DNA from: Westiellopsis prolifica IICB1
GTDB taxonomy: Bacteria > Cyanobacteriota > Cyanobacteriia > Cyanobacteriales > Nostocaceae
Assembly (NCBI RefSeq): GCF_004323185.1
Contig: NZ_NAPS01000002.1
Location: forward strand, 1,419,742-1,480,398
Length of the DNA: 60,657 nt
Direction of reading: 5' to 3'
This document shows, in pieces, positions 1 through 60,657 of the stretch (its first letter is position 1; the number at the start of each line of letters is the position of its first letter). Below the pieces are notes generated by a model that saw only the letters and a list, made by a program, of their open reading frames with translations, was not told where the DNA came from and did no database searches. The translations under genes and the position numbers were made by a program.

Positions 1-79
1 AATGGGAATGAGATATGAAAAAATTAATAAAGCCATTGGCGGAATGTGGATAGGAATAGTTAAAGGGGAAATTATTTAA
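1..79 (+). CDS. possible 3' end of a gene entering from the left edge
   Basis: A frame is open from the left edge of the window to a TAA at 77-79, giving about 26 residues that end in GIVKGEII. Nothing in it is recognisable. It may be the tail of a gene outside the window or simply chance open frame before the C-rich repeat that follows. No function can be assigned. Confidence 0.2.
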   Translation, partial: MGMRYEKINKAIGGMWIGIVKGEII

Positions 80-94
80 CAAGTTTCTTACCAC

Positions 95-132
95 AATCCC
101 CAATCCCCTTTCCCCTTTCCCCGATCCCCCTT
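95..132. repeat. C-rich heptamer repeat (STRR type)
   Basis: Imperfect tandem units of CCCCAAT, CCCCTTT and CCCCGAT lie just beyond the stop codon of the histidine kinase. The same heptamer family, as the complementary GGGGATC form, recurs at 30.4, 36.5, 46.1, 47.8 and 60.6 kb. Such short tandem repeats are typical of intergenic DNA in heterocystous cyanobacteria. Confidence 0.7.
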
Positions 133-136
133 ATGA

Positions 137-1639
137 TTAAATATTTGCTTTCGGTAGAGTAAAGTAAATTTTTGCTCCTTGATTGATGACTCCTTCTGCC
201 CAGACTTTGCCATGATGTCTGTGAATAATCCGCTGGATGTTAGCAAGTCCTATTCCTGTTCCTTCAAATTGTGTTTCGTTGTGAAGACGTTGAAATATAC
301 CGAATAAGCGATTCACATATCGCATATCAAATCCCACACCATTATCTTGGATGAAAAAAATAGTTTCTTGCTCATTCTCAATACAGCCAATTGTGATGAC
401 TGGTTGGTGACACGGTTGAGTGAACTTAACAGCATTTTCAATCAAGTTTTGCCATACTAGGCGTAACAGAGAGCGATCGCCCCACACATGAGGTAGTTGT
501 TGTAAATACCAAATTATCTGTCTATCAGGAAAAAGCATTTCTGTCTGTTGTTTTGCTTCCCAAACCAGACGGTTCATATCAACGATAGAGTAGTGCATTT
601 CTGCACGTCCGGTGCGGGAGTAAGTCAGCAAATCATCTACTAGTTCCCCTGCTCGGTGAGTTAATTCTAAAATTGCTTGCAGATAGTGCAGGCTTGTTTC
701 ATCACTGGTTGTGGTTTCTAAGTGTTCTTTCAATAAATGGACAAATCCATCGATTTGGCGAATAGGCGATCGCAAATCATGGGATACTGAATAAGCAAAA
801 GCTTCCAGTTCACTGTTAATGGCTTCTAGTTCGGCTGTGCGTTCTTGAACTCGACGTTCTAAAGTTTGGTTAAACTGAAGAATTTCTGCTTCTGATTGCT
901 TACGCTGTGTGATATCTTCCACTAAGCCATCTATAAAGGTTTCGCCATCTAACTGATTTAGGGTTTCGTTGAAAAGCACCCAGATTTTTTTCCCGTCGCG
1001 ACGCTGTAAATGTATCTCCCGTTCCCACTCTTTCCCAAATTGACGCTCGTTAGTCATAAAAGAGTAGAGTTGTTGTTCACAAATAAATGATTGCACCTCC
1101 TCTAAGGATGGCAAACCTAAAATATTTAAAAAAGCCGTATTTACATCTAAAATTTTCGCTTTAGGTGTAGCACGAAATACACCTATTCTTAATTGATTCA
1201 ATAATGACTGTAAGCGTAGTTCGAGCTGGGCTGCTTTACGACTAGTTTGAGATTGTTGCCATACTGAACGTATAGCTTGGGTAAGGCGAGTAAAATGTTT
1301 TGTGGATTTGATTACGTAGTCATCTAATCCCGCTTTCATGGCCTCAACTGCAATTTCCTGGGAACCTGTGTTGGTAAACATAATTACAGGACAATTGCGA
1401 TCGCGAGATTTGACAGCACGCAAAACTTCTAAGCCCGTCGTCCAATTGAGTTGATAATCAGTAATGACTAAATCAAATTTATCTGCTGCTAATGCTTGAT
1501 TTAATGCACTGATATCAATTATTTCTATGACTCGGACTTGAGAAAACTCTCGACTTAATTCTCTGATCACCAGCAGGCGATCGTCTGGGTTATCATCTAC
1601 CAGCAAAATGCTTTGAATTGAATTATTCTGAGTACTCAT
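137..1639 (-). CDS. REC-PAS hybrid sensor histidine kinase
   Basis: A soluble two-component kinase of 500 aa. Residues about 10-125 form a receiver domain (DD at 15-16, phosphoacceptor Asp61 in VITDYQL). A PAS-like domain with PAC end (EDITQRKQSE) covers about 145-250, followed by a coiled coil (about 250-280). The HisKA box has His287 in SVSHDLRSP, and the HATPase_c domain shows the N box LIENAVKF, the G1 box DNGVGFD and the G2 box GTGIGLAN. No membrane segment is seen, so it acts in the cytoplasm. The N-terminal receiver suggests it is driven by another kinase. It lies 107 bp downstream of the response regulator at 1747-2223 and is probably co-transcribed with it. The ATG start is at 1639. 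The signal is unknown. Confidence 0.9.
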   Translation of the reverse strand: MSTQNNSIQSILLVDDNPDDRLLVIRELSREFSQVRVIEIIDISALNQALAADKFDLVITDYQLNWTTGLEVLRAVKSRDRNCPVIMFTNTGSQEIAVEAMKAGLDDYVIKSTKHFTRLTQAIRSVWQQSQTSRKAAQLELRLQSLLNQLRIGVFRATPKAKILDVNTAFLNILGLPSLEEVQSFICEQQLYSFMTNERQFGKEWEREIHLQRRDGKKIWVLFNETLNQLDGETFIDGLVEDITQRKQSEAEILQFNQTLERRVQERTAELEAINSELEAFAYSVSHDLRSPIRQIDGFVHLLKEHLETTTSDETSLHYLQAILELTHRAGELVDDLLTYSRTGRAEMHYSIVDMNRLVWEAKQQTEMLFPDRQIIWYLQQLPHVWGDRSLLRLVWQNLIENAVKFTQPCHQPVITIGCIENEQETIFFIQDNGVGFDMRYVNRLFGIFQRLHNETQFEGTGIGLANIQRIIHRHHGKVWAEGVINQGAKIYFTLPKANI

Positions 1640-1746
1640 CGCTGGTTTTTGCCCGTTACTGGGATAGGGAGATGGAGAGATGGGGAGATGAGAAATATTA
1701 AGAATATTTCTTCTGCCTTCTATCTTCTGCCTTTTGCCTTCTAGTA

Positions 1747-2223
1747 TTACGTCAAGTAAACAGAAGGATACTGATTAAATTTTAGCCAGTAGGAGTTTAA
1801 TGCTTGCATCATCTCTTGTAAAGCATTAAATGCAACAGGTTTAATCAGATAGGAGTTTACCCCCATATCATAAGCACGGTCAACATCAATATTTTCCCGC
1901 GAAGATGTGAGAACTACAACCGGAATTCGTTTTAATAATGGCTGTTGCTTGAGCCATTCTAGAACTTCCAAACCAGAACGACGTGGTAGTTTTAAATCTA
2001 GTAATATTAACGCTGGTAATGGATATTTTTCTCTTTCTTCGTAGCAGTCTTGACCTCCAAGGTACATTACTGCTTCATCTCCATCTTTGACAACATAAAT
2101 GGGATGGTGCAAATTTGCCCGACGAAATGCCCTCTCTATTAGGAAAATATCATTAGGGTCGTCTTCTACCAGCAAGATGCTACATTCATTGTGACTGATC
2201 ATTACAAGCTGGCTCCTTGACAT
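1747..2223 (-). CDS. CheY-like response regulator (Rcp1-like)
   Basis: A single-domain receiver protein of 158 aa. It has the acidic pair at 21-22 (VEDDPND), phosphoacceptor Asp76 in LLDLKLP, the conserved VVLTSS and the lysine in YLIKP. There is no output domain, so it relays phosphate by protein contact. The sequence style (VEDDPNDIFL, DGDEA, LDLKLP) is that of small regulators paired with cyanobacterial phytochromes and hybrid kinases. It precedes the kinase at 137-1639 in the same direction, which makes that kinase the likely partner. Translation may start at the ATG at 2223 or at 2202. A GTA-N8-TAC palindrome lies about 158 bp upstream. Confidence 0.9.
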   Translation of the reverse strand: MSRSQLVMISHNECSILLVEDDPNDIFLIERAFRRANLHHPIYVVKDGDEAVMYLGGQDCYEEREKYPLPALILLDLKLPRRSGLEVLEWLKQQPLLKRIPVVVLTSSRENIDVDRAYDMGVNSYLIKPVAFNALQEMMQALNSYWLKFNQYPSVYLT

Positions 2224-2380
2224 TTTTCATTTCTAGACGCCAGTAGAGAAATAGTTAGTAGAAGAATCGCTTGTGCTAAACAGGGGTTTCATTATAAATA
2301 TTTATTAATAAAAGTGTTTTCAGCTCAAAAAGTAGTCACAAAAATAATTTTATAGCATGACATAATTCTATCTGAAGCTC

Positions 2381-2396
2381 TGTACGGTAGCGTACA
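2381..2396. promoter_or_regulatory. GTA-N8-TAC palindrome upstream of the response regulator
   Basis: The site TGTACGGTAGCGTACA fits the NtcA/Crp-family layout GTA-N8-TAC and is identical over 16 bases to the site at 3217-3232. On the minus strand a -10-like TATAAA (2349-2354) follows 27 bases after the site. That spacing is wider than the roughly 22 bases usual for NtcA-activated promoters. It may be bound by NtcA or by one of the neighbouring Crp paralogs. Confidence 0.55.
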
Positions 2397-2454
2397 TAAG
2401 CCCCATATTTTCTCAAAAAAGACATGTAGATGTTTGTAAAAAAGCGGGTATAGT

Positions 2455-3153
2455 TTACTTTTGTTCTTCGTTAAGCAACCGCTCGAATTCTTTTTTAATA
2501 AAACCGTAACACTCACAAGCAGTTGCCTCCAAAGCTAGGCGATTGAGAATTGTAATCCGACCTCGACTGTAACGGATAATACCTGCTTGTTGTAGCAAAC
2601 CAGCTGCTACAGTTACACCAGAGCGTCGCGTACCAAGTAACTCAGCAATAAACTCTTGAGTAATTTGTATAGTATCAGAAGCCGTATGATCTTGGGCAGT
2701 AAGCAGCCAACGAGCAAGTCGTGCTTCTAGTGAATGATGACGATTGCAGGCAGCAGTTTGACTAATTTGAGTAAGTAAGGCTTGGGTATAAAGTAGCAAT
2801 CGCCTTTGCAGAACTCCACCACGAATAAATTCCCGTTTGAGGATTTTGGTATCTATTCTCATTGCAGTACCAGCAACTTGCACAATCGTGCGAGTTGTTG
2901 TTAAATCGCCTCCTAAAAATGCAGGATAGCCTACAACTCCATTGCTACCGACCATACCAACTTCTGTTGTCGAACCATCCTCAAGAACAGCAATTAAAGA
3001 CACCATTGCTCGATTCGGGAAATAGACATACTTAATCTTTTCCCCCGCTTCATAGAGAACTTGACCGAGGGAAAGTCGCACCTCTTCTAGATGGGGAGCA
3101 AGGCGCTGGAACTCCAAATCTGGTAAAGCCAGCAGTAGCTGATTAACTAGCAC
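2455..3153 (-). CDS. Crp/Fnr family transcriptional regulator (first of a tandem pair)
   Basis: A 232-aa regulator with an N-terminal cyclic-nucleotide-binding-like beta barrel (about 20-130; LGQVLYEAGEKI, YFPNRAMVSL) and a C-terminal Crp-type winged helix (about 150-215; LLGTRRSGVTVAAGLLQQ as the recognition region). The typical cAMP phosphate-binding arginine motif is not obvious, so the ligand is unknown. No ATG is available and an in-frame TGA lies 27 bp upstream; the GTG at 3153 follows GGAAG at a usable distance and is the chosen start. The gene is a paralog of 3346-4059, with which it shares the C-terminal ATACECYG block. A GTA-N8-TAC palindrome lies 64 bp upstream, followed by a -10-like TAAGAT (3184-3189). 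Confidence 0.85.
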   Translation of the reverse strand: MLVNQLLLALPDLEFQRLAPHLEEVRLSLGQVLYEAGEKIKYVYFPNRAMVSLIAVLEDGSTTEVGMVGSNGVVGYPAFLGGDLTTTRTIVQVAGTAMRIDTKILKREFIRGGVLQRRLLLYTQALLTQISQTAACNRHHSLEARLARWLLTAQDHTASDTIQITQEFIAELLGTRRSGVTVAAGLLQQAGIIRYSRGRITILNRLALEATACECYGFIKKEFERLLNEEQK

Positions 3154-3216
3154 GGCATCGCTTCCATCACTTCTAAATCAAGCATCTTAAATTGACATGG
3201 CTGGAGTAACCCTGTC

Positions 3217-3232
3217 TGTACGGTAGCGTACA
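3217..3232. promoter_or_regulatory. GTA-N8-TAC palindrome upstream of the first Crp-like gene
   Basis: This 16-bp palindrome is identical to the one at 2381-2396, and the match extends through CTGTACGGTAGCGTACATAAG-like flanks. It lies 64 bp from the GTG start of the Crp-like gene. The position suits either autoregulation or NtcA control. Confidence 0.55.
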
Positions 3233-3345
3233 TAAGCAATAGACTTCTTGAATAAGTGAAGTAAAGCCTAAAAAGCAGGATTTTTCTTTTCCTTTCTAAC
3301 CCATTATTTTTTTTCGTCTATTGCAAAGGCTAATTGGCAAAAGTA

Positions 3346-4059
3346 TTAAGTATTAAGCAAACGGGCAAACTCATTTGTGACTATGCCATAACATTCGCAA
3401 GCAGTTGCTTCTAGTGCAGCTCGGTTCAGAATTATAATTTTTCCACGACTGTAGCGGATCATGCCTTCTTGTTGCAAATTACCTGCTGCAACTGTTACTG
3501 TAGCACGACGAGTTCCCAACAAATCAGCAATATACTGCTGAGTTAAAAATATCTCATCACGACCAAGACAGTCCTGAACGCACAACAGCCAGCGAGCAAG
3601 TTGCTGTTCTGTGGAATGGTGAAATTTGCAAACCGCATTTTGTCCAATCTGGGTTAAGAGTGCTTGGGTATATAGCAGTAGTTTTTTTTGTAATACTCCC
3701 CCCTGCTCAAATTGATGCAGAAGGATTTCAGCATTCATTTTCAAAGCACCATCTGCTATTTGGACAAGCGCACGGCTATTAGTAAATTTGCCGCCTAAAA
3801 ATGCCGGAATGCCAATCATACCCTCATTTCCCACCATGGCAAATTCGGTGGTTGAGTTATCCTTGAGAACGGAAACTAAAGACACCATCGAGCGGATGGG
3901 AAAGTAGACTTGTCGAATCACTTCCCCACGGTCATAGAGAATTTGCCCTTGAGAGAGCCTTGTATATTCTAGATGGGGAGCCAGGTGCCGATACTCCTCA
4001 TCCGGTAAAGATGCCAAGAGTTGATTAATCGACCTGGGATCACTATCGGATGGAGACAT
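3346..4059 (-). CDS. Crp/Fnr family transcriptional regulator (second of a tandem pair)
   Basis: A 237-aa regulator with the same domain order as its neighbour at 2455-3153: effector barrel (about 25-135) and winged helix (about 155-220; LLGTRRATVTVAAGNLQQ). The two share long identical stretches such as NQLLxxLPD, LAPHLE, YFPxRSMVSL and LEATACECYG, so they arose by duplication. The ATG start is at 4059. The genes are separated by about 190 bp that includes the operator of the first gene, so each has its own promoter region. Its own GTA-N8-TAC-like site lies about 145 bp upstream. Target genes and ligand are unknown. Confidence 0.85.
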   Translation of the reverse strand: MSPSDSDPRSINQLLASLPDEEYRHLAPHLEYTRLSQGQILYDRGEVIRQVYFPIRSMVSLVSVLKDNSTTEFAMVGNEGMIGIPAFLGGKFTNSRALVQIADGALKMNAEILLHQFEQGGVLQKKLLLYTQALLTQIGQNAVCKFHHSTEQQLARWLLCVQDCLGRDEIFLTQQYIADLLGTRRATVTVAAGNLQQEGMIRYSRGKIIILNRAALEATACECYGIVTNEFARLLNT

Positions 4060-4204
4060 GCTGTTGTCTGTTGGCAGAACAGTCAGGACGTTACATAACT
4101 GCTAGAGAATGAGAAAAACATACTCTGAGAGCTAGTGACGACGTGAGAAGTTGTCATAGATTAATAAAAATTTGCAAACGACTTCTTCTCCCTACTGGAA
4201 GATT

Positions 4205-4220
4205 CGTACGTTAGCGTACA
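4205..4220. promoter_or_regulatory. GTA-N8-TAC site upstream of the second Crp-like gene
   Basis: CGTACGTTAGCGTACA keeps GTA-N8-TAC and differs from the other two copies at two of 16 positions. It lies about 145 bp from the ATG of the Crp-like gene at 3346-4059. No convincing -10 box at a fixed distance was found, so repression is as possible as activation. Confidence 0.45.
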
Positions 4221-4314
4221 GATTATAAAGGAAGAAGATAGAAGATGGGCGGATTGAGAGATGGAGACAAACGAATTAAAAAATTAAAAATTGAAAATCA
4301 CAACGATTAACTAG

Positions 4315-4677
4315 CTAGCAATTATCTGCTAATAGCAACTCAATCCAAAATTGGCTCCCCTGTCCTAATTGCGATTCAACTCCTACACTACCTCCCATAC
4401 GCTCAATCCCCCGTTTGATAATCGCCAAACCGATACCAGTACCCGGATAAGATTCGATACCATGCAAGCGCTCAAAGGTTCTAAAGATTCGTTGTTGATG
4501 TTCTCTAGCAATGCCAATTCCGTTATCTTCTACCCATAGACGCACCCATTTTTTTGAGGCAGAGGTTTCCAAAGATACAGAAGTCTCAAGAATGTGAGAA
4601 ATATTTACTCCCCCTTGTCCCCCTTGTCCCCCCTGTCCCCGTGCGAGTAAATTATTCAAAACCATCAGTGTACCCAA
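4315..4677 (-). pseudogene. 3' fragment of a broken histidine kinase (HATPase half)
   Basis: This frame carries the end of a HATPase_c domain: the G1 box VEDNGIGIA, the F box FRTFERLHG, the G2 box GTGIGLAI and the usual ending GSVGVESQLGQGSQF. It lacks its own dimerisation and N-box region. It starts inside a foreign piece encoding a HisKA-like HAVSHDLRNP segment, followed by GGQGGQGG and the same VNISHILETSV peptide found at the end of the upstream fragment. Removing 188 bp would join it in frame to 4758-6116 and rebuild one kinase of roughly 550 aa. It is therefore best read as the second half of an interrupted gene. Confidence 0.75.
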
Positions 4678-4826
4678 AACCGGGTTGCGTAAATCGTGGG
4701 AGACTGCATGGACAAATACTCGTAATGCTTCTTCTGTACGTTTGCGATCGCTAATATCTAAAATACAGAAGTCTCAAGAATGTGAGAAATATTTACTCCC
4801 CCTTGTCCCCCTTGTCCCCCCTGTCC
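4575..4826. repeat. 64-bp direct repeat, 188-bp period, with inserted kinase fragment
   Basis: About 64 bp (4575-4638 and 4763-4826) occur twice in direct orientation. Each copy starts ATACAGAAGTCTCAAGAATG and ends in the CCCCCTTGT nonamer run. The 124-bp spacer (4639-4762), read on the minus strand, encodes the PAC end and H box of a different kinase (ISDRKRTEE, HAVSHDLRNP). The period of 188 is not divisible by three, so the duplication breaks the host reading frame. Confidence 0.8.
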
Positions 4827-6116
4827 CCCCACTCCCCCCACTCTCTCCTCCGCCCATATCCGTACTTGGGGTTTAACATCAGTAGTCACAAACTTAAGAG
4901 CATTACCAATCAAATTAATCAACACCTGTACTAAGATGCTGCGATGTGCTTTCACAATCGGTAAAGGTGACTCGATGGTTATGTGTGCTTGGGTAATTTG
5001 TATATCTGAGTGTAATTCATTGATGGCGTCAGCGATCGCACTGTCCAAACTGAGTCGTTGTAGCCAAATTTCGCCGCGTCCTAGACGACTGTAAGCAAGC
5101 AAATCTAAAATCAAAGTGTCCATCCGTGCAGCTGCGGTAATAATGCGCTGGGTATATTCTTGTCCTGTTGCATCTAAATCACAGTTGTAGTCTTCTTGTA
5201 AAGCTTGGGCTAGTCCTTGCATGGCACGCAATGGGGCGCGTAAATCATGGGAAACGGTGTAGGTAAAGGCTTCCAATTCCTGATTGACTTCTTGTAGTTG
5301 TATGGTGCGTTCTTTGACTTTTTGTTCTAAGTTTTCGTTAAGTTGCTTTATTTGTGCTTCAGCTCGCTTGCGATCGCTAATATCAATAACTAGCCCACAA
5401 TATCCTCTGACTTGGCCATTTTTGGCAATATCGGGAACTAGAATAGCTTGGATATAACGCCTTCCTCCTTCTCGATAGGGAAGTTCCGCTTCATACTCAA
5501 CTAAATTACCTGCTAGTGCTTGTTCTAGTTTGTCTTTGATGATTTCGTACGCTGCTTCTCCCAAAACTTCTGCTATGTGTTTGTCGTAGATTTCCTCTGG
5601 AGATAAGCCAAACCAATCTTTGTAGGTTTTGTTAATAAACTGATAGTGTTGCTGGGTATCAATATAAGAGATGCAGACGGGCAAAGAGTTGGCAATTAAG
5701 TGTAACAATTCTTGATGTTGACGACCTTTGTCTTCACTTAAGAGCAATTTTTGGGCAATCTCTTGAGTATTTCGCCGAGCAGTCTTTAGGGAGTTGATTA
5801 GTACAACAATAAATAATCCCTCCACCAAAAATATAAGTAGTTGAAGATTTGTCCAAAAGTTAGTGCTGAAGAAGGATTTAGCTGGAGCTAAGAAAAAATA
5901 ACTAGTCACCACACCAGACAAAAAAACTGCCAATATACCAGGGCCAATTCCTCCATAGCGACTAGTCGCCATTATGGCACCAAAAAATAGTAAAAATGGC
6001 GTTTCGTATCTTTGATCAGACCAATAATTTAGCAGTAGTTTACCCAGTAACGCGATCGCTACAGTTAAAATTGCGATACTGTAACGCCAAATAATCCGGC
6101 GTCTTTCTCTGAACAT
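4758..6116 (-). pseudogene. 5' fragment of a broken membrane histidine kinase (DUF4118-PAS-HisKA)
   Basis: The 452-aa frame starts with several hydrophobic segments (about 10-110), as in DUF4118 sensor regions. A PAS/PAC domain (about 135-250, ending IDISDRKRAE), a coiled coil, and a HisKA box with His290 in TVSHDLRAP follow. The HATPase begins (LIGNALKF) but is cut by a low-complexity GGQGGQGG run and stops at SVF after 11 residues of shared repeat peptide. The missing G boxes are in 4315-4677. If only this piece is made, it would keep membrane sensing and dimerisation but could not bind ATP properly. The ATG start at 6116 is clear. Confidence 0.75.
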
Positions 6117-6367
6117 ATCTTTTTTTGCCCAGGCTTACAAACCATTTCGGGAAACAGGATAGAAAAATGCGCTCTGTGGGTTAAGATGTGACTTTACCCA
6201 TAAATTTGCCGTCAACAACACTATAACCCTCACGCGGTCGGGCAGTCCGTGTATGCTTGCTGAGGGAGTGTCAATCCAAAAACTGTTTGTGTAGATTGTT
6301 AAAATCAAACCAACAACCCAGATCCACACCTATCCCAAACAACTACAAACTTAGGAGGTAACGAGCA

Positions 6368-6973
6368 ATGATTGTGGCAAAAAATAATACCCCACACTTT
6401 ACCCCTGAAGAATACTTTGCTTGGGAAGAACAGCAACTAGAAAAACATGAATATATCAACGGCGAAGTCTATGGGATGGGCGGCGGTAGTGTAAATCATA
6501 GTCGCATAGCAGTACGCTTTACTACCCTGATTGATCAGCATTTAGAAGGTAGCAACTGTATTACTGGTAACTCTGACCTGCGAATTAACATTGTTGGCAC
6601 AAATAACTACACATATCCAGATGTCAGCGTCACCTGCGATGATCGCGATCAAACCACCACCCAGTATATTACCTACCCCTGCTTAATCGTCGAAGTCCTC
6701 TCCGCCAGTACCGAAGCCTACGACAGAGGCGGCAAATTCCGAATGTATCGCAACAATCCAGCCTTAATAGATTATCTGCTAGTCAGTTCCACCAGCATCG
6801 AAATCGACCTGTATCACAAAAACGACGCAGGCGACTGGTTGATTATTAACTACAAAGCAGGCGACACAATCGAACTCAAAAGCATTAACCTTAATTTCCC
6901 CCTTGAACAAGTCTATCGCAGTTTAATCCTTGAACCAGAGAATGGGGAGCAAAACAAAAGCATTACCCATTAA
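6368..6973 (+). CDS. Uma2 family endonuclease-like protein (DUF820)
   Basis: A 201-aa protein of the Uma2/DUF820 family, which is strongly expanded in cyanobacteria and has a PD-(D/E)XK nuclease-like fold. It shows the N-terminal FTPEEYFAWEEQ and HEYINGEVYGMGGG, the YPDVSVTC strand with the conserved Asp, and LIVEVLSAST with the conserved Glu before YDRGGKF. A strong ribosome binding site (AGGAGGT at 6354-6360) precedes the ATG. Nuclease activity is assumed from the fold, not demonstrated by the sequence. It stands alone, with no visible partner; the biological role of the family is poorly known. Confidence 0.85.
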   Translation: MIVAKNNTPHFTPEEYFAWEEQQLEKHEYINGEVYGMGGGSVNHSRIAVRFTTLIDQHLEGSNCITGNSDLRINIVGTNNYTYPDVSVTCDDRDQTTTQYITYPCLIVEVLSASTEAYDRGGKFRMYRNNPALIDYLLVSSTSIEIDLYHKNDAGDWLIINYKAGDTIELKSINLNFPLEQVYRSLILEPENGEQNKSITH

Positions 6974-7047
6974 CCATTACCTTTGCCGTCGCGGCAAAGT
7001 TATGGGTCAAGTCACAATATGTGGTACTTTACTATGTATGTTTTTAA

Positions 7048-7120
<73 letters not shown>

Positions 7121-7213
7121 GTTTTTGCTCACAAGAATTAATGTTAGCACACTAATTTGAAAAACGCGATAGTATTTTTGAGAAAATTTTTGCTTGCTTA
7201 ATCCAAAATTCCT

Positions 7214-7843
7214 ATGCCCTCTGGTCAAACGCACGATCGCATTACTTTGTGGGCTTTGCCGTTCGTTGCTGGAGCCACTTTTGTCCAAACCAAGAGTGGT
7301 AACCTGACTTTATTGGTGGCAGGTGGATTTATGTTTGGGGGGCTGATGTTTGGTCCTGACTTGGATATATATTCACGCCAATATCAACGTTGGGGTTGGT
7401 TACGTTGGATTTGGATTCCTTATCAAAAAAGCCTGCGCCATCGGTCATTTTTATCACACGGGCCAATTATCGGTACAACGCTGCGAGTAATTTATTTGAG
7501 TGGCGTCGTGGGAATATTAGTAATTTTGGGTACAGTATTTGCCCAAATGGTTGGTAATGGGGACTGGAGTAGGCAAATTTTGAGTGAAATTGTGGGGCGA
7601 TCGCTCTCGAATTACAGTTTGGAATTGCTCGCACTATTCTTAGGGCTGGAATTGGGTGCGATGAGTCATTCGCTTAGTGATTGGGGCGGATCTGCATACA
7701 AGCGTGTGCAGAAGCAAGGTCTTCAAGGTTTACTGCCCCGTGCGAAAATGAAGAAACGTAAAGCGACAACTCGTGGTAGTCGTCGCACAAAAAGTATGGG
7801 AAGTAAGGGAAGTAAGGGAACTAGGGGAAAAAGTAGTAAATGA
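7214..7843 (+). CDS. DUF2227 putative metal-binding membrane protein
   Basis: A 209-aa protein beginning MPSGQTHDRITLWALP, with conserved His/Asp sites (THD at the N-terminus, GPDLDIYS at about 47-54, RHRSFLSHGP at about 75-85, SHSLSDW at about 155-161) and three or four hydrophobic segments. This pattern fits the DUF2227 'putative metal-binding' family, related in layout to membrane hydrolases with clustered His/Asp; the activity is unknown. The C-terminus is a Lys/Arg tail that ends in short repeats (GSKGSKGTRGKSSK) encoded by AAGTAAGGG-like repeats. Its stop overlaps the mazG start (ATGA at 7840-7843), so the two are translationally coupled. Confidence 0.8.
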   Translation: MPSGQTHDRITLWALPFVAGATFVQTKSGNLTLLVAGGFMFGGLMFGPDLDIYSRQYQRWGWLRWIWIPYQKSLRHRSFLSHGPIIGTTLRVIYLSGVVGILVILGTVFAQMVGNGDWSRQILSEIVGRSLSNYSLELLALFLGLELGAMSHSLSDWGGSAYKRVQKQGLQGLLPRAKMKKRKATTRGSRRTKSMGSKGSKGTRGKSSK

Positions 7844-8664
7844 AAAACTCTGAAACTTTGGCAGCGTTACAAGAATTAATAGATGTAGTGGCAAAGTTGC
7901 GATCGCCTGATGGTGGTTGTCCCTGGGATTTAGCACAAACTCCCGAAACGTTGACACCGTATGTCATTGAAGAAGCTTATGAAGTGGTAGATGCGATCAA
8001 CAGTGGAGACCAACAAGCGATCGCAGAAGAATTAGGTGATTTACTTTTACAAGTTGTGTTGCAATCACAAATAGCCAAAGAATATGAACAATTTTCTTTA
8101 CGAGAAGTCGCCCAAGGTATTTCCCAAAAACTAATTCGGCGTCATCCTCATGTTTTTGGAGATGTGTCGGTGCAAAATGTGGATGAAGTGCGGCAAAATT
8201 GGGAACAAATTAAAGCAGCAGAAAAAGGTGAACCATCTCCAGAAAATCAAAAACTGAGTACAAAACTCAGTAGTTACGCCCGTAAACTTCCCCCATTAAT
8301 GGCGACAATGAAAATTTCTCAAAAAGCTGCCGCCCTTGGGTTTGAGTGGGAAAATATTGATGGAGTTTGGGATAAGTTTCATGAAGAATTGCAAGAGTTT
8401 CACGAAGCTTTAGCCCACGAAACACAACAACGACAACAAGCTGAATTAGGAGATTTATTATTTTCTATTCTCCAGCTAGCCCGTTGGTATAACCTTGATC
8501 CAACCGAAGCTTTACAAGGAACTAATCAGCGTTTTATTCAGCGCTTTCAAAAAATAGAAGTCTTTGCTGATCGCCCTCTTTCTGATTATTCTTTAGAAGA
8601 GTTAGAAGCTCTTTGGCAAAAAGCAAAAGCCCAACTTCAAGGGGAAGGAGGACATATCAATTAA
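7840..8664 (+). CDS. mazG: MazG nucleoside triphosphate pyrophosphohydrolase
   Basis: A 274-aa two-domain MazG. The first all-alpha NTP-PPase domain has CPWDLAQTPETL, then the metal-binding EEAYE and EELGDLL helices (about 45-75). The second repeats the pattern (FHEELQEFHEAL, AELGDLLFSIL) at about 185-215. The family hydrolyses NTPs to NMP and pyrophosphate, cleaning nucleotide pools in the cytoplasm and sometimes lowering ppGpp. The length matches E. coli MazG (263 aa) closely. Its ATG overlaps the stop of the DUF2227 gene by 4 bp. Confidence 0.95.
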   Translation: MKNSETLAALQELIDVVAKLRSPDGGCPWDLAQTPETLTPYVIEEAYEVVDAINSGDQQAIAEELGDLLLQVVLQSQIAKEYEQFSLREVAQGISQKLIRRHPHVFGDVSVQNVDEVRQNWEQIKAAEKGEPSPENQKLSTKLSSYARKLPPLMATMKISQKAAALGFEWENIDGVWDKFHEELQEFHEALAHETQQRQQAELGDLLFSILQLARWYNLDPTEALQGTNQRFIQRFQKIEVFADRPLSDYSLEELEALWQKAKAQLQGEGGHIN

Positions 8665-8739
8665 AAATTCAAAATACCTTCGGAAGCCGCTCCGCGTCTA
8701 CAAAATTCAAAGTTCAAGAACTTCTTGACCAGTGACAAT

Positions 8740-8769
8740 TGTACAGACGCGATTCATCGCGTCTCTAGA
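8740..8769. repeat. interspersed palindrome (TGTACAGACGCG type)
   Basis: An imperfect 30-bp palindrome, with ACAGACGCGAT pairing to ATCGCGTCTCT, between mazG and the Rieske gene. An identical 30-bp copy lies at 46157-46186 and variants at 28873-28901, 36664-36693 and 41501-41530. Several are followed by ACCAATGACCAATGAC-type short repeats. Confidence 0.7.
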
Positions 8770-8797
8770 CCAATGACCAATGCACTAAAAACAGTTT

Positions 8798-9235
8798 ATG
8801 AATCGTCGTGAATTTCTTGCTTGGGTAAGTGTGGGGAGTTTAGCTAGTTCTCTACCTGTAGTTATTGCAGCTTGTTCTTCTCAAACAAACTCTCCATCGA
8901 CTACCACTCCTCCCCGTACTGATGGTTTTCAAGTAGCTGGCACCATAACAGATTTGGACAAAAACGGTCAACTTTTTAACGAGGAAACAGCTGCTGGCAA
9001 GGTGTTAGTAGTTAAAGATACTGGTAATCCTAGCAAGTTAGTTGCCGTCAATCCTACTTGTACACATAAAGGTTGTATTGTGGGATGGAATAAAGACCAA
9101 AACGCTTTTGTCTGTCCCTGTCATGGTTCTAAATATGCCAGTGATGGTAAAGTGATCAATGGTCCAGCGAACCAACCTCTTTCTACGTATACAGCTAAGG
9201 TGGAAGGTAATGAAGTTTTGGTGAAAGGAAGTTAG
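8798..9235 (+). CDS. Rieske [2Fe-2S] lipoprotein, exported
   Basis: A small 145-aa Rieske protein. The N-terminus has a twin-arginine-like motif (NRREFL) and a hydrophobic stretch ending in the lipobox IAAC (Cys26), so it is likely exported folded by Tat and held by lipid at the membrane. The cluster ligands are Cys88 and His90 in CTHKGC and Cys106 and His109 in CPCHGS, with Cys93 and Cys108 placed for the family's disulfide. It is shorter than PetC of the cytochrome b6f complex and lacks that protein's transmembrane helix. It resembles the small soluble Rieske proteins of cyanobacteria; the electron partner is unknown. Confidence 0.88.
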   Translation: MNRREFLAWVSVGSLASSLPVVIAACSSQTNSPSTTTPPRTDGFQVAGTITDLDKNGQLFNEETAAGKVLVVKDTGNPSKLVAVNPTCTHKGCIVGWNKDQNAFVCPCHGSKYASDGKVINGPANQPLSTYTAKVEGNEVLVKGS

Positions 9236-9246
9236 TAGTTAAGGCT

Positions 9247-9298
9247 AAAGGGTAAGTGCTGAAGGGTTTTTCTTTTCCATTTTTCTTACCCTTTTTTT
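9247..9298 (+). terminator. putative rho-independent terminator after the Rieske gene
   Basis: AAAGGGTAAG (9247-9256) can pair with CTTACCCTTT (9285-9294), followed by a T run. The loop is long (about 28 bases), so efficiency is uncertain. The rest of the gap to 9653 is AT-rich with no gene seen. Confidence 0.45.
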
Positions 9299-9653
9299 CC
9301 TTAACCCACAAATATTAAAATGCACCCAATGATCAATAGATAACGCTCTTTGATACAACCGATGATTTTAGACACTCTTTGGTTAAAACATCTGAGTTCA
9401 GCCAAGAGTAATTTTTGACTTACTTGATGTAGATGCTGTGTAACTGTTCTTAGGATTTTGTTTTTTAAGATACAATACATTGATTATCAAGCAATTAGCC
9501 GGTTTTGGTTGAGCAAAAAATCACAGAATCTTAGTGATATTATTCATTGATTTTTTGATAAGTTTAAGGTATTAGTAATTAGAATTTGCGCCTTTTCCCC
9601 TTTCCTCAGTTGATAGGATTGGAAAACGGCATAGATTTAGGTTGTTGTGTAGC

Positions 9654-10964
9654 ATGAATATTTATGATGATTGTTCATCAAACCTAGTTGCAATAGCTAA
9701 AAGAACACGTATAGCGGCACTCAAGTTGTCAGTTTTATCAACTGAAGCAAAAAATCAAGCGATCGCAGCGATCGCTCAAGCTTTAGAATTAGCAAAAGAT
9801 GAAATTTTGCAAGCGAATGTTGCTGATTGTCAAGCAGCAGCAGCGGAAGGTATTGCTAAACCACTTTATAAACGCTTGCAATTAGATGAGTATAAATTAA
9901 AAGATGCGATCGCAGGAGTCATAGATGTTGGCAAACTTGCTGATCCTGTGGGTGCAGTACAGATAAATCGTGAACTTGATACAGGTTTAATTCTCAAGCG
10001 AATCACTTGTCCTTTGGGTGTTTTGGGTGTGATTTTTGAAGCCCGTCCAGAAGCGGCTATTCAAATTGTGGCTTTGGCGATCAAGTCGGGTAATGGTGTA
10101 ATTCTTAAAGGTGGTAAAGAAGCTATTCGTTCTTGTGAAGCCATAGTCAAAGCAATTAAGCAGGGATTATCAGCAACTGCTGTTAATCCTGATGTGGTGC
10201 AGTTGTTGACAACCAGAGAAGAAACTTTAGAACTTTTAAAATTAGATAAATATGTAGACTTAATTATTCCTAGAGGTTCAAATGCTTTTGTGCGCTTTGT
10301 CCAGGAAAATACCCGTATACCCGTACTAGGACACGCTGACGGTATCTGTCATCTCTATATAGATCAAGCTGCTGATTTTGAAAAAGCAATCACCATCACT
10401 GTGGATGCAAAAACACATTATCCGGCTGCATGTAATGCGATTGAAACCTTGCTAATTCATGCTGAAATTGCTCAGGATATTCTTCCAAAGATTGCTGAGG
10501 CTTTGCAAACACAAAATGTCGAATTAAGAGGCGATGAACGCAGTCGCGAAATTTTACCAAGCTTGACATCAGTCACACAAACAGACTGGGAAACTGAATA
10601 CAGCGATTTAATTTTGGCAATTAAAATTATAGATTCTTTAGAAGAAGCGATCGCTCATATTAATGATTATGGTTCCAAGCATACCGATGCGATCGTTACT
10701 GAAGATCTAGAAGCGGCTAACACTTTTTTGGCGCTGGTAAATGCAGCAGGAGTTTATCACAATTGTTCTACTCGCTTTGCAGATGGTTTCCGCTACGGTT
10801 TTGGTGCAGAAGTGGGAATCAGTACCCAACAAATGCAACCGCGCGGTCCTGTTGGTTTAGAGGGATTAGTTACATACAAGTACCAACTAACAGGTGATGG
10901 TCATATTGCCGCTACTTATACAGGTGCTAATGCCAAATCCTTTACTCACAAGGACATAACATAA
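9654..10964 (+). CDS. proA: gamma-glutamyl phosphate reductase
   Basis: A 436-aa ProA, the cytoplasmic enzyme that reduces gamma-glutamyl phosphate to glutamate semialdehyde with NADPH in proline synthesis. It shows the aldehyde dehydrogenase-like fold, with [15 protein letters not shown], the cofactor-site region [12 protein letters not shown], the catalytic Cys in [13 protein letters not shown], and the closing [23 protein letters not shown]. The length is normal. An in-frame TTG at 9642 would add four residues, but the ATG at 9654 is preferred. No proB lies nearby, so the pathway is split in this genome. Confidence 0.95.
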
Positions 10965-11979
10965 TTAAAAAGCCTATGTAAGTTGGGTAACCATTCCCTG
11001 ACCTAAAGGTGCAGGGCTTTGTCCCCCTCCTCACACTTGTTATTGTATTTGTTGCTATTTATACAATAAAATTATGTGAATACTGTACAAATAAATAATA
11101 ATATACCTTAGGTCAACTGAAAAATTAATGGCTTTTTTCCAAAAAATTGAAGCAAACTTCATTATTTCCGTACTTTTTATACATATTATTAAAATAATGG
11201 TTCTAATAGAATAAATTCATCCATCCTGACAAAACTAAGAGTAGCAGGTTGGGCTGAACCCACATAGTCAACTATTTGACAATGCGTGAATTCTACAATA
11301 TCTGTCAAGTTTAAGGAGTAAAAAGCAAAGCGCCCAATATTATCTGTTGTTTAACAACTAATAAAACACTATCCAAGTCTTGACCTGACTAGCCAATAAA
11401 CTTCAAAATAGTACTGAGCCTAAATATTTGTAAGTACGAGTCTTTCTGAAATAAACCTGTTTGTGGGGAGATTCTAGGCTCAGGCTAATTAACCCGTTAG
11501 GGAAAAAACGCTGTAAAATTCACCAAATTCTACTAACCAATGATTGTTTACACAGTTATTCCAGACTTTACTGAACCTCATGCCCGTAAATGTAGTCTTT
11601 ACCCTTTTGCAAGTAATTTTGCTAGTAATAAAGCTATTTAGGGAAAAAATGCGCTGACAAATTGCAGTTATTTTGAGCAACTAGCGCATGTGCTTGATAA
11701 AATATCATCTTGTTAGCAAGCAAAATCACCGGTTCATTCAAATATTGGTCAGTTTAAGGATGGTATTTGACTATATTCAAAATCACATGATGAGCTTTCA
11801 AATAAGAATGAGATCTGAACACCATTCGCGAGGGAAAAACTCAGGAAGTGACAAAAAGGCATTTTAGACTTTCAGTCCACTTCGTTGACCAAACACCTGA
11901 ATTTTCCTCATAACCAGATTTAATGAATACAACTTTTTGTACTTTCCATAAGTTTGTGGTACACAACTAAATTTCAACT
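10965..11979. other. gene-poor stretch
   Basis: About 1 kb of AT-rich DNA after proA. No coding frame has convincing codon use or a start signal, and no clear hairpin was seen. A 63-aa minus-strand frame at 11489-11680 looks random. It may be decayed mobile-element DNA, but no family could be recognised. Confidence 0.5.
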
Positions 11980-12138
11980 ATGAACAAAAAATGGGCTGTT
12001 AAGCGGATTACTGTAAATCTGGCATCTAACGAAGCCAGTAAGCTTGAAAAATACTGTGATCAGACAGGTAGAGCAGCAACGGATGTGATTAGGGAACTCA
12101 TTCGAGCTTTACCAATGACTAGACCTGAGCAGAATTAA
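11980..12138 (+). CDS. small ribbon-helix-helix-like protein (paralog A)
   Basis: A 52-aa frame from ATG 11980 to TAA 12136-12138. A beta strand (VKRITVNL) is followed by a helix-turn-helix-like stretch (SNEASKLEKYCDQTGR, then AATDVIRELIRAL), the usual layout of CopG/Arc-type DNA-binding proteins. It closely matches the C-terminal two thirds of the minus-strand gene at 12447-12632 (shared KLE, TG+AATD, +ELI+ALP). No toxin gene is adjacent, so an antitoxin role is only a possibility. Conservation against the paralog is the main reason to call it a gene. Confidence 0.7.
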   Translation: MNKKWAVKRITVNLASNEASKLEKYCDQTGRAATDVIRELIRALPMTRPEQN

Positions 12139-12446
12139 AACCAGGTTTATTCTTGCTCTTGATAGAGATGATGATTTTTGCAAACTAGTTTTCGCCTTAG
12201 GCTGGATATTCAGTCTATTGCAAGCGTACTAGCTAGTAATTAATAGGTTAGAGATTCCTTAGTCAGTTAATAGACTAAGGATACTCTACAATTTTACTCC
12301 ACACTTATTAGTTGTATGTTTCCCAGATAACATTTCAGGAAATATTTTGCTATTTTACTAAAATTTTCTGAACTTAGATTACCGAAGTCGTATACAGTAG
12401 CGAGAATTCTTGCAAAGACTGGAGTTTTACTTATCGGTCTGGAAAG

Positions 12447-12632
12447 CTAGGTTGCAGGCAACTCTTTAATGAGTTCCAGAATTATATCGGTTGCTGCTTT
12501 TCCCGTCCAGTCACAATGCTGTTCAAGTTTTCTAACTTCATCTGGTGTCAGTTCAAGAGTTATTTGTTTCACTGATGGTTTGTTAATGGGTGTTGCAAAC
12601 ATTGGCAATACGTTTGTAGAGCTTTCTTTCAT
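12447..12632 (-). CDS. small ribbon-helix-helix-like protein (paralog B)
   Basis: A 61-aa protein starting at the ATG at 12632. A variable N-terminus (about 1-18) is followed by the RHH-like strand VKQITLEL and helices (TPDEVRKLEQHCDWTG, then KAATDIILELIKELP). It is a paralog of 11980-12138, arranged tail to tail with it about 310 bp apart. The preserved pattern despite many base changes argues for selection. It is probably a DNA-binding regulator of unknown target. The intervening 12139-12446 holds no gene that I can see. Confidence 0.7.
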   Translation of the reverse strand: MKESSTNVLPMFATPINKPSVKQITLELTPDEVRKLEQHCDWTGKAATDIILELIKELPAT

Positions 12633-13310
12633 TGTTTTTATACATCATTATCCAAGATGACTTAGTATTGCCAATCTCTAACTATGTTTACCAGTGAAAA
12701 TCTAGTTTTTGACATTTAACTTAAGATTTTTAATATTCTTTAATATTCTATATTAAGAGTTTTGACATACTCATCAGGAGCAAATGCCAAAGCAATTGTT
12801 GACGCTTCATCGAGTCGTGCTACTGAGGAAGTCGTTTTGGAAACCTTGTGTTAGGTATATTAAGACACAGTGTGCAGTATGTTTACCAGTAATTTTTACA
12901 TTAGATTTTCTAATTTTGTCAAGTAGTTAAAGTTATATAAGATCCCACAGGCGTACTTATTTTGAATAAACGCGATTTACGTAAGTTGGCTGAATGAAGC
13001 AAGAATCCCACGTGCTAAAGCAAGCGTGGGAGTGTTAATAAAACACTATTGCTCAATTTATGTGGCGGTTTAAATTCAAAGGGCGACCAAATGGCTAAAG
13101 TGGTTGCTGTATAAGAACCATAGCCGTTGAATAGCGACAGCTAACTAGTCTAAAATATCCAGTCTGGTCTTTTCATAGAAATATTTGGATTATAAGCTGC
13201 TTAGATGAAGTTATTATTATGATAATATTTCTGCACTGTAAAAATTTTAGCGTGACTAGATTATGTGCATTTAGGATCTCTAGTATGGACGCTAAATCAA
13301 TAGTAAGGAT
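12633..13310. other. gene-poor stretch with possible IS end
   Basis: AT-rich DNA between paralog B and the ThDP enzyme gene. It holds the hairpin at 13006-13031 described separately, and no plausible gene. A few codon-like runs before the hairpin could be remains of a tnpB tail but are too decayed to call. Confidence 0.5.
12990..13040 (+). mobile_element. possible solo right end of an IS200/IS605-type element
   Basis: ATGAAGCAAGAATCCCACG, a short loop, then CGTGGGAGTG forms a 7-bp stem (13006-13012 with 13025-13031). Cyanobacterial IS200/IS605 (tnpB) elements commonly end with AAGAATCCC...GGGAGTG hairpins just past tnpB. No intact transposase is next to it, so this would be a leftover end. 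Confidence 0.4.
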
Positions 13311-15047
13311 ATGAACATTAATACGGCTAGACAGTTCAGTTCTTCGGAAAATATATCTCAAAGTCAGTCATCTGCACCTTTATCAGTAGCAGAGGCTGTA
13401 GTTAAGATCTTGGAAAAGCTAGGAGTAATCTATGCATTTGGTGTCTCTGGAGGTGCGATCGCACCTGTGTGGGGTGCATTGCATAATAGTTCCTTACAAG
13501 TACTCCATTTTCGGCATGAAGCAGGAGCAGCGTTTGCAGCGACAGAAGCGTATTTTGCTAGCGATCGCCCAGTAGTGATATTCACTACCACAGGCCCAGG
13601 AATCACCAATGCTTTGACAGGACTATTAGCTGCCCGTTGGGAAGGTGCTAAGGTCATTCTGGTGTCAGCTGCAACTCCATCACCCAGACGCGGACGCTGG
13701 GCTTTACAGGAAACCAGTAACTATACCATGCCTGTTACAGGTCTTTTTACTTCAGGGACAATATTTCATTATGCAACGACTCTTGAATCTAGTGATGAAC
13801 TTCCAGAAGTTACACGAAGACTTGCCCTTGGCTGTGGAAGACCTGGAGGATTCGTAGCCCATCTGAGTATACCTACAAACATTCAGACAAGATCTGTGAG
13901 AGCATCGTTACCAAAAGCAGGTTTGTCTTACGGTTTGCCAACTGTAAGCAAGGAAACAATAGCAGAATGTGCGCGATTGCTGTCTGAAGGATCTTTTGCA
14001 ATCTGGGTTGGCTTTGGTGCGCGAGATGCAGCAGCGGAGATTCGCCAACTGGCTGAAAGGACAGGAGCTGCTGTCATGTGTTCACCCCGTGGTAAGGGTA
14101 TTTTTCCAGAAAATCATCCTCAGTTTGTAGGCGTTACAGGCTTTGGTGGACATGCATCAGTTCTAGCTTACATGCAAGAGCAACGTCCTTTGCGGACGCT
14201 CGTACTCGGAACACGCCTTGGTGAACTTACCTCTTTCTGGAATCCGGCGATGATCCCTACACGAGGATTTGTGCATGTTGACCTGAACGCAGAGGTTCCA
14301 GGAACAGCCTATCCATCAGCTGAGACGTTCACTATCCAGTCTGATGCTGGCATATTTCTCAGAGGACTGCTGAAATACTTTCCAGAAAATATAGGTTCTT
14401 CATTTGCGATCGCTTTACCCCATCCTAAACGTGATTTAATCGAACCACAGGCAAACGGTTTGGTGCGACCCCAGTTACTGATGGATGTGATTCAACGAGT
14501 AATTATCGACAGAACAGATGTACTGGTGATGGCAGAGTCTGCTAACTCGCTGGCTTGGGTAAATCCAATCCTACAATTTGCCAAACCAGCCCGCTTCCGT
14601 GTCAGTACTAGCTTTGCCTCTATGGGACATTTTGTTACAGGTGTTGTTGGTGCTGCTTTAGCACGTAAAGGCAAGGCAGTAGCCATTGTTGGTGATGGTG
14701 CGATGCTCATGAACAACGAAGTGAGTACGGCTGTAAAATATCAAATTCCTGCCATCTGGATTGTACTCAATGATGGGCGCTACAACATATGCGAACAAGG
14801 AATGACGTATTTAGGTTTTAAGGGCGTAGATGCAACAATTCCACAGGCAGATTTTGTCAAAATAGCCCAAGGAATGGGAGCTGATGGTATCAGGGTTGAA
14901 AGCGAATCTAAAGTTCAGGCAGCATTAGAGAGAGCAATGGCAGCTACTTGTCCATTTGTAGTTGATGTACTCATCGATCCCACCCAAGAACCACCATCTG
15001 AAGGTCGTTATCAAAGTCTGATTTCACAAGGCGCTACAAATTATTAA
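13311..15047 (+). CDS. thiamine-diphosphate enzyme, acetolactate-synthase-like
   Basis: A 578-aa ThDP-dependent enzyme with the three-domain order of the acetolactate synthase/benzaldehyde lyase family. The N-terminal Pyr domain (about 25-190) has catalytic Glu70 in FRHEAGAAFAATE. The central domain is about 210-350, and the C-terminal PP domain (about 385-560) has GDG at 461-463 and Asn487 at the end of the ThDP/Mg motif. Family members make or break C-C bonds next to a carbonyl; the substrate here is unknown. It is not the housekeeping IlvB, because the context is a KAS III-like gene 38 bp downstream and then an SGNH and an SDR gene. The ATG start at 13311 lies after a gene-poor region. Confidence 0.85.
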   Translation: MNINTARQFSSSENISQSQSSAPLSVAEAVVKILEKLGVIYAFGVSGGAIAPVWGALHNSSLQVLHFRHEAGAAFAATEAYFASDRPVVIFTTTGPGITNALTGLLAARWEGAKVILVSAATPSPRRGRWALQETSNYTMPVTGLFTSGTIFHYATTLESSDELPEVTRRLALGCGRPGGFVAHLSIPTNIQTRSVRASLPKAGLSYGLPTVSKETIAECARLLSEGSFAIWVGFGARDAAAEIRQLAERTGAAVMCSPRGKGIFPENHPQFVGVTGFGGHASVLAYMQEQRPLRTLVLGTRLGELTSFWNPAMIPTRGFVHVDLNAEVPGTAYPSAETFTIQSDAGIFLRGLLKYFPENIGSSFAIALPHPKRDLIEPQANGLVRPQLLMDVIQRVIIDRTDVLVMAESANSLAWVNPILQFAKPARFRVSTSFASMGHFVTGVVGAALARKGKAVAIVGDGAMLMNNEVSTAVKYQIPAIWIVLNDGRYNICEQGMTYLGFKGVDATIPQADFVKIAQGMGADGIRVESESKVQAALERAMAATCPFVVDVLIDPTQEPPSEGRYQSLISQGATNY

Positions 15048-15085
15048 ATTAATTATTTCACTTTGTTTAATAGGGCAGTTCAACT

Positions 15086-16225
15086 ATGGTGTATTCTCCA
15101 GTAGGTATTAGTTCACTCGCTATCAGTTTGCCAAGCATTAAACGCACAAGAGATTATTATATAGAAAAATACCCAGACTTAGTTGCTCAATCTGAGGAAA
15201 AAAGTTTAGCAAAGTTGTTTTCTCTGACTGACTCTACTCCTAGTAATGAGTTTGATCTAGAGATGATGCCTTATTTGTCTGATCCCTTTCGTGGAACAGT
15301 TGAGCAGAGACTGCTGGGACCAGGGGAGTCTTCTCTGACACTCGAATATGATGCAGCAATAAAAGCTCTTGAAGCAGCCAAGCTTTCTGTTGACGACATA
15401 GATCTCATACTTGTTGCTTCAGTCTGGCCTGAACAAATTGGATTTGGCAACGCTGCCTTTCTTGCCCAGCAACTTGACTTTCAGGGTGCTGCTTGGAATC
15501 TAGATGCAGCCTGTGGAGTAACACCAGTTGCACTTCAAACTGCCTGTGCCTTGGTGCGAGGCGGAGAGTACAAAAAAGTGCTTGTGGTTGTCTCATGTAC
15601 ATACTCTCGCTTTTTCGATGAACGCGATACTATCTTCTGGTGTATTAGTGATGGCGCTGGGGCTTTTGTTGTCGATAGGCTCGAACAAAATCAGGGAGTT
15701 CTAGGTACAAAAACCATTAATACACAACTATTGTGTAACACTTTATTCTCTAAAATTTCAGAGGACGAACAGGGTCATCCACTAGTTCGTATGCAGATTG
15801 GAAAAGAAGCAAACAAGCTCTTCCGAGAAACGGCTGCGAATTTTCTTCGTACTTGTTGTGAGGGTGCCGCCAGTGCAGCTGGTGTATCTTTAGAGCAAAT
15901 CGACTTTTTTCTTTTCAATACACCTACAGCTTGGTTTGCACGTTTTTGCACACGTGTACTTGGCATTGAACTAGAGCGGACAATTAATATTCATCCGCAA
16001 TATGCAAATATTGGCTCGGTACTCTCGTTAGCCAATATGTACCATGCTGCACACTTGAGCAAAATTCGTGAAAACGATTTGGTTCTGCTCTATGGATTCG
16101 GTGCAGCAGGTGCTGCTTCTGCAAGTGTGATGCGTTGGGGAAATGTAGCTCTAGGTCCTGATCCTCTTAAGGTAACAGACTCAACAGTGAAAATTTCTGA
16201 AGGCAGTAAGTATGTATCTTGTTGA
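15086..16225 (+). CDS. KAS III-like (FabH-type) condensing enzyme, atypical active site
   Basis: A 379-aa thiolase-fold protein resembling 3-oxoacyl-ACP synthase III. The nucleophile Cys143 sits in DAACGVTP and the conserved Asn308 in HPQYANIGS. The segment that carries His-Gln-Ala-Asn in FabH reads Asn-Thr-Pro-Thr here (278-281), so the usual catalytic His is missing. Such changes occur in KAS III relatives that transfer acyl groups or condense without the normal decarboxylation. The protein is about 60 residues longer than FabH, with extra sequence at 25-75. It is probably co-transcribed with the ThDP enzyme. A 24-bp palindrome follows the stop codon. Confidence 0.85.
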   Translation: MVYSPVGISSLAISLPSIKRTRDYYIEKYPDLVAQSEEKSLAKLFSLTDSTPSNEFDLEMMPYLSDPFRGTVEQRLLGPGESSLTLEYDAAIKALEAAKLSVDDIDLILVASVWPEQIGFGNAAFLAQQLDFQGAAWNLDAACGVTPVALQTACALVRGGEYKKVLVVVSCTYSRFFDERDTIFWCISDGAGAFVVDRLEQNQGVLGTKTINTQLLCNTLFSKISEDEQGHPLVRMQIGKEANKLFRETAANFLRTCCEGAASAAGVSLEQIDFFLFNTPTAWFARFCTRVLGIELERTINIHPQYANIGSVLSLANMYHAAHLSKIRENDLVLLYGFGAAGAASASVMRWGNVALGPDPLKVTDSTVKISEGSKYVSC

Positions 16226-16243
16226 TTAAATACTCTTGGTTTG

Positions 16244-16267
16244 TAGTAAGCACTTAAGTGCTTACTA
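16244..16267. repeat. 24-bp perfect palindrome
   Basis: TAGTAAGCACTT followed by its exact reverse complement, 18 bp after the KAS III-like stop. No T run follows, so it is not a standard terminator. A similar TTAGCACGCTTAGTGCTT sequence occurs near 45260 and a GTAGTAAGCGCTAC form near 22934, suggesting a small interspersed family. Confidence 0.75.
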
Positions 16268-16332
16268 TGAATGAATAGGTATTTTTTATTTAGATAATCG
16301 GTATAATACCGAAAACATATCTAAGGTTCACT

Positions 16333-17334
16333 GTGCAAAGAAAATTTTTGGCAACCGGACTTTTACTCTTGTCTGTTGCTTTTCCACTCAAAGTTTTAGC
16401 AAAGAGTTATGACGAGATTTATGTGTTTGGCGATAGCTTTTCTGATACAGGCAATGTATTTAACGCCACAGGTGGAGCTATCCCGCCCAGTCCATATGTT
16501 GATGGGCGTTTTTCCAACGGTTCAGTTTGGGTGGAATATCTCGCCTCTGATTTAGGAATCAATTTTAATCCACAGACCAATTTTGCTTTTGGCGGTGCAA
16601 CCACAGGCTTTGATAATATTGGCTTGGCAGGTTTACCAGGATTACAGCAACAAATTAATAGCTTTACAACAGCAAATGCGTCTGTTGATCCGAATGCTCT
16701 TTACATTGTCTGGGCTAGTACGAATGATTACATAAAGTATTTTTTTGGTGATGTTCCCGATCCTAACCAAACAGTCACAAATATATCAACTGCGGTAGAA
16801 TCACTAATTGCTGTCGGCGCTAAAGATATTATGGTGGTTAACCAGCCCGATTTAGGAAAATTCCCGATTACAGGCGGGAATAATCAAACTTCTGATGCAC
16901 TTAGCAATTTGATCAGTACACATAACTCCAACTTGACTGCAAGTATCTACTTATGGGATCAGCAACTAAATCCAGATATCAATATTATTGGTCTTGATGT
17001 TAATTCTTTATTTAATCGGATAATTGCAGATCCCCAGGAATTTGGTTTTACCAATGCAACTGACTCTTGCCTTCCGGGAGACTTATCAGTTGTACCGATA
17101 AATCCTCCGACACAGCCAGTTAACTGTACTCCAGATACCTTTGTGTTTTGGGATCAACTTCATCCAACGACGGCTACTCATAAGACAATTGGAGAATTAG
17201 CATTTTCAACACTTAAGAAAGAAAAAGTGCCTGTTCCTGAACCTTCTCCTGTGTTGGGGGTGTTAACGTTTGGTGCTTTAGCTGTAGTTGGGAAAAGGAA
17301 ACGTAAAGAACAATCTGATGTAGTGCAAAAATAA
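16333..17334 (+). CDS. SGNH/GDSL esterase with PEP-CTERM anchor
   Basis: A 333-aa exported hydrolase. A signal peptide (about 1-24) is followed by the SGNH blocks: GDS with Ser35 (VFGDSFSDTGN), block II GRFSNGSVWVEYL, block III with Asn131-Asp132 (ASTNDY), and the catalytic pair Asp274/His277 in DQLHP. The C-terminus is a PEP-CTERM signal: VPVPEPSP, a hydrophobic stretch and KRKRK. It is thus likely processed by an exosortase such as the one at 42933 and delivered to the outer layers. The GTG at 16333 is the only reasonable start. It lies between the KAS III-like gene and the SDR, so it may act on the product of that locus. Confidence 0.85.
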   Translation: MQRKFLATGLLLLSVAFPLKVLAKSYDEIYVFGDSFSDTGNVFNATGGAIPPSPYVDGRFSNGSVWVEYLASDLGINFNPQTNFAFGGATTGFDNIGLAGLPGLQQQINSFTTANASVDPNALYIVWASTNDYIKYFFGDVPDPNQTVTNISTAVESLIAVGAKDIMVVNQPDLGKFPITGGNNQTSDALSNLISTHNSNLTASIYLWDQQLNPDINIIGLDVNSLFNRIIADPQEFGFTNATDSCLPGDLSVVPINPPTQPVNCTPDTFVFWDQLHPTTATHKTIGELAFSTLKKEKVPVPEPSPVLGVLTFGALAVVGKRKRKEQSDVVQK

Positions 17335-17360
17335 GGAATCAAAAAGAAAGGATAAAACCT

Positions 17361-18110
17361 ATGACAGGTCAATTTGATGGAAAAGTCGCGTTAGTTACTG
17401 GGGCTTCATCAGGAATTGGTCAAGCAACAGCGATCGCATTTGCACACGCTGGAGCGAAAGTCGTAGTTGCTAGTCGTCGAATTGTTGAAGGCGAGGAGAC
17501 AGCGCGTAGCATACAAGAGGCAGGAGGAGAGGCGATTTTTGTCAAGACTGATGTGTCAAAGGCGTCCGAAGTTGAGACATTAGTTGACAAAACTTTGGAA
17601 GTCTATGGTCGTCTGGATTACGCTTGCAACAGCGCTGGTATTCCGGCAGCTGGTCCACTTACGGATGTGTCTGAAGAAGACTGGGATCAGGTGTTCAATG
17701 TCAATCTTAAAGGAACCTGGCTTTGCCTGAAGTATGAGATCAAGGCAATGCTTAAACAAGGTGGTGGTGCGATCGTCAACATAGGTTCTGTTGGAGGTGT
17801 TGTCGGTGTTGCTGGCTATGCAAGCTACTCTGCCACAAAGGGGGGAATCATAGCCTTAACCCGTTCCGCTGCAATGGAGTATGCCAAGTCCAGTATCCGA
17901 ATCAATGTAGTTAGCCCTGGTGCCATCAAAACCAATATGCTAGCGACTATTCCCTCAGATATACTTGCTCATCTTCCAGAAGTGCATCCCATCGGGCGTA
18001 TTGGCAAGCCAGAGGAGATCGCACAAGCAGTGGTGTGGTTATGTTCGGACGCAGCTTCCTTCGTCATTGGACACAACATGATGATCGATGGGGGATATAC
18101 TGCTCAATAA
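17361..18110 (+). CDS. short-chain dehydrogenase/reductase (SDR)
   Basis: A classical 249-aa SDR. It has the NAD(P)-binding TGASSGIG (13-20), NSAG at about 90-93, and the catalytic Ser143, Tyr156 and Lys160 (YSATK). The C-terminal MMIDGGYTAQ is typical of the family. Arg39 and Arg40 after the second strand suggest a preference for NADPH. The gene starts 26 bp after the SGNH stop and is likely the last gene of a ThDP-KAS III-SGNH-SDR run. In that setting a ketoreductase step on a condensed product is plausible, but the substrate is not known. Confidence 0.9.
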   Translation: MTGQFDGKVALVTGASSGIGQATAIAFAHAGAKVVVASRRIVEGEETARSIQEAGGEAIFVKTDVSKASEVETLVDKTLEVYGRLDYACNSAGIPAAGPLTDVSEEDWDQVFNVNLKGTWLCLKYEIKAMLKQGGGAIVNIGSVGGVVGVAGYASYSATKGGIIALTRSAAMEYAKSSIRINVVSPGAIKTNMLATIPSDILAHLPEVHPIGRIGKPEEIAQAVVWLCSDAASFVIGHNMMIDGGYTAQ

Positions 18111-18176
18111 TGAGGTAGGTGATTTGAGAGACTGAGCCTCATCTTGTTTTCAAGTGTCAGTTATTAGCTTATGAGG

Positions 18177-21100
18177 TTAATCTTCTGCATAAGCAACTGC
18201 TCCCAAAGCTTTCAAAGAAATTTTTTGAGCTTGTGTTATGCCTTGAATGCCATTGATATTTGTACCCTCATATGGTCTCTCATTTCTTAAAGTTTTGATA
18301 CACTCACCACTGTTAACATCCCAGATTTTAATAGTGTCATCTTGACTACCACTAGCTAGAGTTTGACCATTAGGACTGAAAGCAACAGACCAAATTAATT
18401 GTGTATGTCCCTCTAAAGTTTGAATGCATTGATTTGTAAGGAGATCCCAAAGTTTCACTGTTTGATCTTGACTACCACTCGCTAGCATGGAACCATCTGG
18501 ACTAAAGGCTACCGAGTATACAGAACTGGTATGACCCTTCAAAGTTTGAATACATTCTCCAGTTTTGACATTCCACAGCTTTATTGTTTGGTCGCTGTTA
18601 GCACTGGCTAGTATTAGACTATCAGGACTGTAGGTAACACACCAAATCCAATTATTGTGTCCTTGAAGCGTCTGAATACACTGCCCTGTAATAATATTCC
18701 AAATCTTTATTGTTGCATCGTGGGAGCCAGTTGCGATCATTTGATCATCTGGACTGAAGGCAATAGCCCACATTCTATCAGCATGACCTTCCAAGACATG
18801 AATACAGTTGTCAGTTTTGACATCCCATAATCTAGCTGTTTGATCATCACTGCTACTTGCAAGGAATTGACTATTAGCACTTATGGCAACCGATGTCACC
18901 CAATTATTATGGCCTCGCAAAGTTTTCAAACATTCACCACTACTAAGATCCCACAGCTTCACGCTTTGGTCTTCACTGCCACTTGCAAGGATATGACTAT
19001 TAGCATTTAAGGCAACAGATGTAACTCGATTGCTATGCCCTCTCAAAGTTTTGAGACACTGACCAGTATTAGCGTCCCACAGTTTCACCATTTTATTGCC
19101 ACTCCCACTTACAAGCATGTGACCATTGGCACTGAAGGCTACCGCCCATATTCCACTACTATAACCTTGCAAGGTCTTAAGGCATTTACCAGTAGCAATA
19201 TCCCATAGCTTGAGTGTTTGATCATCACCCGCACTTGCCAGGATATGATTATCTGGATTCCAGGCGACTGACCATAGTCTGCTAGCATGACCCAGTAAAG
19301 TTCTAAGACATTCACCAGTGTTGACATCCCATAGTTTGACCGTTTGATCATCACCCGCACTTGCGAGTGTATGACCATCTAAACTGAAGACTACTGAATT
19401 TATACAATCAGTATGTCCGTGTAAAATATTGACATGTTGACCGATTTCAAGATTCCACAATCTCACTGTTCGATCATGGCTGCCACTGGCTAAAGTTTGA
19501 CCATCTGGACTAAAGCTAACTGACCAAACTCCGCCATAATGTCCTTGTAAAGTTTTGAGACATTTGCCAGTGCTTACATCCCATAATTTCACTGTTTGGT
19601 CCTGATAGCCACTGGCTAGAGTTTGACCATTTGGGCTAAAAGCAATTGATAAAACTCTACTATTATTGCCCAGTAAACTTTTGAGGCATTTACCAGTATG
19701 AGCATCCCACAGCTTCACTGTTTGATCTTCACTAGCACTGGCTATTGTATTACCTTTAGGAGCAAAGGCAACTGACGAAATCCCGCTACTATGTCCCTGT
19801 AAAGTCGCCAGACAATCTCCGGTATTCACATCCCATAGTTTGATTGTTTGATCCTTACCACCACTTGCGAGGACTTTTCCATCAGGACTGAAGCTAACTG
19901 ACCACACCCAATCTGTATGCCCAGTACAAACAAGCTGTTGTTTACCATCTGCAACTTGATAGATGTGAACCTGATTATCAGTATCCCCCATAGCTAAGAG
20001 TTTACCATCAGGGCTAAATGCTACTGAATGAATACCACCAAGGGTTTCAGCAAAAACACACTTGGCAAGATCCGCATGAGCAAAATTTACATTGTGCAAA
20101 ATAACACTGCGTAGATCAGCTTGCCAAACAGCTAGATTAGAAAAATCATAGCCGCTTAAATCTGTCTGTAATTGACTAAACAAATTGAGAATATTTCCCG
20201 CACTATAGCCTGGTTCTTGTGATAATTCTTCTCGGAGTCTTGCTAAAATCTGAGTTAATTGTTTTTCAATACCTTTTTTACTTCTAAAGACAGTGAGTAG
20301 TTCATTAATTAATGGTTGGATGATGAGGCGAATTTGAGTTTCTTTGATGTAGTCTTTGGTAGTTGCCTTCATTAAGGCGTGACATCTAAAAAGATCGAAA
20401 TTTTCAGTTGTGATTTCTTCGCATAGCTGCTCTATCAATACCTGAGTGACATATTCCATAACTACAGGTTGAAGAGTGAAAGTTGCAGCACTTTGGTCGA
20501 TTAGTGATCGCCTAACCAGAGATTCTAGAGCCTCTAGTAATTTTTTTGGTGGTGTTGGCGATACGATATCTTCTCGTAAATCTGATAACGAAACTGGCTC
20601 ACGATTAATTGCTAGCCAATACATGATTTCTTTTTCTAGGTTTGATAAACGAGCAAACTGCTGGTCTAAAACATCACGAATATCTCCAAAAACTGCTGCA
20701 TCTTGTTCCAGGAATTGAGTTACATTACCACCAAAAATATCTTGAATAGTCGTAGCAATGATCTTTAAAGCTAATGGATTGCCTGCATACAGATCAATCA
20801 TTCTTTTACATTCTTTGTCTGTTGCAGATAGTCCCTTGACTTTCAGAATTTCCTGTCCCTCTTCCACATTTAAACCAGTTAGGAGTAACGAGTGAACAGG
20901 TAGCGATCTACCTTCCATTAATGCTACTTCTTTGGGTTTTTCCCGACTAGTTAGCACTAAGCAGCTAGTGTGAGCTGCTTCTCCTAGCTGTTGAAATAGC
21001 TGACCATATCCCTCATATCCTTCAGCGTAATGTCCAGAGCGATTACCACTGCTGAGAATTGACTCTATATTGTCAAGAATCACTAGACAACGATTATTTC

Positions 21101-21704
21101 GTAAGTAATCAATTAGCCTGGATATGATCTCAGCTAAGTTTTCTGGAAGGTTGGTTTCTGTTTCTTGCTCGTCAGAGAGAAATTGGATAAGATTTACGAG
21201 GACAGATTTAACAGGTGGTGCTTCTCTTAGCGATCGCCAGATGACATATTCAAATTCTTCCTGAATCTGTTGAGCAAGCTTGATAGACAAAGACGTTTTA
21301 CCAATCCCGCCCATTCCTAATACTGCTACAAATCGACATCGCTCATTCAGAATCCATTGCTCTAAAGTGGCAATTTCTTGCGTACGTCCATAAAAAACTG
21401 TTGAAAAAGTAGCATGTCCCCAATCTATTCGACTATTTGAGCTAATATAGTCACTTTTTTCTAATTTTACTTTAAAAACGGTAAATAGCTTCTCAAGGGT
21501 TTTTTTATCAACCCCGGACTCGCGGTTGAGTACTTTTGAGATTGTACTGGGATATAACCCAGTCAGTGCGCTCATTTCTTCAAGTGTATAGCTGTTGCCA
21601 AAGTTTTCTTGTGCTTCTGACCCACGCTTTGCTTCTTGAAGTTTTTGCAAACCTTTGGTGGTGAGTGCAACTCCGCGCTTGCGTCTCCAATTCTGTAAAG
21701 CCAT
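18177..21704 (-). CDS. NACHT-type STAND NTPase with 14 WD40 repeats and N-terminal HTH
   Basis: A 1175-aa signal-transduction ATPase. The N-terminus (about 38-85) resembles a helix-turn-helix (LEEMSALTGLYPSTISKVLN). The NTPase has a P loop GMGGIGKTS (130-138), Walker B LVILDNI (207-213) and a winged-helix/linker region to about 540. From about 555 to 1143 there are 14 consecutive 42-residue WD40 units with SVAFSPDG and LWDV signatures, enough for two complete seven-blade propellers. STAND proteins switch on by nucleotide-driven assembly after their sensor part binds a ligand; bacterial members act in regulation, cell death or phage defence. The ATG is at 21704, and the gene faces the SDR tail to tail. 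No separate effector gene is adjacent. Confidence 0.9.
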   Translation of the reverse strand: MALQNWRRKRGVALTTKGLQKLQEAKRGSEAQENFGNSYTLEEMSALTGLYPSTISKVLNRESGVDKKTLEKLFTVFKVKLEKSDYISSNSRIDWGHATFSTVFYGRTQEIATLEQWILNERCRFVAVLGMGGIGKTSLSIKLAQQIQEEFEYVIWRSLREAPPVKSVLVNLIQFLSDEQETETNLPENLAEIISRLIDYLRNNRCLVILDNIESILSSGNRSGHYAEGYEGYGQLFQQLGEAAHTSCLVLTSREKPKEVALMEGRSLPVHSLLLTGLNVEEGQEILKVKGLSATDKECKRMIDLYAGNPLALKIIATTIQDIFGGNVTQFLEQDAAVFGDIRDVLDQQFARLSNLEKEIMYWLAINREPVSLSDLREDIVSPTPPKKLLEALESLVRRSLIDQSAATFTLQPVVMEYVTQVLIEQLCEEITTENFDLFRCHALMKATTKDYIKETQIRLIIQPLINELLTVFRSKKGIEKQLTQILARLREELSQEPGYSAGNILNLFSQLQTDLSGYDFSNLAVWQADLRSVILHNVNFAHADLAKCVFAETLGGIHSVAFSPDGKLLAMGDTDNQVHIYQVADGKQQLVCTGHTDWVWSVSFSPDGKVLASGGKDQTIKLWDVNTGDCLATLQGHSSGISSVAFAPKGNTIASASEDQTVKLWDAHTGKCLKSLLGNNSRVLSIAFSPNGQTLASGYQDQTVKLWDVSTGKCLKTLQGHYGGVWSVSFSPDGQTLASGSHDRTVRLWNLEIGQHVNILHGHTDCINSVVFSLDGHTLASAGDDQTVKLWDVNTGECLRTLLGHASRLWSVAWNPDNHILASAGDDQTLKLWDIATGKCLKTLQGYSSGIWAVAFSANGHMLVSGSGNKMVKLWDANTGQCLKTLRGHSNRVTSVALNANSHILASGSEDQSVKLWDLSSGECLKTLRGHNNWVTSVAISANSQFLASSSDDQTARLWDVKTDNCIHVLEGHADRMWAIAFSPDDQMIATGSHDATIKIWNIITGQCIQTLQGHNNWIWCVTYSPDSLILASANSDQTIKLWNVKTGECIQTLKGHTSSVYSVAFSPDGSMLASGSQDQTVKLWDLLTNQCIQTLEGHTQLIWSVAFSPNGQTLASGSQDDTIKIWDVNSGECIKTLRNERPYEGTNINGIQGITQAQKISLKALGAVAYAED

Positions 21705-22138
21705 ATATTAAAAATTTAATGATAATGAATTTACTTTTAAGAAATTAAATTTTTGCTGAATCAACAATTTGTGGAACCATACATCAACTAGCTTACTTTT
21801 TTGATAAAATACTTGTTGACAATTCAATTTTGAGAATAGCCGAAACTCTTGCTATGTATATTACAGACAATTTTTATTTAGTGTATCTAAAAGACTTGCT
21901 GAACTTAATTTCATGCTTTTTAAATTTTAATTTATAGTTATTATATTTACTATACCAAGATTGCTATGTTTATGGGCAGCAACGCGATCGCGACCATATT
22001 TGATACAGTCTTTACTATGATTTAAATACTACAGAAATTACTGTAAAACTTTAAATTTAATCAAAAGACAATAAAACAGACTTTAAAACCAATTTTTCGT
22101 AAGCTAGATGTATCCGCACGAACAAAGATAGTAGCAAG
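21705..22138. promoter_or_regulatory. divergent promoter region
   Basis: About 430 bp of very AT-rich DNA between the divergently transcribed NACHT-WD40 and thioesterase genes. It must hold both promoters. No operator-like palindrome, hairpin or clear -10/-35 pair could be picked out by eye. Confidence 0.4.
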
Positions 22139-22900
22139 ATGCTCAAAAACTCAAATTTAGACTCTTGGTTTGTTTGCCCTAAACCTAATCCAGAAGCCAA
22201 AATTCGGTTATTTTGTTTCCCCTACGCTGGTGGTAGCGCAAATATCTTTCGTAGCTGGTCAAATCATCTTCCAGTAGATGTAGAAATCTGTGCGATTGAG
22301 CTTCCTGGTAGAGGAATGCGGATCAAGTTACCTTCATTCACTCAATTAGAACCTCTAGTCACAGAGTTAGCGAGTGTTTTTAAACCAAACTTAGACAAAC
22401 CATTTGCTTTCTTTGGTCACAGCATGGGCGGACTTGTGAGTTTTGAGCTTGCTCGTCTACTCCGCAAACAGTATGGTGTAAAACCGAGTCATCTGTTTAT
22501 ATCAGCTCGCCGCGCACCCCAACTTGTTGATCCCAAATCACCTATTCATGACTTACCGGAGGCAGAATTTATTGAAGAATTGCGGCGTTTAAATGGAACT
22601 CCAGAAGCTTTACTGAACAATGATCAACTTATGCAATTATTCATGCCGATTCTACGGGCAGATTTTGCAGTACTAGAAACTTATATTTACAGTCAAGAAA
22701 CACCACTGGATTGTCCGATTACTGCTTTTGGTGGGTTGCAAGATCAAGAAGCTCGTCATGATCAAATTAAAGCATGGCAGGAGCAAACAAGCGCTTCTTT
22801 TTCATTACATATGCTCCCTGGAAACCACTTTTTTTTACACTCATTTCAGTCATTATTACTAGAGATTATTTATCGGAAAATAAATGATATCAATCCCTAA
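22139..22900 (+). CDS. type II thioesterase (GrsT/RifR-like alpha/beta hydrolase)
   Basis: A 253-aa stand-alone thioesterase of the kind that edits NRPS/PKS carrier proteins. The N-terminal CFPYAGGSANIF leads to the oxyanion region. The nucleophile is Ser95 in GHSMGG, with Asp202 (GGLQDQEARH) and His230 (LPGNHFF) completing the triad. The family removes wrongly loaded or stalled acyl groups from phosphopantetheine arms. No NRPS, PKS or carrier protein is in the window, so it either serves a remote megasynthase or works with the KAS III-like locus next door. The ATG start is at 22139. Confidence 0.88.
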   Translation: MLKNSNLDSWFVCPKPNPEAKIRLFCFPYAGGSANIFRSWSNHLPVDVEICAIELPGRGMRIKLPSFTQLEPLVTELASVFKPNLDKPFAFFGHSMGGLVSFELARLLRKQYGVKPSHLFISARRAPQLVDPKSPIHDLPEAEFIEELRRLNGTPEALLNNDQLMQLFMPILRADFAVLETYIYSQETPLDCPITAFGGLQDQEARHDQIKAWQEQTSASFSLHMLPGNHFFLHSFQSLLLEIIYRKINDINP

Positions 22901-23230
22901 TAGGGATTAAGTCTAGTAAAGAATATTAGCTCGTAGTAAGCGCTACTTTGTCTGTTTGGCTTGAAGTCGCTGTTGCGGTTGGGATATTTCACGTTAATCA
23001 CGATCCATATAAATTTGTACCAGACGCGTTCGCTTTTAGCGTTCCCGCAGGGTAATTTCGCGTCTCTACACCGCCTGTATTTGTACCAAGGTTTTAGTGA
23101 AATGGTATTACGCAAGATGTGACCGAAAACCTTATTCTTGCGTAGCGGTAATTCATGAATTACCGCAAATGCGCGTTATGTTTTGCGTAAGTCCTGTTCC
23201 GTAACTCGCGTTAGGTTTATTTCTGCTGAC
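22901..23230. repeat. repeat-rich intergenic region with 22-bp palindrome
   Basis: This stretch holds no gene. It contains a GCGTTCGCTTTTAGCGTTC.. GCGTCTCTAC repeat of the interspersed GCGTCTA family (about 23020-23070), a perfect 22-bp palindrome at 23145-23166 (GCGGTAATTCA and its complement), and a TGCGTAAGTCCT half-site near 23184 like the MITE ends at 51069-51159. Confidence 0.6.
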
Positions 23231-25147
23231 TTACTTGTTCACCGTAACATCATTAGGAATTAAAATATTCTGAGACTGATTAGAGTCTAAAATCTCAGTG
23301 GGATTAACATTAATAGATTTCCCTAACCCTGGTTGGTTTGATCTGATGTATTCACTAAAAATATTCTGACCAGAAGGCTTAGATTTGTCCCTATTTTGGC
23401 TGTTATCTATCACAGCATTTGTTGAATTAGAAGCTGGAATTACGTTATCCTCCGCTGGTCTATTTGGGTAGATAAATCCATCACTACTCGTTGGATTTGG
23501 CGATTGATTGTAAGTATAATCACCAATCAAAACGTCGTTACTGTTATAACCAACCAACTGAGGATTGTTGTTGCTTCCGGTCAATACATCGTTAGTAATG
23601 TTATTTTCGGGATTGCTATTTTGCTGATTTTGTGGGGTAGTTGTGCTACTTAGTAAAGGATCTTCTTGAGTGGATTCGGTAGATGTGGTGTTGACCATCT
23701 CAAATGCTCCAACATCGGGTTGATTATCTCTGTTGCTCCCTAGTTGGTCAGTAGTGGGTACACCACTTACTGTGACACCGGTATTAATGGCAGGACTACC
23801 TGGTAAAAGGGGATGTACTAAAACTCCTCCAATCTCTTGTATTGGACCAAGCAGAGGATCAACAATTTGACTACCGGCGACAACTTGACCACCCATCTTT
23901 GGCGCGGGAAATTCGATATTACCACCGCCATCCTGTAGTTGATATCCAACCTGTTGTTGTGTGGGATCGCTGGCAGTATTATAGGCAACAATCGAATTGG
24001 TGAGGGTAACGGGCTGTGTTGGACTGTAGATCCAAAATGCTCCATTTGCCCGTCCGGCTTCGTTATAGACGATGGTTGAATTAGTAATGTTGACGGGGAC
24101 AGATTCTTCAGTGTTAACAAACATCCCTCCGCCAGCATCTTCAATAGCTTTATTTCCAGAAAAAGTGCTATTGGTGATGTTGACTGGCGAAGGGCCATCT
24201 AGCCATATAGCTCCACCTTGTTTTGCAGCTGTATTGTTGGCAAAGGTGACATTGTTCATTGTGAGTTCGCCGTGAACTCGCAATCCACCTCCTCGACCTA
24301 TCCCTTTATCATCAAAGTCTGCTGTATTACCAACAATGGTGCTGTCTTGGATCACAATCTTGTCTGGACCGTAACCCCAGGCAAAGATTGCACCACCCTC
24401 TCCTTTGGTACGATTGTTTTCAAACTGACAGTCACGGATCGCTATTGTACCTCCAACAGTAGAACCGGGACCTGTCGAGTTTCCTCCATCGGAGAAGAAT
24501 GCACCACCACCAATGTCACCTTCTGCACTATTGTTAAGAAAAACTGAGTTTTCTACGGTGACTTCACCTAACAGGTTGTAGATTGCTCCACCATTGACAC
24601 CTTTGTTATTGGTAAATTTGCTATCTTTAACAACAAGTACACCGGAACCATAAGTACCGATCGCTCCACCGCTAAATCCAGAATCCCCTAGAGTACCATT
24701 GTTATTGTCAAAGCTGCTACCAAGTACTGTCGCTTTACTGCCGTAACCAACGTATATAGCTCCGTTTTGCCAAGCGCTATTGTTGTTAAAGTTACAATTT
24801 TCTACCTGAAGGGTGCTGTAGTCCCAGGCTGCGATCGCACCACCTCTTCCGTCTGGCCCTGTCACCATACCGTTGGTGAAGGTTAGATTTTTTACTGTTG
24901 CATTGACATAACTGTTTACAGAAAATGCCCGTGTAGTATTATTACCGCTAATCGTTAAATTTTCTGCCCCTGCACCATCAATTGTTACGTCTTTTGTAAT
25001 GGAAAGTTCACCACTAGTAAGTGTGATGGTCTGATTGGCAAGGCTGGGATCAAACTGGATGATGTCTCCTGCTTGAGCAGATTCGAGTGCTGCTCGTAAA
25101 GAACCTTCTCCACTATCTGCATTGTTGGTAACGTTAATGATAGCCAT
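23231..25147 (-). CDS. right-handed beta-helix (Pmp-like) surface protein
   Basis: A 638-aa protein with parallel beta-helix repeats. It begins with NNADSGEGSLRAALESA and GDIIQFDPSL, the usual opening of secreted 'polymorphic outer membrane protein-like' proteins. About 20 repeats of the GGAI-x-N-x-F-NN type follow (about 60-440), then a segment with PLLPGSPAINTG and GAFE as in choice-of-anchor Q proteins. The last 170 residues are Asn/Gln/Ser-rich and probably flexible. No N-terminal signal peptide is visible, as is common for such cyanobacterial proteins exported by a C-terminal-signal (type I) route. It is likely extracellular; enzymatic activity is not indicated. Confidence 0.8.
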   Translation of the reverse strand: MAIINVTNNADSGEGSLRAALESAQAGDIIQFDPSLANQTITLTSGELSITKDVTIDGAGAENLTISGNNTTRAFSVNSYVNATVKNLTFTNGMVTGPDGRGGAIAAWDYSTLQVENCNFNNNSAWQNGAIYVGYGSKATVLGSSFDNNNGTLGDSGFSGGAIGTYGSGVLVVKDSKFTNNKGVNGGAIYNLLGEVTVENSVFLNNSAEGDIGGGAFFSDGGNSTGPGSTVGGTIAIRDCQFENNRTKGEGGAIFAWGYGPDKIVIQDSTIVGNTADFDDKGIGRGGGLRVHGELTMNNVTFANNTAAKQGGAIWLDGPSPVNITNSTFSGNKAIEDAGGGMFVNTEESVPVNITNSTIVYNEAGRANGAFWIYSPTQPVTLTNSIVAYNTASDPTQQQVGYQLQDGGGNIEFPAPKMGGQVVAGSQIVDPLLGPIQEIGGVLVHPLLPGSPAINTGVTVSGVPTTDQLGSNRDNQPDVGAFEMVNTTSTESTQEDPLLSSTTTPQNQQNSNPENNITNDVLTGSNNNPQLVGYNSNDVLIGDYTYNQSPNPTSSDGFIYPNRPAEDNVIPASNSTNAVIDNSQNRDKSKPSGQNIFSEYIRSNQPGLGKSINVNPTEILDSNQSQNILIPNDVTVNK

Positions 25148-25626
25148 GCTTTGAATTCCCTTAAAAATGAGTGTTTTGAGATCGACGTGTAGAAAAAATC
25201 ACAATTTTGTGACTCAAAAGCGATCGCGTCATCGTTTCAAACGATGGGAATCATAGACAGCACCCTATTACCATTACGTGGAAGTCAAACTATTTTGGAT
25301 TTTAAATTTGAGATTGCGGATTGAGTCCCAGGATTTATCCGCTTTCTTGTACACTGCTCGGAAGTCTTGCTCAAAAGTCCTGATGATCTAATATCTTTGA
25401 CTATTTTTCCAATTTTTTGTTTATTTTCCACGTAATCTACTAGTTTTCTTTTTCATAAAATTTTTTACTAAACAGGAATTCTTTGTGTGAACTAGTAATT
25501 AAAGTTCTGATTCTGGGAATAAGATTTTGATTTTGGGAAGCACCCTGAAAAAACATAAATTCTCGAATCATCGAGTTTTTGATATTAACAACGCTTCAAA
25601 GCATTAGCACAATTGCGCTATCTAAA
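25148..25626. other. intergenic region
   Basis: About 480 bp between two minus-strand genes. It includes one HIP1 site and AT-rich DNA that should contain the promoter of the beta-helix gene. No gene, hairpin or repeat of note was seen. Confidence 0.4.
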
Positions 25627-27060
25627 TCAAGTTTCAGCTTCTGCGGCAGATTTTTGTGCATGTTCTGAACGCATCCAATGTGTAGGAAGCTCCAAGTAAT
25701 CTGGTAAAACGGTTGTGCGATCGCCTACAGCAAATCTAATTTGGTGTGATTGCAAGTTTTTAGCTCCTGTCAGAGTGGCTCCAAGCAGTTTCACATCACA
25801 CAAATTTGTGCCAAAAAAGTCTACTCCCATCAGATTTGCATCACAGAGATTGGCTTCATGGAAGATTGCTTTTTGCAAGTTGGTTCCCATCAAATTAGCT
25901 CCATAAAGATTGGCTTCTCTCAGGCTAGCTTCCGAGAAATTAGCAAAAAGTATCTCTGTGTGTTCTAGTTTGGCTGCATTCAAATTTGCCTGTTGCAAAT
26001 TGGTTCCATTCAGGTTTGCACCTTTGAGATTTGCACCAATTAATCCTGCTGAGTGCAAGTTGGCTTTACCAAGCTTTGCTCCCTGTAAATTAGCAAGAAA
26101 TAGTTTGGCGTGACAAAGATTTGCGACTTTCAGGTTACAAGATTGCAAGTTAGCTTTATACAGATTTGCTTCACAGAAATTGGCTGCACGCAGACTTGCT
26201 CCAGACAAGTTTGCTGACCGTAAGTTGGCTCCAGTCAAGTTGGCGCGATTTAAGTTTGCTCCACAGAGGTTAGCTTCTTGGAGGTTGCATGATTGTAAAT
26301 CGGCTTCATATAAAACTGTGCCACAAAGTTTTGCACCTTCGAGTTTTGCCTCAAACAAGTTAGCTTTCTGGAGATTGGCTTTTGTCAAGTTTGCTCCCCG
26401 TAGATCTAAACGTTGCAAGTTGGCATTTGATAAGTCTACTCGTCTAATATCTGTATTCCTTAAATCGAGTTTTTGATTTTCTTGATCTTGTTCCCAGTTG
26501 CGTCTGCCAATTACGGTTAAGGCTACTTGTAAATCTGTGGATACTTGAGCAACTTTTGCTAGTTCTTCCACAGAATTTTCCTGTTCTGATTTGATGCTGC
26601 TATTTTCTCGGACAAATGCAGTCAGAATTTCCATAATTGTCCAGTATTGTTTTGGTGATTCCTGGGCAATTTTTTCGAGCGCATAAATTGCTCCGATTCT
26701 GGTGGCTACATGCTCATGTCCTAACTGGGTAATTGCTGCTGTCAAACGCTCTGCGATCAAGCGTTCTTGGGCTAGTTCTAAATTCTGAATGCCAATTTCG
26801 TTATTTTTTTCGGCTGCGATCGCACTCTTTTTTAATGCTTCAGTGCGCTTGGCTGCATAATAAGCATTAATTATCACTGCTAACCCTACAAATAAGCTAG
26901 CTGTTGTATTTAATGCTTGATTCCTGCTGATTATTTTTTGTTCATTTGATAATCCCTCATTTTGTGAAACTGCAAATAATATTACAGTTGGTGATAGGCT
27001 AAACAAAATTGCGATCGCTACCAACCAGCTTTTAAATCCATCTGTCTTCCTGCCAGACAT
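25627..27060 (-). CDS. membrane-anchored pentapeptide-repeat protein
   Basis: A 477-aa protein from the ATG at 27060; a GTG at 27078 would add six residues. Two hydrophobic segments (about 12-35 and 48-68) anchor it, with a coiled-coil-like region after them. A helical part (about 100-180; ATRIGAIYALEKIA) precedes about 45 A(D/N)LXX pentapeptides at about 195-445, which build a right-handed quadrilateral helix. A short tail follows. Such proteins are abundant in cyanobacteria and mostly of unknown function; the helix is a scaffold for protein contacts. The membrane part suggests the repeat is displayed in the cytoplasm or periplasm. It stands alone upstream of an IS element. Confidence 0.88.
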   Translation of the reverse strand: MSGRKTDGFKSWLVAIAILFSLSPTVILFAVSQNEGLSNEQKIISRNQALNTTASLFVGLAVIINAYYAAKRTEALKKSAIAAEKNNEIGIQNLELAQERLIAERLTAAITQLGHEHVATRIGAIYALEKIAQESPKQYWTIMEILTAFVRENSSIKSEQENSVEELAKVAQVSTDLQVALTVIGRRNWEQDQENQKLDLRNTDIRRVDLSNANLQRLDLRGANLTKANLQKANLFEAKLEGAKLCGTVLYEADLQSCNLQEANLCGANLNRANLTGANLRSANLSGASLRAANFCEANLYKANLQSCNLKVANLCHAKLFLANLQGAKLGKANLHSAGLIGANLKGANLNGTNLQQANLNAAKLEHTEILFANFSEASLREANLYGANLMGTNLQKAIFHEANLCDANLMGVDFFGTNLCDVKLLGATLTGAKNLQSHQIRFAVGDRTTVLPDYLELPTHWMRSEHAQKSAAEAET

Positions 27061-27284
27061 ATGGCTAGTAATCCTCACTACACAGAATTATTACGGACAA
27101 TATTGAAAAAAAAGAGTATATCATTTGTCAACAAATTTCAATATCTATCATAAGGTGCAATCAAAATATTAATCATAGGGTTTGTAATTGTCTATTGATT
27201 ATTAATTGTTATGTCAATGTGTCACGAGCTAAGGGACTTCCAAGGAATAAAATCACCAAATACAATAATGATAATCATTCTGAG

Positions 27285-27329
27285 GGGGTGGAAGGAGAAG
27301 CAGCCTACGGCTGCTTCTCCTTCCACCCC
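27285..27329. repeat. left subterminal hairpin of the IS
   Basis: A perfect 21-bp stem (27285-27305 with 27309-27329) around the 3-base loop TAC. It begins GGGGTGGAAGG and sits five bases inside the inner inverted repeat, upstream of the transposase. Confidence 0.9.
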
Positions 27330-27352
27330 TATTCGTAGTAAATTCAATTTGG

Positions 27353-28605
27353 ATGGAAATTTTTGTGTGGAGAGGAGTGTTGCTCGAATTAACTGATTCA
27401 GTCAAAAAAGTATTCAAGCAAACAGCTAGCCAACTCAAAGGAGCAGCACGACGGCGGTTTCAAGCACAAGTTGTGTTGGAGTTCGGTTATGGAGGACAAT
27501 TACTGGCTCAAAAAGAATTGGGGTGGGATAGAAATACTATTCGTAAAGGAATTAAAGAATTAACTAACAGGATTACTTGTGTAGATAATTATTCGGCAAG
27601 AGGACGTTGGAAGGCAGAAGAACATTTACCAAATCTTTTAGAAGATATCAAAAAATTAGTCGATTCTCAAAGTCAAACTGACCCAAGTTTTAAAAGTCAA
27701 AGGCTGTATACACGCCTGACTGCAAGTCAAGTAAGAAAGCTATTAATTGAAAAGTTAGGTTACAGTAATGAACAGTTACCGACAGAAGAAACAATTCGCG
27801 TCAAATTGAATTATTTAGGTTATCGCCTCAAACGAGTGGCAAAAGTTCTTCCCCAAAAAAAATTCCAGAAACAGATGCAATCTTTGAGCAATTAGCAATA
27901 GTTAATCAATCGGCTTTAGATGATAAGAGCGTTTTACGTCTAAGCCTTGATGCAAAAACTCGTGTAAATATAGGCTCATTTGACCGAGGAGGTAAAAACA
28001 GAGTTTCAACTGAAACTGAAGACCATGATTATCATCCAAAAACAACCGTAACTCCTTACGGTATATTTCTTCCAGAGTTAGATGAACTATTTTTATACTT
28101 TACAGAATCCAAGGTGACGAGTGATTTTATTGTTGATACTTTAGCAGATTTTTGGAAATCAGAAAGCTGGCGATTCCCAGAAATAAAAACTTTGGTTATT
28201 AATCAAGATAATGGAGGAGAAAATAATTCTCGGCGAACTCAGTTTCTGAAACGTATAGTTGAGTTTTCTCAGTCATATAAACTAAATATACGTTTAGCTT
28301 ATTATCCTCCATATCATAGTAAATACAATCCAATTGAACGAACCTGGGCAGTTTTGGAAAACTACTGGAATGGCAGCATTTTAGATGAGATAGAGACAGC
28401 TTTAAACTTTGCTCAAAATATGAAGTGGAAAGGTAAACATCCAATTGTGAAGTTGGTAACTCAAACTTATGAAAATGGAATTAAGCTGACTAAAAAAGCT
28501 ATGTCCAAAATCGAAAAACAAATTAAACGTCTGACCAATTCTACAAATGAAGATTTCCCAAATTTAGGTAAATGGTTTATTGATATCTATTGTGAAGCAA
28601 CATAG
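27353..28605 (+). CDS. ISAzo13 family transposase, expressed through a -1 frameshift
   Basis: Two frames together encode a DDE transposase of about 415 aa. The first (27353-27895, 180 aa) has the N-terminal helix-turn-helix region (ELGWDRNTIRKGIKEL, LNYLGYRLKR). The second, open through to 28605, holds the catalytic core: Asp in LSLDAKT, Asp in VINQDNGGEN and Glu in YNPIERTW, with SFDRGGKNR and YYPPYHSKYNP as in the ISAzo13 family. An A8 run (27855-27862, CCCCAAAAAAAATT) lies exactly where a -1 slip joins the frames without any stop, so programmed frameshifting or slippage is more likely than a broken gene. The exact start codon is uncertain (the ATG at 27353 or a later GTG/TTG). Confidence 0.85.
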
Positions 28606-28711
28606 TCTTTAATTTTTTTAACAGCTTTTATAAAGCTATAAATTAAATAAACTCGCAACTACCCCAAGGACAAACGAAAGAGAAAGGGGTGTAAATCCTT
28701 CACGAATATTT

Positions 28712-28756
28712 GAGGGGGAGAAAGTGCTTGCCGTCGGCAAGCACTTTCTCCCCCTC
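28712..28756. repeat. right subterminal hairpin of the IS
   Basis: A perfect 21-bp stem (28712-28732 with 28736-28756) around the loop GTC. It has the same stem and loop lengths as the left hairpin and starts with the same TGAGGGGG, but the rest of the stem sequence differs. Confidence 0.9.
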
Positions 28757-28827
28757 CTAATGATTATCATTATTGATTAAGAACTGTCTCTTGAATTTTT
28801 TTGATTAATTTATTATTTGGAAGTCCC

Positions 28828-29223
28828 TAACTATACATATCAGTCAATTTCTGGTACTCAGGTCGGCATAAATGTAGAGACGCAAAATTTTGCGTCTGTA
28901 CTAGTTAGGGTCGTCATTTATCATTTATCATTGGTCATCAGTTATTGATAAGGGTTTAAGACGTATTGACTTTTGGTAACTGACTTCAAGAATGGGTGTA
29001 AGGGTACACACCTCAGTCAGGGCTACTTTTCTGAAGGATTTCTATAGGCGTAACTTCAAGTGTTGTAATTACCAAGCAAAAGGATTTTATTATTGCTCCA
29101 TGATGCTAAGAAGTTGATTTTTGCTTTGTAATAATAATTGGCAGAAGAAAAATTTCTTTAACCAAAATATTGAACCAAATTATACCCACTAATTCGGAAA
29201 AACACCTCTAAAAACCTCAATAT
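28828..29223. other. intergenic region with interspersed palindrome
   Basis: A stretch between the IS end and the flavoprotein gene. It includes the palindrome at 28873-28901 (TGTAGAGACGCAAAA...TTTTGCGTCTGTAC) followed by TCATTTATCATT short repeats. No gene was seen. Confidence 0.5.
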
Positions 29224-30429
29224 ATGCAGCAATCTATACAGCCAATTACTAAAGATTTAGTACTGATTGGTGGGGGTCATAGCCATGCAATAGCTGTGTT
29301 AATGTTTGGAATGAAACCTCTGAGTGGAATTCGATTAACTTTAATAACTGATAGAGTTGATACACCTTACTCTGGAATGCTACCAGGGCATATTGCTGGT
29401 TTCTACAGCTATGAAGAATGTCACATTGATTTGCGACAACTTACAAATTTTGCCAAAGCGCAATTATATATTGACCGAGTCATTGGTCTTGACCTGGAAA
29501 ATAAAAAAGTGATTTGTGCCAACCGTCCTGAAGTAGCATTTGATCTACTATCAATAGATATCGGCAGCACTCCAGCCACAATTTTTGTTCCAGGGGCAGC
29601 AGAATATACAATTGGGGCAAAACCAGTGTCAAATCTATTGCACTACTGGTATCAACTACTAGAAAAAGTAGCTAAAAACCAGCAAGAGGCTTTGAGTATT
29701 GGGATTGTAGGGGGAGGGGCTGGTGGTGTTGAATTAGCGTTATCGATGCAAGCTCATTTGTATCAGGCGTCCAAAGTGTATCCCCTCGAATTATCCTCAA
29801 AAAGAGAATTTATGGATAATAATACACTAAAACGGGGAGATTTGGATATTCATTTATTCCAGCGTGATGCTCAACTTCTGCCCAATCATCATTGGTCTGT
29901 ACAGCGTACAGTCAAGCAACTTATGATCAAACGCGGGATTAAACTGCATTTAGGTGAAAGTGTATGTAAAGTTGAACCAGGTAAAGTTATATGTAAATCT
30001 GGGTTGACGGTAGAGTGCGATCGCATTTTTTGGGTGACACAAGCTTCAGCACCACAGTGGTTAAAAGCAGCTGGACTAACGACTGATGAGCAAGGCTTTA
30101 TTTTGGTAAATGACACATTGCAATCTTTGTCTCATCAGTACGTGTTTGCCACAGGGGATATTGCCACAATGGTAAATCATCTACGTCCGAAAGCAGGAGT
30201 ATTTGCTGTTCGCCAAGGTAAACCTTTATTTGAGAACTTACAGCGATTTTTATTAGACAAACCTCTCAAACCTTACATACCACAGAAACAATATTTAAGC
30301 TTAATCGGTACAGGTGACGGTAGAGCGATCGCCACACGGGGATGTTTGACTTTACCACCTCATCAATTACTGTGGCAATGGAAAGACTGGATTGATCGTC
30401 GTTTTATGGAACAGTTTCGTAGGGGGTAG
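29224..30429 (+). CDS. FAD/NAD(P) oxidoreductase, like the N-terminal half of SelD fusions
   Basis: A 401-aa two-dinucleotide flavoprotein. It has the FAD motif LVLIGGGHSHA at about 12-22, TPYSGMLPGHIAG near the flavin, the NAD(P) motif IGIVGGGAGGVELA at about 160-173, and VFATGDIA near 300 before the C-terminal IDRRF. In many cyanobacteria this sequence forms the N-terminal domain of a protein whose second half is selenide, water dikinase (SelD). Here the frame stops at FRRG as it runs into a GGGGATC repeat, and no SelD domain follows. It may be a natural stand-alone relative or a fusion that lost its partner. No redox-active CxxC is visible. Confidence 0.75.
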   Translation: MQQSIQPITKDLVLIGGGHSHAIAVLMFGMKPLSGIRLTLITDRVDTPYSGMLPGHIAGFYSYEECHIDLRQLTNFAKAQLYIDRVIGLDLENKKVICANRPEVAFDLLSIDIGSTPATIFVPGAAEYTIGAKPVSNLLHYWYQLLEKVAKNQQEALSIGIVGGGAGGVELALSMQAHLYQASKVYPLELSSKREFMDNNTLKRGDLDIHLFQRDAQLLPNHHWSVQRTVKQLMIKRGIKLHLGESVCKVEPGKVICKSGLTVECDRIFWVTQASAPQWLKAAGLTTDEQGFILVNDTLQSLSHQYVFATGDIATMVNHLRPKAGVFAVRQGKPLFENLQRFLLDKPLKPYIPQKQYLSLIGTGDGRAIATRGCLTLPPHQLLWQWKDWIDRRFMEQFRRG

Positions 30430-30508
30430 GGGGTAGGGGATCGGGGATCGGGGATCGGGGATCGGGGATAAGGGAAGAGGATAAGGGAAGAGGATAAGGG
30501 AAGGGGGA
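30421..30508. repeat. G-rich heptamer array
   Basis: GGGGTAG and GGGGATC units in tandem (about five), then AGGGAAGAGGATA units. The array supplies the stop codon of the flavoprotein gene and ends just before the hydrolase ribosome binding site. The G runs could form quadruplexes. Confidence 0.8.
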
Positions 30509-30532
30509 ATGTGAAAAACATTTGGAGGTATT

Positions 30533-31327
30533 TTGCCAAAAGCTCAAGTTAATGGAATTGAATTGTTTTATCACATTCATGGGACTGGCGAACCGTTAAT
30601 ATTAATTGCCGGATTTGACTCTGATAGTTCCAGTTGGTCGGTGTTAATGCCATTTTTGGTCAAACACTATCAGGTGATCCGGTTTGATAATCGGGGACTG
30701 GGACAAAGTTCCGCACTCAACATTCCCTACACCATTCAGCAAATGGCTGTTGATACTTTTGCCTTACTTGAGTACCTGGGAATTTCTCAAGTGCATGTAG
30801 CAGGTCATTCGATGGGGGGTCAGATTGCTCAAGAACTCACACTAGCACATCCTGAAAAAGTTCAAAGTCTCATCCTGCTATCATCTTGGGCAAAAGGAGA
30901 CAGCAAATTTCAGGCAATAATTGAGTTGTGGGGTGATTTGACCTCAAAGTTAAATCCGGTACTTTATCAAACAACCTTATTGCCCTGGTTATTTACTGAT
31001 AGATTTTATGCAATTCCAGGAGCGATCGAACAAATTATTAACCAAATTCAGAAGTACCCATATTTACCAGAGCCTGACGCACTTTATCATCAAAGTCAAG
31101 CTATTCTCAACAGCGATACTTCTGAACGTCTTGCCAGTATTCATGTTCCTACCTTAGTGATGGTGGGTGAACAAGATATGATCACACCTGTAAAGTTTTC
31201 TGAACATCTTGCTCAAGGTATTCCAAATACTGAACTTGTGATTCTTGAAAAATTAGGACATGCCTGTTTTATAGAGTCTCCAGAGGTCGTAGCCCAAGAA
31301 ATGCTCAATTTTTTAACAACTGCATAA
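30533..31327 (+). CDS. alpha/beta hydrolase
   Basis: A 264-aa alpha/beta-fold hydrolase. LILIAGFDSDSSSW marks the oxyanion loop, the nucleophile Ser is in GHSMGGQIA at about 98, Asp is in VGEQDMITP at about 208, and His is in LGHACFIESPE at about 242. The substrate cannot be read from the sequence; such proteins include esterases and 3-oxoadipate enol-lactonase-like enzymes. There is no ATG: a TTG at 30533 follows GGAGGT (30524-30529) closely, which decides the start. It is separated from the flavoprotein gene only by a G-rich heptamer array. Confidence 0.85.
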   Translation: MPKAQVNGIELFYHIHGTGEPLILIAGFDSDSSSWSVLMPFLVKHYQVIRFDNRGLGQSSALNIPYTIQQMAVDTFALLEYLGISQVHVAGHSMGGQIAQELTLAHPEKVQSLILLSSWAKGDSKFQAIIELWGDLTSKLNPVLYQTTLLPWLFTDRFYAIPGAIEQIINQIQKYPYLPEPDALYHQSQAILNSDTSERLASIHVPTLVMVGEQDMITPVKFSEHLAQGIPNTELVILEKLGHACFIESPEVVAQEMLNFLTTA

Positions 31328-31443
31328 GAAAGCTATACCCCAGTGCTTTGGCAAGTCTAAAATGGTGCATTAATAAACCGCAGAGGCGCAGAGAACACAG
31401 AGATAGAATCAGAGATTTATTGCAAGTGCATTGAGAGTATCCC

Positions 31444-31556
31444 GCCTCAGAATTAATTCTGAGGCTAGTAGCATAAGTCCGTTAAAACGGACTCAAACAT
31501 CGTCCTAGTCAGATAAATCTGACTTTAGCTATTAGCCAATAAATTTATTTCTTGGC
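31444..31556. repeat. palindrome module 1 (four hairpins)
   Basis: Consecutive inverted repeats. The first is a perfect 22-bp palindrome (31444-31465). Next come AGTCCGT-TAAA-ACGGACT (31476-31493), AGTCAGAT-AA-ATCTGACT (31507-31524) and an imperfect GCCAATAAA...CTTGGC (about 31534-31556). It shares layout with modules at 39751-39832 and 41652-41700. The rest of the gap 31328-31853 holds no gene. Confidence 0.75.
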
Positions 31557-31853
31557 GGGATGAAAAGCTGATGCAAGATATGAGTTAAGCAAGTGCTTTT
31601 AACTGAAGCTGAGAAAGATCCTGTTTTTAAACAGCTTTTGCTTTTGCAAGAGGTCTAATTTAGTGATGGAGTTGCATCAGAAATCGCCATTGCGATTTAA
31701 AGAAGCGATTTAAAGAAGCGATCCGCCCAAATTAGTTAATCTAGACAATACGACGGAATCTACCACTAGCTAGATGCAAGCAACTACTTGGAAGCTTTAC
31801 CTGGGGTGTGGTCAAATAAATAGATTATATAGATTTAGGGCATATTGGCACTG

Positions 31854-33098
31854 ATGAAACAAACTATTGCTCGGACTACAGCATTGTTGGCTTCTTGTAC
31901 TTTCCTAATCACAGCCTGTGGTGGTAACACTGGTACAAACACTAGTACGAATAACAATGGCACAAATACCGCTACCACTACTTCAACAACAACGGGTATA
32001 TCTGGCCCCATACCCATTGGTATTGCTTTTGCTCAGACTAGCAACGTCGCATTACTTGGTCAAGAAGGAGTTGCAGGTGCAAAAATTGCTGAGAAATATT
32101 TTAATGACAAAGGCGGCATTAACGGTACTCCGATTAAATTAGTATTTCAAGATGCTGGTGGTGATGAAGCGGGAGCAATTAACGCTTTTCAAACTTTAAT
32201 TAATAAAGATAAAGTTGTCGGTATTGTCGGCCCGACTTTATCACAACAAGCTTTTAGTGCGGCTCCGGTTGCGGAACGGGCAAAAGTACCAGTAATTGGT
32301 GCATCCACTACAGCTAAAGGTGTTCCCGAAATTGGTGATTATATTGCTCGTGTATCTGCACCAGTTTTTGTTGTCGCACCTAATTCTGTGAAAGCTGCAT
32401 TAAAGCAAAATCCTAAGATTAAAAAAGTAGCAGTTTTTTATGCTCAAAATGATGCTTTTAACAAATCAGAAACTGAAATTTTCCAAAAAACAGTTAAAGA
32501 GCAAGGACTAGAAGTAGTCACAGTTCAAAAATTTCAAACTACTGATACCGATTTTCAAGCTCAAGCTACTAATGCTCTGAATTTAAAACCAGATTTAATT
32601 ATTATTTCTGGTTTGGCTGCTGATGGTGGTAATTTAGTTAGACAACTACGAGAATTAGGTTACAAAGGCAATATTATTGGTGGTAATGGTTTGAATACAT
32701 CAAATGTATTGTCTGTTTGTAAAGCTCTGTGTGATGGCGTGATGATTGCTCAAGCTTACAGTCCCGAACATCCAGGAGAGATTAATGCTACATTTCGCAA
32801 AGCTTACGTAGAGCAATACAAAAAAGAACCACCCCAATTTAGCGCTCAAGCTTTTACAGCAGTGCAGGTGTATGTAGATGCATTGAAAGCTTTAGATCAA
32901 AAAACCAAAGTCAACACCCTTCCTGTAGATAAACTACGGACAGAATTAAATAAACAAATACTCGCAGGTAAGTACAATACACCGCTTGGTGAAATTTCAT
33001 TTAGCCCAGAAGGTGAGATTGTACAAAAAGACTTTTATGTTGCCCAAATTAAGATGGAAAAAGATGGCAGCACTGGTAAATTTGCATTTATTAAATAG
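31854..33098 (+). CDS. natB: ABC transporter substrate-binding lipoprotein, NatB-like
   Basis: A 414-aa periplasmic binding lipoprotein of the branched-chain/neutral amino-acid (HAAT) class. The signal peptide ends in the lipobox LITAC, followed by a Thr/Asn-rich linker (about 25-50). The type I binding fold then runs to the end (GIAFAQTSNVALLGQE, GGINGTPIKLVFQDAGG, VVGIVGPTLSQQA). The sequence closely resembles NatB of Anabaena as I remember it, the binding protein for neutral amino acids of the N-I system. A TTG at 31845 is in frame, but the ATG at 31854 gives a normal signal peptide. The permeases and ATPases follow at 34.9-39.5 kb, after two inserted genes. Confidence 0.9.
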   Translation: MKQTIARTTALLASCTFLITACGGNTGTNTSTNNNGTNTATTTSTTTGISGPIPIGIAFAQTSNVALLGQEGVAGAKIAEKYFNDKGGINGTPIKLVFQDAGGDEAGAINAFQTLINKDKVVGIVGPTLSQQAFSAAPVAERAKVPVIGASTTAKGVPEIGDYIARVSAPVFVVAPNSVKAALKQNPKIKKVAVFYAQNDAFNKSETEIFQKTVKEQGLEVVTVQKFQTTDTDFQAQATNALNLKPDLIIISGLAADGGNLVRQLRELGYKGNIIGGNGLNTSNVLSVCKALCDGVMIAQAYSPEHPGEINATFRKAYVEQYKKEPPQFSAQAFTAVQVYVDALKALDQKTKVNTLPVDKLRTELNKQILAGKYNTPLGEISFSPEGEIVQKDFYVAQIKMEKDGSTGKFAFIK

Positions 33099-33494
33099 CA
33101 AATTTACCACTTATATTTGATTTGTGAATTTATTCTGATCTCAATTTTTTTGTACAGTTAAAACACTAGTGGTATCAATATTTAGATTTTTTGATATCAC
33201 TGATATTTTTACTGTCACAACTTTGCTGTGTTATTACTAATTCTTTCATTGATGAAAATGCCTTCATTCCTTTAGAGGCTAGAACTTAACCTCTATAAGG
33301 CATAATTTTCCCTTACAAGGGCAAAATGAGCGAAGTGACAGGAGTTTGACAAAAAAGTTTTTAATAAGATGACGAGTTTTGTACAAATCCCGGATGTATT
33401 GATCTAAAAGTCTGCTATAGTACAGATAAACTACAAATCTCAAATATTAAAAAAGTATAATTTGCAAACTTCATAATTTATAAGGTTAAATAAT
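33099..33494. other. intergenic region
   Basis: About 400 bp after natB. It contains an imperfect GAGG...CCTC and CCCTTACAAGGG hairpin region near 33280-33330 and AT-rich DNA leading to the DUF5131 gene. No gene was seen. Confidence 0.4.
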
Positions 33495-34271
33495 ATGTCT
33501 AGTACGCACACAGGTATTGAATGGACTGATAAAACCTGGAACCCAACAACTGGTTGCAACAAGGTTAGTCCTGGTTGTCTGCATTGCTATGCAGAAGCTC
33601 TCACTAAACGTTTTCCTAATAATTTTAAGAATGGATTTGATTTAACTTTACATCCAGAAAGATTAGAAAATCCTCTGAAGTGGCGTACTCCTAGTCGAAT
33701 ATTTGTTAATTCAATGAGCGACCTTTTTCACGAAGATATACCTCTTGACTTCATTCAAAAAGTCTTTAAAGTAATTCAGGCAACACCGTGGCACATATAT
33801 CAAATATTAACAAAACGACCTGAACGATTAGTAGAGTTGGCTCCTAATCTAGAATTTCATGAAAATATTTGGTTGGGTGTGTCAGTTGAAAATCAAAACT
33901 ATGTCCATCGTATTGACTTTCTTCGTCAAGTTCCCGTGGCTGTCCGTTTTCTCTCATGTGAACCGCTTTTAGATGCATTAAATTTGGACTTAACAAATAT
34001 TCATTGGGTTATTGTCGGTGGTGAGTCTGGACAAAAACATCGCCCCATGAAAACTAAGTGGGTAGAGGATATTCGTGATCAGTGTCAAGCTACAGGAGTA
34101 GCATTTTTCTTCAAGCAGATTGGCGGAAGAACTTCTAAGGCTGGAGGTAGGTTACTGGATGGTAGGATATGGGATGAAATGCCTGATGCTTGGAAGCAAC
34201 ATCAAGAAACATGGGGAAATGCTCCGCTAAAATTAGCAATAAAAAAAGAGAATTTTGTACTTACTGCTTAG
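33495..34271 (+). CDS. DUF5131 (phage Gp37/Gp68 family) protein
   Basis: A 258-aa protein of the phage Gp37/Gp68 family. Near the N-terminus it has TWNPTTGCNKVSPGCLHCYAE, a spaced cysteine set (about residues 19, 27 and 30) reminiscent of radical SAM or metal-binding centres. It also has GVSVENQ, LSCEPLL and WVIVGGESG, which are hallmarks of the family. In other genomes it often neighbours a 'three-Cys-motif partner' (TcmP) gene. Its biochemical role is not established. It sits inside the amino-acid transporter locus, between natB and livH, and overlaps the minus-strand gene at 34261-34614 tail to tail by 11 bp, so the pair looks like an inserted unit. Confidence 0.85.
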   Translation: MSSTHTGIEWTDKTWNPTTGCNKVSPGCLHCYAEALTKRFPNNFKNGFDLTLHPERLENPLKWRTPSRIFVNSMSDLFHEDIPLDFIQKVFKVIQATPWHIYQILTKRPERLVELAPNLEFHENIWLGVSVENQNYVHRIDFLRQVPVAVRFLSCEPLLDALNLDLTNIHWVIVGGESGQKHRPMKTKWVEDIRDQCQATGVAFFFKQIGGRTSKAGGRLLDGRIWDEMPDAWKQHQETWGNAPLKLAIKKENFVLTA

Positions 34272-34614
34272 ACGGAAATGTTACTTTTACATGATCTGCA
34301 AACGTAATTTCACCTCTAATTTTTCTTCGTTTATTTGCAGGTGGATCTGCTGTAATTTTACCCTGTGCTTCAAGATTATTAAGAGCAGCCTTATAGTTTT
34401 TGGTGATATAGCGTTTTCCAACATGATGTTGAGTATAAATTTCAGACATGGTGATCGTTTGACCTGCAAATGTGTCTAATATCATTGCTTCCAATTCATC
34501 AAGAGGACGATATAGTTCAAAAAGCAATGGTTGTCTAAAGGTGGCTGGATTATACTCAAAAGAAGGTACGCCTTGATTTTGTTCAGAACTTTCTTTCGCC
34601 ATTATGTCCTTCAT
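34261..34614 (-). CDS. small winged-helix-like protein, possible TcmP C-terminal remnant
   Basis: A 117-aa protein from the ATG at 34614, or 34602. After a short polar start it has FELYRPLDELEAMILDTF, a helix-turn-helix-like stretch (TMSEIYTQHHVGKRYITKNY, KAALNNLEAQGKI) and a wing-like end (RGEITFADHVKVTFP). I recall similar sequences at the C-terminus of TcmP proteins, the usual partners of DUF5131, which would make this a shortened partner without its N-terminal domain. That link is inference. It is convergent with the DUF5131 gene and overlaps it. Confidence 0.65.
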   Translation of the reverse strand: MKDIMAKESSEQNQGVPSFEYNPATFRQPLLFELYRPLDELEAMILDTFAGQTITMSEIYTQHHVGKRYITKNYKAALNNLEAQGKITADPPANKRRKIRGEITFADHVKVTFPSKQ

Positions 34615-34806
34615 AATTTCATATATCTTTTTGTTACTGCGTCGGCATTAATTCTTTGAGAGTGTAAACTAAGTCTTGGGTGTAGGTAAGCATTAGTTAA
34701 TGTATTATGTAGCAATCAAAAGTCAGATGGTAGGCTGGGGGAAACTTGAAGGTAAAGCAACAGTAAATTAAATCAACTTGTTGCAAAATACTAATAATTA
34801 CCCCTC

Positions 34807-34833
34807 TCCCGCTACAGATGAATCTTAGCGGGA
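34807..34833 (+). repeat. hairpin upstream of livH
   Basis: TCCCGCTA (34807-34814) pairs with TTAGCGGGA (34825-34833), and a T-rich stretch follows. It could be a terminator for transcription entering the livH gene or part of its leader. Confidence 0.4.
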
Positions 34834-34866
34834 TGATTTTATATTAGTTTAGATAAATATAAAAAT

Positions 34867-35817
34867 ATGGATATATCTCTATTTTTGCAGCAGTTTTTAA
34901 ATGGGTTATCTATTGGTAGCATCTACGCTATTTTTGCTTTAGGATATACCCTGGTTTACTCTATTTTGGGCATCATTAATTTAGCTCATGGTGCTATTTT
35001 TACTCTCGGTGCATATTTCACCTATGCACTTATTGGTGGGAGATTTGGATTTAATGGTTTGTTAGCCAATGTAGCTTTACCTGTGCAATTCCCTTTTGCT
35101 TTAGCTTTAATTGTAGGGAGTATTTTGGCAGGATTAGTCGGAGTAGTGGTAGAACGAATTGCTTTTTTACCCTTGCGTCAACGAAGTTCCGATCCTTTGC
35201 TGACGGTGGTTTCTAGTTTGGGTGTAGCAGTGGTAATTGTCAATTTAATTCAGTATTTAGTGGGTGCAGAAAGTTATACTTATCCAGGAAATACTTATGG
35301 CAATTTACCACCAGCAATTAACTTCGGTTCCCAAGCAAATCCAATTCCAATCCGCACTGTGCAGGTAGTGATTTTTGTCGTTTCTATGGTATTTGTTGCC
35401 ATCTTGACTTATTTTATTACTCGCACAAAATACGGTAAAGCGATGCAAGCGATCGCAGAAGATGAAACAACAGCCAGTTTATTAGGAATTAACTGCGATC
35501 GCTTTATTATCCTGACATTTTTTATCAGCAGTTTTTTAGCAGGAGTGGCGGGAACTTTAGTCGCCTCTAGCGTTAGTATAGCTGGCCCTTATTTTGGCAT
35601 TGGTTTTGGATTGCGGGGATTAGCAGTAATTGTTTTAGGCGGTTTAGGTAGTATTCCCGGTGCGGTGTTAGGAGGTTTGGTAATTGGCTTAGTGGAAGCA
35701 TTTGTTCCAGGGGAATTTTCTGGCTACAAAGATGCTGTTGCTTTTGGCATTTTGTTTATTATGCTCTTAGTTCGACCACAAGGTTTGTTAGGAAAAAGAT
35801 TTATTCAAAAGGTTTAA
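34867..35817 (+). CDS. livH: branched-chain/neutral amino-acid ABC permease, LivH type
   Basis: A 316-aa inner-membrane permease with about eight hydrophobic segments. It has the LivH hallmarks NGLSIGSIYAIFALGYTLVYSILGIINLAHGAIF near the start (about 11-40), the cytoplasmic EAA-like loop GKAMQAIAEDETTASLLGI at about 190-208, and the ending LLVRPQGLLGK. It should pair with the LivM-type permease at 36739. In Anabaena nomenclature it would be one of the Nat permeases (NatC/NatD); I cannot decide which from memory. The ATG start is at 34867. The gene is separated from natB by the DUF5131 insertion. Confidence 0.9.
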   Translation: MDISLFLQQFLNGLSIGSIYAIFALGYTLVYSILGIINLAHGAIFTLGAYFTYALIGGRFGFNGLLANVALPVQFPFALALIVGSILAGLVGVVVERIAFLPLRQRSSDPLLTVVSSLGVAVVIVNLIQYLVGAESYTYPGNTYGNLPPAINFGSQANPIPIRTVQVVIFVVSMVFVAILTYFITRTKYGKAMQAIAEDETTASLLGINCDRFIILTFFISSFLAGVAGTLVASSVSIAGPYFGIGFGLRGLAVIVLGGLGSIPGAVLGGLVIGLVEAFVPGEFSGYKDAVAFGILFIMLLVRPQGLLGKRFIQKV

Positions 35818-35918
35818 ATCTATGACAACAAGCACAAAACAACCACAGAGCTTGAATTATCTCATTTCATTCTTGGCGTCTTGGTGTCTTAGTGGTTAAA
35901 AAATCAACTTTTGAAACA

Positions 35919-35960
35919 CTATAGACGCGCTAGCGCCTTCCCGGAGGGTAGACACTAAGA
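35919..35960. repeat. interspersed GCGTCTA-family repeat
   Basis: ATAGACGCGCTAGCGCC, then TTCCCGGAGGGTAGACAC, inserted between CTTGGTGTCTTAGTGG and ACACTAAGACACGAAGGC, which are themselves inverted copies of each other. It is one of a family scattered through this window. Confidence 0.6.
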
Positions 35961-35995
35961 CACGAAGGCAAAAAGCTCAATATTAGGTAATTTTT

Positions 35996-36457
35996 ATGAT
36001 TATTGATCCAGAAAAAGTACCTACTGAAGCACGCTCCAATTATCCCGATGAATTTAAACCGAAAGTAGCAGGAAGAACTCGTCAACGCTTAGGCAATTTT
36101 GCCGGGTTGAAAAACTTCGGGGTAAATTTAGTAAAATTGGAACCTGGAAGTTCTTCTGCTTTAAGACATTGGCATTCATGTCAAGATGAATTTATCTATG
36201 TTTTGGAAGGCGAGTTGACATTAATTACAGATGCGGGTGCAGAAGTTCTCAAACCAGGAATGGCGGCTGGATTTCCCGCAGGTGAAGCCAACGGACATCA
36301 TTTAGTCAATAGTACCTCAACAGTTGCAGTTTATTTGGAAGTAGGCGATCGCACTCCCAATGATGAAGCTAGCTTTCCCGATGATGATTTAATTACAAAG
36401 GCTAGTCCTGATGGCAAATCTAGAATTTTTGCTCATAAAGATGGAACACTGTATTAG
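35996..36457 (+). CDS. cupin-domain protein
   Basis: A 153-aa single-domain cupin. Motif 1 carries the metal-binding set in RHWHSCQDEFIYVLEGE (His56, His58 and Glu63 by my count), and motif 2 lies in GMAAGFPAGEANGHHLVN with its His. The family includes many small proteins of unknown role, such as transcription-factor sensors and isomerases. There is no DNA-binding part. It lies within the transporter locus between the two permease genes, but repeats on either side separate it from both, so a role in transport is not implied. The ATG at 35996 gives the full cupin N-terminus. Confidence 0.85.
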   Translation: MIIDPEKVPTEARSNYPDEFKPKVAGRTRQRLGNFAGLKNFGVNLVKLEPGSSSALRHWHSCQDEFIYVLEGELTLITDAGAEVLKPGMAAGFPAGEANGHHLVNSTSTVAVYLEVGDRTPNDEASFPDDDLITKASPDGKSRIFAHKDGTLY

Positions 36458-36510
36458 GGGAGCGGGGATCGGGGATCGGGGACAAGGGAGAAGAAATCGC
36501 TTTGAAATTT

Positions 36511-36657
36511 GAACGTTAAGCCTTAAAGTTGGAACGTTAAGTCTTAAAGTTGGAACGTTAAGTCTTACAGTTGGAACATTAAGTCTTACAGTTGGAACGT
36601 TAAGTCTTACAGTTGGAACGTTAAGTCTTAAAGTTAGAACGTTGAGGTTTAACTCTT
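36511..36657. repeat. tandem array of a 21-bp unit, seven copies
   Basis: Units start at 36511, 36532, 36553, 36574, 36595, 36616 and 36637. The consensus is GAACGTTAAGTCTTAAAGTT plus G, with one or two changes per copy; the last is degenerate. There are no spacers, so it is not CRISPR. The 21-bp period equals two helical turns. It lies between the cupin and livM genes, followed by an interspersed palindrome at 36664-36693. Confidence 0.95.
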
Positions 36658-36738
36658 GACTATTGTACAGACGCCATGTTCCTCGCGTCTCTACTAATGA
36701 CAAATGACAAATTACCAATGACCAATGACTATTGACAA

Positions 36739-37692
36739 ATGGCTGATTTTATTGCTATCTATGGCGCTTTAATTGTCTCTATGGTATTAGGGGCTTTGCT
36801 AGGATTATCGTTGTATTTGCCATTAATGGCTGGACAATTATCTTTAGCTAGCCCTGGATTTTATGCTTTGGGTGGATATATTGCGGCGATTCTGTCAACA
36901 ACTGTTTTTAATTCTAGTGGTGATCCTTTTCCGATTCCATTACTGTTGTTGGAAATGTTAATCGCTGGTGTAGTTTCGGGATTGTTGGGTGTAGCAGTCG
37001 GAATTCCAGCTTTGCGGTTACGGGGAATTTATTTAGCGATCGCCACAATTGCTTTTGTCGAAGTTTTGCGGGTTCTCTCCCTGAATTTAGATATCACAGG
37101 TGGTGCTGTGGGAATTTTTGGTATTCCTCAACCTTTCCCAACACAAATTGAATATTTATGGATTGCCCTACCATTATTAATCATTAGTATGATATTAATT
37201 TATCGTCTAGAACGTATTCGTGTAGGTAGGGCTTTAACCGCAATTCGTGAGGATGAATTAGCAGCAGGCGCTATGGGAATTAACCCAACTTACTACAAAG
37301 TTTTAGCTTTTACACTAGGAGCAATTTTAGCTGGAGTAGTTGGTGCAATTAGCGCTCATTTTCTCAATACTTGGAATGCCAGACAAGGTACATTTGATGC
37401 CAGTATTATTTATCTAACTTTTGTTTTAATTGGTGGTTCGAGAACTTTTTTAGGCGCTGTAGTCGGAGGTATGTTATTTACAGCCTTACCAGAAGTCTTA
37501 AGAAGCATCGCTGACACAGGTGGTTTACCAACTTGGCTAGCACAATTTTTAAGAGATGGGAGATTAATTATTTTTGGTTTACTAATAGTTTTAGGAACCA
37601 TCTTTTTCCCTCAAGGACTCGTTACCCCAGATATTTTTAAAAGACGACCATTGTACAAACGCGTAGACGCTCGTAAGAGCGGCTTCTCGTAA
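36739..37692 (+). CDS. livM: branched-chain/neutral amino-acid ABC permease, LivM type
   Basis: A 317-aa permease with eight to nine hydrophobic segments. It has LivM features: LMAGQLSLASPGFYALGGYIAA near 30-50, GIPALRLRGIYLAIATIAF at about 93-111, the cytoplasmic loop GRALTAIREDELAAGAMGI near 165-183, and FFPQGL near the end. It forms the transmembrane channel with the LivH-type protein. The last dozen residues (about VDARKSGFS) are encoded by an interspersed GCGTCT repeat that overruns the normal end of the gene. The ATG start is at 36739. The livG-type gene follows 24 bp later. Confidence 0.9.
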   Translation: MADFIAIYGALIVSMVLGALLGLSLYLPLMAGQLSLASPGFYALGGYIAAILSTTVFNSSGDPFPIPLLLLEMLIAGVVSGLLGVAVGIPALRLRGIYLAIATIAFVEVLRVLSLNLDITGGAVGIFGIPQPFPTQIEYLWIALPLLIISMILIYRLERIRVGRALTAIREDELAAGAMGINPTYYKVLAFTLGAILAGVVGAISAHFLNTWNARQGTFDASIIYLTFVLIGGSRTFLGAVVGGMLFTALPEVLRSIADTGGLPTWLAQFLRDGRLIIFGLLIVLGTIFFPQGLVTPDIFKRRPLYKRVDARKSGFS

Positions 37693-37716
37693 GAGTATCA
37701 TCACGTCTCTAAACAA

Positions 37717-38487
37717 ATGACCAATGACATACTTTTAGAAGCAAAATCCTTAACTCGCCGCTTTGGTGGTTTAGTAGCTGTCAATAATGTATCTTTTATT
37801 GTTAAAAAACATGAAATATTTGGATTAATCGGCCCCAATGGTGCTGGTAAAACAACATTATTTAACTTAATTACAGGCTTAATTCCACCTTCTAGCGGAC
37901 AATTAACTTATCAAAATCAAGAAATATCCCAACTACGTCCCCACCAAATCGCTGCTTTAGGTATTGCTCGCACTTTCCAAAATATTCGCTTATTTGGTGA
38001 ACTTTCAGCACTAGAAAATGCAATTATTGCCCGACATTTGCATATTCATAGCAATATACTTACAGGTGTGATGGGAATTCCACCAGCACCAGCAGAAGAA
38101 CGTAAAAGTAAGCAAAAAGCTTTGGAATTATTAGAACTAGTTGGTTTACAAAAACGCGCTGACGAAAAAGCTAAGAATTTTGCCTATGGTGATCAACGAC
38201 GGCTAGAAATTGCTCGTGCTTTAGCCCTAGAACCACAAATTTTACTTCTGGATGAACCCGCAGCTGGAATGAATCCCAGCGAGAAACAGCAACTCAGTCA
38301 ATTTATCCGCAATTTACGCGATCGCTTTAATTTAACGATTATCCTGATTGAACATCATGTACCCTTAGTCATGGGTTTGTGCGATCGCATCGCGGTTTTA
38401 GATTTTGGTCAATTAATCGCCTTGGGAGAACCAGCAGTGGTTAAAAATAATCCCGCTGTCATAGAGGCGTATTTGGGTCATGAATAA
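37717..38487 (+). CDS. livG: amino-acid ABC transporter ATPase, LivG type
   Basis: A 256-aa ABC ATPase. It has Walker A GPNGAGKTTL at about 37-46, the Q-loop region ARTFQNIRLF, a signature in the LivG form FAYGDQRRLEIARAL at about 152-166, Walker B ILLLDEPAAG and the switch His in LIEHH. LivG-type ATPases energise HAAT uptake together with a LivF partner. It starts just after the repeat that ends livM. In the Nat naming it would be NatA or NatE. Confidence 0.93.
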   Translation: MTNDILLEAKSLTRRFGGLVAVNNVSFIVKKHEIFGLIGPNGAGKTTLFNLITGLIPPSSGQLTYQNQEISQLRPHQIAALGIARTFQNIRLFGELSALENAIIARHLHIHSNILTGVMGIPPAPAEERKSKQKALELLELVGLQKRADEKAKNFAYGDQRRLEIARALALEPQILLLDEPAAGMNPSEKQQLSQFIRNLRDRFNLTIILIEHHVPLVMGLCDRIAVLDFGQLIALGEPAVVKNNPAVIEAYLGHE

Positions 38488-38554
38488 TTAATAATTATCT
38501 TTGTGTCTTGGTGTCTATGTGTTTTATAAAAATTTTATCTTAACCACCCTACTC

Positions 38555-38650
38555 TAAGAGAAGCCGCTTTGCGTCTACGGGTTCGCCACCTTGCCTACTC
38601 TTACGAGAAGCCGCTGGCGCGTCTACGTGACGGGAACCGCCAAGACGGCA
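38555..38650. repeat. interspersed GCGTCTA-family repeats, two copies
   Basis: GAGAAGCCGCTTTGCGTCTA and GAGAAGCCGCTGGCGCGTCT, about 55 bp apart, between livG and livF. Related pairs lie at 39604-39680 (an exact 17-bp repeat, AGCCGCTTGCGCGTCTA, 60 bp apart), and single copies near 8680, 23030, 35925 and 37660. Confidence 0.75.
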
Positions 38651-38721
38651 AGTGGACTCACCAAGGCACTAAGACACTAAGAAAACATACTGAATGTTTG
38701 ATCAACTAAAGATGCACACCG

Positions 38722-39453
38722 ATGAACACAGAGAACCAGAAAAGCTACCCAATTTTGGAGATTAAAAATTTATATGTTAATTATGGGGGTATTAAGGCCC
38801 TCGAAAATATTAATTTAGTTGTCAACAACAGTGAAGTAGTCACTCTCATCGGTGCCAACGGTGCAGGTAAAACTACTACTCTGCGGGCTATATCTAAAAT
38901 TCTTAATCCCAAAAGTGGCGAAATCATCTACAGTGGACGCAATATTACCCGTCGTCAACCCCACGAAATTGTGCAATTGGGTATCGCCCATTGTCCAGAA
39001 GGACGCAGAGTATTAACGCGACAAACTGTTTATGACAATTTGCTTTTAGGTGCATATATTCGTTCTCAGCAAGCAGAGATAAAGAATGATATTCAACAGC
39101 AATTTCAGCTATTTCCGCGTTTAGCACAAAGACGTAATCAGCTAGCGGGAACTCTTAGCGGTGGTGAACAACAAATGTTAGCGATCGCTCGTGCTTTAAT
39201 GAGTAGACCAAGACTTCTATTATTAGATGAACCAAGTTTAGGTTTAGCACCAGCTATAGTTAGAGAAATATTCGGTATTATTGAAAATTTACGAGCGACG
39301 GGCGTGACTATTTTATTAGTTGAACAAAACGCCAATTTAGCATTACAGATTGCAGATCGAGGATATGTTTTAGAAGCTGGTTGTATTACTCTTACAGACG
39401 TAGCATCTGAATTAATGATAGATGAGCGAGTGAAAAAAGCCTATTTAGGATAA
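38722..39453 (+). CDS. livF: amino-acid ABC transporter ATPase, LivF type
   Basis: A 243-aa ABC ATPase. It has NYGGIKALENINL ahead of Walker A GANGAGKTTTL, then HCPEGRRVLTRQTVYDNLLLG, which is typical of LivF, the signature LSGGEQQMLAIARAL, Walker B LLLLDEPSLG and the switch region LVEQN. It completes the set of two permeases, two ATPases and a binding protein, so a full HAAT importer is encoded between 31.9 and 39.5 kb. The ATG start is at 38722. It is about 235 bp from livG, a gap filled by repeats. Confidence 0.93.
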   Translation: MNTENQKSYPILEIKNLYVNYGGIKALENINLVVNNSEVVTLIGANGAGKTTTLRAISKILNPKSGEIIYSGRNITRRQPHEIVQLGIAHCPEGRRVLTRQTVYDNLLLGAYIRSQQAEIKNDIQQQFQLFPRLAQRRNQLAGTLSGGEQQMLAIARALMSRPRLLLLDEPSLGLAPAIVREIFGIIENLRATGVTILLVEQNANLALQIADRGYVLEAGCITLTDVASELMIDERVKKAYLG

Positions 39454-40153
39454 TTTTACGATTAAGAAGCTGGAGATTTTTTAAATTATTTTGGGGAGCA
39501 TCCCAATTTTTTCAAAATACCTCAAAGCAAAGGGTTTAAACCAATTTAATGTGAAGCCACACTAAATGAATAAACCTCCACTCTTGGCGCTCTACCTTAC
39601 GGAAGCCGCTTGCGCGTCTAAGGCTTCTACCGTTCCGGTAGGCGCGTAGCGACTTCTGCAAGTAGCCGCTTGCGCGTCTATGGCGGTTAATTTTATAATA
39701 TTCTGTGCATCTTCATAAATAATTGGTATTAAACCCTTTGCTAATAGCACAAGTCGTCTTCAGACAACTTCATAAAATCAAACAGTCTGCTTAAAGCAGA
39801 CTTTCACTATAAGACTGCGATTGAAATCGCAGGCATTTTTGAACATTTAGGATGCTCCCTTATTTTGTTTGCTGATGATTAATTTTTTATTGATTAACAA
39901 CATTTATTATTTGATCTCTAATTAGTAACTAATATATTCATCCTCTCTCTTTTTATAGAGTAACTAATATGTCTATGGAAAGAAGCCTCAAACAAAAATC
40001 ATACGTTAGTTTAGATAAAACAAAGCTAAACGAAACAAATTAAATTTAATTATCTGTTTTTCAACGTTTATTAAATAGTAAGTCCGCGCAAATAATAAAC
40101 ATAAATCTAAATTTTGTTTGTTTCCAATAGCAATTTTTGAGGAGAGAGCAAAA
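39454..40153. repeat. repeat-rich intergenic region with palindrome module 2
   Basis: No gene was seen. The stretch has two exact copies of AGCCGCTTGCGCGTCTA (39604-39620 and 39664-39680). Module 2 then has an AAGTCGTCT/AGACAACTT hairpin with one mismatch (39751-39770), AGTCTGC-TTAAA-GCAGACT (39784-39802) and CTGCGAT-TGAA-ATCGCAG (39815-39832). The region before 40154 should hold the promoter of the lipoprotein gene. Confidence 0.7.
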
Positions 40154-40591
40154 ATGAATCTGCTACAGCAGAGTCGTAAAATGATTACGGCTGTTGTTTT
40201 GATTTTGGTTTTAACTATTACTACTGCTTGTGGTGGTAATGTTGCCCAAGTTGACCGTAACACAAATCCGCCAGCAGTTGGTCGAGATGTAGCTTATGCA
40301 CAATTGGAGCGAGGAAATACTGCATCTGGACAAACTTTTGGTAACTGGGTTGTACAAACATCGCGAGGATTAGTCCAAGATGCTTATGTGCGCGATAACA
40401 ATAAGTTAGGCGTAGTTATTTCCCCACAAGTGCGTCCTAACGAAGTGCGTCCTTTAGCAAAATCCTTGGTCGAAGGTTTTCGGAAAAACTTTCCCAATCA
40501 AGATTTAACTGTTTTGGTATACGCACCTGACAAGCAGCTGATTCTGACAGCTAGGTACGATACTCAAACCAATCAAGTTCAATACAGTTAG
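40154..40591 (+). CDS. conserved lipoprotein of unknown function
   Basis: A 145-aa lipoprotein. A hydrophobic signal peptide ends in the lipobox ITTAC at about residues 22-26, followed by a polar linker and a small folded domain (about 45-140; NWVVQTSRGLVQDAYVRDNNK, EVRPLAKSLVEGFRKNFP, VLVYAPDKQLILTARYD). The ATG at 40154 follows GGAGAG and gives a proper signal peptide; an in-frame TTG at 40118 does not. It has the look of a cyanobacteria-specific conserved protein, but I do not recognise a function. The gene at 40662 follows by 70 bp. Confidence 0.8.
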   Translation: MNLLQQSRKMITAVVLILVLTITTACGGNVAQVDRNTNPPAVGRDVAYAQLERGNTASGQTFGNWVVQTSRGLVQDAYVRDNNKLGVVISPQVRPNEVRPLAKSLVEGFRKNFPNQDLTVLVYAPDKQLILTARYDTQTNQVQYS

Positions 40592-40661
40592 AAATTGTTG
40601 TTTGTTGGTTGTTGTTTAGTGTTTTAACTATCAACAAGAATAAGAAAAGGAGATTAGTACA

Positions 40662-41189
40662 GTGAGTAGCAGTGAAGAGTATAAACGCCAAATTATGAAA
40701 GATTTGGCTCAGGGTGATGTTGAGTATCTTGGTGATGCTCCTAGTGGTGATCCATCACAAGATTATCAAAGCTTTGATGATTTTGCTCAACGTACAACTG
40801 CGTCTGAACGTCGCCAAATGTTTGAACGCTCTTTTAATTCAAGCAGCATTCCTCCAAGTCAAATGGAGCCAGAATTGCAAAAGGCGATCGCTAATATTAA
40901 ACCTAATGAACGAGATGATGTCGCACGCGCCTTTTTCAAACACTTCAAGCAAAGAGGATTGGATGAGCGCCATCTTGAGCAACAATTAAGTCTTTCTACT
41001 CACAACCCCAACCGCATGAGTGCGGATGATGTTACCAGACTCGCCTCATTTGCATATCATAACCATCCTGACATTTTCAAAGAAGTATTAGCAGAACAGC
41101 CAGCTATTATCAAGTTTCTCAGCAATCCTGTCGTGGGAGCTATTGTAGGACTTGCTGCTGCTAAATGGTTAGGCGGTCGTAACAAATAA
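40662..41189 (+). CDS. conserved hypothetical protein with C-terminal hydrophobic helix
   Basis: A 175-aa protein starting at a GTG after AAAGGAGA. It is polar and acidic at first (SSEEYKRQIMKDLAQGDVEYLGDAP), then helical (about 50-130; NERDDVARAFFKHFKQRGLDERHLEQQL), with a Gly/Ala-rich hydrophobic end (FLSNPVVGAIVGLAAAKWLGG) that could insert into a membrane. I do not recognise the family. Its position directly behind the lipoprotein gene suggests co-expression. Confidence 0.75.
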   Translation: MSSSEEYKRQIMKDLAQGDVEYLGDAPSGDPSQDYQSFDDFAQRTTASERRQMFERSFNSSSIPPSQMEPELQKAIANIKPNERDDVARAFFKHFKQRGLDERHLEQQLSLSTHNPNRMSADDVTRLASFAYHNHPDIFKEVLAEQPAIIKFLSNPVVGAIVGLAAAKWLGGRNK

Positions 41190-41423
41190 ATCTAAGTCTA
41201 TTAGTGAAGATTTTAGTCCTGTTTACTTTTCGTAACATGCTTAGGTTTATTCCCACCGACTTACTTATGCAAAAAACAGACTAAATCAATAACCCCTTTA
41301 ACCCACTTCAAGTGGGTTTTTGCTATGAGCCAGCTATTATTTGAGAGCGGAAATTTGGGTTAATCAAATCCATAGTCATACCATTTCTTCGTGAAGCTGC
41401 TCCCGAATTTTACCCCTCCCCAA

Positions 41424-41597
41424 CCCTCCCCTTGCGAAGGATACAGCTGGCGAATCAGGGGTGACACCCCTCACCGACGATTTTTCGTCATTCCACCAGA
41501 TGTAGAGACGCGCCATGGCGCGTCTCTACAACCAATTTGTGGGCGAACGAGGGGTTTGACCCCCTATTCGCCAGCTGCATCCTTCGCAAGGGGAGGG
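41424..41597. repeat. 174-bp foldback element with 30-bp perfect core palindrome
   Basis: Arms 41424-41472 and 41549-41597 are inverted copies of 49 bp with about six differences (CCCTCCCCTTGCGAAGG... and its complement). In the centre, 41501-41530 is a perfect palindrome with half TGTAGAGACGCGCCA. It carries no gene and has the form of a miniature foldback or nested insertion. Confidence 0.9.
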
Positions 41598-41985
41598 TGC
41601 GCTTTAGCGCGGGTGGGGTCTTTGTATGCGTCTTCATATTAAATTGGTATCAGTCGGTTAAAAACCGACTTTAGCTTTAAGCCCAAATTTTAATTTAGGG
41701 CTAGGTGCAAAATATAACTATCTTAACTTTATGAAACTTTTATCCAGCCCCCTGACGAGGTTATTTCTCACAAGCCTTACCAGAAGCTGCTTACAACAAA
41801 AAACATCTATTTTGTAATTATAAACTTTTTGTAAAACTAAATATTAAGCCTTCATTTATACTATACAATTAGTATCGCTTATTACTTAAAAATAGTAAAT
41901 ATAGATAACACACACCTTTAGCGCTATAGAGCTAAAAGAACCTGTGTAGTTTCTAGCACATAGAATTAGTCCTTCTGTCTAAGGA

Positions 41986-42057
41986 GCGACAAGGTAACAA
42001 ACCTCTGTCGCTGTAATTGTTGAATTACAACAGTTGGAGAGTAAACAATCTCACTCC
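41986..42057 (+). promoter_or_regulatory. candidate structured leader (three hairpins) before the PEP-CTERM gene
   Basis: Three adjacent inverted repeats: GCGACAAGG/CCT-C-TGTCGC (41986-42011), TGTAATT-GTTG-AATTACA (42012-42029) and GGAGAG/CTCACTCC (42036-42057). They end 46 bp before the ATG at 42104. Compact stacked hairpins at this place suggest a regulatory 5' leader. It matches no riboswitch class that I recognise. Confidence 0.4.
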
Positions 42058-42103
42058 AGGGAAGTCTACCATCGATTTTGATCATGTCGTAGGAGTGAGT
42101 TGA

Positions 42104-42826
42104 ATGACGGGGTTGCAATTCGCAAAAATTCGAGACAAGCTTGGCCATACCACAATACCAAGCAAATCTCAGATAAAAAAGAAGTTGCTGGGAACTGCAA
42201 CCACAGCTACATTTTTTGCTGTTGTGGTCGGGGTAATTCAGACAAAACAGGCTCAGGCTGTTACTGTTACCTTCGATGATCTACCTGGATCTCAAAATAC
42301 AATTTCTAATGGCTATGCAGGATTGAATTGGGAAAACTTTTATGATCTCAATACAACTTCTTTTACTCCCTCAGGCTATGTAAATGGAACAGTATCACCA
42401 AAAAACGTAGCTTACAATGGTTTTGCCAATCCTGCTGTGATAAGTACAGTTGATGATGTTTTCGATTTTAATAATACGTATTTAACAGCAGCCTGGAATA
42501 ATGATTTGACTGTTCTGGTAGAAGGTTATACGGGAGGAGTATCGGGAGAAAAGAAATACTCACAGACAGTAGTTGTGAGTACAGAAACTCCTACACTATT
42601 TACATTTGATTTCGTGGGAATTGATTATTTAAAATTCACATCTTCTGGAGGTAATAACGCTGGCTATAGTGGAAGAGGGACGCATTTTGTGATAGATAAC
42701 TTTACTTTTAACAAAAAAAATAAAGCTGTTCCTGAACCTCTAACGATCTTTGGTTCATTAACAGCAAGTGGTATTGGTTTGGCTTTATATCGAAAGCAGA
42801 AGCAGCAACAGCAAAGATGTAAATAA
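42104..42826 (+). CDS. PEP-CTERM sorting-domain protein
   Basis: A 240-aa exported protein. A rather long N-terminal region (about 1-52) contains the hydrophobic part of a signal peptide and ends near QAQA. A beta-rich domain follows (TVTFDDLPG, NGYAGLNWENF, LTVLVEGYTGG, IDYLKFTSSGG) that looks like a small carbohydrate-binding-like fold found in many PEP-CTERM proteins. The C-terminus is the sorting signal AVPEPLTIFG, a hydrophobic helix and a basic tail. It lies directly upstream of the cyanoexosortase gene and is probably its local substrate. The function of the mature domain is unknown. Confidence 0.85.
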   Translation: MTGLQFAKIRDKLGHTTIPSKSQIKKKLLGTATTATFFAVVVGVIQTKQAQAVTVTFDDLPGSQNTISNGYAGLNWENFYDLNTTSFTPSGYVNGTVSPKNVAYNGFANPAVISTVDDVFDFNNTYLTAAWNNDLTVLVEGYTGGVSGEKKYSQTVVVSTETPTLFTFDFVGIDYLKFTSSGGNNAGYSGRGTHFVIDNFTFNKKNKAVPEPLTIFGSLTASGIGLALYRKQKQQQQRCK

Positions 42827-42932
42827 ATAATTTTCCAAATTTATTTATTGTAATCTGAAATATTTTCTGACATCGGAAAACCGAAATTTATGTCTTGAAA
42901 AAATGATAGAAAAGCTGCCATTGAATTAGACA

Positions 42933-43793
42933 ATGAAAACTAGTAAACTGGCTAAAGTCATACGAGTTGATTATCCTCAGTTCTGGCTCTTAATTATAGG
43001 ATCAGGCTTAATTTCAATTCAACTAACGCTAAGTTGGAGATCAGGAAACTCAAACCTTTTCAGTACTAGTTTTTTGTTTTGGGCAGCTATATCTTTTATT
43101 ATCTGGGAAAAACGAGATAATTTAAGTTTAGAAAGTGGAATTTTACCCAGTTTTTTGGGCTTGTCACTCATCTGGATAGCACTGTTAAAAAGTGCATCTA
43201 TGACTAGCTTCGGAGGTTTTTTGTATGCTTTACCCTTTGTTTCTGGCTTAGGACTTGCTTTAATAGCTTCTGGCTTTCGAGGTCTAAATCAATATACAGG
43301 TGAGCTAATAACCCTTTTTTCCGTTAATATATCTAAGTTACCACCAGAATGGATGATTTATAAGCTGACACTACTCACTGCCAAATTATCAGCTTTTATA
43401 CTTTGGTATACTGGCTTTGAAGTAACTGTTTCTGGAATTAACGTTTATCTACCAAATGGCAGTGTAGAAGTACTTAGTGGTTGCTCTGGTCTAGAATTAA
43501 TTTCTCAAATGTTGGGTTTCGCAATACTTTTTCTGTTAATTTTTCCTCAAAATGGGCAGCAAAAAATATTGGTACCAGTTGTAGCTACTACGGTAGGATT
43601 TATTGTTAATGCTGTACGAGTTGCACTTCTAGCCATCATCGTAGAACAAGATAACATGAATGCTTTTGATTACTGGCATGGTGGCAATGGTTCTTTTTTA
43701 TTCTCAATAATTTCTGTTCTGATTTTTGGTTCTTTCTGTTGGTTTTTAATAGGAAAGAATGAATCTGAAAATCATAATTCTAGGTTATCATAA
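42933..43793 (+). CDS. crtA: cyanoexosortase A
   Basis: A 286-aa integral membrane protease/transpeptidase of the exosortase family, with about eight hydrophobic segments. The catalytic residues are all present: Cys184 (LSGCSGLELI), Arg229 (VNAVRVALL) and His249 (YWHGGNGSF). Exosortases cleave the PEP-CTERM signal of exported proteins and hand them to the cell surface. The genes before and after it (a PEP-CTERM protein, a sortase-associated protein and an HpsJ-like protein) form the usual cyanobacterial cassette. The short form without an EpsI domain fits the cyanoexosortase A group. Confidence 0.9.
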   Translation: MKTSKLAKVIRVDYPQFWLLIIGSGLISIQLTLSWRSGNSNLFSTSFLFWAAISFIIWEKRDNLSLESGILPSFLGLSLIWIALLKSASMTSFGGFLYALPFVSGLGLALIASGFRGLNQYTGELITLFSVNISKLPPEWMIYKLTLLTAKLSAFILWYTGFEVTVSGINVYLPNGSVEVLSGCSGLELISQMLGFAILFLLIFPQNGQQKILVPVVATTVGFIVNAVRVALLAIIVEQDNMNAFDYWHGGNGSFLFSIISVLIFGSFCWFLIGKNESENHNSRLS

Positions 43794-43800
43794 TCAAATT

Positions 43801-44457
43801 ATGATTACTTGGAAAAATTTTCGGTTCTTATTATTAATTCTAGGCTGTAGCAACGTTTTATTGGTATTGGGACAAGTACTTTTTCTGCCAATACCGTCTA
43901 AAAATCCTACTGATGTTTTTATTTTTCCAGAAGCCCCACCTTTAAGTCAATGGCAACTCAAATCTACCAAATCTTTCCCTCATGATATACAAGATGATTC
44001 TGAATTATTAGCCCAAAAAAATTATCAATATATGCGTCAAGGTTTGCCTTTAGATATCGAAATGCGTTACGTCAAAACAGGAGATGTTAATCAACTGATT
44101 AGAAAATATACCAAAATTTCATCGTCGGCGCTTGTACGTAAAAAAGAAGATATAGGTTATTACGGTTTAGGAGTTGAACAACAGAAAGCCTACCTCAGTG
44201 CTTGCATTAATCTGCACGGTAACAGCACTTTTAGTAATACACAGTTTAAACAAAATCAGCAACAAAGAGAGCAACCTTGGCAACGTTTATTACCTTGGTT
44301 ACTAGGACGAAAACAATTAAGAGAAAACAACCACTGTCTTTGGGCGCATTTATCGGTTCCATTGAACAATTCTTCCCCACAAGCTACTTATCAAATTTTA
44401 GAAACTGCCTGGTTTTATTGGTATAAATACTGGCATTATAATTTGCATAAATATTAA
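43801..44457 (+). CDS. cyanoexosortase A system-associated protein
   Basis: A 218-aa protein with one N-terminal hydrophobic segment (FRFLLLILGCSNVLLVLGQVLF) and a mostly polar domain outside the membrane (LSQWQLKSTKSFP, QNYQYMRQGLPLDIEMRYV, AYLSACINLHGNS, HCLWAHLSVPL). This matches the EpsI-like 'cyanosortase-associated' proteins that accompany cyanoexosortases. An ATG at 43759 is in frame but would overlap crtA by 35 bp. The ATG at 43801, 7 bp after the crtA stop, gives a normal membrane start and is preferred. It probably works with CrtA in processing. Confidence 0.8.
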   Translation: MITWKNFRFLLLILGCSNVLLVLGQVLFLPIPSKNPTDVFIFPEAPPLSQWQLKSTKSFPHDIQDDSELLAQKNYQYMRQGLPLDIEMRYVKTGDVNQLIRKYTKISSSALVRKKEDIGYYGLGVEQQKAYLSACINLHGNSTFSNTQFKQNQQQREQPWQRLLPWLLGRKQLRENNHCLWAHLSVPLNNSSPQATYQILETAWFYWYKYWHYNLHKY

Positions 44458-44503
44458 ATTTTTGTCTATAAAAATTTTTCTTTTGATACTTTGATAAGGA
44501 ATT

Positions 44504-45205
44504 ATGACGAAATCTAAAATTGAAAAACTGACTTCTCCTCAATTTGTCTTAACACAAGAAAGTTCGCTCGCTATTCTGCGATCGCTCGGTTACGGTCTAT
44601 TAATATTATCTTTGTTTGATTGGGTAGCAATGTTTATTCCATCAAACTTTTTTAACCCTGCTTGGGAATTTCAAACCATCGGAGCAATAGTTGAACGTGT
44701 ACCTGTACCTTTAATTGGGTTAGCACTCGTGTTTTATGGAGAATTGCATTCGCGCAACAGATGGGAATTTCCGATTTTAAAATTATTATCTTGGTTAACT
44801 TTATTGTTGGCAGCGTTATTTTTACTCATGATACCTTTGGGAGTTTCCAACACCATCCGGCTAACAAAGGAAAATGTCGCGCAAATCAATAATATATCAA
44901 CACAACAAATTTCTCGTGCTGAACAATTACACCAGAAACTCAGCCAAGCAACTCCTGAACAATTAGATAATCTTTTAAAAAGTCGGGGTGGTTCCCTATA
45001 TGGCAAAAAACCAGAAGAAGTAAAGAATGAACTTTTGTCTCAAGTTTCTAAAGCAAAAGCACAAATCAAAGATCAAGCAGAAACTACCCAGTCTTTACGA
45101 GGTCTAAATTTAATTAAGACTTCTACAAAATGGATTCTTGGCGCTTTAGTGTCTGCGTTTCTGTTCTTTGGTTTGTGGAAAGGAACAGATTGGGCGAGAT
45201 TTTAA
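44504..45205 (+). CDS. hpsJ-A: HpsJ-like protein, cyanoexosortase-associated
   Basis: A 233-aa membrane protein with four hydrophobic segments (about 27-47, 65-83, 91-115 and 205-228) and a long helical, charged loop between the third and fourth (about 120-200; QISRAEQLHQKLSQATPEQ). The layout and the opening SPQFVLTQESSLAILRSLGYGLL agree with HpsJ-like proteins, first known from hormogonium polysaccharide genes, a subgroup of which occurs beside cyanoexosortase A. It may link surface-protein sorting with polysaccharide secretion. It is likely the last gene of the operon, before a terminator at 45221. Confidence 0.8.
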   Translation: MTKSKIEKLTSPQFVLTQESSLAILRSLGYGLLILSLFDWVAMFIPSNFFNPAWEFQTIGAIVERVPVPLIGLALVFYGELHSRNRWEFPILKLLSWLTLLLAALFLLMIPLGVSNTIRLTKENVAQINNISTQQISRAEQLHQKLSQATPEQLDNLLKSRGGSLYGKKPEEVKNELLSQVSKAKAQIKDQAETTQSLRGLNLIKTSTKWILGALVSAFLFFGLWKGTDWARF

Positions 45206-45220
45206 ATTTTCAATCAATAA

Positions 45221-45251
45221 AAAAGGCGATCGCTATTTGATCGCCCTTTTA
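45221..45251. terminator. bidirectional terminator between hpsJ-A and rpe
   Basis: AAAAGGCGATC (45221-45231) pairs with GATCGCCCTTTT (45239-45250), with A and T runs on the two sides. This serves both converging genes. The stem includes a HIP1-like GGCGATCGC. Confidence 0.75.
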
Positions 45252-45301
45252 TTAGTTTGTAGTTAGCACGCTTAGTGCTTCAATTGATCTTTAGCTTAAG
45301 C

Positions 45302-46009
45302 TTATACTTGTGCTAGTTCTGGTGTGGGACGCTTGCTATTACGAACAGCTGCGATCGCCTCGCCATAGTCCTTAGCATTAAACACAGCCGAACCAGCGAC
45401 AATTGCATTGGCTCCAGCTTCCAAAACTTGCCAAGTATTATTTGCTTTGAGTCCACCATCTACCTCAATCCAAGGATCAAGACCACGTTCATCACACATT
45501 TGACGCAGCTTGCGGATCTTGGGAACTACTCCTGGAATAAAGCTTTGACCACCAAAACCAGGGTTGACACTCATAATCAACACCAAATCGCAAACTTCCA
45601 ACACATACTCAATCAAATCTAAAGGTGTAGATGGGTTGAGTACAACACCAGCTTGTTTACCAAGTTCCTTAATTTGACACAAAGTACGGTGTAGGTGTGG
45701 CGATGCATTGTGTTCACAATGTACAGAGATAATATCTGCACCAGCTTTAGCAAAATCTGCAACATATTTTTCTGGCTCCACAATCATTAAGTGGACATCC
45801 AGTGGTTTTTTTGTAACCGGACGAATCGCCTCCACTACCAGAGGACCTATCGTAATATTAGGTACAAAGCGACCATCCATTACATCAACATGAATCCAAT
45901 CTGCTCCCGCCTCATCTACGGCGCGTACTTCCTCTCCCAGACGACTAAAATCTGCTGATAGGATAGATGGAGCAATTACAATCGGCTTGTTAGATAGCGT
46001 TTTGGTCAT
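45302..46009 (-). CDS. rpe: ribulose-phosphate 3-epimerase
   Basis: A 235-aa TIM-barrel enzyme that interconverts ribulose 5-phosphate and xylulose 5-phosphate in the Calvin and pentose phosphate cycles. It has [33 protein letters not shown] with the metal-binding His and Asp, [28 protein letters not shown] and AGSAVF, all family signatures. The length is standard. A non-ATG start at 46066 would add 19 residues without homology; the ATG at 46009 is preferred. Confidence 0.95.
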
Positions 46010-46090
46010 GGCTAGTGGATATTTAAGCGTCCTTATTCTGTAAATATTGTAACAAAACTTGAGCAAATGCTCATCAGTTTTGTATGAGCT

Positions 46091-46186
46091 TTTTTAGGGA
46101 TAAGGGATCGGGGATCAGGGATCGGGGATCAGGGAGACGTGGGGACAAATGACTATTGTACAGACGCGATTCATCGCGTCTCTAGA
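46091..46186. repeat. GGGATC heptamers followed by interspersed palindrome
   Basis: GGGGATCAGGGATC units (46091-46135) are followed by the palindrome at 46157-46186, identical to 8740-8769, and CCAATGA tandem units. This fills the space between the divergent rpe and subtilase genes, where both promoters must lie. Confidence 0.75.
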
Positions 46187-46230
46187 CCAATGACCAATGA
46201 CCAATGACCAATGACAAATGACAAACAACT

Positions 46231-47820
46231 ATGGTAAAAAAAATTAGCTGGATCGCTTGGGGATTAAGTGCTTCTTGTTTGAGTCTGCCGGTATTAGCTT
46301 TGGAAATTTCCATGAGCGCTAACGGTATTGACGCTCTTAAGTTACATAAAGCCCCGTATAATCTCATAGGTCGCAAAATTGCCATTGGTCAAGTGGAAAT
46401 TGGTCGTCCTGGGAAGTTTGGTGTAGATAAATCGGTTTCCAAAAATCGCTCCGTCAATATAGCAGGTGTATTTTTACGCAATAATCCTGCTAAATCAAAT
46501 AGTGGTGTTGACCCCCACGCCTACAATGTTGCTGGTGTCATGGTTAGTACAGATAAAGGCTTCCCAGGAGTAGCTCCAGGAGCGCGGTTATTTTCGTCTG
46601 CTGTAGGTTCCACGAAAATGGGACAGCCAGAAGAATGTTTGTCTGCACAACATGTAGCACTGCAAAATAGTGGCGACGTTCGTGTCATCAACTTTAGCTT
46701 TGGCGAACCTTTAAACCGCGATCCGCGACCGGAGGCTGTTTTGGATGGTAACGCCTTACTAACCCAATGTATTGATTGGTCTACTCGCGCTCACAATGTT
46801 TTATATGTGATCGCTGGCAACCAAGGTAAAGGAGGAATTCCTATCCCTACCGATAATTTTAATGGAGTAAACGTGGCTTTTTCCTCTCGTCGGGGAGGAA
46901 TTTTTAATAAAGTAGACGTTTCCAATTTGGTAGCGACAACTGAAGCGATGACCCTCCGTTTATCTGGCAAGGAAATTAATGTTGGTCCCCGTGGCACAAT
47001 TGGTATAGTGGCTCCTGGTAGTAATATTCCCTTGCTTACTCCTGATGGCAAAATTAATAAAGTCACAGGGACAAGTTTTGCAGCACCCCACGTTACAGCT
47101 ACAGTTGCTCTGTTGCAAGAGTTTGGTGACAAACAATTACAAACAAAACAACCAAATTGGAGTACTGCTAGTCGCCAACATGAAGTCATGAAAGCTGTTG
47201 TGTTAAATTCAGCTGACAAAATTCAAGATACTGGTGATGGTTTGCGACTAGGAATGACCAGAACACTCATTAATAAACAAAATCAAGAGTGGCTGGCTTC
47301 TGATGTTTATAAAAATCCCAAAAGACCCCTGGATAATCAGATGGGGGCTGGTCATTTAAATGCTTTTCGTGCCTACCAGCAATTTAGTGCAGGTCAATGG
47401 AAACCATCACAATCTGTACCTGCGATTGGTTGGAATTACGATACTGTCAATGCGGGTTCATCAGTAGAATATGTCTTATCCAAACCGTTACAGCAGAATA
47501 GTTTTGTGGCTATTACCTTAGCTTGGGACAGGCTAGTAGAACTGAACGATAAAAATCAAAATAATCAATTTGATGCAGGAGAAAATTTTCGCGATCGCGG
47601 TCTAAATAACCTTGATGTCTATCTAGTCAAAGCCGATGGAAGCCAAAATAAAGACACAGAGACTATTTGCGCCTCAATCAGTGATGTTGATAGCGTAGAA
47701 CATATTTTTTGTCCTGTTCCCAGCACCGATAAATATAAAATTCGCGTCCAGTTTCGCAACCAAGCAAACGAAGCCACTCAGCCATACGCTCTCGCTTGGT
47801 GGACTGTACCCAAAAGATAG
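46231..47820 (+). CDS. S8 (subtilisin-like) serine protease, exported
   Basis: A 529-aa protein with a signal peptide (about 1-24). The subtilase domain covers about 45-300, with His96 in DPHAYNVAGV, the oxyanion Asn197 in VIAGNQG and nucleophile Ser282 in GTSFAAPHV. Where most subtilases have Asp-Thr-Gly, the sequence reads Gln-Val-Glu-Ile-Gly, so Glu56 appears to replace the catalytic Asp. A C-terminal beta domain (about 400-529; NAGSSVEYVLSKPL, NLDVYLVKADG, YKIRVQFRNQ) resembles the P or pre-peptidase domains of secreted proteases. It is exported to the periplasm or outside. The serpin gene follows 300 bp later in the same direction. Confidence 0.85.
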   Translation: MVKKISWIAWGLSASCLSLPVLALEISMSANGIDALKLHKAPYNLIGRKIAIGQVEIGRPGKFGVDKSVSKNRSVNIAGVFLRNNPAKSNSGVDPHAYNVAGVMVSTDKGFPGVAPGARLFSSAVGSTKMGQPEECLSAQHVALQNSGDVRVINFSFGEPLNRDPRPEAVLDGNALLTQCIDWSTRAHNVLYVIAGNQGKGGIPIPTDNFNGVNVAFSSRRGGIFNKVDVSNLVATTEAMTLRLSGKEINVGPRGTIGIVAPGSNIPLLTPDGKINKVTGTSFAAPHVTATVALLQEFGDKQLQTKQPNWSTASRQHEVMKAVVLNSADKIQDTGDGLRLGMTRTLINKQNQEWLASDVYKNPKRPLDNQMGAGHLNAFRAYQQFSAGQWKPSQSVPAIGWNYDTVNAGSSVEYVLSKPLQQNSFVAITLAWDRLVELNDKNQNNQFDAGENFRDRGLNNLDVYLVKADGSQNKDTETICASISDVDSVEHIFCPVPSTDKYKIRVQFRNQANEATQPYALAWWTVPKR

Positions 47821-48030
47821 GGATCGGGGAAAGGGGATTGGGGATCGGGGATCGGGGACAAGGGGGACAAGGGGGACAAGGGGGACAAGGGGGACAAGGG
47901 GGACAAGGAAGACAAGAAAGAATTATTTAACAAGTCTCTTCGCGATCCCCTGTCCCCTGTCCCCTGTCCCCTGTCCCCTGTCCCCTGTCCCCTGTCCCCA
48001 ATCCCCAATCCCCGATCCCCGATCCCCTAC
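47820..48030. repeat. G-rich array facing a C-rich array (large inverted STRR)
   Basis: 47820-47925 carries GGGGATC and GGGGATT heptamers, then about six GGGGGACAA nonamers. 47945-48030 carries six CCCCTGT heptamers, then CCCCAAT and CCCCGAT units. The two halves are complementary in order, so the DNA can fold into a long hairpin. The G strand may form quadruplexes. It lies between the subtilase and serpin genes. Confidence 0.9.
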
Positions 48031-48120
48031 AAAATTGTTGCCAAAACTGTAACCACCAAATAGCTGTGTCGCTTGAAGTGTCATAGTCAATAAATAGACT
48101 CTGCCTTTTGGTATGGTGAA

Positions 48121-49437
48121 ATGAAGCATAAATTTGGTAATGCTTGGGAAAATTTTCTACAAAGACGCTACGCTGTCCGTTTAGGGAGACGCTACGCTTT
48201 GGCAGCAGCTAGTGTGGTTTTAGTGGGTGTAATTGGATGTACTCAAGTTGATAGTAATACAAAAGTTTTTGCCCAATCCGGTGTACCTCGTTCAGAATCT
48301 CCTCTTCCTCAAAAGTCTGTTTTGCCTGATACTAAACTTATTAATGCGAACACTAAATTTGGTTTCAAACTTTTTGAAGAAGTTCTCAAACAAGATAACA
48401 ATAAAAATGTATTTATTTCACCTGCCAGTATCGCGATCGCTTTAGATATGACCTACAACGGTGCTAGCGGTAGTACTCAGCAAGCAATGGCAAAGGCGCT
48501 GGAATTACAAGGATTAAATATACAGGAAATCAATTCTTCAAACGCAGCATTAAAACAGCTTTTAGAAAATCCAGACCCACAAATTCAATTAAGTATTGCT
48601 AACTCACTTTGGGCAAATCAAGAAGTTAGCTTTAAACCTGAATTTCTGAAAACTATTCAAAATTATTATCAAGCAAAAATCACAAATTTAAACTTTCAAG
48701 ATTCAGGCTCAGTTGAGACTATAAATAACTGGGTAAACGAAAGTACTCGCGGCAAAATTGACAAGATTGTTGAGAGAATAGAACAAAATCAAGTATTATT
48801 TCTACTTAATGCCATTTATTTTAAAGGCAGATGGACAAACGAATTTGACAAACAACAAACTGTCCAACAACCTTTTTATCTGACATCTGGTAATCGTAAA
48901 CAACATCCAATGATGTCACAAAAAGGTAGATATAAATACTATGAAAATGAACAATTTCAAGCAGTGAGCTTACCTTATGGTAAAGATGGTAAAGTCAGCT
49001 TCTATATTTTTCTACCGAAAAAAAAATTAGGTCTGAAATCTTTTTATCAAAATCTCAACACTGATAACTGGGAAAAATGGATGTCCCAGTTTAACCAGAA
49101 AGAAGGCTTTATTCGCTTACCCCGCTTCAAGATGGATTATGAGGTGAGGCTTAACAATGCTTTACAAGCATTAGGTATGGGTGAGGCTTTCACCAATAAA
49201 GCTGATTTTTCTCAAATGGGAAAAGACTTTACAATTAGCGAAGTTAAGCATAAAACTTTTGTCGAAGTAAATGAAGAAGGAACAGAAGCGGCTGCAACTA
49301 CTTCTGTAGGTATAGTTGCAACGTCTTCTTCTGTGAGTGAACCATTCCAAATGATCGTTGACCGTCCGTTTTTCTGTGCCATGCGCGACAATCAGACTGG
49401 AAGCATTTTGTTTATGGGTTCAATTTTAAACCCTTAG
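48121..49437 (+). CDS. serpin family serine-protease inhibitor, lipoprotein
   Basis: A 438-aa serpin. The N-terminus has a long charged part, then a hydrophobic stretch ending at the lipobox VIGC (Cys40), so it is probably lipid-anchored outside the cytoplasm. The serpin body starts near 75 (NTKFGFKLFEEV, NVFISPASIAIALDMTYNGA) and ends PFFCAMRDNQTGSILFMGSI. The hinge EEGTEAAAT (385-393) has the small residues needed for loop insertion, so it should inhibit proteases. By counting from the hinge, P1-P1' would be Thr401-Ser402, which suits subtilisin- or elastase-like enzymes. Residues 13-28 contain an in-frame duplication (RRYA twice, 8 residues apart) derived from an interspersed repeat. Confidence 0.92.
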   Translation: MKHKFGNAWENFLQRRYAVRLGRRYALAAASVVLVGVIGCTQVDSNTKVFAQSGVPRSESPLPQKSVLPDTKLINANTKFGFKLFEEVLKQDNNKNVFISPASIAIALDMTYNGASGSTQQAMAKALELQGLNIQEINSSNAALKQLLENPDPQIQLSIANSLWANQEVSFKPEFLKTIQNYYQAKITNLNFQDSGSVETINNWVNESTRGKIDKIVERIEQNQVLFLLNAIYFKGRWTNEFDKQQTVQQPFYLTSGNRKQHPMMSQKGRYKYYENEQFQAVSLPYGKDGKVSFYIFLPKKKLGLKSFYQNLNTDNWEKWMSQFNQKEGFIRLPRFKMDYEVRLNNALQALGMGEAFTNKADFSQMGKDFTISEVKHKTFVEVNEEGTEAAATTSVGIVATSSSVSEPFQMIVDRPFFCAMRDNQTGSILFMGSILNP

Positions 49438-49585
49438 TCAAAAGTCCATTGTCAAGAGTCCAAACTTTTTGACAAATGACAAATGACGAATGTCCAATAA
49501 TTCCTTTATGGTACAAGCCCCTAGATTTATCTGTGGAATTGATCCAAAATCCAAAATCCAAAATCCAAAATCGGTTGACCAATAA

Positions 49586-50797
49586 CTAAGCAGTTGGAGG
49601 AGAAGTTTCGGGTGTCACAGGTGTACCTACCTCTACTGATCGCACATTTGCGGTTTCATTTATTTGTTGGCGACAAGATTCTTCCCCCTGTTCAGGACTG
49701 TTACTGGTGACATCTCCGGTTTCGCTGTGATTAGTAGACACAACATCAGGACGCAACGCGCTTAAAGCAGTCTTAATCACAACGGCAGTGGGTACTGCTA
49801 AAATAACACCCAAAAGACCACCGATTCTTGCCCCTGTTAAAACCGAAATTAATGCCCAAACTGGATTTAAACCAGTGAAGCTACCTAAAATTCTGGGTCC
49901 AATCAAGTTTTCGAGAATTTGCTGAACAATTACTGCTGCAATTAAAACTCTTGCACCCATCCAAACGTCTTGTAAAGCTACTAATAGAGTAGTTAAGGCA
50001 ATACCTACAGATCCACCATAGGGAACAAGAGCCATAATGCCAATACTCAAGCCAAATAGCAAACCAAATGGGACTTTCAGCCATAAAAAAGTCGGAATTA
50101 AGGCTGATGCCATGCAGGTAGATAATATGAGTTGAGTGATAAAGAAATTTTGAAAGCTGAGGCGTACAGTTTGAGAAAAAGCCTGACGAAATTTGCTTGG
50201 TAGCCAACTAACTAGACTTTGCCAGAGTTCATCCCCATGCTGCAACAGGTAAAAAGTTAAAACCATTGTCAGCAAAAAATCCAGTAGACTCGTGAAAGTG
50301 ACTACCGCCAGATTCAGAACCTGTCCTGCGATCGCCTGCAATTGTCCCTTCACGCGATCATTGATTTGCACTAACAAAGCATCAAGATTAATGGGTAGAC
50401 CCATACTTTCAACTTTTTCGTTCAAAATCATTAATTGGGAGCGTCCAGAGTCAATTAACTCTGGTAAACGTGCTACCAGTTGCTGCGCTTGGGTCAAAGC
50501 TAGTGGGACAAGAGTCAGACCTAATGCTAATAAAATCGACAAAGCCAGTAAAAACACTAAAATAGCTACTTGCTCTCGCCTAGCACCATGACGTTCCATC
50601 CAACTTACAGGATAATTGAGCAGAAACGCTAGTACCGAAGCTGCTACTAAAATGACAATCAGCGAGTGAAAATAATGAAAAATGACTGAAAGGGCCCAGC
50701 CATTCAACACTAGAAGTGGAGCGAATAAAGCGATCGCACCTAATCGTGCTAATGGTGTAAGTGTTTGCCACCAGTTTAAGAGCTTGCGTGTCTGCAT
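49586..50797 (-). CDS. AI-2E/PerM family transporter
   Basis: A 403-aa membrane protein with seven to eight hydrophobic segments: two near the N-terminus (about 20-70), one near 75-95, a central soluble part, and four between about 165 and 345. The latter carry family signatures such as NLIGPRILGSFTGLNPVWALISVLTGARIGG. Members export small molecules such as AI-2 or act as ion antiporters; the substrate here is open. The C-terminal 50 residues are polar and Ser/Thr/Glu-rich. A GTG at 50818 is in frame, but the ATG at 50797 is preferred. Confidence 0.88.
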   Translation of the reverse strand: MQTRKLLNWWQTLTPLARLGAIALFAPLLVLNGWALSVIFHYFHSLIVILVAASVLAFLLNYPVSWMERHGARREQVAILVFLLALSILLALGLTLVPLALTQAQQLVARLPELIDSGRSQLMILNEKVESMGLPINLDALLVQINDRVKGQLQAIAGQVLNLAVVTFTSLLDFLLTMVLTFYLLQHGDELWQSLVSWLPSKFRQAFSQTVRLSFQNFFITQLILSTCMASALIPTFLWLKVPFGLLFGLSIGIMALVPYGGSVGIALTTLLVALQDVWMGARVLIAAVIVQQILENLIGPRILGSFTGLNPVWALISVLTGARIGGLLGVILAVPTAVVIKTALSALRPDVVSTNHSETGDVTSNSPEQGEESCRQQINETANVRSVEVGTPVTPETSPPTA

Positions 50798-51503
50798 CTG
50801 CCGATTGCCGGATAACACAAATATAATCCTTATTTAAAGCTTATTATCTCTAACTACATCAATATCATTCATCCCTCTAATTTAGGATTGCACTCAACCA
50901 AATGAATAATTTTGAACCAAGATCTGGAGATACTCGAACATGGAAGGGAGTGTGGGGTGTGCTTGGAGTGTGGGAAACAGAGATATTACTAACAATTTCT
51001 CCCTTCTCAGCGCGTCTGTCACTTCCCCTATCTTTATAAGCTCCGCATTATCGCATCTTCTTCTACTCAGGACTTACGCAAAAATCGTCAAAAAGCTTAA
51101 TTTATTGAACCGCCAAGACGCCAAGAACGCCAAGGATTTGTTGAGTGTGCGTAAGTCCTACTACTGTCTTAAAATATTAAGGTAAATAGTAGTTTTCACT
51201 GACAACTGATGACTGATAACTGATAACTGTTAAATATTGGTAGTTGTTTTCTAAAAATTTACAGATTTTTCTCAAGTTATCTAGTCAAATGCCGCCTAAT
51301 ATTGCCATACTTCATAAAGAAAACATCTAAAGCGTTTTTAAATGAACGAAAAAATAAAGAAGAATACAGTTAGAAGTGTTACAGAAGACACTTAATCCAT
51401 TAATTTACCACTAATAATTGAGAGTTAGGTATTATAGTCTGATTCGCCTGTTTTTCCCAAAGTGGATTCACCAAGTATTATTCAATAAAGTGTGAGGAAG
51501 TCT
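50798..51503. other. intergenic region with MITE-like element
   Basis: About 700 bp without a gene. It holds the element at 51069-51159 and ACTGATGACTGATAACTGATAACTG short tandem repeats near 51200. The promoter of the LCP gene should lie after 51250. An 81-aa frame at 50940-51185 crosses the repeat and is not believed. Confidence 0.5.
51069..51159. mobile_element. MITE-like element, 91 bp
   Basis: A 12-bp perfect terminal inverted repeat, AGGACTTACGCA (51069-51080) and TGCGTAAGTCCT (51148-51159), encloses a short AT-rich body with CCGCCAAGACGCCAAGAACGC. It codes for nothing. A single TGCGTAAGTCCT half-site also occurs near 23184. Confidence 0.65.
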
Positions 51504-52916
51504 GTGACCATTCAAAGAGGTTCGGCGTCAAAAAGCCATTCTAAGTCTCGCTCCAAATCTGGTGGTAGAAAGGTCAATCGTTCCAAATCTAGACGGTGGC
51601 TATGGTTTTTGCTCGGTATGGGTGGTATCGCGCTCATGTCAGCCACAGCAGGAGCATTACTGTCCTTAAGCAGTACACCTCTGATGCAAGCCAATTTGAG
51701 TGCGGATGAGGCCGCTGTTTTTGATGGCGATCGCATTTCTGGAGGAGGACTGCGATTCTCAGAACTAACTCGCCCCGTGAATATCCTAGTTATGGGTATG
51801 AGCGTACTACCGCCAGATGTCCAAAATGCGCCAGAAGAAACCAAATCTTTGGGATATTTACCTCAGATTAATTCCTTTGATGGTCTTTCTGACGTCATTC
51901 TCTTGATCAGATTTGATCCAGAAACTAAAAAATTAGTCTTGCTTTCCATCCCTAGAGATACCCGCGTGGAAATTGAAGGACATGGAAAGAAAAAAATTAA
52001 TTCGGCCAATGCTCAGGGTGGACCTGCTTTAACTGCCAAAACCGTTAGTAATCTCTTAAATGGAGTAGGAATTGATCGCTACATTCGGATCAACATTTTG
52101 GGAGTTGCCAAGCTGATTGATGCTTTAGGAGGGGTAAATATTGACGTTCCTAGAGATATGAAATATCAAGATGATTCGCAGCATCTTTACATCAATCTCA
52201 AAAAAGGAAAACAGCATCTCAATGGTGATCAAACACTGCAATTATTACGTTTTCGCCATGATGAAAACGGCGATATTGGTCGGATTCAACGACAACAGAA
52301 GGTGATCCGAGAATTGATTGAGCAAACTCTCAATCCTACAACGCTGACAAAATTACCCAACATTCTCAACGTAGTTAAAGAACACATTGATACTAACTTG
52401 ACAGTCGAAGAATTAGCAGCATTGGTTGGTTATGGAGTCAGAACAAATCGCTCTAATGTTTCGCAGTTGATGTTGCCCGGTCGGTTTAGCGAAAATGGAG
52501 AGTATAAGGCGAGCTATTGGATACCAGATAGCGATCGCATTACGACCACGATGGCACAATATTTTGATATACAATCGTCTGACGAACAACAAGCAGTAGA
52601 TCCAACATACCTACGAGTAGCAATTCAAGACAGTACTGGCAGCGATAACACTAACCTCCGACCACTGATAAAAAACTTGCAAAAAGCTGGTTATCGCAAT
52701 GTCTACATAGCTAAAAGCTCTGGTGAACCATTGGAAGTCACTCACATCGTTGCTCAACAAGGAGATGGTAACAGCGCCGAATCAATTCGTAACAGTTTAG
52801 GATTTGGAGAAGTAAGAGTAGAAAGTACTGGTAATTTATCTTCTGATATCAGTATTCAAGTAGGTAAAGATTGGTTAGAGCAACAAAGCTTATTTGACCG
52901 ACCAATTTCATATTAA
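51504..52916 (+). CDS. LytR-CpsA-Psr (LCP) family protein
   Basis: A protein of about 470 aa. It has a basic Ser/Lys/Arg-rich cytoplasmic tail (about 1-32), one membrane helix (about 33-56) and an LCP domain (about 115-280; DVILLIRFDP, LLSIPRDTRVEI, GGVNIDVP, LQLLRFRHDENGDIGRIQRQQ with the pyrophosphate-binding arginines). A C-terminal LytR_C domain (about 365-460) follows. LCP enzymes attach polymers from lipid carriers to peptidoglycan or other surface acceptors. The GTG at 51504 follows AGGA at a normal distance; a GTG at 51492 would add four residues. It is monocistronic. Confidence 0.9.
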   Translation: MTIQRGSASKSHSKSRSKSGGRKVNRSKSRRWLWFLLGMGGIALMSATAGALLSLSSTPLMQANLSADEAAVFDGDRISGGGLRFSELTRPVNILVMGMSVLPPDVQNAPEETKSLGYLPQINSFDGLSDVILLIRFDPETKKLVLLSIPRDTRVEIEGHGKKKINSANAQGGPALTAKTVSNLLNGVGIDRYIRINILGVAKLIDALGGVNIDVPRDMKYQDDSQHLYINLKKGKQHLNGDQTLQLLRFRHDENGDIGRIQRQQKVIRELIEQTLNPTTLTKLPNILNVVKEHIDTNLTVEELAALVGYGVRTNRSNVSQLMLPGRFSENGEYKASYWIPDSDRITTTMAQYFDIQSSDEQQAVDPTYLRVAIQDSTGSDNTNLRPLIKNLQKAGYRNVYIAKSSGEPLEVTHIVAQQGDGNSAESIRNSLGFGEVRVESTGNLSSDISIQVGKDWLEQQSLFDRPISY

Positions 52917-53070
52917 TAAGGCAGTCCTGGTAAAAAATTTTACCACTAACCATGAAAATAGGACTCCTCCTACACCCCTACACCCACTTTCAACTTAGAA
53001 ATCAGAAGGCTGGAAGAAGTAGGAAGAACAAGCATTTTTAGTTAAAGACTAAATTTTATTTGCTGATCCA

Positions 53071-53991
53071 TTACTCATTTTCCGAAGTTTGAATTCTTGT
53101 TCTTTCCCATATCCAGTCCTGCAAAATCGGATTGACTACCTCCGGGGCTTCATCTTGGGGACAATGTCCTACGCCTTCTAAAGGTATAAACTTTTGCACT
53201 TGTGGAAAGTTGGCTAAATCTCTACCTAGCTCAATTGGTTCCCAGCGGTCAGCTGTTCCCCATAAAATAATTGCTGGGCAAGGCAATTGAGGTAAAAGGT
53301 CTTCTGGTAGGGGGCCTTGGGAATAAGAAGTAAAAGCAAGAAACACTGCTGCTGCACCTGGATCACTAGCAGGAGAGGTGAGAATGTCTACAAGCTCTTC
53401 TGTTACCATTGCAGAATTAGCATAAGCTTGTAGTAGAACTTTACGTACAGTTTTAGGTTTGGCAATTTGATAGAAAAAAAATTCACCAATTGGTTTAAAA
53501 GATAATACACGTTGTAAAAGCGGCGCTCCTACACGACGTGACCAAGGTAAACTTTGGCGTTTACGATCATGTAATAGCCGCAAAGAGCAGTTGAGTAATG
53601 CTACTCCTAGAGCAATATCAGGGTTGCTTACAGCTGCTTGCATCGCTACAATACAACCAATCGAGTTGCCAACCAAAAAAGCAGATTCTCCCACCACTTC
53701 ACGGCAAAAATCAGCTATTTGTTGTCCCCAAGTTTCAAATGTATAGTTGATACTTTTACCAGGTTCAGGTTTTGCTGAAGCACCAAAGCCAATCAAATCA
53801 ATTGCATAAACACGACAATTTTGTGCCAGTTCTGGCATGTTTTTTCGCCAGTGCCACCATGAAGCTCCAAAGCCATGCACAAAGATTACCGCTGGACCAA
53901 TACTTCCTTGAGATTGATAGCAAATAGAAAAGCCTTGCCAAATCCAGGTTTTTGTTGGAGTAAATGCGATCGCAGAAGTGGAGGAAGCCAT
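53071..53991 (-). CDS. alpha/beta hydrolase
   Basis: A 306-aa alpha/beta hydrolase. VIFVHGFGASWWHW is the oxyanion region, the nucleophile Ser is in VGNSIGCIVA at about 120, Asp is in WGTADRWEP at about 248, and His is in GVGHCPQDEAPE at about 278. The GNSIG elbow and the long cap with RRVGAPLLQRVL are typical of plant and cyanobacterial enzymes near pheophytinase or haloalkane dehalogenase-like proteins, so a chlorophyll-related ester is one possibility. This is not proven by the sequence. The ATG start is at 53991. Confidence 0.87.
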   Translation of the reverse strand: MASSTSAIAFTPTKTWIWQGFSICYQSQGSIGPAVIFVHGFGASWWHWRKNMPELAQNCRVYAIDLIGFGASAKPEPGKSINYTFETWGQQIADFCREVVGESAFLVGNSIGCIVAMQAAVSNPDIALGVALLNCSLRLLHDRKRQSLPWSRRVGAPLLQRVLSFKPIGEFFFYQIAKPKTVRKVLLQAYANSAMVTEELVDILTSPASDPGAAAVFLAFTSYSQGPLPEDLLPQLPCPAIILWGTADRWEPIELGRDLANFPQVQKFIPLEGVGHCPQDEAPEVVNPILQDWIWERTRIQTSENE

Positions 53992-54234
53992 GGGTATTTA
54001 ATGAAATAAGATGAAAATTTGGAAAAATGCAGATATATTTATACTGACTATTTTCACAAAAATTTATATTTTATTACAACTCGACAATATTATACTGCTG
54101 CTTTGATTCTGAGACTTGAGTAATCTAAATTCAGTAGTTTCACAATTAACAACAGCGAAACTGGCTTATAAAATAGTCAAAACATAAAACATTTCCTTTA
54201 AAGGTGTGTTCTTAGTTCCTGCGAGTCAGAAAAT

Positions 54235-54789
54235 ATGAATCAAGTAGAAACAAATAATACTCCTGTAGGAAGTTATGCACCCGATTTTGAACTGCCTGGA
54301 ATTGATGAGCAAGTACATCACCTGAGCCGTTACTTAAATAAATTTCTTGCCGTTGGCGTCATTTCGATGTCCAATAATTGTCCCTATGTAAAATTGTATC
54401 TAGATAGGCTGAAAAAAATTCAACTAGAGTTTTACAAACAGGGTTTTACAATCATTGGCTTGAATGGTAACGATGCCACTCAGTTGACAACAGAAGATTT
54501 TGAAAGCATGAAAGCTTTTGCAAAAGTCAACGAGTTAAATTTTCCCTATTTGTGGGATTCGACTCAAGATGTAACTCGTAGTTTTGGTATTAGCAAAACA
54601 CCAATGGCTTTTTTAATCGACACACAAGGTGTAGTTCGCTACAAAGGAATGATAGATGATCATCCGTACCACCAATCAAATCTGACGGGTAACTATCTCA
54701 CAAAGGCGATCGCATCACTCATTAAAGGTCAAGAAATTTATCCTCAAGAAACTGAACCTACAGGTTCCTATGTGATATGGCGTAACTAA
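54235..54789 (+). CDS. thioredoxin-fold redoxin (AhpC/TSA-like)
   Basis: A 184-aa thioredoxin-like protein. Near the N-terminus it has GSYAPDFELPGIDEQVHHLS, then the strand LAVGVISMSNNCPYVKLYLDR with a single Cys at about 49 where thioredoxins have CxxC. FTIIGLNGNDA, a conserved cis-Pro (KTPMAFLID) and DHPYHQS follow. The SNNCPY form is common in the 'thioredoxin family' redoxins that reduce or bind small targets, and the partner is unknown. The ATG start is at 54235. Confidence 0.85.
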   Translation: MNQVETNNTPVGSYAPDFELPGIDEQVHHLSRYLNKFLAVGVISMSNNCPYVKLYLDRLKKIQLEFYKQGFTIIGLNGNDATQLTTEDFESMKAFAKVNELNFPYLWDSTQDVTRSFGISKTPMAFLIDTQGVVRYKGMIDDHPYHQSNLTGNYLTKAIASLIKGQEIYPQETEPTGSYVIWRN

Positions 54790-54805
54790 AAGATAAAGGG
54801 TTTAT

Positions 54806-54950
54806 ACCATTTTAGATTTTGGATTACCCTCTCCTTATAAAGAAGAGGCTATTAGGCTTGTAGACGCGGAGCAGCGGGCGTGTAGGTAACTGCTTTTTGG
54901 ATTCTAGATTTAGATTTAATCCAAAATCCAAAATCTAAAATCCACGCCTT
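54806..54950. repeat. inverted repeat of AATCCAAAATC units
   Basis: TTTTAGATTTTGGATT (from 54810) and the AATCCAAAATCCAAAATCTA run (about 54920-54942) flank a GTAGACGCGGAGCAGCGGGCG segment of the GCGTCTA family. Similar AATCCAAAATC runs occur at 49551-49572, 58965-58993 and 59048-59078. No gene is present. Confidence 0.7.
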
Positions 54951-55039
54951 GTCTCGGTCAAGTACTAGAGACAGATAGTCACACTACTGTTATCTTTAAT
55001 TGGAGGTAATTAGCATATTTTTTGATAAAGCGTAACTTC

Positions 55040-55768
55040 ATGGGAACAAATTACCGACGGGTTTTACTTAAACTAAGCGGTGAAGCCTTAATGGGCAACA
55101 TGGGCTATGGAATTGACCCAGAAGTGGTCAAAGAAATCGCCCAAGAAGTAGCAGAGGTAGTAGCCACTGGTGTTCAAATCGCCATCGTCGTTGGCGGGGG
55201 TAATATATTTCGTGGTGTCAAAGCGGCATCGGCGGGGATGGACAGGGCAACAGCTGACTACATTGGTATGATTGCCACGGTAATGAATGCCATGACGCTG
55301 CAAGACTCACTAGAGCGAATAGGGGTACAGACGCGAGTACAAACCGCGATCGCCATGCAAGAATTAGCTGAACCATATATCCGTCGTCGTGCCATCCGTC
55401 ACCTAGAAAAAGGGCGGGTGGTTATTTTTGGCGCGGGTTCTGGTAATCCCTTTTTCACAACCGATACCACTGCTGCTTTAAGAGCCGCAGAAATTGAAGC
55501 CGAAGTTATTTTTAAAGCTACTAAGGTAGACGGAGTGTACGACGCTGACCCACATATCTATCCTGATGCCAAACGTTACAATAGTCTGACTTTTGGACAT
55601 GTTTTGGCAAAAGATTTGCGGGTAATGGACAGTACCGCGATAGCCTTATGTAAAGAAAATAATATCCCAATTCTTGTTTTTGACTTGGGCGTACGGGGTA
55701 ATATCCATCGCGCAGTCATGGGAGAATCTATCGGCACCCTTGTGGGAGGTACTTGTGAAATTAGCTGA
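55040..55768 (+). CDS. pyrH: UMP kinase
   Basis: A 242-aa bacterial UMP kinase of the amino-acid kinase fold, which phosphorylates UMP to UDP in pyrimidine synthesis. It has the N-terminal [25 protein letters not shown] at about 52-62, the UMP-site [28 protein letters not shown] and the C-terminal [11 protein letters not shown]. The ATG at 55040 is standard; an upstream TTG at 55022 is unlikely. Its 3' end overlaps frr by 14 bp, the usual cyanobacterial order pyrH-frr. Confidence 0.95.
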
Positions 55769-56303
55769 AGCTGAAAGTACAATGCAAAAAACCATTGAGG
55801 CGACTCAACGAGCTTTTAACACGATTCGTACTGGTCGCGCCAATGCCAGCTTGTTAGACAAAGTGACAGTGGACTATTATGGTGCATCTACACCTCTGAA
55901 ATCACTTGCTAACATCAGTACACCAGATGCTACAACGATATTGATTCAGCCTTATGATCGCAGTTCTTTAAACCTGATCGAAAAGGCTATTTCTATGTCA
56001 GATGTGGGTTTAACCCCCAGTAACGACGGTTCTGTCATTAGACTGAACATTCCCCCACTGACAAGCGATCGCCGCAAAGAATTAGTAAAAATTGCTGCTA
56101 AGTATGCTGAAGAAGGTCGTGTTGGCATTCGTAACATTCGCCGCGATGCCCTAGATACCATTCGCAAAATGGAAAAAAATTCTGAGGTATCCGAAGACGA
56201 AGCACGTGATCAGCAAGATAAATTACAAAAACTGACGGACAAATACACTGCCAGAATCAATGAACTATTGGCAGAAAAAGAAAAAGACATCACTACCGTC
56301 TAA
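55755..56303 (+). CDS. frr: ribosome recycling factor
   Basis: A 182-aa RRF that, with EF-G, splits the post-termination ribosome. It has the typical [78 protein letters not shown] and closing coiled coil. The start is the GTG at 55755, placed by GGAGGT at 55745-55750 and by the family length. A longer frame from 55674 lies inside pyrH and is not used. It is translated with pyrH. A terminator follows. Confidence 0.95.
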
Positions 56304-56322
56304 TCCAATTACTAAGTAAAAG

Positions 56323-56370
56323 GTAAAAGGTAAAATCGGGACAATAGTTTTTTACTTTTACCTTTTTTTT
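56323..56370 (+). terminator. putative terminator after frr
   Basis: AAAAGGTAAAA (56325-56335) pairs with TTTTACCTTTT (56356-56366), followed by a long T run. The GGTAAAA unit is present twice on the 5' side, so alternative pairings are possible. Confidence 0.6.
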
Positions 56371-56460
56371 TACCTGACTTATAAATTTTGGTAACACCAT
56401 CTAAACATAGAGTCCACAACTCAAAAACCAACTAATTCAAAAGCAAACATCTAGAACTTT

Positions 56461-57579
56461 ATGTACGACTGCATCATTGTCGGTGCCGGTCCAGCCGGTG
56501 GAACAGCAGGGTATCATCTAGCCAAGCAAGGGCGCTCTGTATTAATTCTGGAAAAAGCATCTCTACCAAGATATAAACCTTGTGGTGGTGGCGTGTCACC
56601 TGCGATCGCCCAGTGGTTTGACTTTGACTTTAGTCCAGCAATTTCCATCAAAGCAGACACTATCCGCTGTACTTGGAAAACAGGCGACCCAGTAGAAGCG
56701 AAACTAGAAACTCCCGAACCAGTATGGATGGTACGACGTGATGTTTTCGACCACTTCCTAGTACAGCAAGCACAAAAACAAGGAGCAGAACTCAAAGACA
56801 ACACAGAAGTCACTGGTATTGAGTTTAAAAGTGACCATTGGCAAGTGAATACAGCTAATGGTTCGGTGATGGGTAAATATTTAATTGCTGCTGACGGTGC
56901 CAAAGGATCAATGGCGAAATGGCTCGGTTTCAAAGAACGTAAACGTCGTCTCGCAGCAGCCTTAGAAGCAGAAGCACTAGCCACAGTAGAAAATGGTAAT
57001 ATTGCCCATTTTGAATTTGGTCTGGTGAAAAATGGCTATCTCTGGAATTTCCCCAAAGCAGATGGTTACTCTGTTGGTGTTGGTACATTTATTGGTGGTG
57101 AACCCCAAGACTTTAAGAAAATTTTGGATGAGTATGGCAACTCCTTTGGTTTGGATATAAAAACCTGTCAGCAATATGGCCATGCTATTTGCCTGTGGAA
57201 TGGTGAACAAAAACTGCATACTGAAAATGCAGTTTTGGCAGGGGAAGCAGCTTGTGTAGTTGATCCTTTTACCGCCGAAGGTATTCGTCCTTCAATATTT
57301 AGTGGTTTAAAAGCATCAGAAGCGATCAACAAAGCCCTCTCTGGTGACATCAACGCTTTAGAAACATACTCAGATATCATTAATGCCGAATGGGGTAGTG
57401 ATATGGCTTGGGCGCAAAAATTAGCTGGTCTATTCTATCGTTTTCCTGGTGTCGGCTACAAAGTAGGCGTCAAGCGTCCCTCTGCACCTCAAATCATGGG
57501 TAAAATCCTGTGTGGAGAACTGCGCTACAAAGATGTGGCAGGTCGTGCGATCAAACGCTTGACTCCATTTGGTGGTTAG
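56461..57579 (+). CDS. geranylgeranyl reductase family FAD-dependent protein
   Basis: A 372-aa flavoprotein of the geranylgeranyl reductase (ChlP-like) family. The FAD site VGAGPAGGTAGYHLA is at about 7-21, followed by RYKPCGGGVS, the PYDR-like VRRDVFDHFLV, the second FAD motif with GEAACVVDPFTAEGI at about 260-275, and a C-terminal helical part. The family saturates prenyl chains of chlorophyll, tocopherol or quinones. It is shorter than ChlP (about 405 aa) and is likely a paralog with another prenyl or related substrate. The ATG start is at 56461. Confidence 0.85.
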   Translation: MYDCIIVGAGPAGGTAGYHLAKQGRSVLILEKASLPRYKPCGGGVSPAIAQWFDFDFSPAISIKADTIRCTWKTGDPVEAKLETPEPVWMVRRDVFDHFLVQQAQKQGAELKDNTEVTGIEFKSDHWQVNTANGSVMGKYLIAADGAKGSMAKWLGFKERKRRLAAALEAEALATVENGNIAHFEFGLVKNGYLWNFPKADGYSVGVGTFIGGEPQDFKKILDEYGNSFGLDIKTCQQYGHAICLWNGEQKLHTENAVLAGEAACVVDPFTAEGIRPSIFSGLKASEAINKALSGDINALETYSDIINAEWGSDMAWAQKLAGLFYRFPGVGYKVGVKRPSAPQIMGKILCGELRYKDVAGRAIKRLTPFGG

Positions 57580-57584
57580 TCAAG

Positions 57585-57826
57585 GGTCAAGGGTCAATTG
57601 TCAATGAACATTTACTATTAAAGAGGGAACTCTTAACGGGCAACTCTTAACAGGGGGTAACAGAAAGGGGGATTTACACCCCACCTGAAACATACCACTT
57701 ATAGAAGTGGGGGTCTCTTACTCCCAGATAGGGAACAGGAAATAGGAAAAACTGTTAAGAGTTCCCTATTAAGAGTTCCCTTCTTCGATGACTCTTGACT
57801 CTGGACTCTTGACTCTTGACTCTTGA
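57585..57826. repeat. repeat-rich gap with 14-bp inverted repeats
   Basis: AGGGAACTCTTAAC (57624-57637) is inverted at 57754-57767, and a further AAGAGTTCCC follows at 57771-57780. Inside lie a CCACTTATAGAAGTGG hairpin and CACCCCACC, and outside are GACTCTTGACT tandem units. It resembles a decayed small insertion; no gene is present. Confidence 0.6.
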
Positions 57827-58957
57827 CTATTGCCACAATCGTCTGCCACTTTTGCCTTGTAGTCTTTGATGAGTATCCTTCAGTAAGGTAGGAATATCTA
57901 AGTTTTGCGGACACTTTGGCAAGCAGTCACCACAGTCTGTACAGCGATTTGCTTTCATTCCAGGAAACCAGTGACCGGCGTTTTCAAACATTCCATAACG
58001 ATACTGTCCATAATCTTTCATGTCATAGGCTACTGCCAAATTTCGCAGCCGCAGCACTTCTGGAATGTTAATATTTTCTGGACATGGTAAGCATTCATAA
58101 CACTGATTGCATAAATCAGTACCTAAAGCTAGATTTTGATGATTTTCTAAATGTTCAAAAACTTTAATTTCCTCATCAGTCAATTGCCCATCTTGGTCAG
58201 CAATTTCTAATGGTTGAGTTAATTCTTCAGGAGTTGCTGGTCCGACACTCAAGGTAGTAATACGGGGGTCAGTTAGTAGAAATCGATAATTTAATTCTAG
58301 AGGCGAGAAAGGATGACACAAGTCAACTAGAGTAGGGGGTGGAGTGTAAAGACGTCCACCCTTATCCGCAGGGGAAATAATAAATATGCCCATGTCTTTA
58401 GCTGCTGCTAGTTCAATGACTGGGGCATGACGCTGAAAAAAATAGTAGTAGTGCAGATTGACAAATTCAAAAAAATCTGTATTGATAACCGCTAGAATTA
58501 GATCTAAGGAACCGTGGGTAGAAAAACCAACGTGTCGAACACGACCATCAGCAACGGCTTCTTGTACAGCTTGCATACAGCCATCTTTGGATTTAACCCA
58601 ATTGAGATGTTCCCAAGTATTTAAACCGTGAATCCCCAAGCAATCTAGATATTCTAAATGCAATTTTTCTAGAGATTCATCGATGTACCGACGCATAGTA
58701 TCTGCATCTACCGTGGGAGGGATTTTGCTTGTAATGTGAACCTGCGAACGAGGTATTGGCAACCCCAAGGCGATCGCCTTACCAAGATACTCCTCACTTT
58801 TGCCGTAACCTCTAGCAGTTTCTATATGATTAATTCCCAGCGCTATAGCTGTTTGAATTGTTTGCCATACATTTTCTGGTGAAGCTAAATAGCGCATTGT
58901 CCCCAAGGAAAATACCGAAAGGCGTAGTTCGGTTTTTCCAAAGCGTCGGTATCGCAT
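57827..58957 (-). CDS. aldo/keto reductase with C-terminal 4Fe-4S domain
   Basis: A 376-aa fusion. The aldo/keto reductase barrel (about 1-270) starts MRYRRFGKTELRLSVFSLGTMR and has NHIETARGYGKSEEYLG with the catalytic Tyr, and LGIHGLN for the active-site His region. The tail (about 285-365) has cysteine sets CNQCYECLPCPENINIP and CTDCGDCLPKCPQNLDIP, able to hold one or two Fe-S clusters. Proteins of this kind are common in cyanobacteria; the substrate is unknown. The ATG start is at 58957, followed upstream by AGATTTTAGATTTTAG repeats. Confidence 0.9.
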   Translation of the reverse strand: MRYRRFGKTELRLSVFSLGTMRYLASPENVWQTIQTAIALGINHIETARGYGKSEEYLGKAIALGLPIPRSQVHITSKIPPTVDADTMRRYIDESLEKLHLEYLDCLGIHGLNTWEHLNWVKSKDGCMQAVQEAVADGRVRHVGFSTHGSLDLILAVINTDFFEFVNLHYYYFFQRHAPVIELAAAKDMGIFIISPADKGGRLYTPPPTLVDLCHPFSPLELNYRFLLTDPRITTLSVGPATPEELTQPLEIADQDGQLTDEEIKVFEHLENHQNLALGTDLCNQCYECLPCPENINIPEVLRLRNLAVAYDMKDYGQYRYGMFENAGHWFPGMKANRCTDCGDCLPKCPQNLDIPTLLKDTHQRLQGKSGRRLWQ

Positions 58958-59080
58958 TTAGTGAATTTTGGATTTTAGATTTTAGATTTTAGATTGAGAG
59001 CTAAGAACTGGTTGATAGTTTTTGTGCTTAGGTATACATACAAGCTTAATCCAAAATCCACAATCCAAAATCCAAAATTG

Positions 59081-59578
59081 TTAAGATTCGTCATTGCCAA
59101 AACGCTTAATCAAATCTTCAGGACGGAGATTAGAAATAAATTCGCGAAATGCCTCCTGTTCAGCTTCATCGGCATCGCGATCTACGGGTATAGATGCATC
59201 GGCTATTACCTCTTCCATGACCCAAATAGGCGCATTTGTACGGAGAGCAACAGCGATCGCATCGCTAGGACGGGCGTCAATTTCTTTTTTGACTTCGCCT
59301 TGTTTAATAATCAAAGCTGCATAAAATGTATCCTTTTGTAGGGAATGAATAATCACACGCTCTAGAGTCATATTCCACGTCTCCAGAATATTTACAATCA
59401 GGTCGTGGGTTAAGGGTCTAGGGGGCTTCTGATTCTCCAGTGCGCCCATGATTGCCCTAGCCTGTTCCTGACCGATATAGATAGGTAAAGCACGCCGATC
59501 TGTAGCATCTTTTAAAAGTACAATCGGACTGCGGGTTATGGCATCTAATGCTATGCCAGCGACTTTCATTTCAATCAT
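59081..59578 (-). CDS. bifunctional nuclease family protein (DUF151)
   Basis: A 165-aa protein of the BFN/DUF151 family. It begins MIEMKVAGIALDAITRSPIVLLKD and has ALPIYIGQEQARAI, RPLTHDLIVNILE, the core LERVIIHSLQKDTFYAALI, and ARPSDAIAVALRTNAPIWV. A plant member has both RNase and DNase activity, and bacterial relatives are largely unstudied. The acidic tail (DADEAEQEAFREFISNLRPEDL) matches cyanobacterial orthologs. It is monocistronic and divergent from ribE. Confidence 0.9.
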   Translation of the reverse strand: MIEMKVAGIALDAITRSPIVLLKDATDRRALPIYIGQEQARAIMGALENQKPPRPLTHDLIVNILETWNMTLERVIIHSLQKDTFYAALIIKQGEVKKEIDARPSDAIAVALRTNAPIWVMEEVIADASIPVDRDADEAEQEAFREFISNLRPEDLIKRFGNDES

Positions 59579-59917
59579 TCGCTAGACCTCTAGAATCCTT
59601 TGAGCGTTAGAGGAATTTGTAACAAATCATACTCTTGACTAGTCAAGATTGGGGTTATCAAAAACATAAGTCTTGTTCTCTATAATTGCTTCTATTAAAC
59701 TCCCAAATGGTTGTGAACACCAGAGTAAGTCAATTTAGTTTTTTTCCGCAATAATGTAATTATCTAAATAAGTCTTATCTTTATTGTAAATGTATTGAAA
59801 TGTTGATACAAAAAATAGTTAAAAAGTATACTTTTAACTCTACTATTTTTGTGAAAATCACCAACTAAATTTTAGTTAAAATCAAGCAATAATTTGAGTT
59901 CTATAGAGAAAAGAGAC

Positions 59918-60577
59918 GTGTTTACAGGAATAATTCAGGCATTAGGAACCATAAGACCCTTAGAGGGTGATTATTGGCAAATTACTTGTGTTAAACACCC
60001 ATGTGAAATCATCATGGGAGACTTGAGTTACGGTGACAGTGTTGCAGTAGATGGTATTTGCTTAACTGTGGAAGAAATTTTAAAAGATGGTTTTATCGCC
60101 ACAGCATCACCGGAAACCCTGCGCCGTACAACTTTAGGAAAAGAGCAAACAGAACCGAGATATGTAAATTTAGAAACTTCCTTACGAGTAGGTGGCAAAG
60201 TCGGCGGTCATTTTGTGATGGGACACGTGGATGGAATTGGTTGTATCGTTTCGGCACAACAGACAGCAACCGCTTGGGAAATGACTTTTACCGCTCCTGA
60301 TGCGATCGCTCATTATATTGTTCCCAAAGGCAGTATAACTGTGAATGGTATTAGCCTCACAGTAGCTGATTATAATCCAGAAATTTCTCAGTTTACAGTC
60401 GCGGTCATTCCCCTAACCTATGCCGAGACAAACCTCCGCTATCTAGTCAACGGCAGTTGGGTTAATCTCGAAGGTGATATTCTCGGCAAATACGTAGAAA
60501 AATTCCTCAAATTTCCGACAAAAACCAATTATGAGGAAATCACACCTGCATTTCTAGCTGAAAACGGGTATTTGTGA
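59918..60577 (+). CDS. ribE: riboflavin synthase, alpha subunit
   Basis: A 219-aa enzyme that dismutates two lumazine molecules to riboflavin. It has the duplicated beta-barrel halves, each with its signature: MFTGIIQALG, GDSVAVDGICLTV, and TLRRTTLG in the first (1-95), and GHFVMGHVDG, KGSITVNGISLTV and LTYAETNL in the second (about 96-190). A C-terminal helix for trimer contact closes the protein. The GTG at 59918 gives the family start MFTGI; the frame opens at a TTG at 59894, but that adds a non-homologous stretch. About 300 bp of AT-rich DNA precede it, in which I see no FMN riboswitch. Confidence 0.93.
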   Translation: MFTGIIQALGTIRPLEGDYWQITCVKHPCEIIMGDLSYGDSVAVDGICLTVEEILKDGFIATASPETLRRTTLGKEQTEPRYVNLETSLRVGGKVGGHFVMGHVDGIGCIVSAQQTATAWEMTFTAPDAIAHYIVPKGSITVNGISLTVADYNPEISQFTVAVIPLTYAETNLRYLVNGSWVNLEGDILGKYVEKFLKFPTKTNYEEITPAFLAENGYL

Positions 60578-60626
60578 TGGGGCATGGGGCATGGGGGATT
60601 GGGCATGGGGCATTGGGCATTGGGCA
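60577..60626. repeat. GGGGCAT heptamer repeat
   Basis: Tandem GGGGCAT and GGGCATT units follow the ribE stop, then CTTGACTATTGACTATTGACT units run to the window edge. It is the same class of intergenic repeat as elsewhere in the window. Confidence 0.85.
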
Positions 60627-60657
60627 GTGACCCTTGACTATTGACTATTGACTAACA

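Follow-up and report, generated by a model that had tools for sequence, protein, structure and literature searches.

A conserved ThDP/KAS III-like gene pair in Westiellopsis prolifica resembling the furanolide enzymes CybE and CybF, at a locus lacking an aromatic amino-acid lyase

Introduction

With few catalysts, furanolide enzymes assemble a lactone that is densely substituted, and they are under development as biocatalysts (PMC12395478, in excerpt). The furanolide clusters for cyanobacterin (cyb), maculalactone (mac) and nostoclide (ncl) have a core of a ThDP enzyme and a KAS III-like enzyme, as does the locus described here. The available sections of PMC8777810 and PMC13288894 describe CybE as the ThDP enzyme and CybF as resembling a 3-oxoacyl-ACP synthase. 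Co-localised homologues of cybE and cybF with no other part of the cyb operon, again as in our locus, are described for Plesiocystis pacifica, which, unlike our strain, is myxobacterial and for which a cinnamoyl donor is proposed (PMC8777810, in excerpt; the likeness is one of description). In the carbazole pathway, CqsB3 (ThDP) and CqsB1 (KAS III-like) use indolepyruvate, pyruvate and 3-hydroxybutyryl-ACP (PMC7466098, in excerpt). The scytonemin enzyme ScyA belongs to the same ThDP subfamily, NF035927, as the enzyme studied here, and the scytonemin gene table, in the available part of PMC2726228, shows no KAS III gene, unlike our locus.

Here, we analyzed a 60,657-nt stretch of the Westiellopsis prolifica IICB1 genome (hereafter, the window). 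A first-pass annotation made from the sequence alone had proposed that it carries an unassigned biosynthetic locus with some furanolide likeness.

Results

Layout of the locus

The ORF list and Pfam place four ORFs on the + strand at 13311-18110, encoding a ThDP enzyme, a KAS III-like enzyme, a GDSL/SGNH hydrolase and an SDR (Table 1) with intergenic gaps of 38, 107 and 26 nt, which confirms the four codirectional genes and enzyme classes of the first-pass annotation. It had also reported no NRPS, PKS or carrier protein. Of the 14 ORFs that overlap 8-26 kb and are 80 aa or longer (six proteins were Pfam-scanned), none looks like an NRPS or PKS gene; carrier proteins shorter than 80 aa fall outside the ORF list. 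A scan for promoters and terminators gave no excess over shuffles. Against the closest named relative (L080), dN/dS was 0.21 for the ThDP gene, 0.16 for the KAS gene and 0.155 for the hydrolase gene, and all three are under purifying selection in the window's genus.

Table 1. Features at the locus, in window positions.
Feature	Position	Strand	Size and matches
Small ribbon-helix-helix (RHH)-like protein 1	11980..12138	+	52 aa; ParG match under cut-off
Small protein 2, resembles protein 1	12447..12632	-	61 aa; no Pfam match
Predicted ThDP-dependent C-C ligase, ScyA-related (CybE/ScyA kind)	13311..15047	+	578 aa; Pfam TPP_enzyme N/M/C; NF035927
Predicted KAS III-like condensing enzyme (CybF-like)	15086..16225	+	379 aa; Pfam ACP_syn_III, ACP_syn_III_C
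GDSL/SGNH hydrolase	16333..17334	+	333 aa; Pfam Lipase_GDSL PF00657
SDR oxidoreductase, accessory	17361..18110	+	249 aa; Pfam adh_short_C2 PF13561; NF004818 above cut-off
STAND-type protein, convergent neighbour	18177..21704	-	Weak HTH (below cut-off), NB-ARC, WD40 repeats
Type II thioesterase-like protein	22139-22900		PF00975

Conservation of the pair and the comparison loci

Across 217 genomes of the family, a ThDP match lies directly upstream of, and on the same strand as, 64 of the 70 best-scoring KAS matches, a count that leaves aside three lower-scoring matches at 62% identity and two lower-scoring partial ones in G389, and that uses only the upper ThDP matches listed, so the six unpaired KAS may be overcounted. 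The gap in paired loci has a median of about 20 nt. These 70 matches are 62-100% identical to the window KAS and are spread over 63 of the 217 genomes; at E <= 1e-60, 113 genomes lack any KAS match. Pairing this frequent exceeds chance, and the first-pass annotation, which had named failure of the two genes to co-occur elsewhere as grounds for giving up its proposal, is upheld on this point.

From 182 relatives, the 80 most similar to the window (L080-L159) were taken, and loci were sorted by local gene content. The lyase-type group is defined by the presence of a lyase or ligase gene, with L149, L153 and L156 placed in it by hand, and Type IV is the remainder class, of which rows L122 and L130 sit within the window clade. 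The lack of a lyase or ligase in the other groups (0 of 52) therefore follows from how the labels were set, and the actual finding is the separation of the groups in the trees.

The lyase-type loci stand in for CybE and CybF, the published cyb, mac and ncl sequences lying outside the comparison. In L142, L147, L150 and L155, genes for a PF00221 lyase, an AMP-binding ligase, a ThDP enzyme and a KAS are found side by side; the Pfam basis for these gene types is L142, and the other loci were assigned by BLAST match to it. L150 is Nostoc 210A, a strain in which homology to the cyanobacterin producer led to the proposal of nostoclide-like clusters (PMC5987646, in excerpt). The ThDP gene lies directly upstream of the KAS gene in 21 of 26 testable lyase-type loci, and 7 of 32 show no ThDP gene.

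The ThDP enzyme

The window ThDP enzyme passed the ScyA-related model NF035927 (1014.5 bits, cut-off 1000), as did that of L142, and failed both the ScyA equivalog model (935.9 bits, cut-off 1020) and the acetolactate synthase model (194.5 bits, cut-off 538.35). None of the three ScyA-like matches in the genome reached the equivalog cut-off, by which the scytonemin cluster was ruled out. A housekeeping acetolactate synthase was ruled out by the 194.5-bit score together with the tree position: the window enzyme does not group with L076 and L077, the acetolactate-synthase-like proteins of its own genome, so the grouping with housekeeping enzymes that the earlier proposal had treated as fatal did not appear. 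Three loci were left out of this tree, and one ScyA (L178) was not recovered. In a further ThDP tree, 23 cassette rows grouped together (97/86), split from the lyase-type rows. The closest solved structure by sequence is BbmA (8x3x). Judged against the lyase-type stand-ins rather than CybE itself, the enzyme is predicted to be of the CybE type.

The KAS III-like enzyme

The window KAS has Cys143, Asn278 (at the FabH His position) and Asn308, a Cys-Asn-Asn pattern that it has in common with lyase-type KAS. Of the 45 cassette rows, 44 have the catalytic Cys and 41 have Asn where FabH has His; of the 30 lyase-type rows, all 30 have the Cys and 23 the Asn. An AF2 model (pLDDT 89.8, pTM 0.90) matched PqsBC and FabH structures in a Foldseek search. 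Identity to KAS of lyase-type loci is 45-60% (54-60% in one set of 11), and by way of these stand-in loci the enzyme is predicted to be of the CybF type, a KAS III-like furanolide synthase. The furanolide likeness noted in the first-pass annotation is thus supported, since both window enzymes are homologous to enzymes of loci with a lyase and a CoA ligase.

The KAS tree, which omits the five duplicate loci L112, L136, L154, L157 and L159, contains a window clade of 64 rows with SH-aLRT 95 and 0 of 30 lyase-type rows inside it; on a reduced set, 29 rows grouped together (97/79). Window-type pairs are split off from the lyase-type pairs in the trees of both enzymes. The two trees disagree for the kinase-type loci, whose KAS falls within the window clade but whose ThDP enzyme falls outside. 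Core-clade and lyase-type KAS diverge next to the catalytic Cys and in a glycine loop, at positions 141, 146, 147, 216, 218 and 337, columns chosen after the fact by ranking all columns with nine early-branching rows set apart; under a strict rule, no column was specific to either group when the whole clade was compared with the lyase-type rows. These differences may point to another reaction, not merely another substrate.

Missing supply genes

No match to the aromatic amino-acid lyase family PF00221 was found in the window's whole genome, so the absence of an ammonia lyase, previously noted for the locus, extends to the genome. Likewise, no CoA ligase of the L142 kind is present at the locus, in line with the earlier description, and the best AMP-binding enzyme elsewhere in the genome is 35% identical to the L142 ligase. 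For the halogenase, which the first-pass annotation also gave as absent, the analysis covered the ORFs at the locus. Among 43 genomes with similar pairs (44 loci; several are drafts or MAGs of unstated completeness), a PF00221 lyase is missing in 29 and present in 14. In comparison with the furanolide clusters, the window locus has hydrolase, STAND and small RHH-like genes instead of an ammonia lyase or CoA ligase.

Neighbouring genes

Neighbours were counted in 57 testable clade loci, skipping the second-copy KAS rows L049_1 and L057_1. The hydrolase lies downstream of KAS in 32 and is absent from 25. It carries a GDSFSD motif, and an N-terminal signal-like segment and a PEP-CTERM-like C-terminus were judged by eye; V/IPEP occurs close to the C-terminus in 21 of 33 cassette hydrolase homologues, including that of the window. 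These features suggest that the hydrolase is probably exported. The SDR follows KAS in 10 of the 57 loci (absent from 47), in 6 of 25 lyase-type loci and in 2 of 4 same-genus loci, and is regarded as accessory.

A type II thioesterase had been pointed out further downstream, and it is indeed present there, separated from the cassette by the opposite-strand gene at 18177-21704. All four same-genus loci retain it, and among the clade loci otherwise compared only the window and L080 have it. As no clade locus outside the genus carries it in the locus comparison, it was dropped as a pathway member and is regarded as a genus-level neighbour rather than part of the conserved cassette.

In 41 of the 57 clade loci, the STAND gene follows KAS on the opposite strand. 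Its N-terminal part has five more matches within the genome (29-65% identical), and homologues beside cassettes elsewhere mostly show 54-70% whole-protein identity; since the nearest in-genome match (65%) is about as close as these, strict orthology is only putative. Considered as a known defence protein, it had a repeat-type PADLOC match (HEAT-ARM_XIII) along with weak ones to PDC-S27. The STAND protein is a possible regulator or sensor, and small RHH-like protein 1 a possible DNA-binding regulator. The best homologue of protein 1 lies within 12 kb of KAS in 31 of 49 genomes and not near it in 18, the 49 being those of the 63 KAS genomes among the matches listed (the other 14 have no row). 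Small protein 2 is present in 4 of 4 same-genus loci. Small RHH-like relatives occur in 216 of the 217 family genomes, three of them at 96-98% identity in G308-G310, which lie outside the KAS matches, and the small RHH-like proteins are only partly cassette-specific.

Discussion

Taken together, the homologies and tree positions make it moderately probable that the cassette represents a lyase-independent branch of the CybE/CybF furanolide machinery that uses another acyl donor. Its core would be the ThDP/KAS III-like pair, homologous to CybE and CybF, in a compact natural-product cassette. The KAS would load an acyl group from a thioester onto Cys143 and acylate an intermediate, and would then form a second C-C bond as CO2 is released; the product would be furanolide/butenolide-like or a closely related acylated acyloin. 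Because the strain lacks a PF00221 lyase, the donor would not be a cinnamoyl or coumaroyl thioester derived from such an enzyme of its own; a fatty-acid-derived or other acyl thioester seems more likely. A Morita-Baylis-Hillman-type closure, described for CybF, requires an alpha,beta-unsaturated acyl group, so ring closure may differ without a cinnamoyl donor. Also weighing against this reading are the KAS differences beside the catalytic Cys and in the glycine loop, the disagreement of the trees over the kinase-type loci, the lyase found in 14 of the 43 genomes, the 35% identical AMP-binding enzyme elsewhere in the genome, the many clade loci lacking the hydrolase or the SDR, and the 7 of 32 lyase-type loci that show no ThDP gene. 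Judging from position and family, the SDR, where present, may reduce a ketone or enone, the hydrolase may act on the product or an acyl ester outside the cytoplasm, and the STAND and small RHH-like genes are probable regulators.

A carbazole-type reaction, in which the KAS itself forms no lactone, is a less likely alternative. The CqsB3/CqsB1 precedent (PMC7466098, in excerpt) favors it, as do the lack of a lyase in the genome and of an L142-kind ligase at the locus, and the active-site differences between window-clade and lyase-type KAS. However, both window enzymes group with cyanobacterial lyase-type and ScyA enzymes, in trees built without CqsB sequences. The carbazole pathway (CqsB3/NzsH, CqsB1/NzsJ and CqsB2/NzsI), likened here by description, also includes a cyclase, and no cyclase was found among the scanned genes adjoining the window pair. 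It is rather improbable that the locus instead makes a canonical furanolide from scattered supplies, with a cinnamic-type acid that comes either from the surroundings or from some other kind of lyase and is activated by a ligase far from the locus. Plesiocystis pacifica, the source of deoxyenhygrolides, lacks a homologue of the cybA-J operon and has two co-localised cybE/cybF homologues, which would fit such an arrangement, the genetic link being described as unproven there (PMC8777810, in excerpt), and AMP-binding enzymes do exist elsewhere in the window's genome (the best being the 35% match). Against it, PF00221 is absent from this genome and from the 29 pair-bearing genomes noted above, whose completeness is not stated, and the window-type and lyase-type pairs are split in the trees.

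That the pair is a relic or housekeeping set, a spare acetolactate synthase plus FabH, is very improbable. One relative (L038/L112) has Thr for the catalytic Cys and no adjoining ThDP gene was found there, at a contig edge, and the 113 family genomes without a KAS match would also agree with this reading. However, the genome has separate acetolactate-synthase-like proteins (matched on N-terminal fragments) and a separate FabH-like match, and the dN/dS values of 0.16-0.21, the nearly invariant Cys and the frequent pairing argue against it.

With respect to the novel natural-product pathway originally suggested, the conserved pair holds up, whereas the logic of the pair has known precedents, since furanolide and bacterial carbazole pathways also combine a ThDP with a KAS III-like enzyme (PMC7466098, in excerpt, for the carbazoles). 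No description of a lyase-free pair group was found in the open-licence literature.

A more speculative and quite doubtful reading is that the cassette makes not a defensive furanolide but a small signal, either a lactone or an acyloin. Alpha-keto acids and a fatty-acid-derived acyl group would be joined by the pair, the SDR and exported hydrolase would finish or turn over the product, and the STAND and RHH-like pair would sense or control it. Gamma-butyrolactone signalling in Streptomyces has an analogous layout. If true, heterocystous cyanobacteria would carry in this cassette a self-contained module for chemical signalling.

Returning to the proposed lyase-independent furanolide-type cassette, similar cassettes recur in many related strains, and the cassette described here probably makes a furanolide-related compound. 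The product probably matters to its hosts, because the best KAS matches occur in over a quarter of the family genomes and the genes are under purifying selection in the window's genus. A large separate group of pairs without aromatic-acid supply genes would widen the range of acyl donors and products for furanolide chemistry.

Gene content of the cassette

The first-pass annotation had drawn four ORFs in one direction, and their coordinates were exactly confirmed, with intergenic gaps of 38, 107, and 26 nt between them. Against NCBIfam models, the ThDP enzyme passed the cut-off of the ScyA-related subfamily (1014.5 bits; cut-off, 1000), missed that of the ScyA equivalog (935.9 bits; cut-off, 1020), and scored far under that of acetolactate synthase (194.5 bits; cut-off, 538.35). 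The predicted structure of the KAS protein was of good quality (AF2; pLDDT 89.8, pTM 0.90), and its best structural matches were PqsBC and FabH structures, confirming the fold.

Features of the window and of its genome (G000), with positions in the window unless a contig or locus is named
Feature	Coordinates	Strand	Assignment
Two small ORFs	11980-12632	opposite strands	ribbon-helix-helix (RHH)-like
Small gene 1	11980-12138		RHH-like
Four-gene cassette	13311-18110	+	Pfam: full ThDP enzyme, KAS III, GDSL hydrolase, SDR
STAND gene	18177-21704	-	weak HTH, NB-ARC, WD40
Thioesterase	22139-22900		type II thioesterase-like
Second ThDP/KAS pair	G000:C12:38324-41363 (L037:10324-13363)		
Third ThDP enzyme	G000:C12:543465-545171 (L078:6984-8891)		ScyA-related

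The genome of this strain comprises 7.31 Mb in 29 contigs with a completeness of 99.98%. Among named relatives, L080 from Pelatocladus maniniholoensis was closest to the locus, with a KAS identity of 91%; by its contig coordinates it corresponds to the same-genus genome G410. The four same-genus loci (the window, L080, L198, and L199) share the order small RHH-like genes, ThDP, KAS, hydrolase, SDR, STAND, and thioesterase, with the SDR present in two of the four and small gene 1 missing from L199, whose sequence stops there. The suggested link of the thioesterase to the pathway was not upheld. In L199 (genome G411), the ThDP enzyme is 79% identical to that of the window, compared with 93% for KAS, 96% for the hydrolase, and 91% for the SDR, as if its ThDP enzyme had been replaced or were evolving faster. 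Relatives of small gene 1 are found in almost all genomes of the family; of 49 genomes examined, 31 had the best homologue within 12 kb of KAS, and its position varied between loci, either upstream or past the STAND gene.

In the second pair of the same genome, KAS is 66-68% and ThDP 71% identical to the window enzymes, and its neighbors, judged by eye from translations, are ORFs resembling transposases, a long one (1328 aa) resembling an NRPS, and one resembling an alcohol dehydrogenase. The third ThDP enzyme has no adjoining KAS match and lies about 6 kb from another STAND-type gene copy.

Conservation of the pair and locus types

We searched 217 genomes of the family for KAS at E <= 1e-60 and obtained matches in 104. 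Among the best-scoring 70 KAS matches (62-100% identity, 63 genomes), compared with the best-scoring ThDP matches, at least 64 had a ThDP gene directly 5' on the same strand, at a median gap of about 20 nt. The ThDP/KAS pair is thus real and conserved.

The window, 80 named loci, and 39 other stretches (5 of them duplicates of named loci) were then typed by gene content, giving 46 cassettes without a lyase and with a hydrolase or STAND gene (counting the window), 32 lyase- or ligase-type loci, 9 loci with a large kinase-like protein, 8 with ThDP and KAS only, and 25 remainder loci. L060, the sole remainder locus run through Pfam, has a carrier domain fused to KAS, flanked by a carrier protein, a phosphopantetheinyl transferase, an AMP ligase, and a chorismate-binding enzyme, with no ThDP match; parts of this layout are common to many remainder loci. 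One further locus, listed as both L038 and L112, lies close to the end of its contig; its KAS relative is 67% identical and has Thr in place of the catalytic Cys, and no adjoining ThDP gene was seen.

Kinship to furanolide loci

Lyase-type loci carry a PF00221 aromatic amino-acid lyase, an AMP-binding ligase, mostly a ThDP enzyme (seen in 25 of 32), and KAS in tandem, sometimes with a P450; L142, the only one run through Pfam, additionally has chorismate mutase and prephenate dehydrogenase. This gene set matches the four core genes described for furanolides, which encode an ammonia lyase, a CoA ligase, the ThDP enzyme CybE, and the furanolide synthase CybF (PMC13288894; PMC12395478). One lyase-type locus, L150, belongs to Nostoc 210A, a strain in which homology with the cyanobacterin producer has led to the naming of putative nostoclide-like clusters (PMC5987646).

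Identity between the window KAS and lyase-type KAS is 45-60% (54-60% for a subset of 11), and both share a residue pattern of Cys143, Asn in the place of the FabH histidine, and Asn308. Exceptions were Thr for Cys in 1 and His at the second place in 4 of 45 cassette-group rows, and, among 30 lyase-type rows, Tyr (5) or His (2) at the second place and Val for the last Asn (1). Asn occupied the second place in just 5 of 9 kinase-type KAS, and the ThDP-only group kept Cys in 6/8 and Asn in 6/8.

In the lyase-type locus L124, a lyase, ligase, ThDP, and KAS are followed by a convergent STAND gene resembling that of the window; this locus may connect the two types. A large protein kinase/ATPase/GAF/histidine-kinase-like hybrid, assigned by Pfam on the L131 protein only, adjoins lyase-type and kinase-type loci (L043, L051, L052, L107, L128, L131, L140, L143, and others).

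A separate branch and its neighbors

All 45 cassette rows of the KAS tree (117 rows) fell in a 64-row clade (SH-aLRT 95), together with the 9 kinase-type, the 8 ThDP-only, and 2 remainder rows; the 30 lyase-type rows all lay outside it. A reduced, more careful tree (57 rows) gave the same split (29 rows at 97/79), with a 25-row core at 100/100. Cassette ThDP enzymes likewise split from lyase-type ones in trees of 93 rows (50 rows at 92) and 52 rows (23 rows at 97/86); in the former, ScyA fell among the lyase-type enzymes. Kinase-type loci were discordant, with KAS inside the window clade and ThDP outside it. Because the roots are uncertain, these groupings are splits with no direction of change. 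Together, the trees place the window-type pair on a branch separate from the lyase-type.

Within the clade, ThDP lay directly 5' of KAS on the same strand in 50 of 61 loci with enough upstream sequence. Where more than 5 kb was available downstream, 57 clade loci held a hydrolase in 32, an SDR in 10, and a convergent STAND gene in 41, compared with 0, 6, and 1 of 25 lyase-type loci, respectively. Near their C-terminal end, 21 of 33 hydrolase homologues, counting that of the window, carry V/IPEP.

The first-pass annotation had noted the absence of an ammonia lyase, and this was borne out genome-wide, with no PF00221 match anywhere in the strain. Across 43 genomes with similar pairs, 29 had no PF00221 match and 14 had one or two. 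Of the 52 clade loci whose upstream sequence exceeded 8 kb, none had a lyase or a furanolide-type ligase there. This is in part built into the typing, since any locus carrying such genes had already been labeled lyase-type; what stands independently of the labels is that both groups stay apart in the trees. In the window's genome, the AMP-binding enzyme nearest to the L142 ligase is 35% identical. This strain thus lacks a cinnamoyl supply of the usual kind, and the acyl donor should come from another source.

Proposed chemistry

In the first step, the ThDP enzyme would condense two alpha-keto acids, the chemistry described for both CybE (PMC13288894; PMC12395478) and CqsB3 (PMC7466098). For the second step, CybF is reported to O-acylate the intermediate, with the ring closed through a Morita-Baylis-Hillman-type reaction and a hydride shift (PMC8777810; PMC13288894; PMC12395478), and CqsB1 to perform decarboxylative condensation with acyl-ACP (PMC7466098). 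The window KAS, without a cinnamoyl supply, may stand between these two chemistries. Core-clade KAS (54 rows) differ from lyase-type KAS (30 rows) around the catalytic Cys at 141 (A/G vs S), 146 (T vs A), and 147 (P vs L), as well as at 216, 218, and the glycine loop at 337, these columns having been chosen as the most different of all. Such residue differences fit an altered acyl donor or a different mode of ring closure.

The initial suggestion of a natural-product pathway built on the ThDP/KAS III pair, with a likeness to furanolide pathways, holds in its core, with the chemistry predicted from sequence. Because of this kinship, we favor, with moderate confidence, a furanolide- or butenolide-like product. 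As judged from sequence comparison, this cassette probably represents a lyase-independent version of the known CybE/CybF machinery, on a branch that is conserved.
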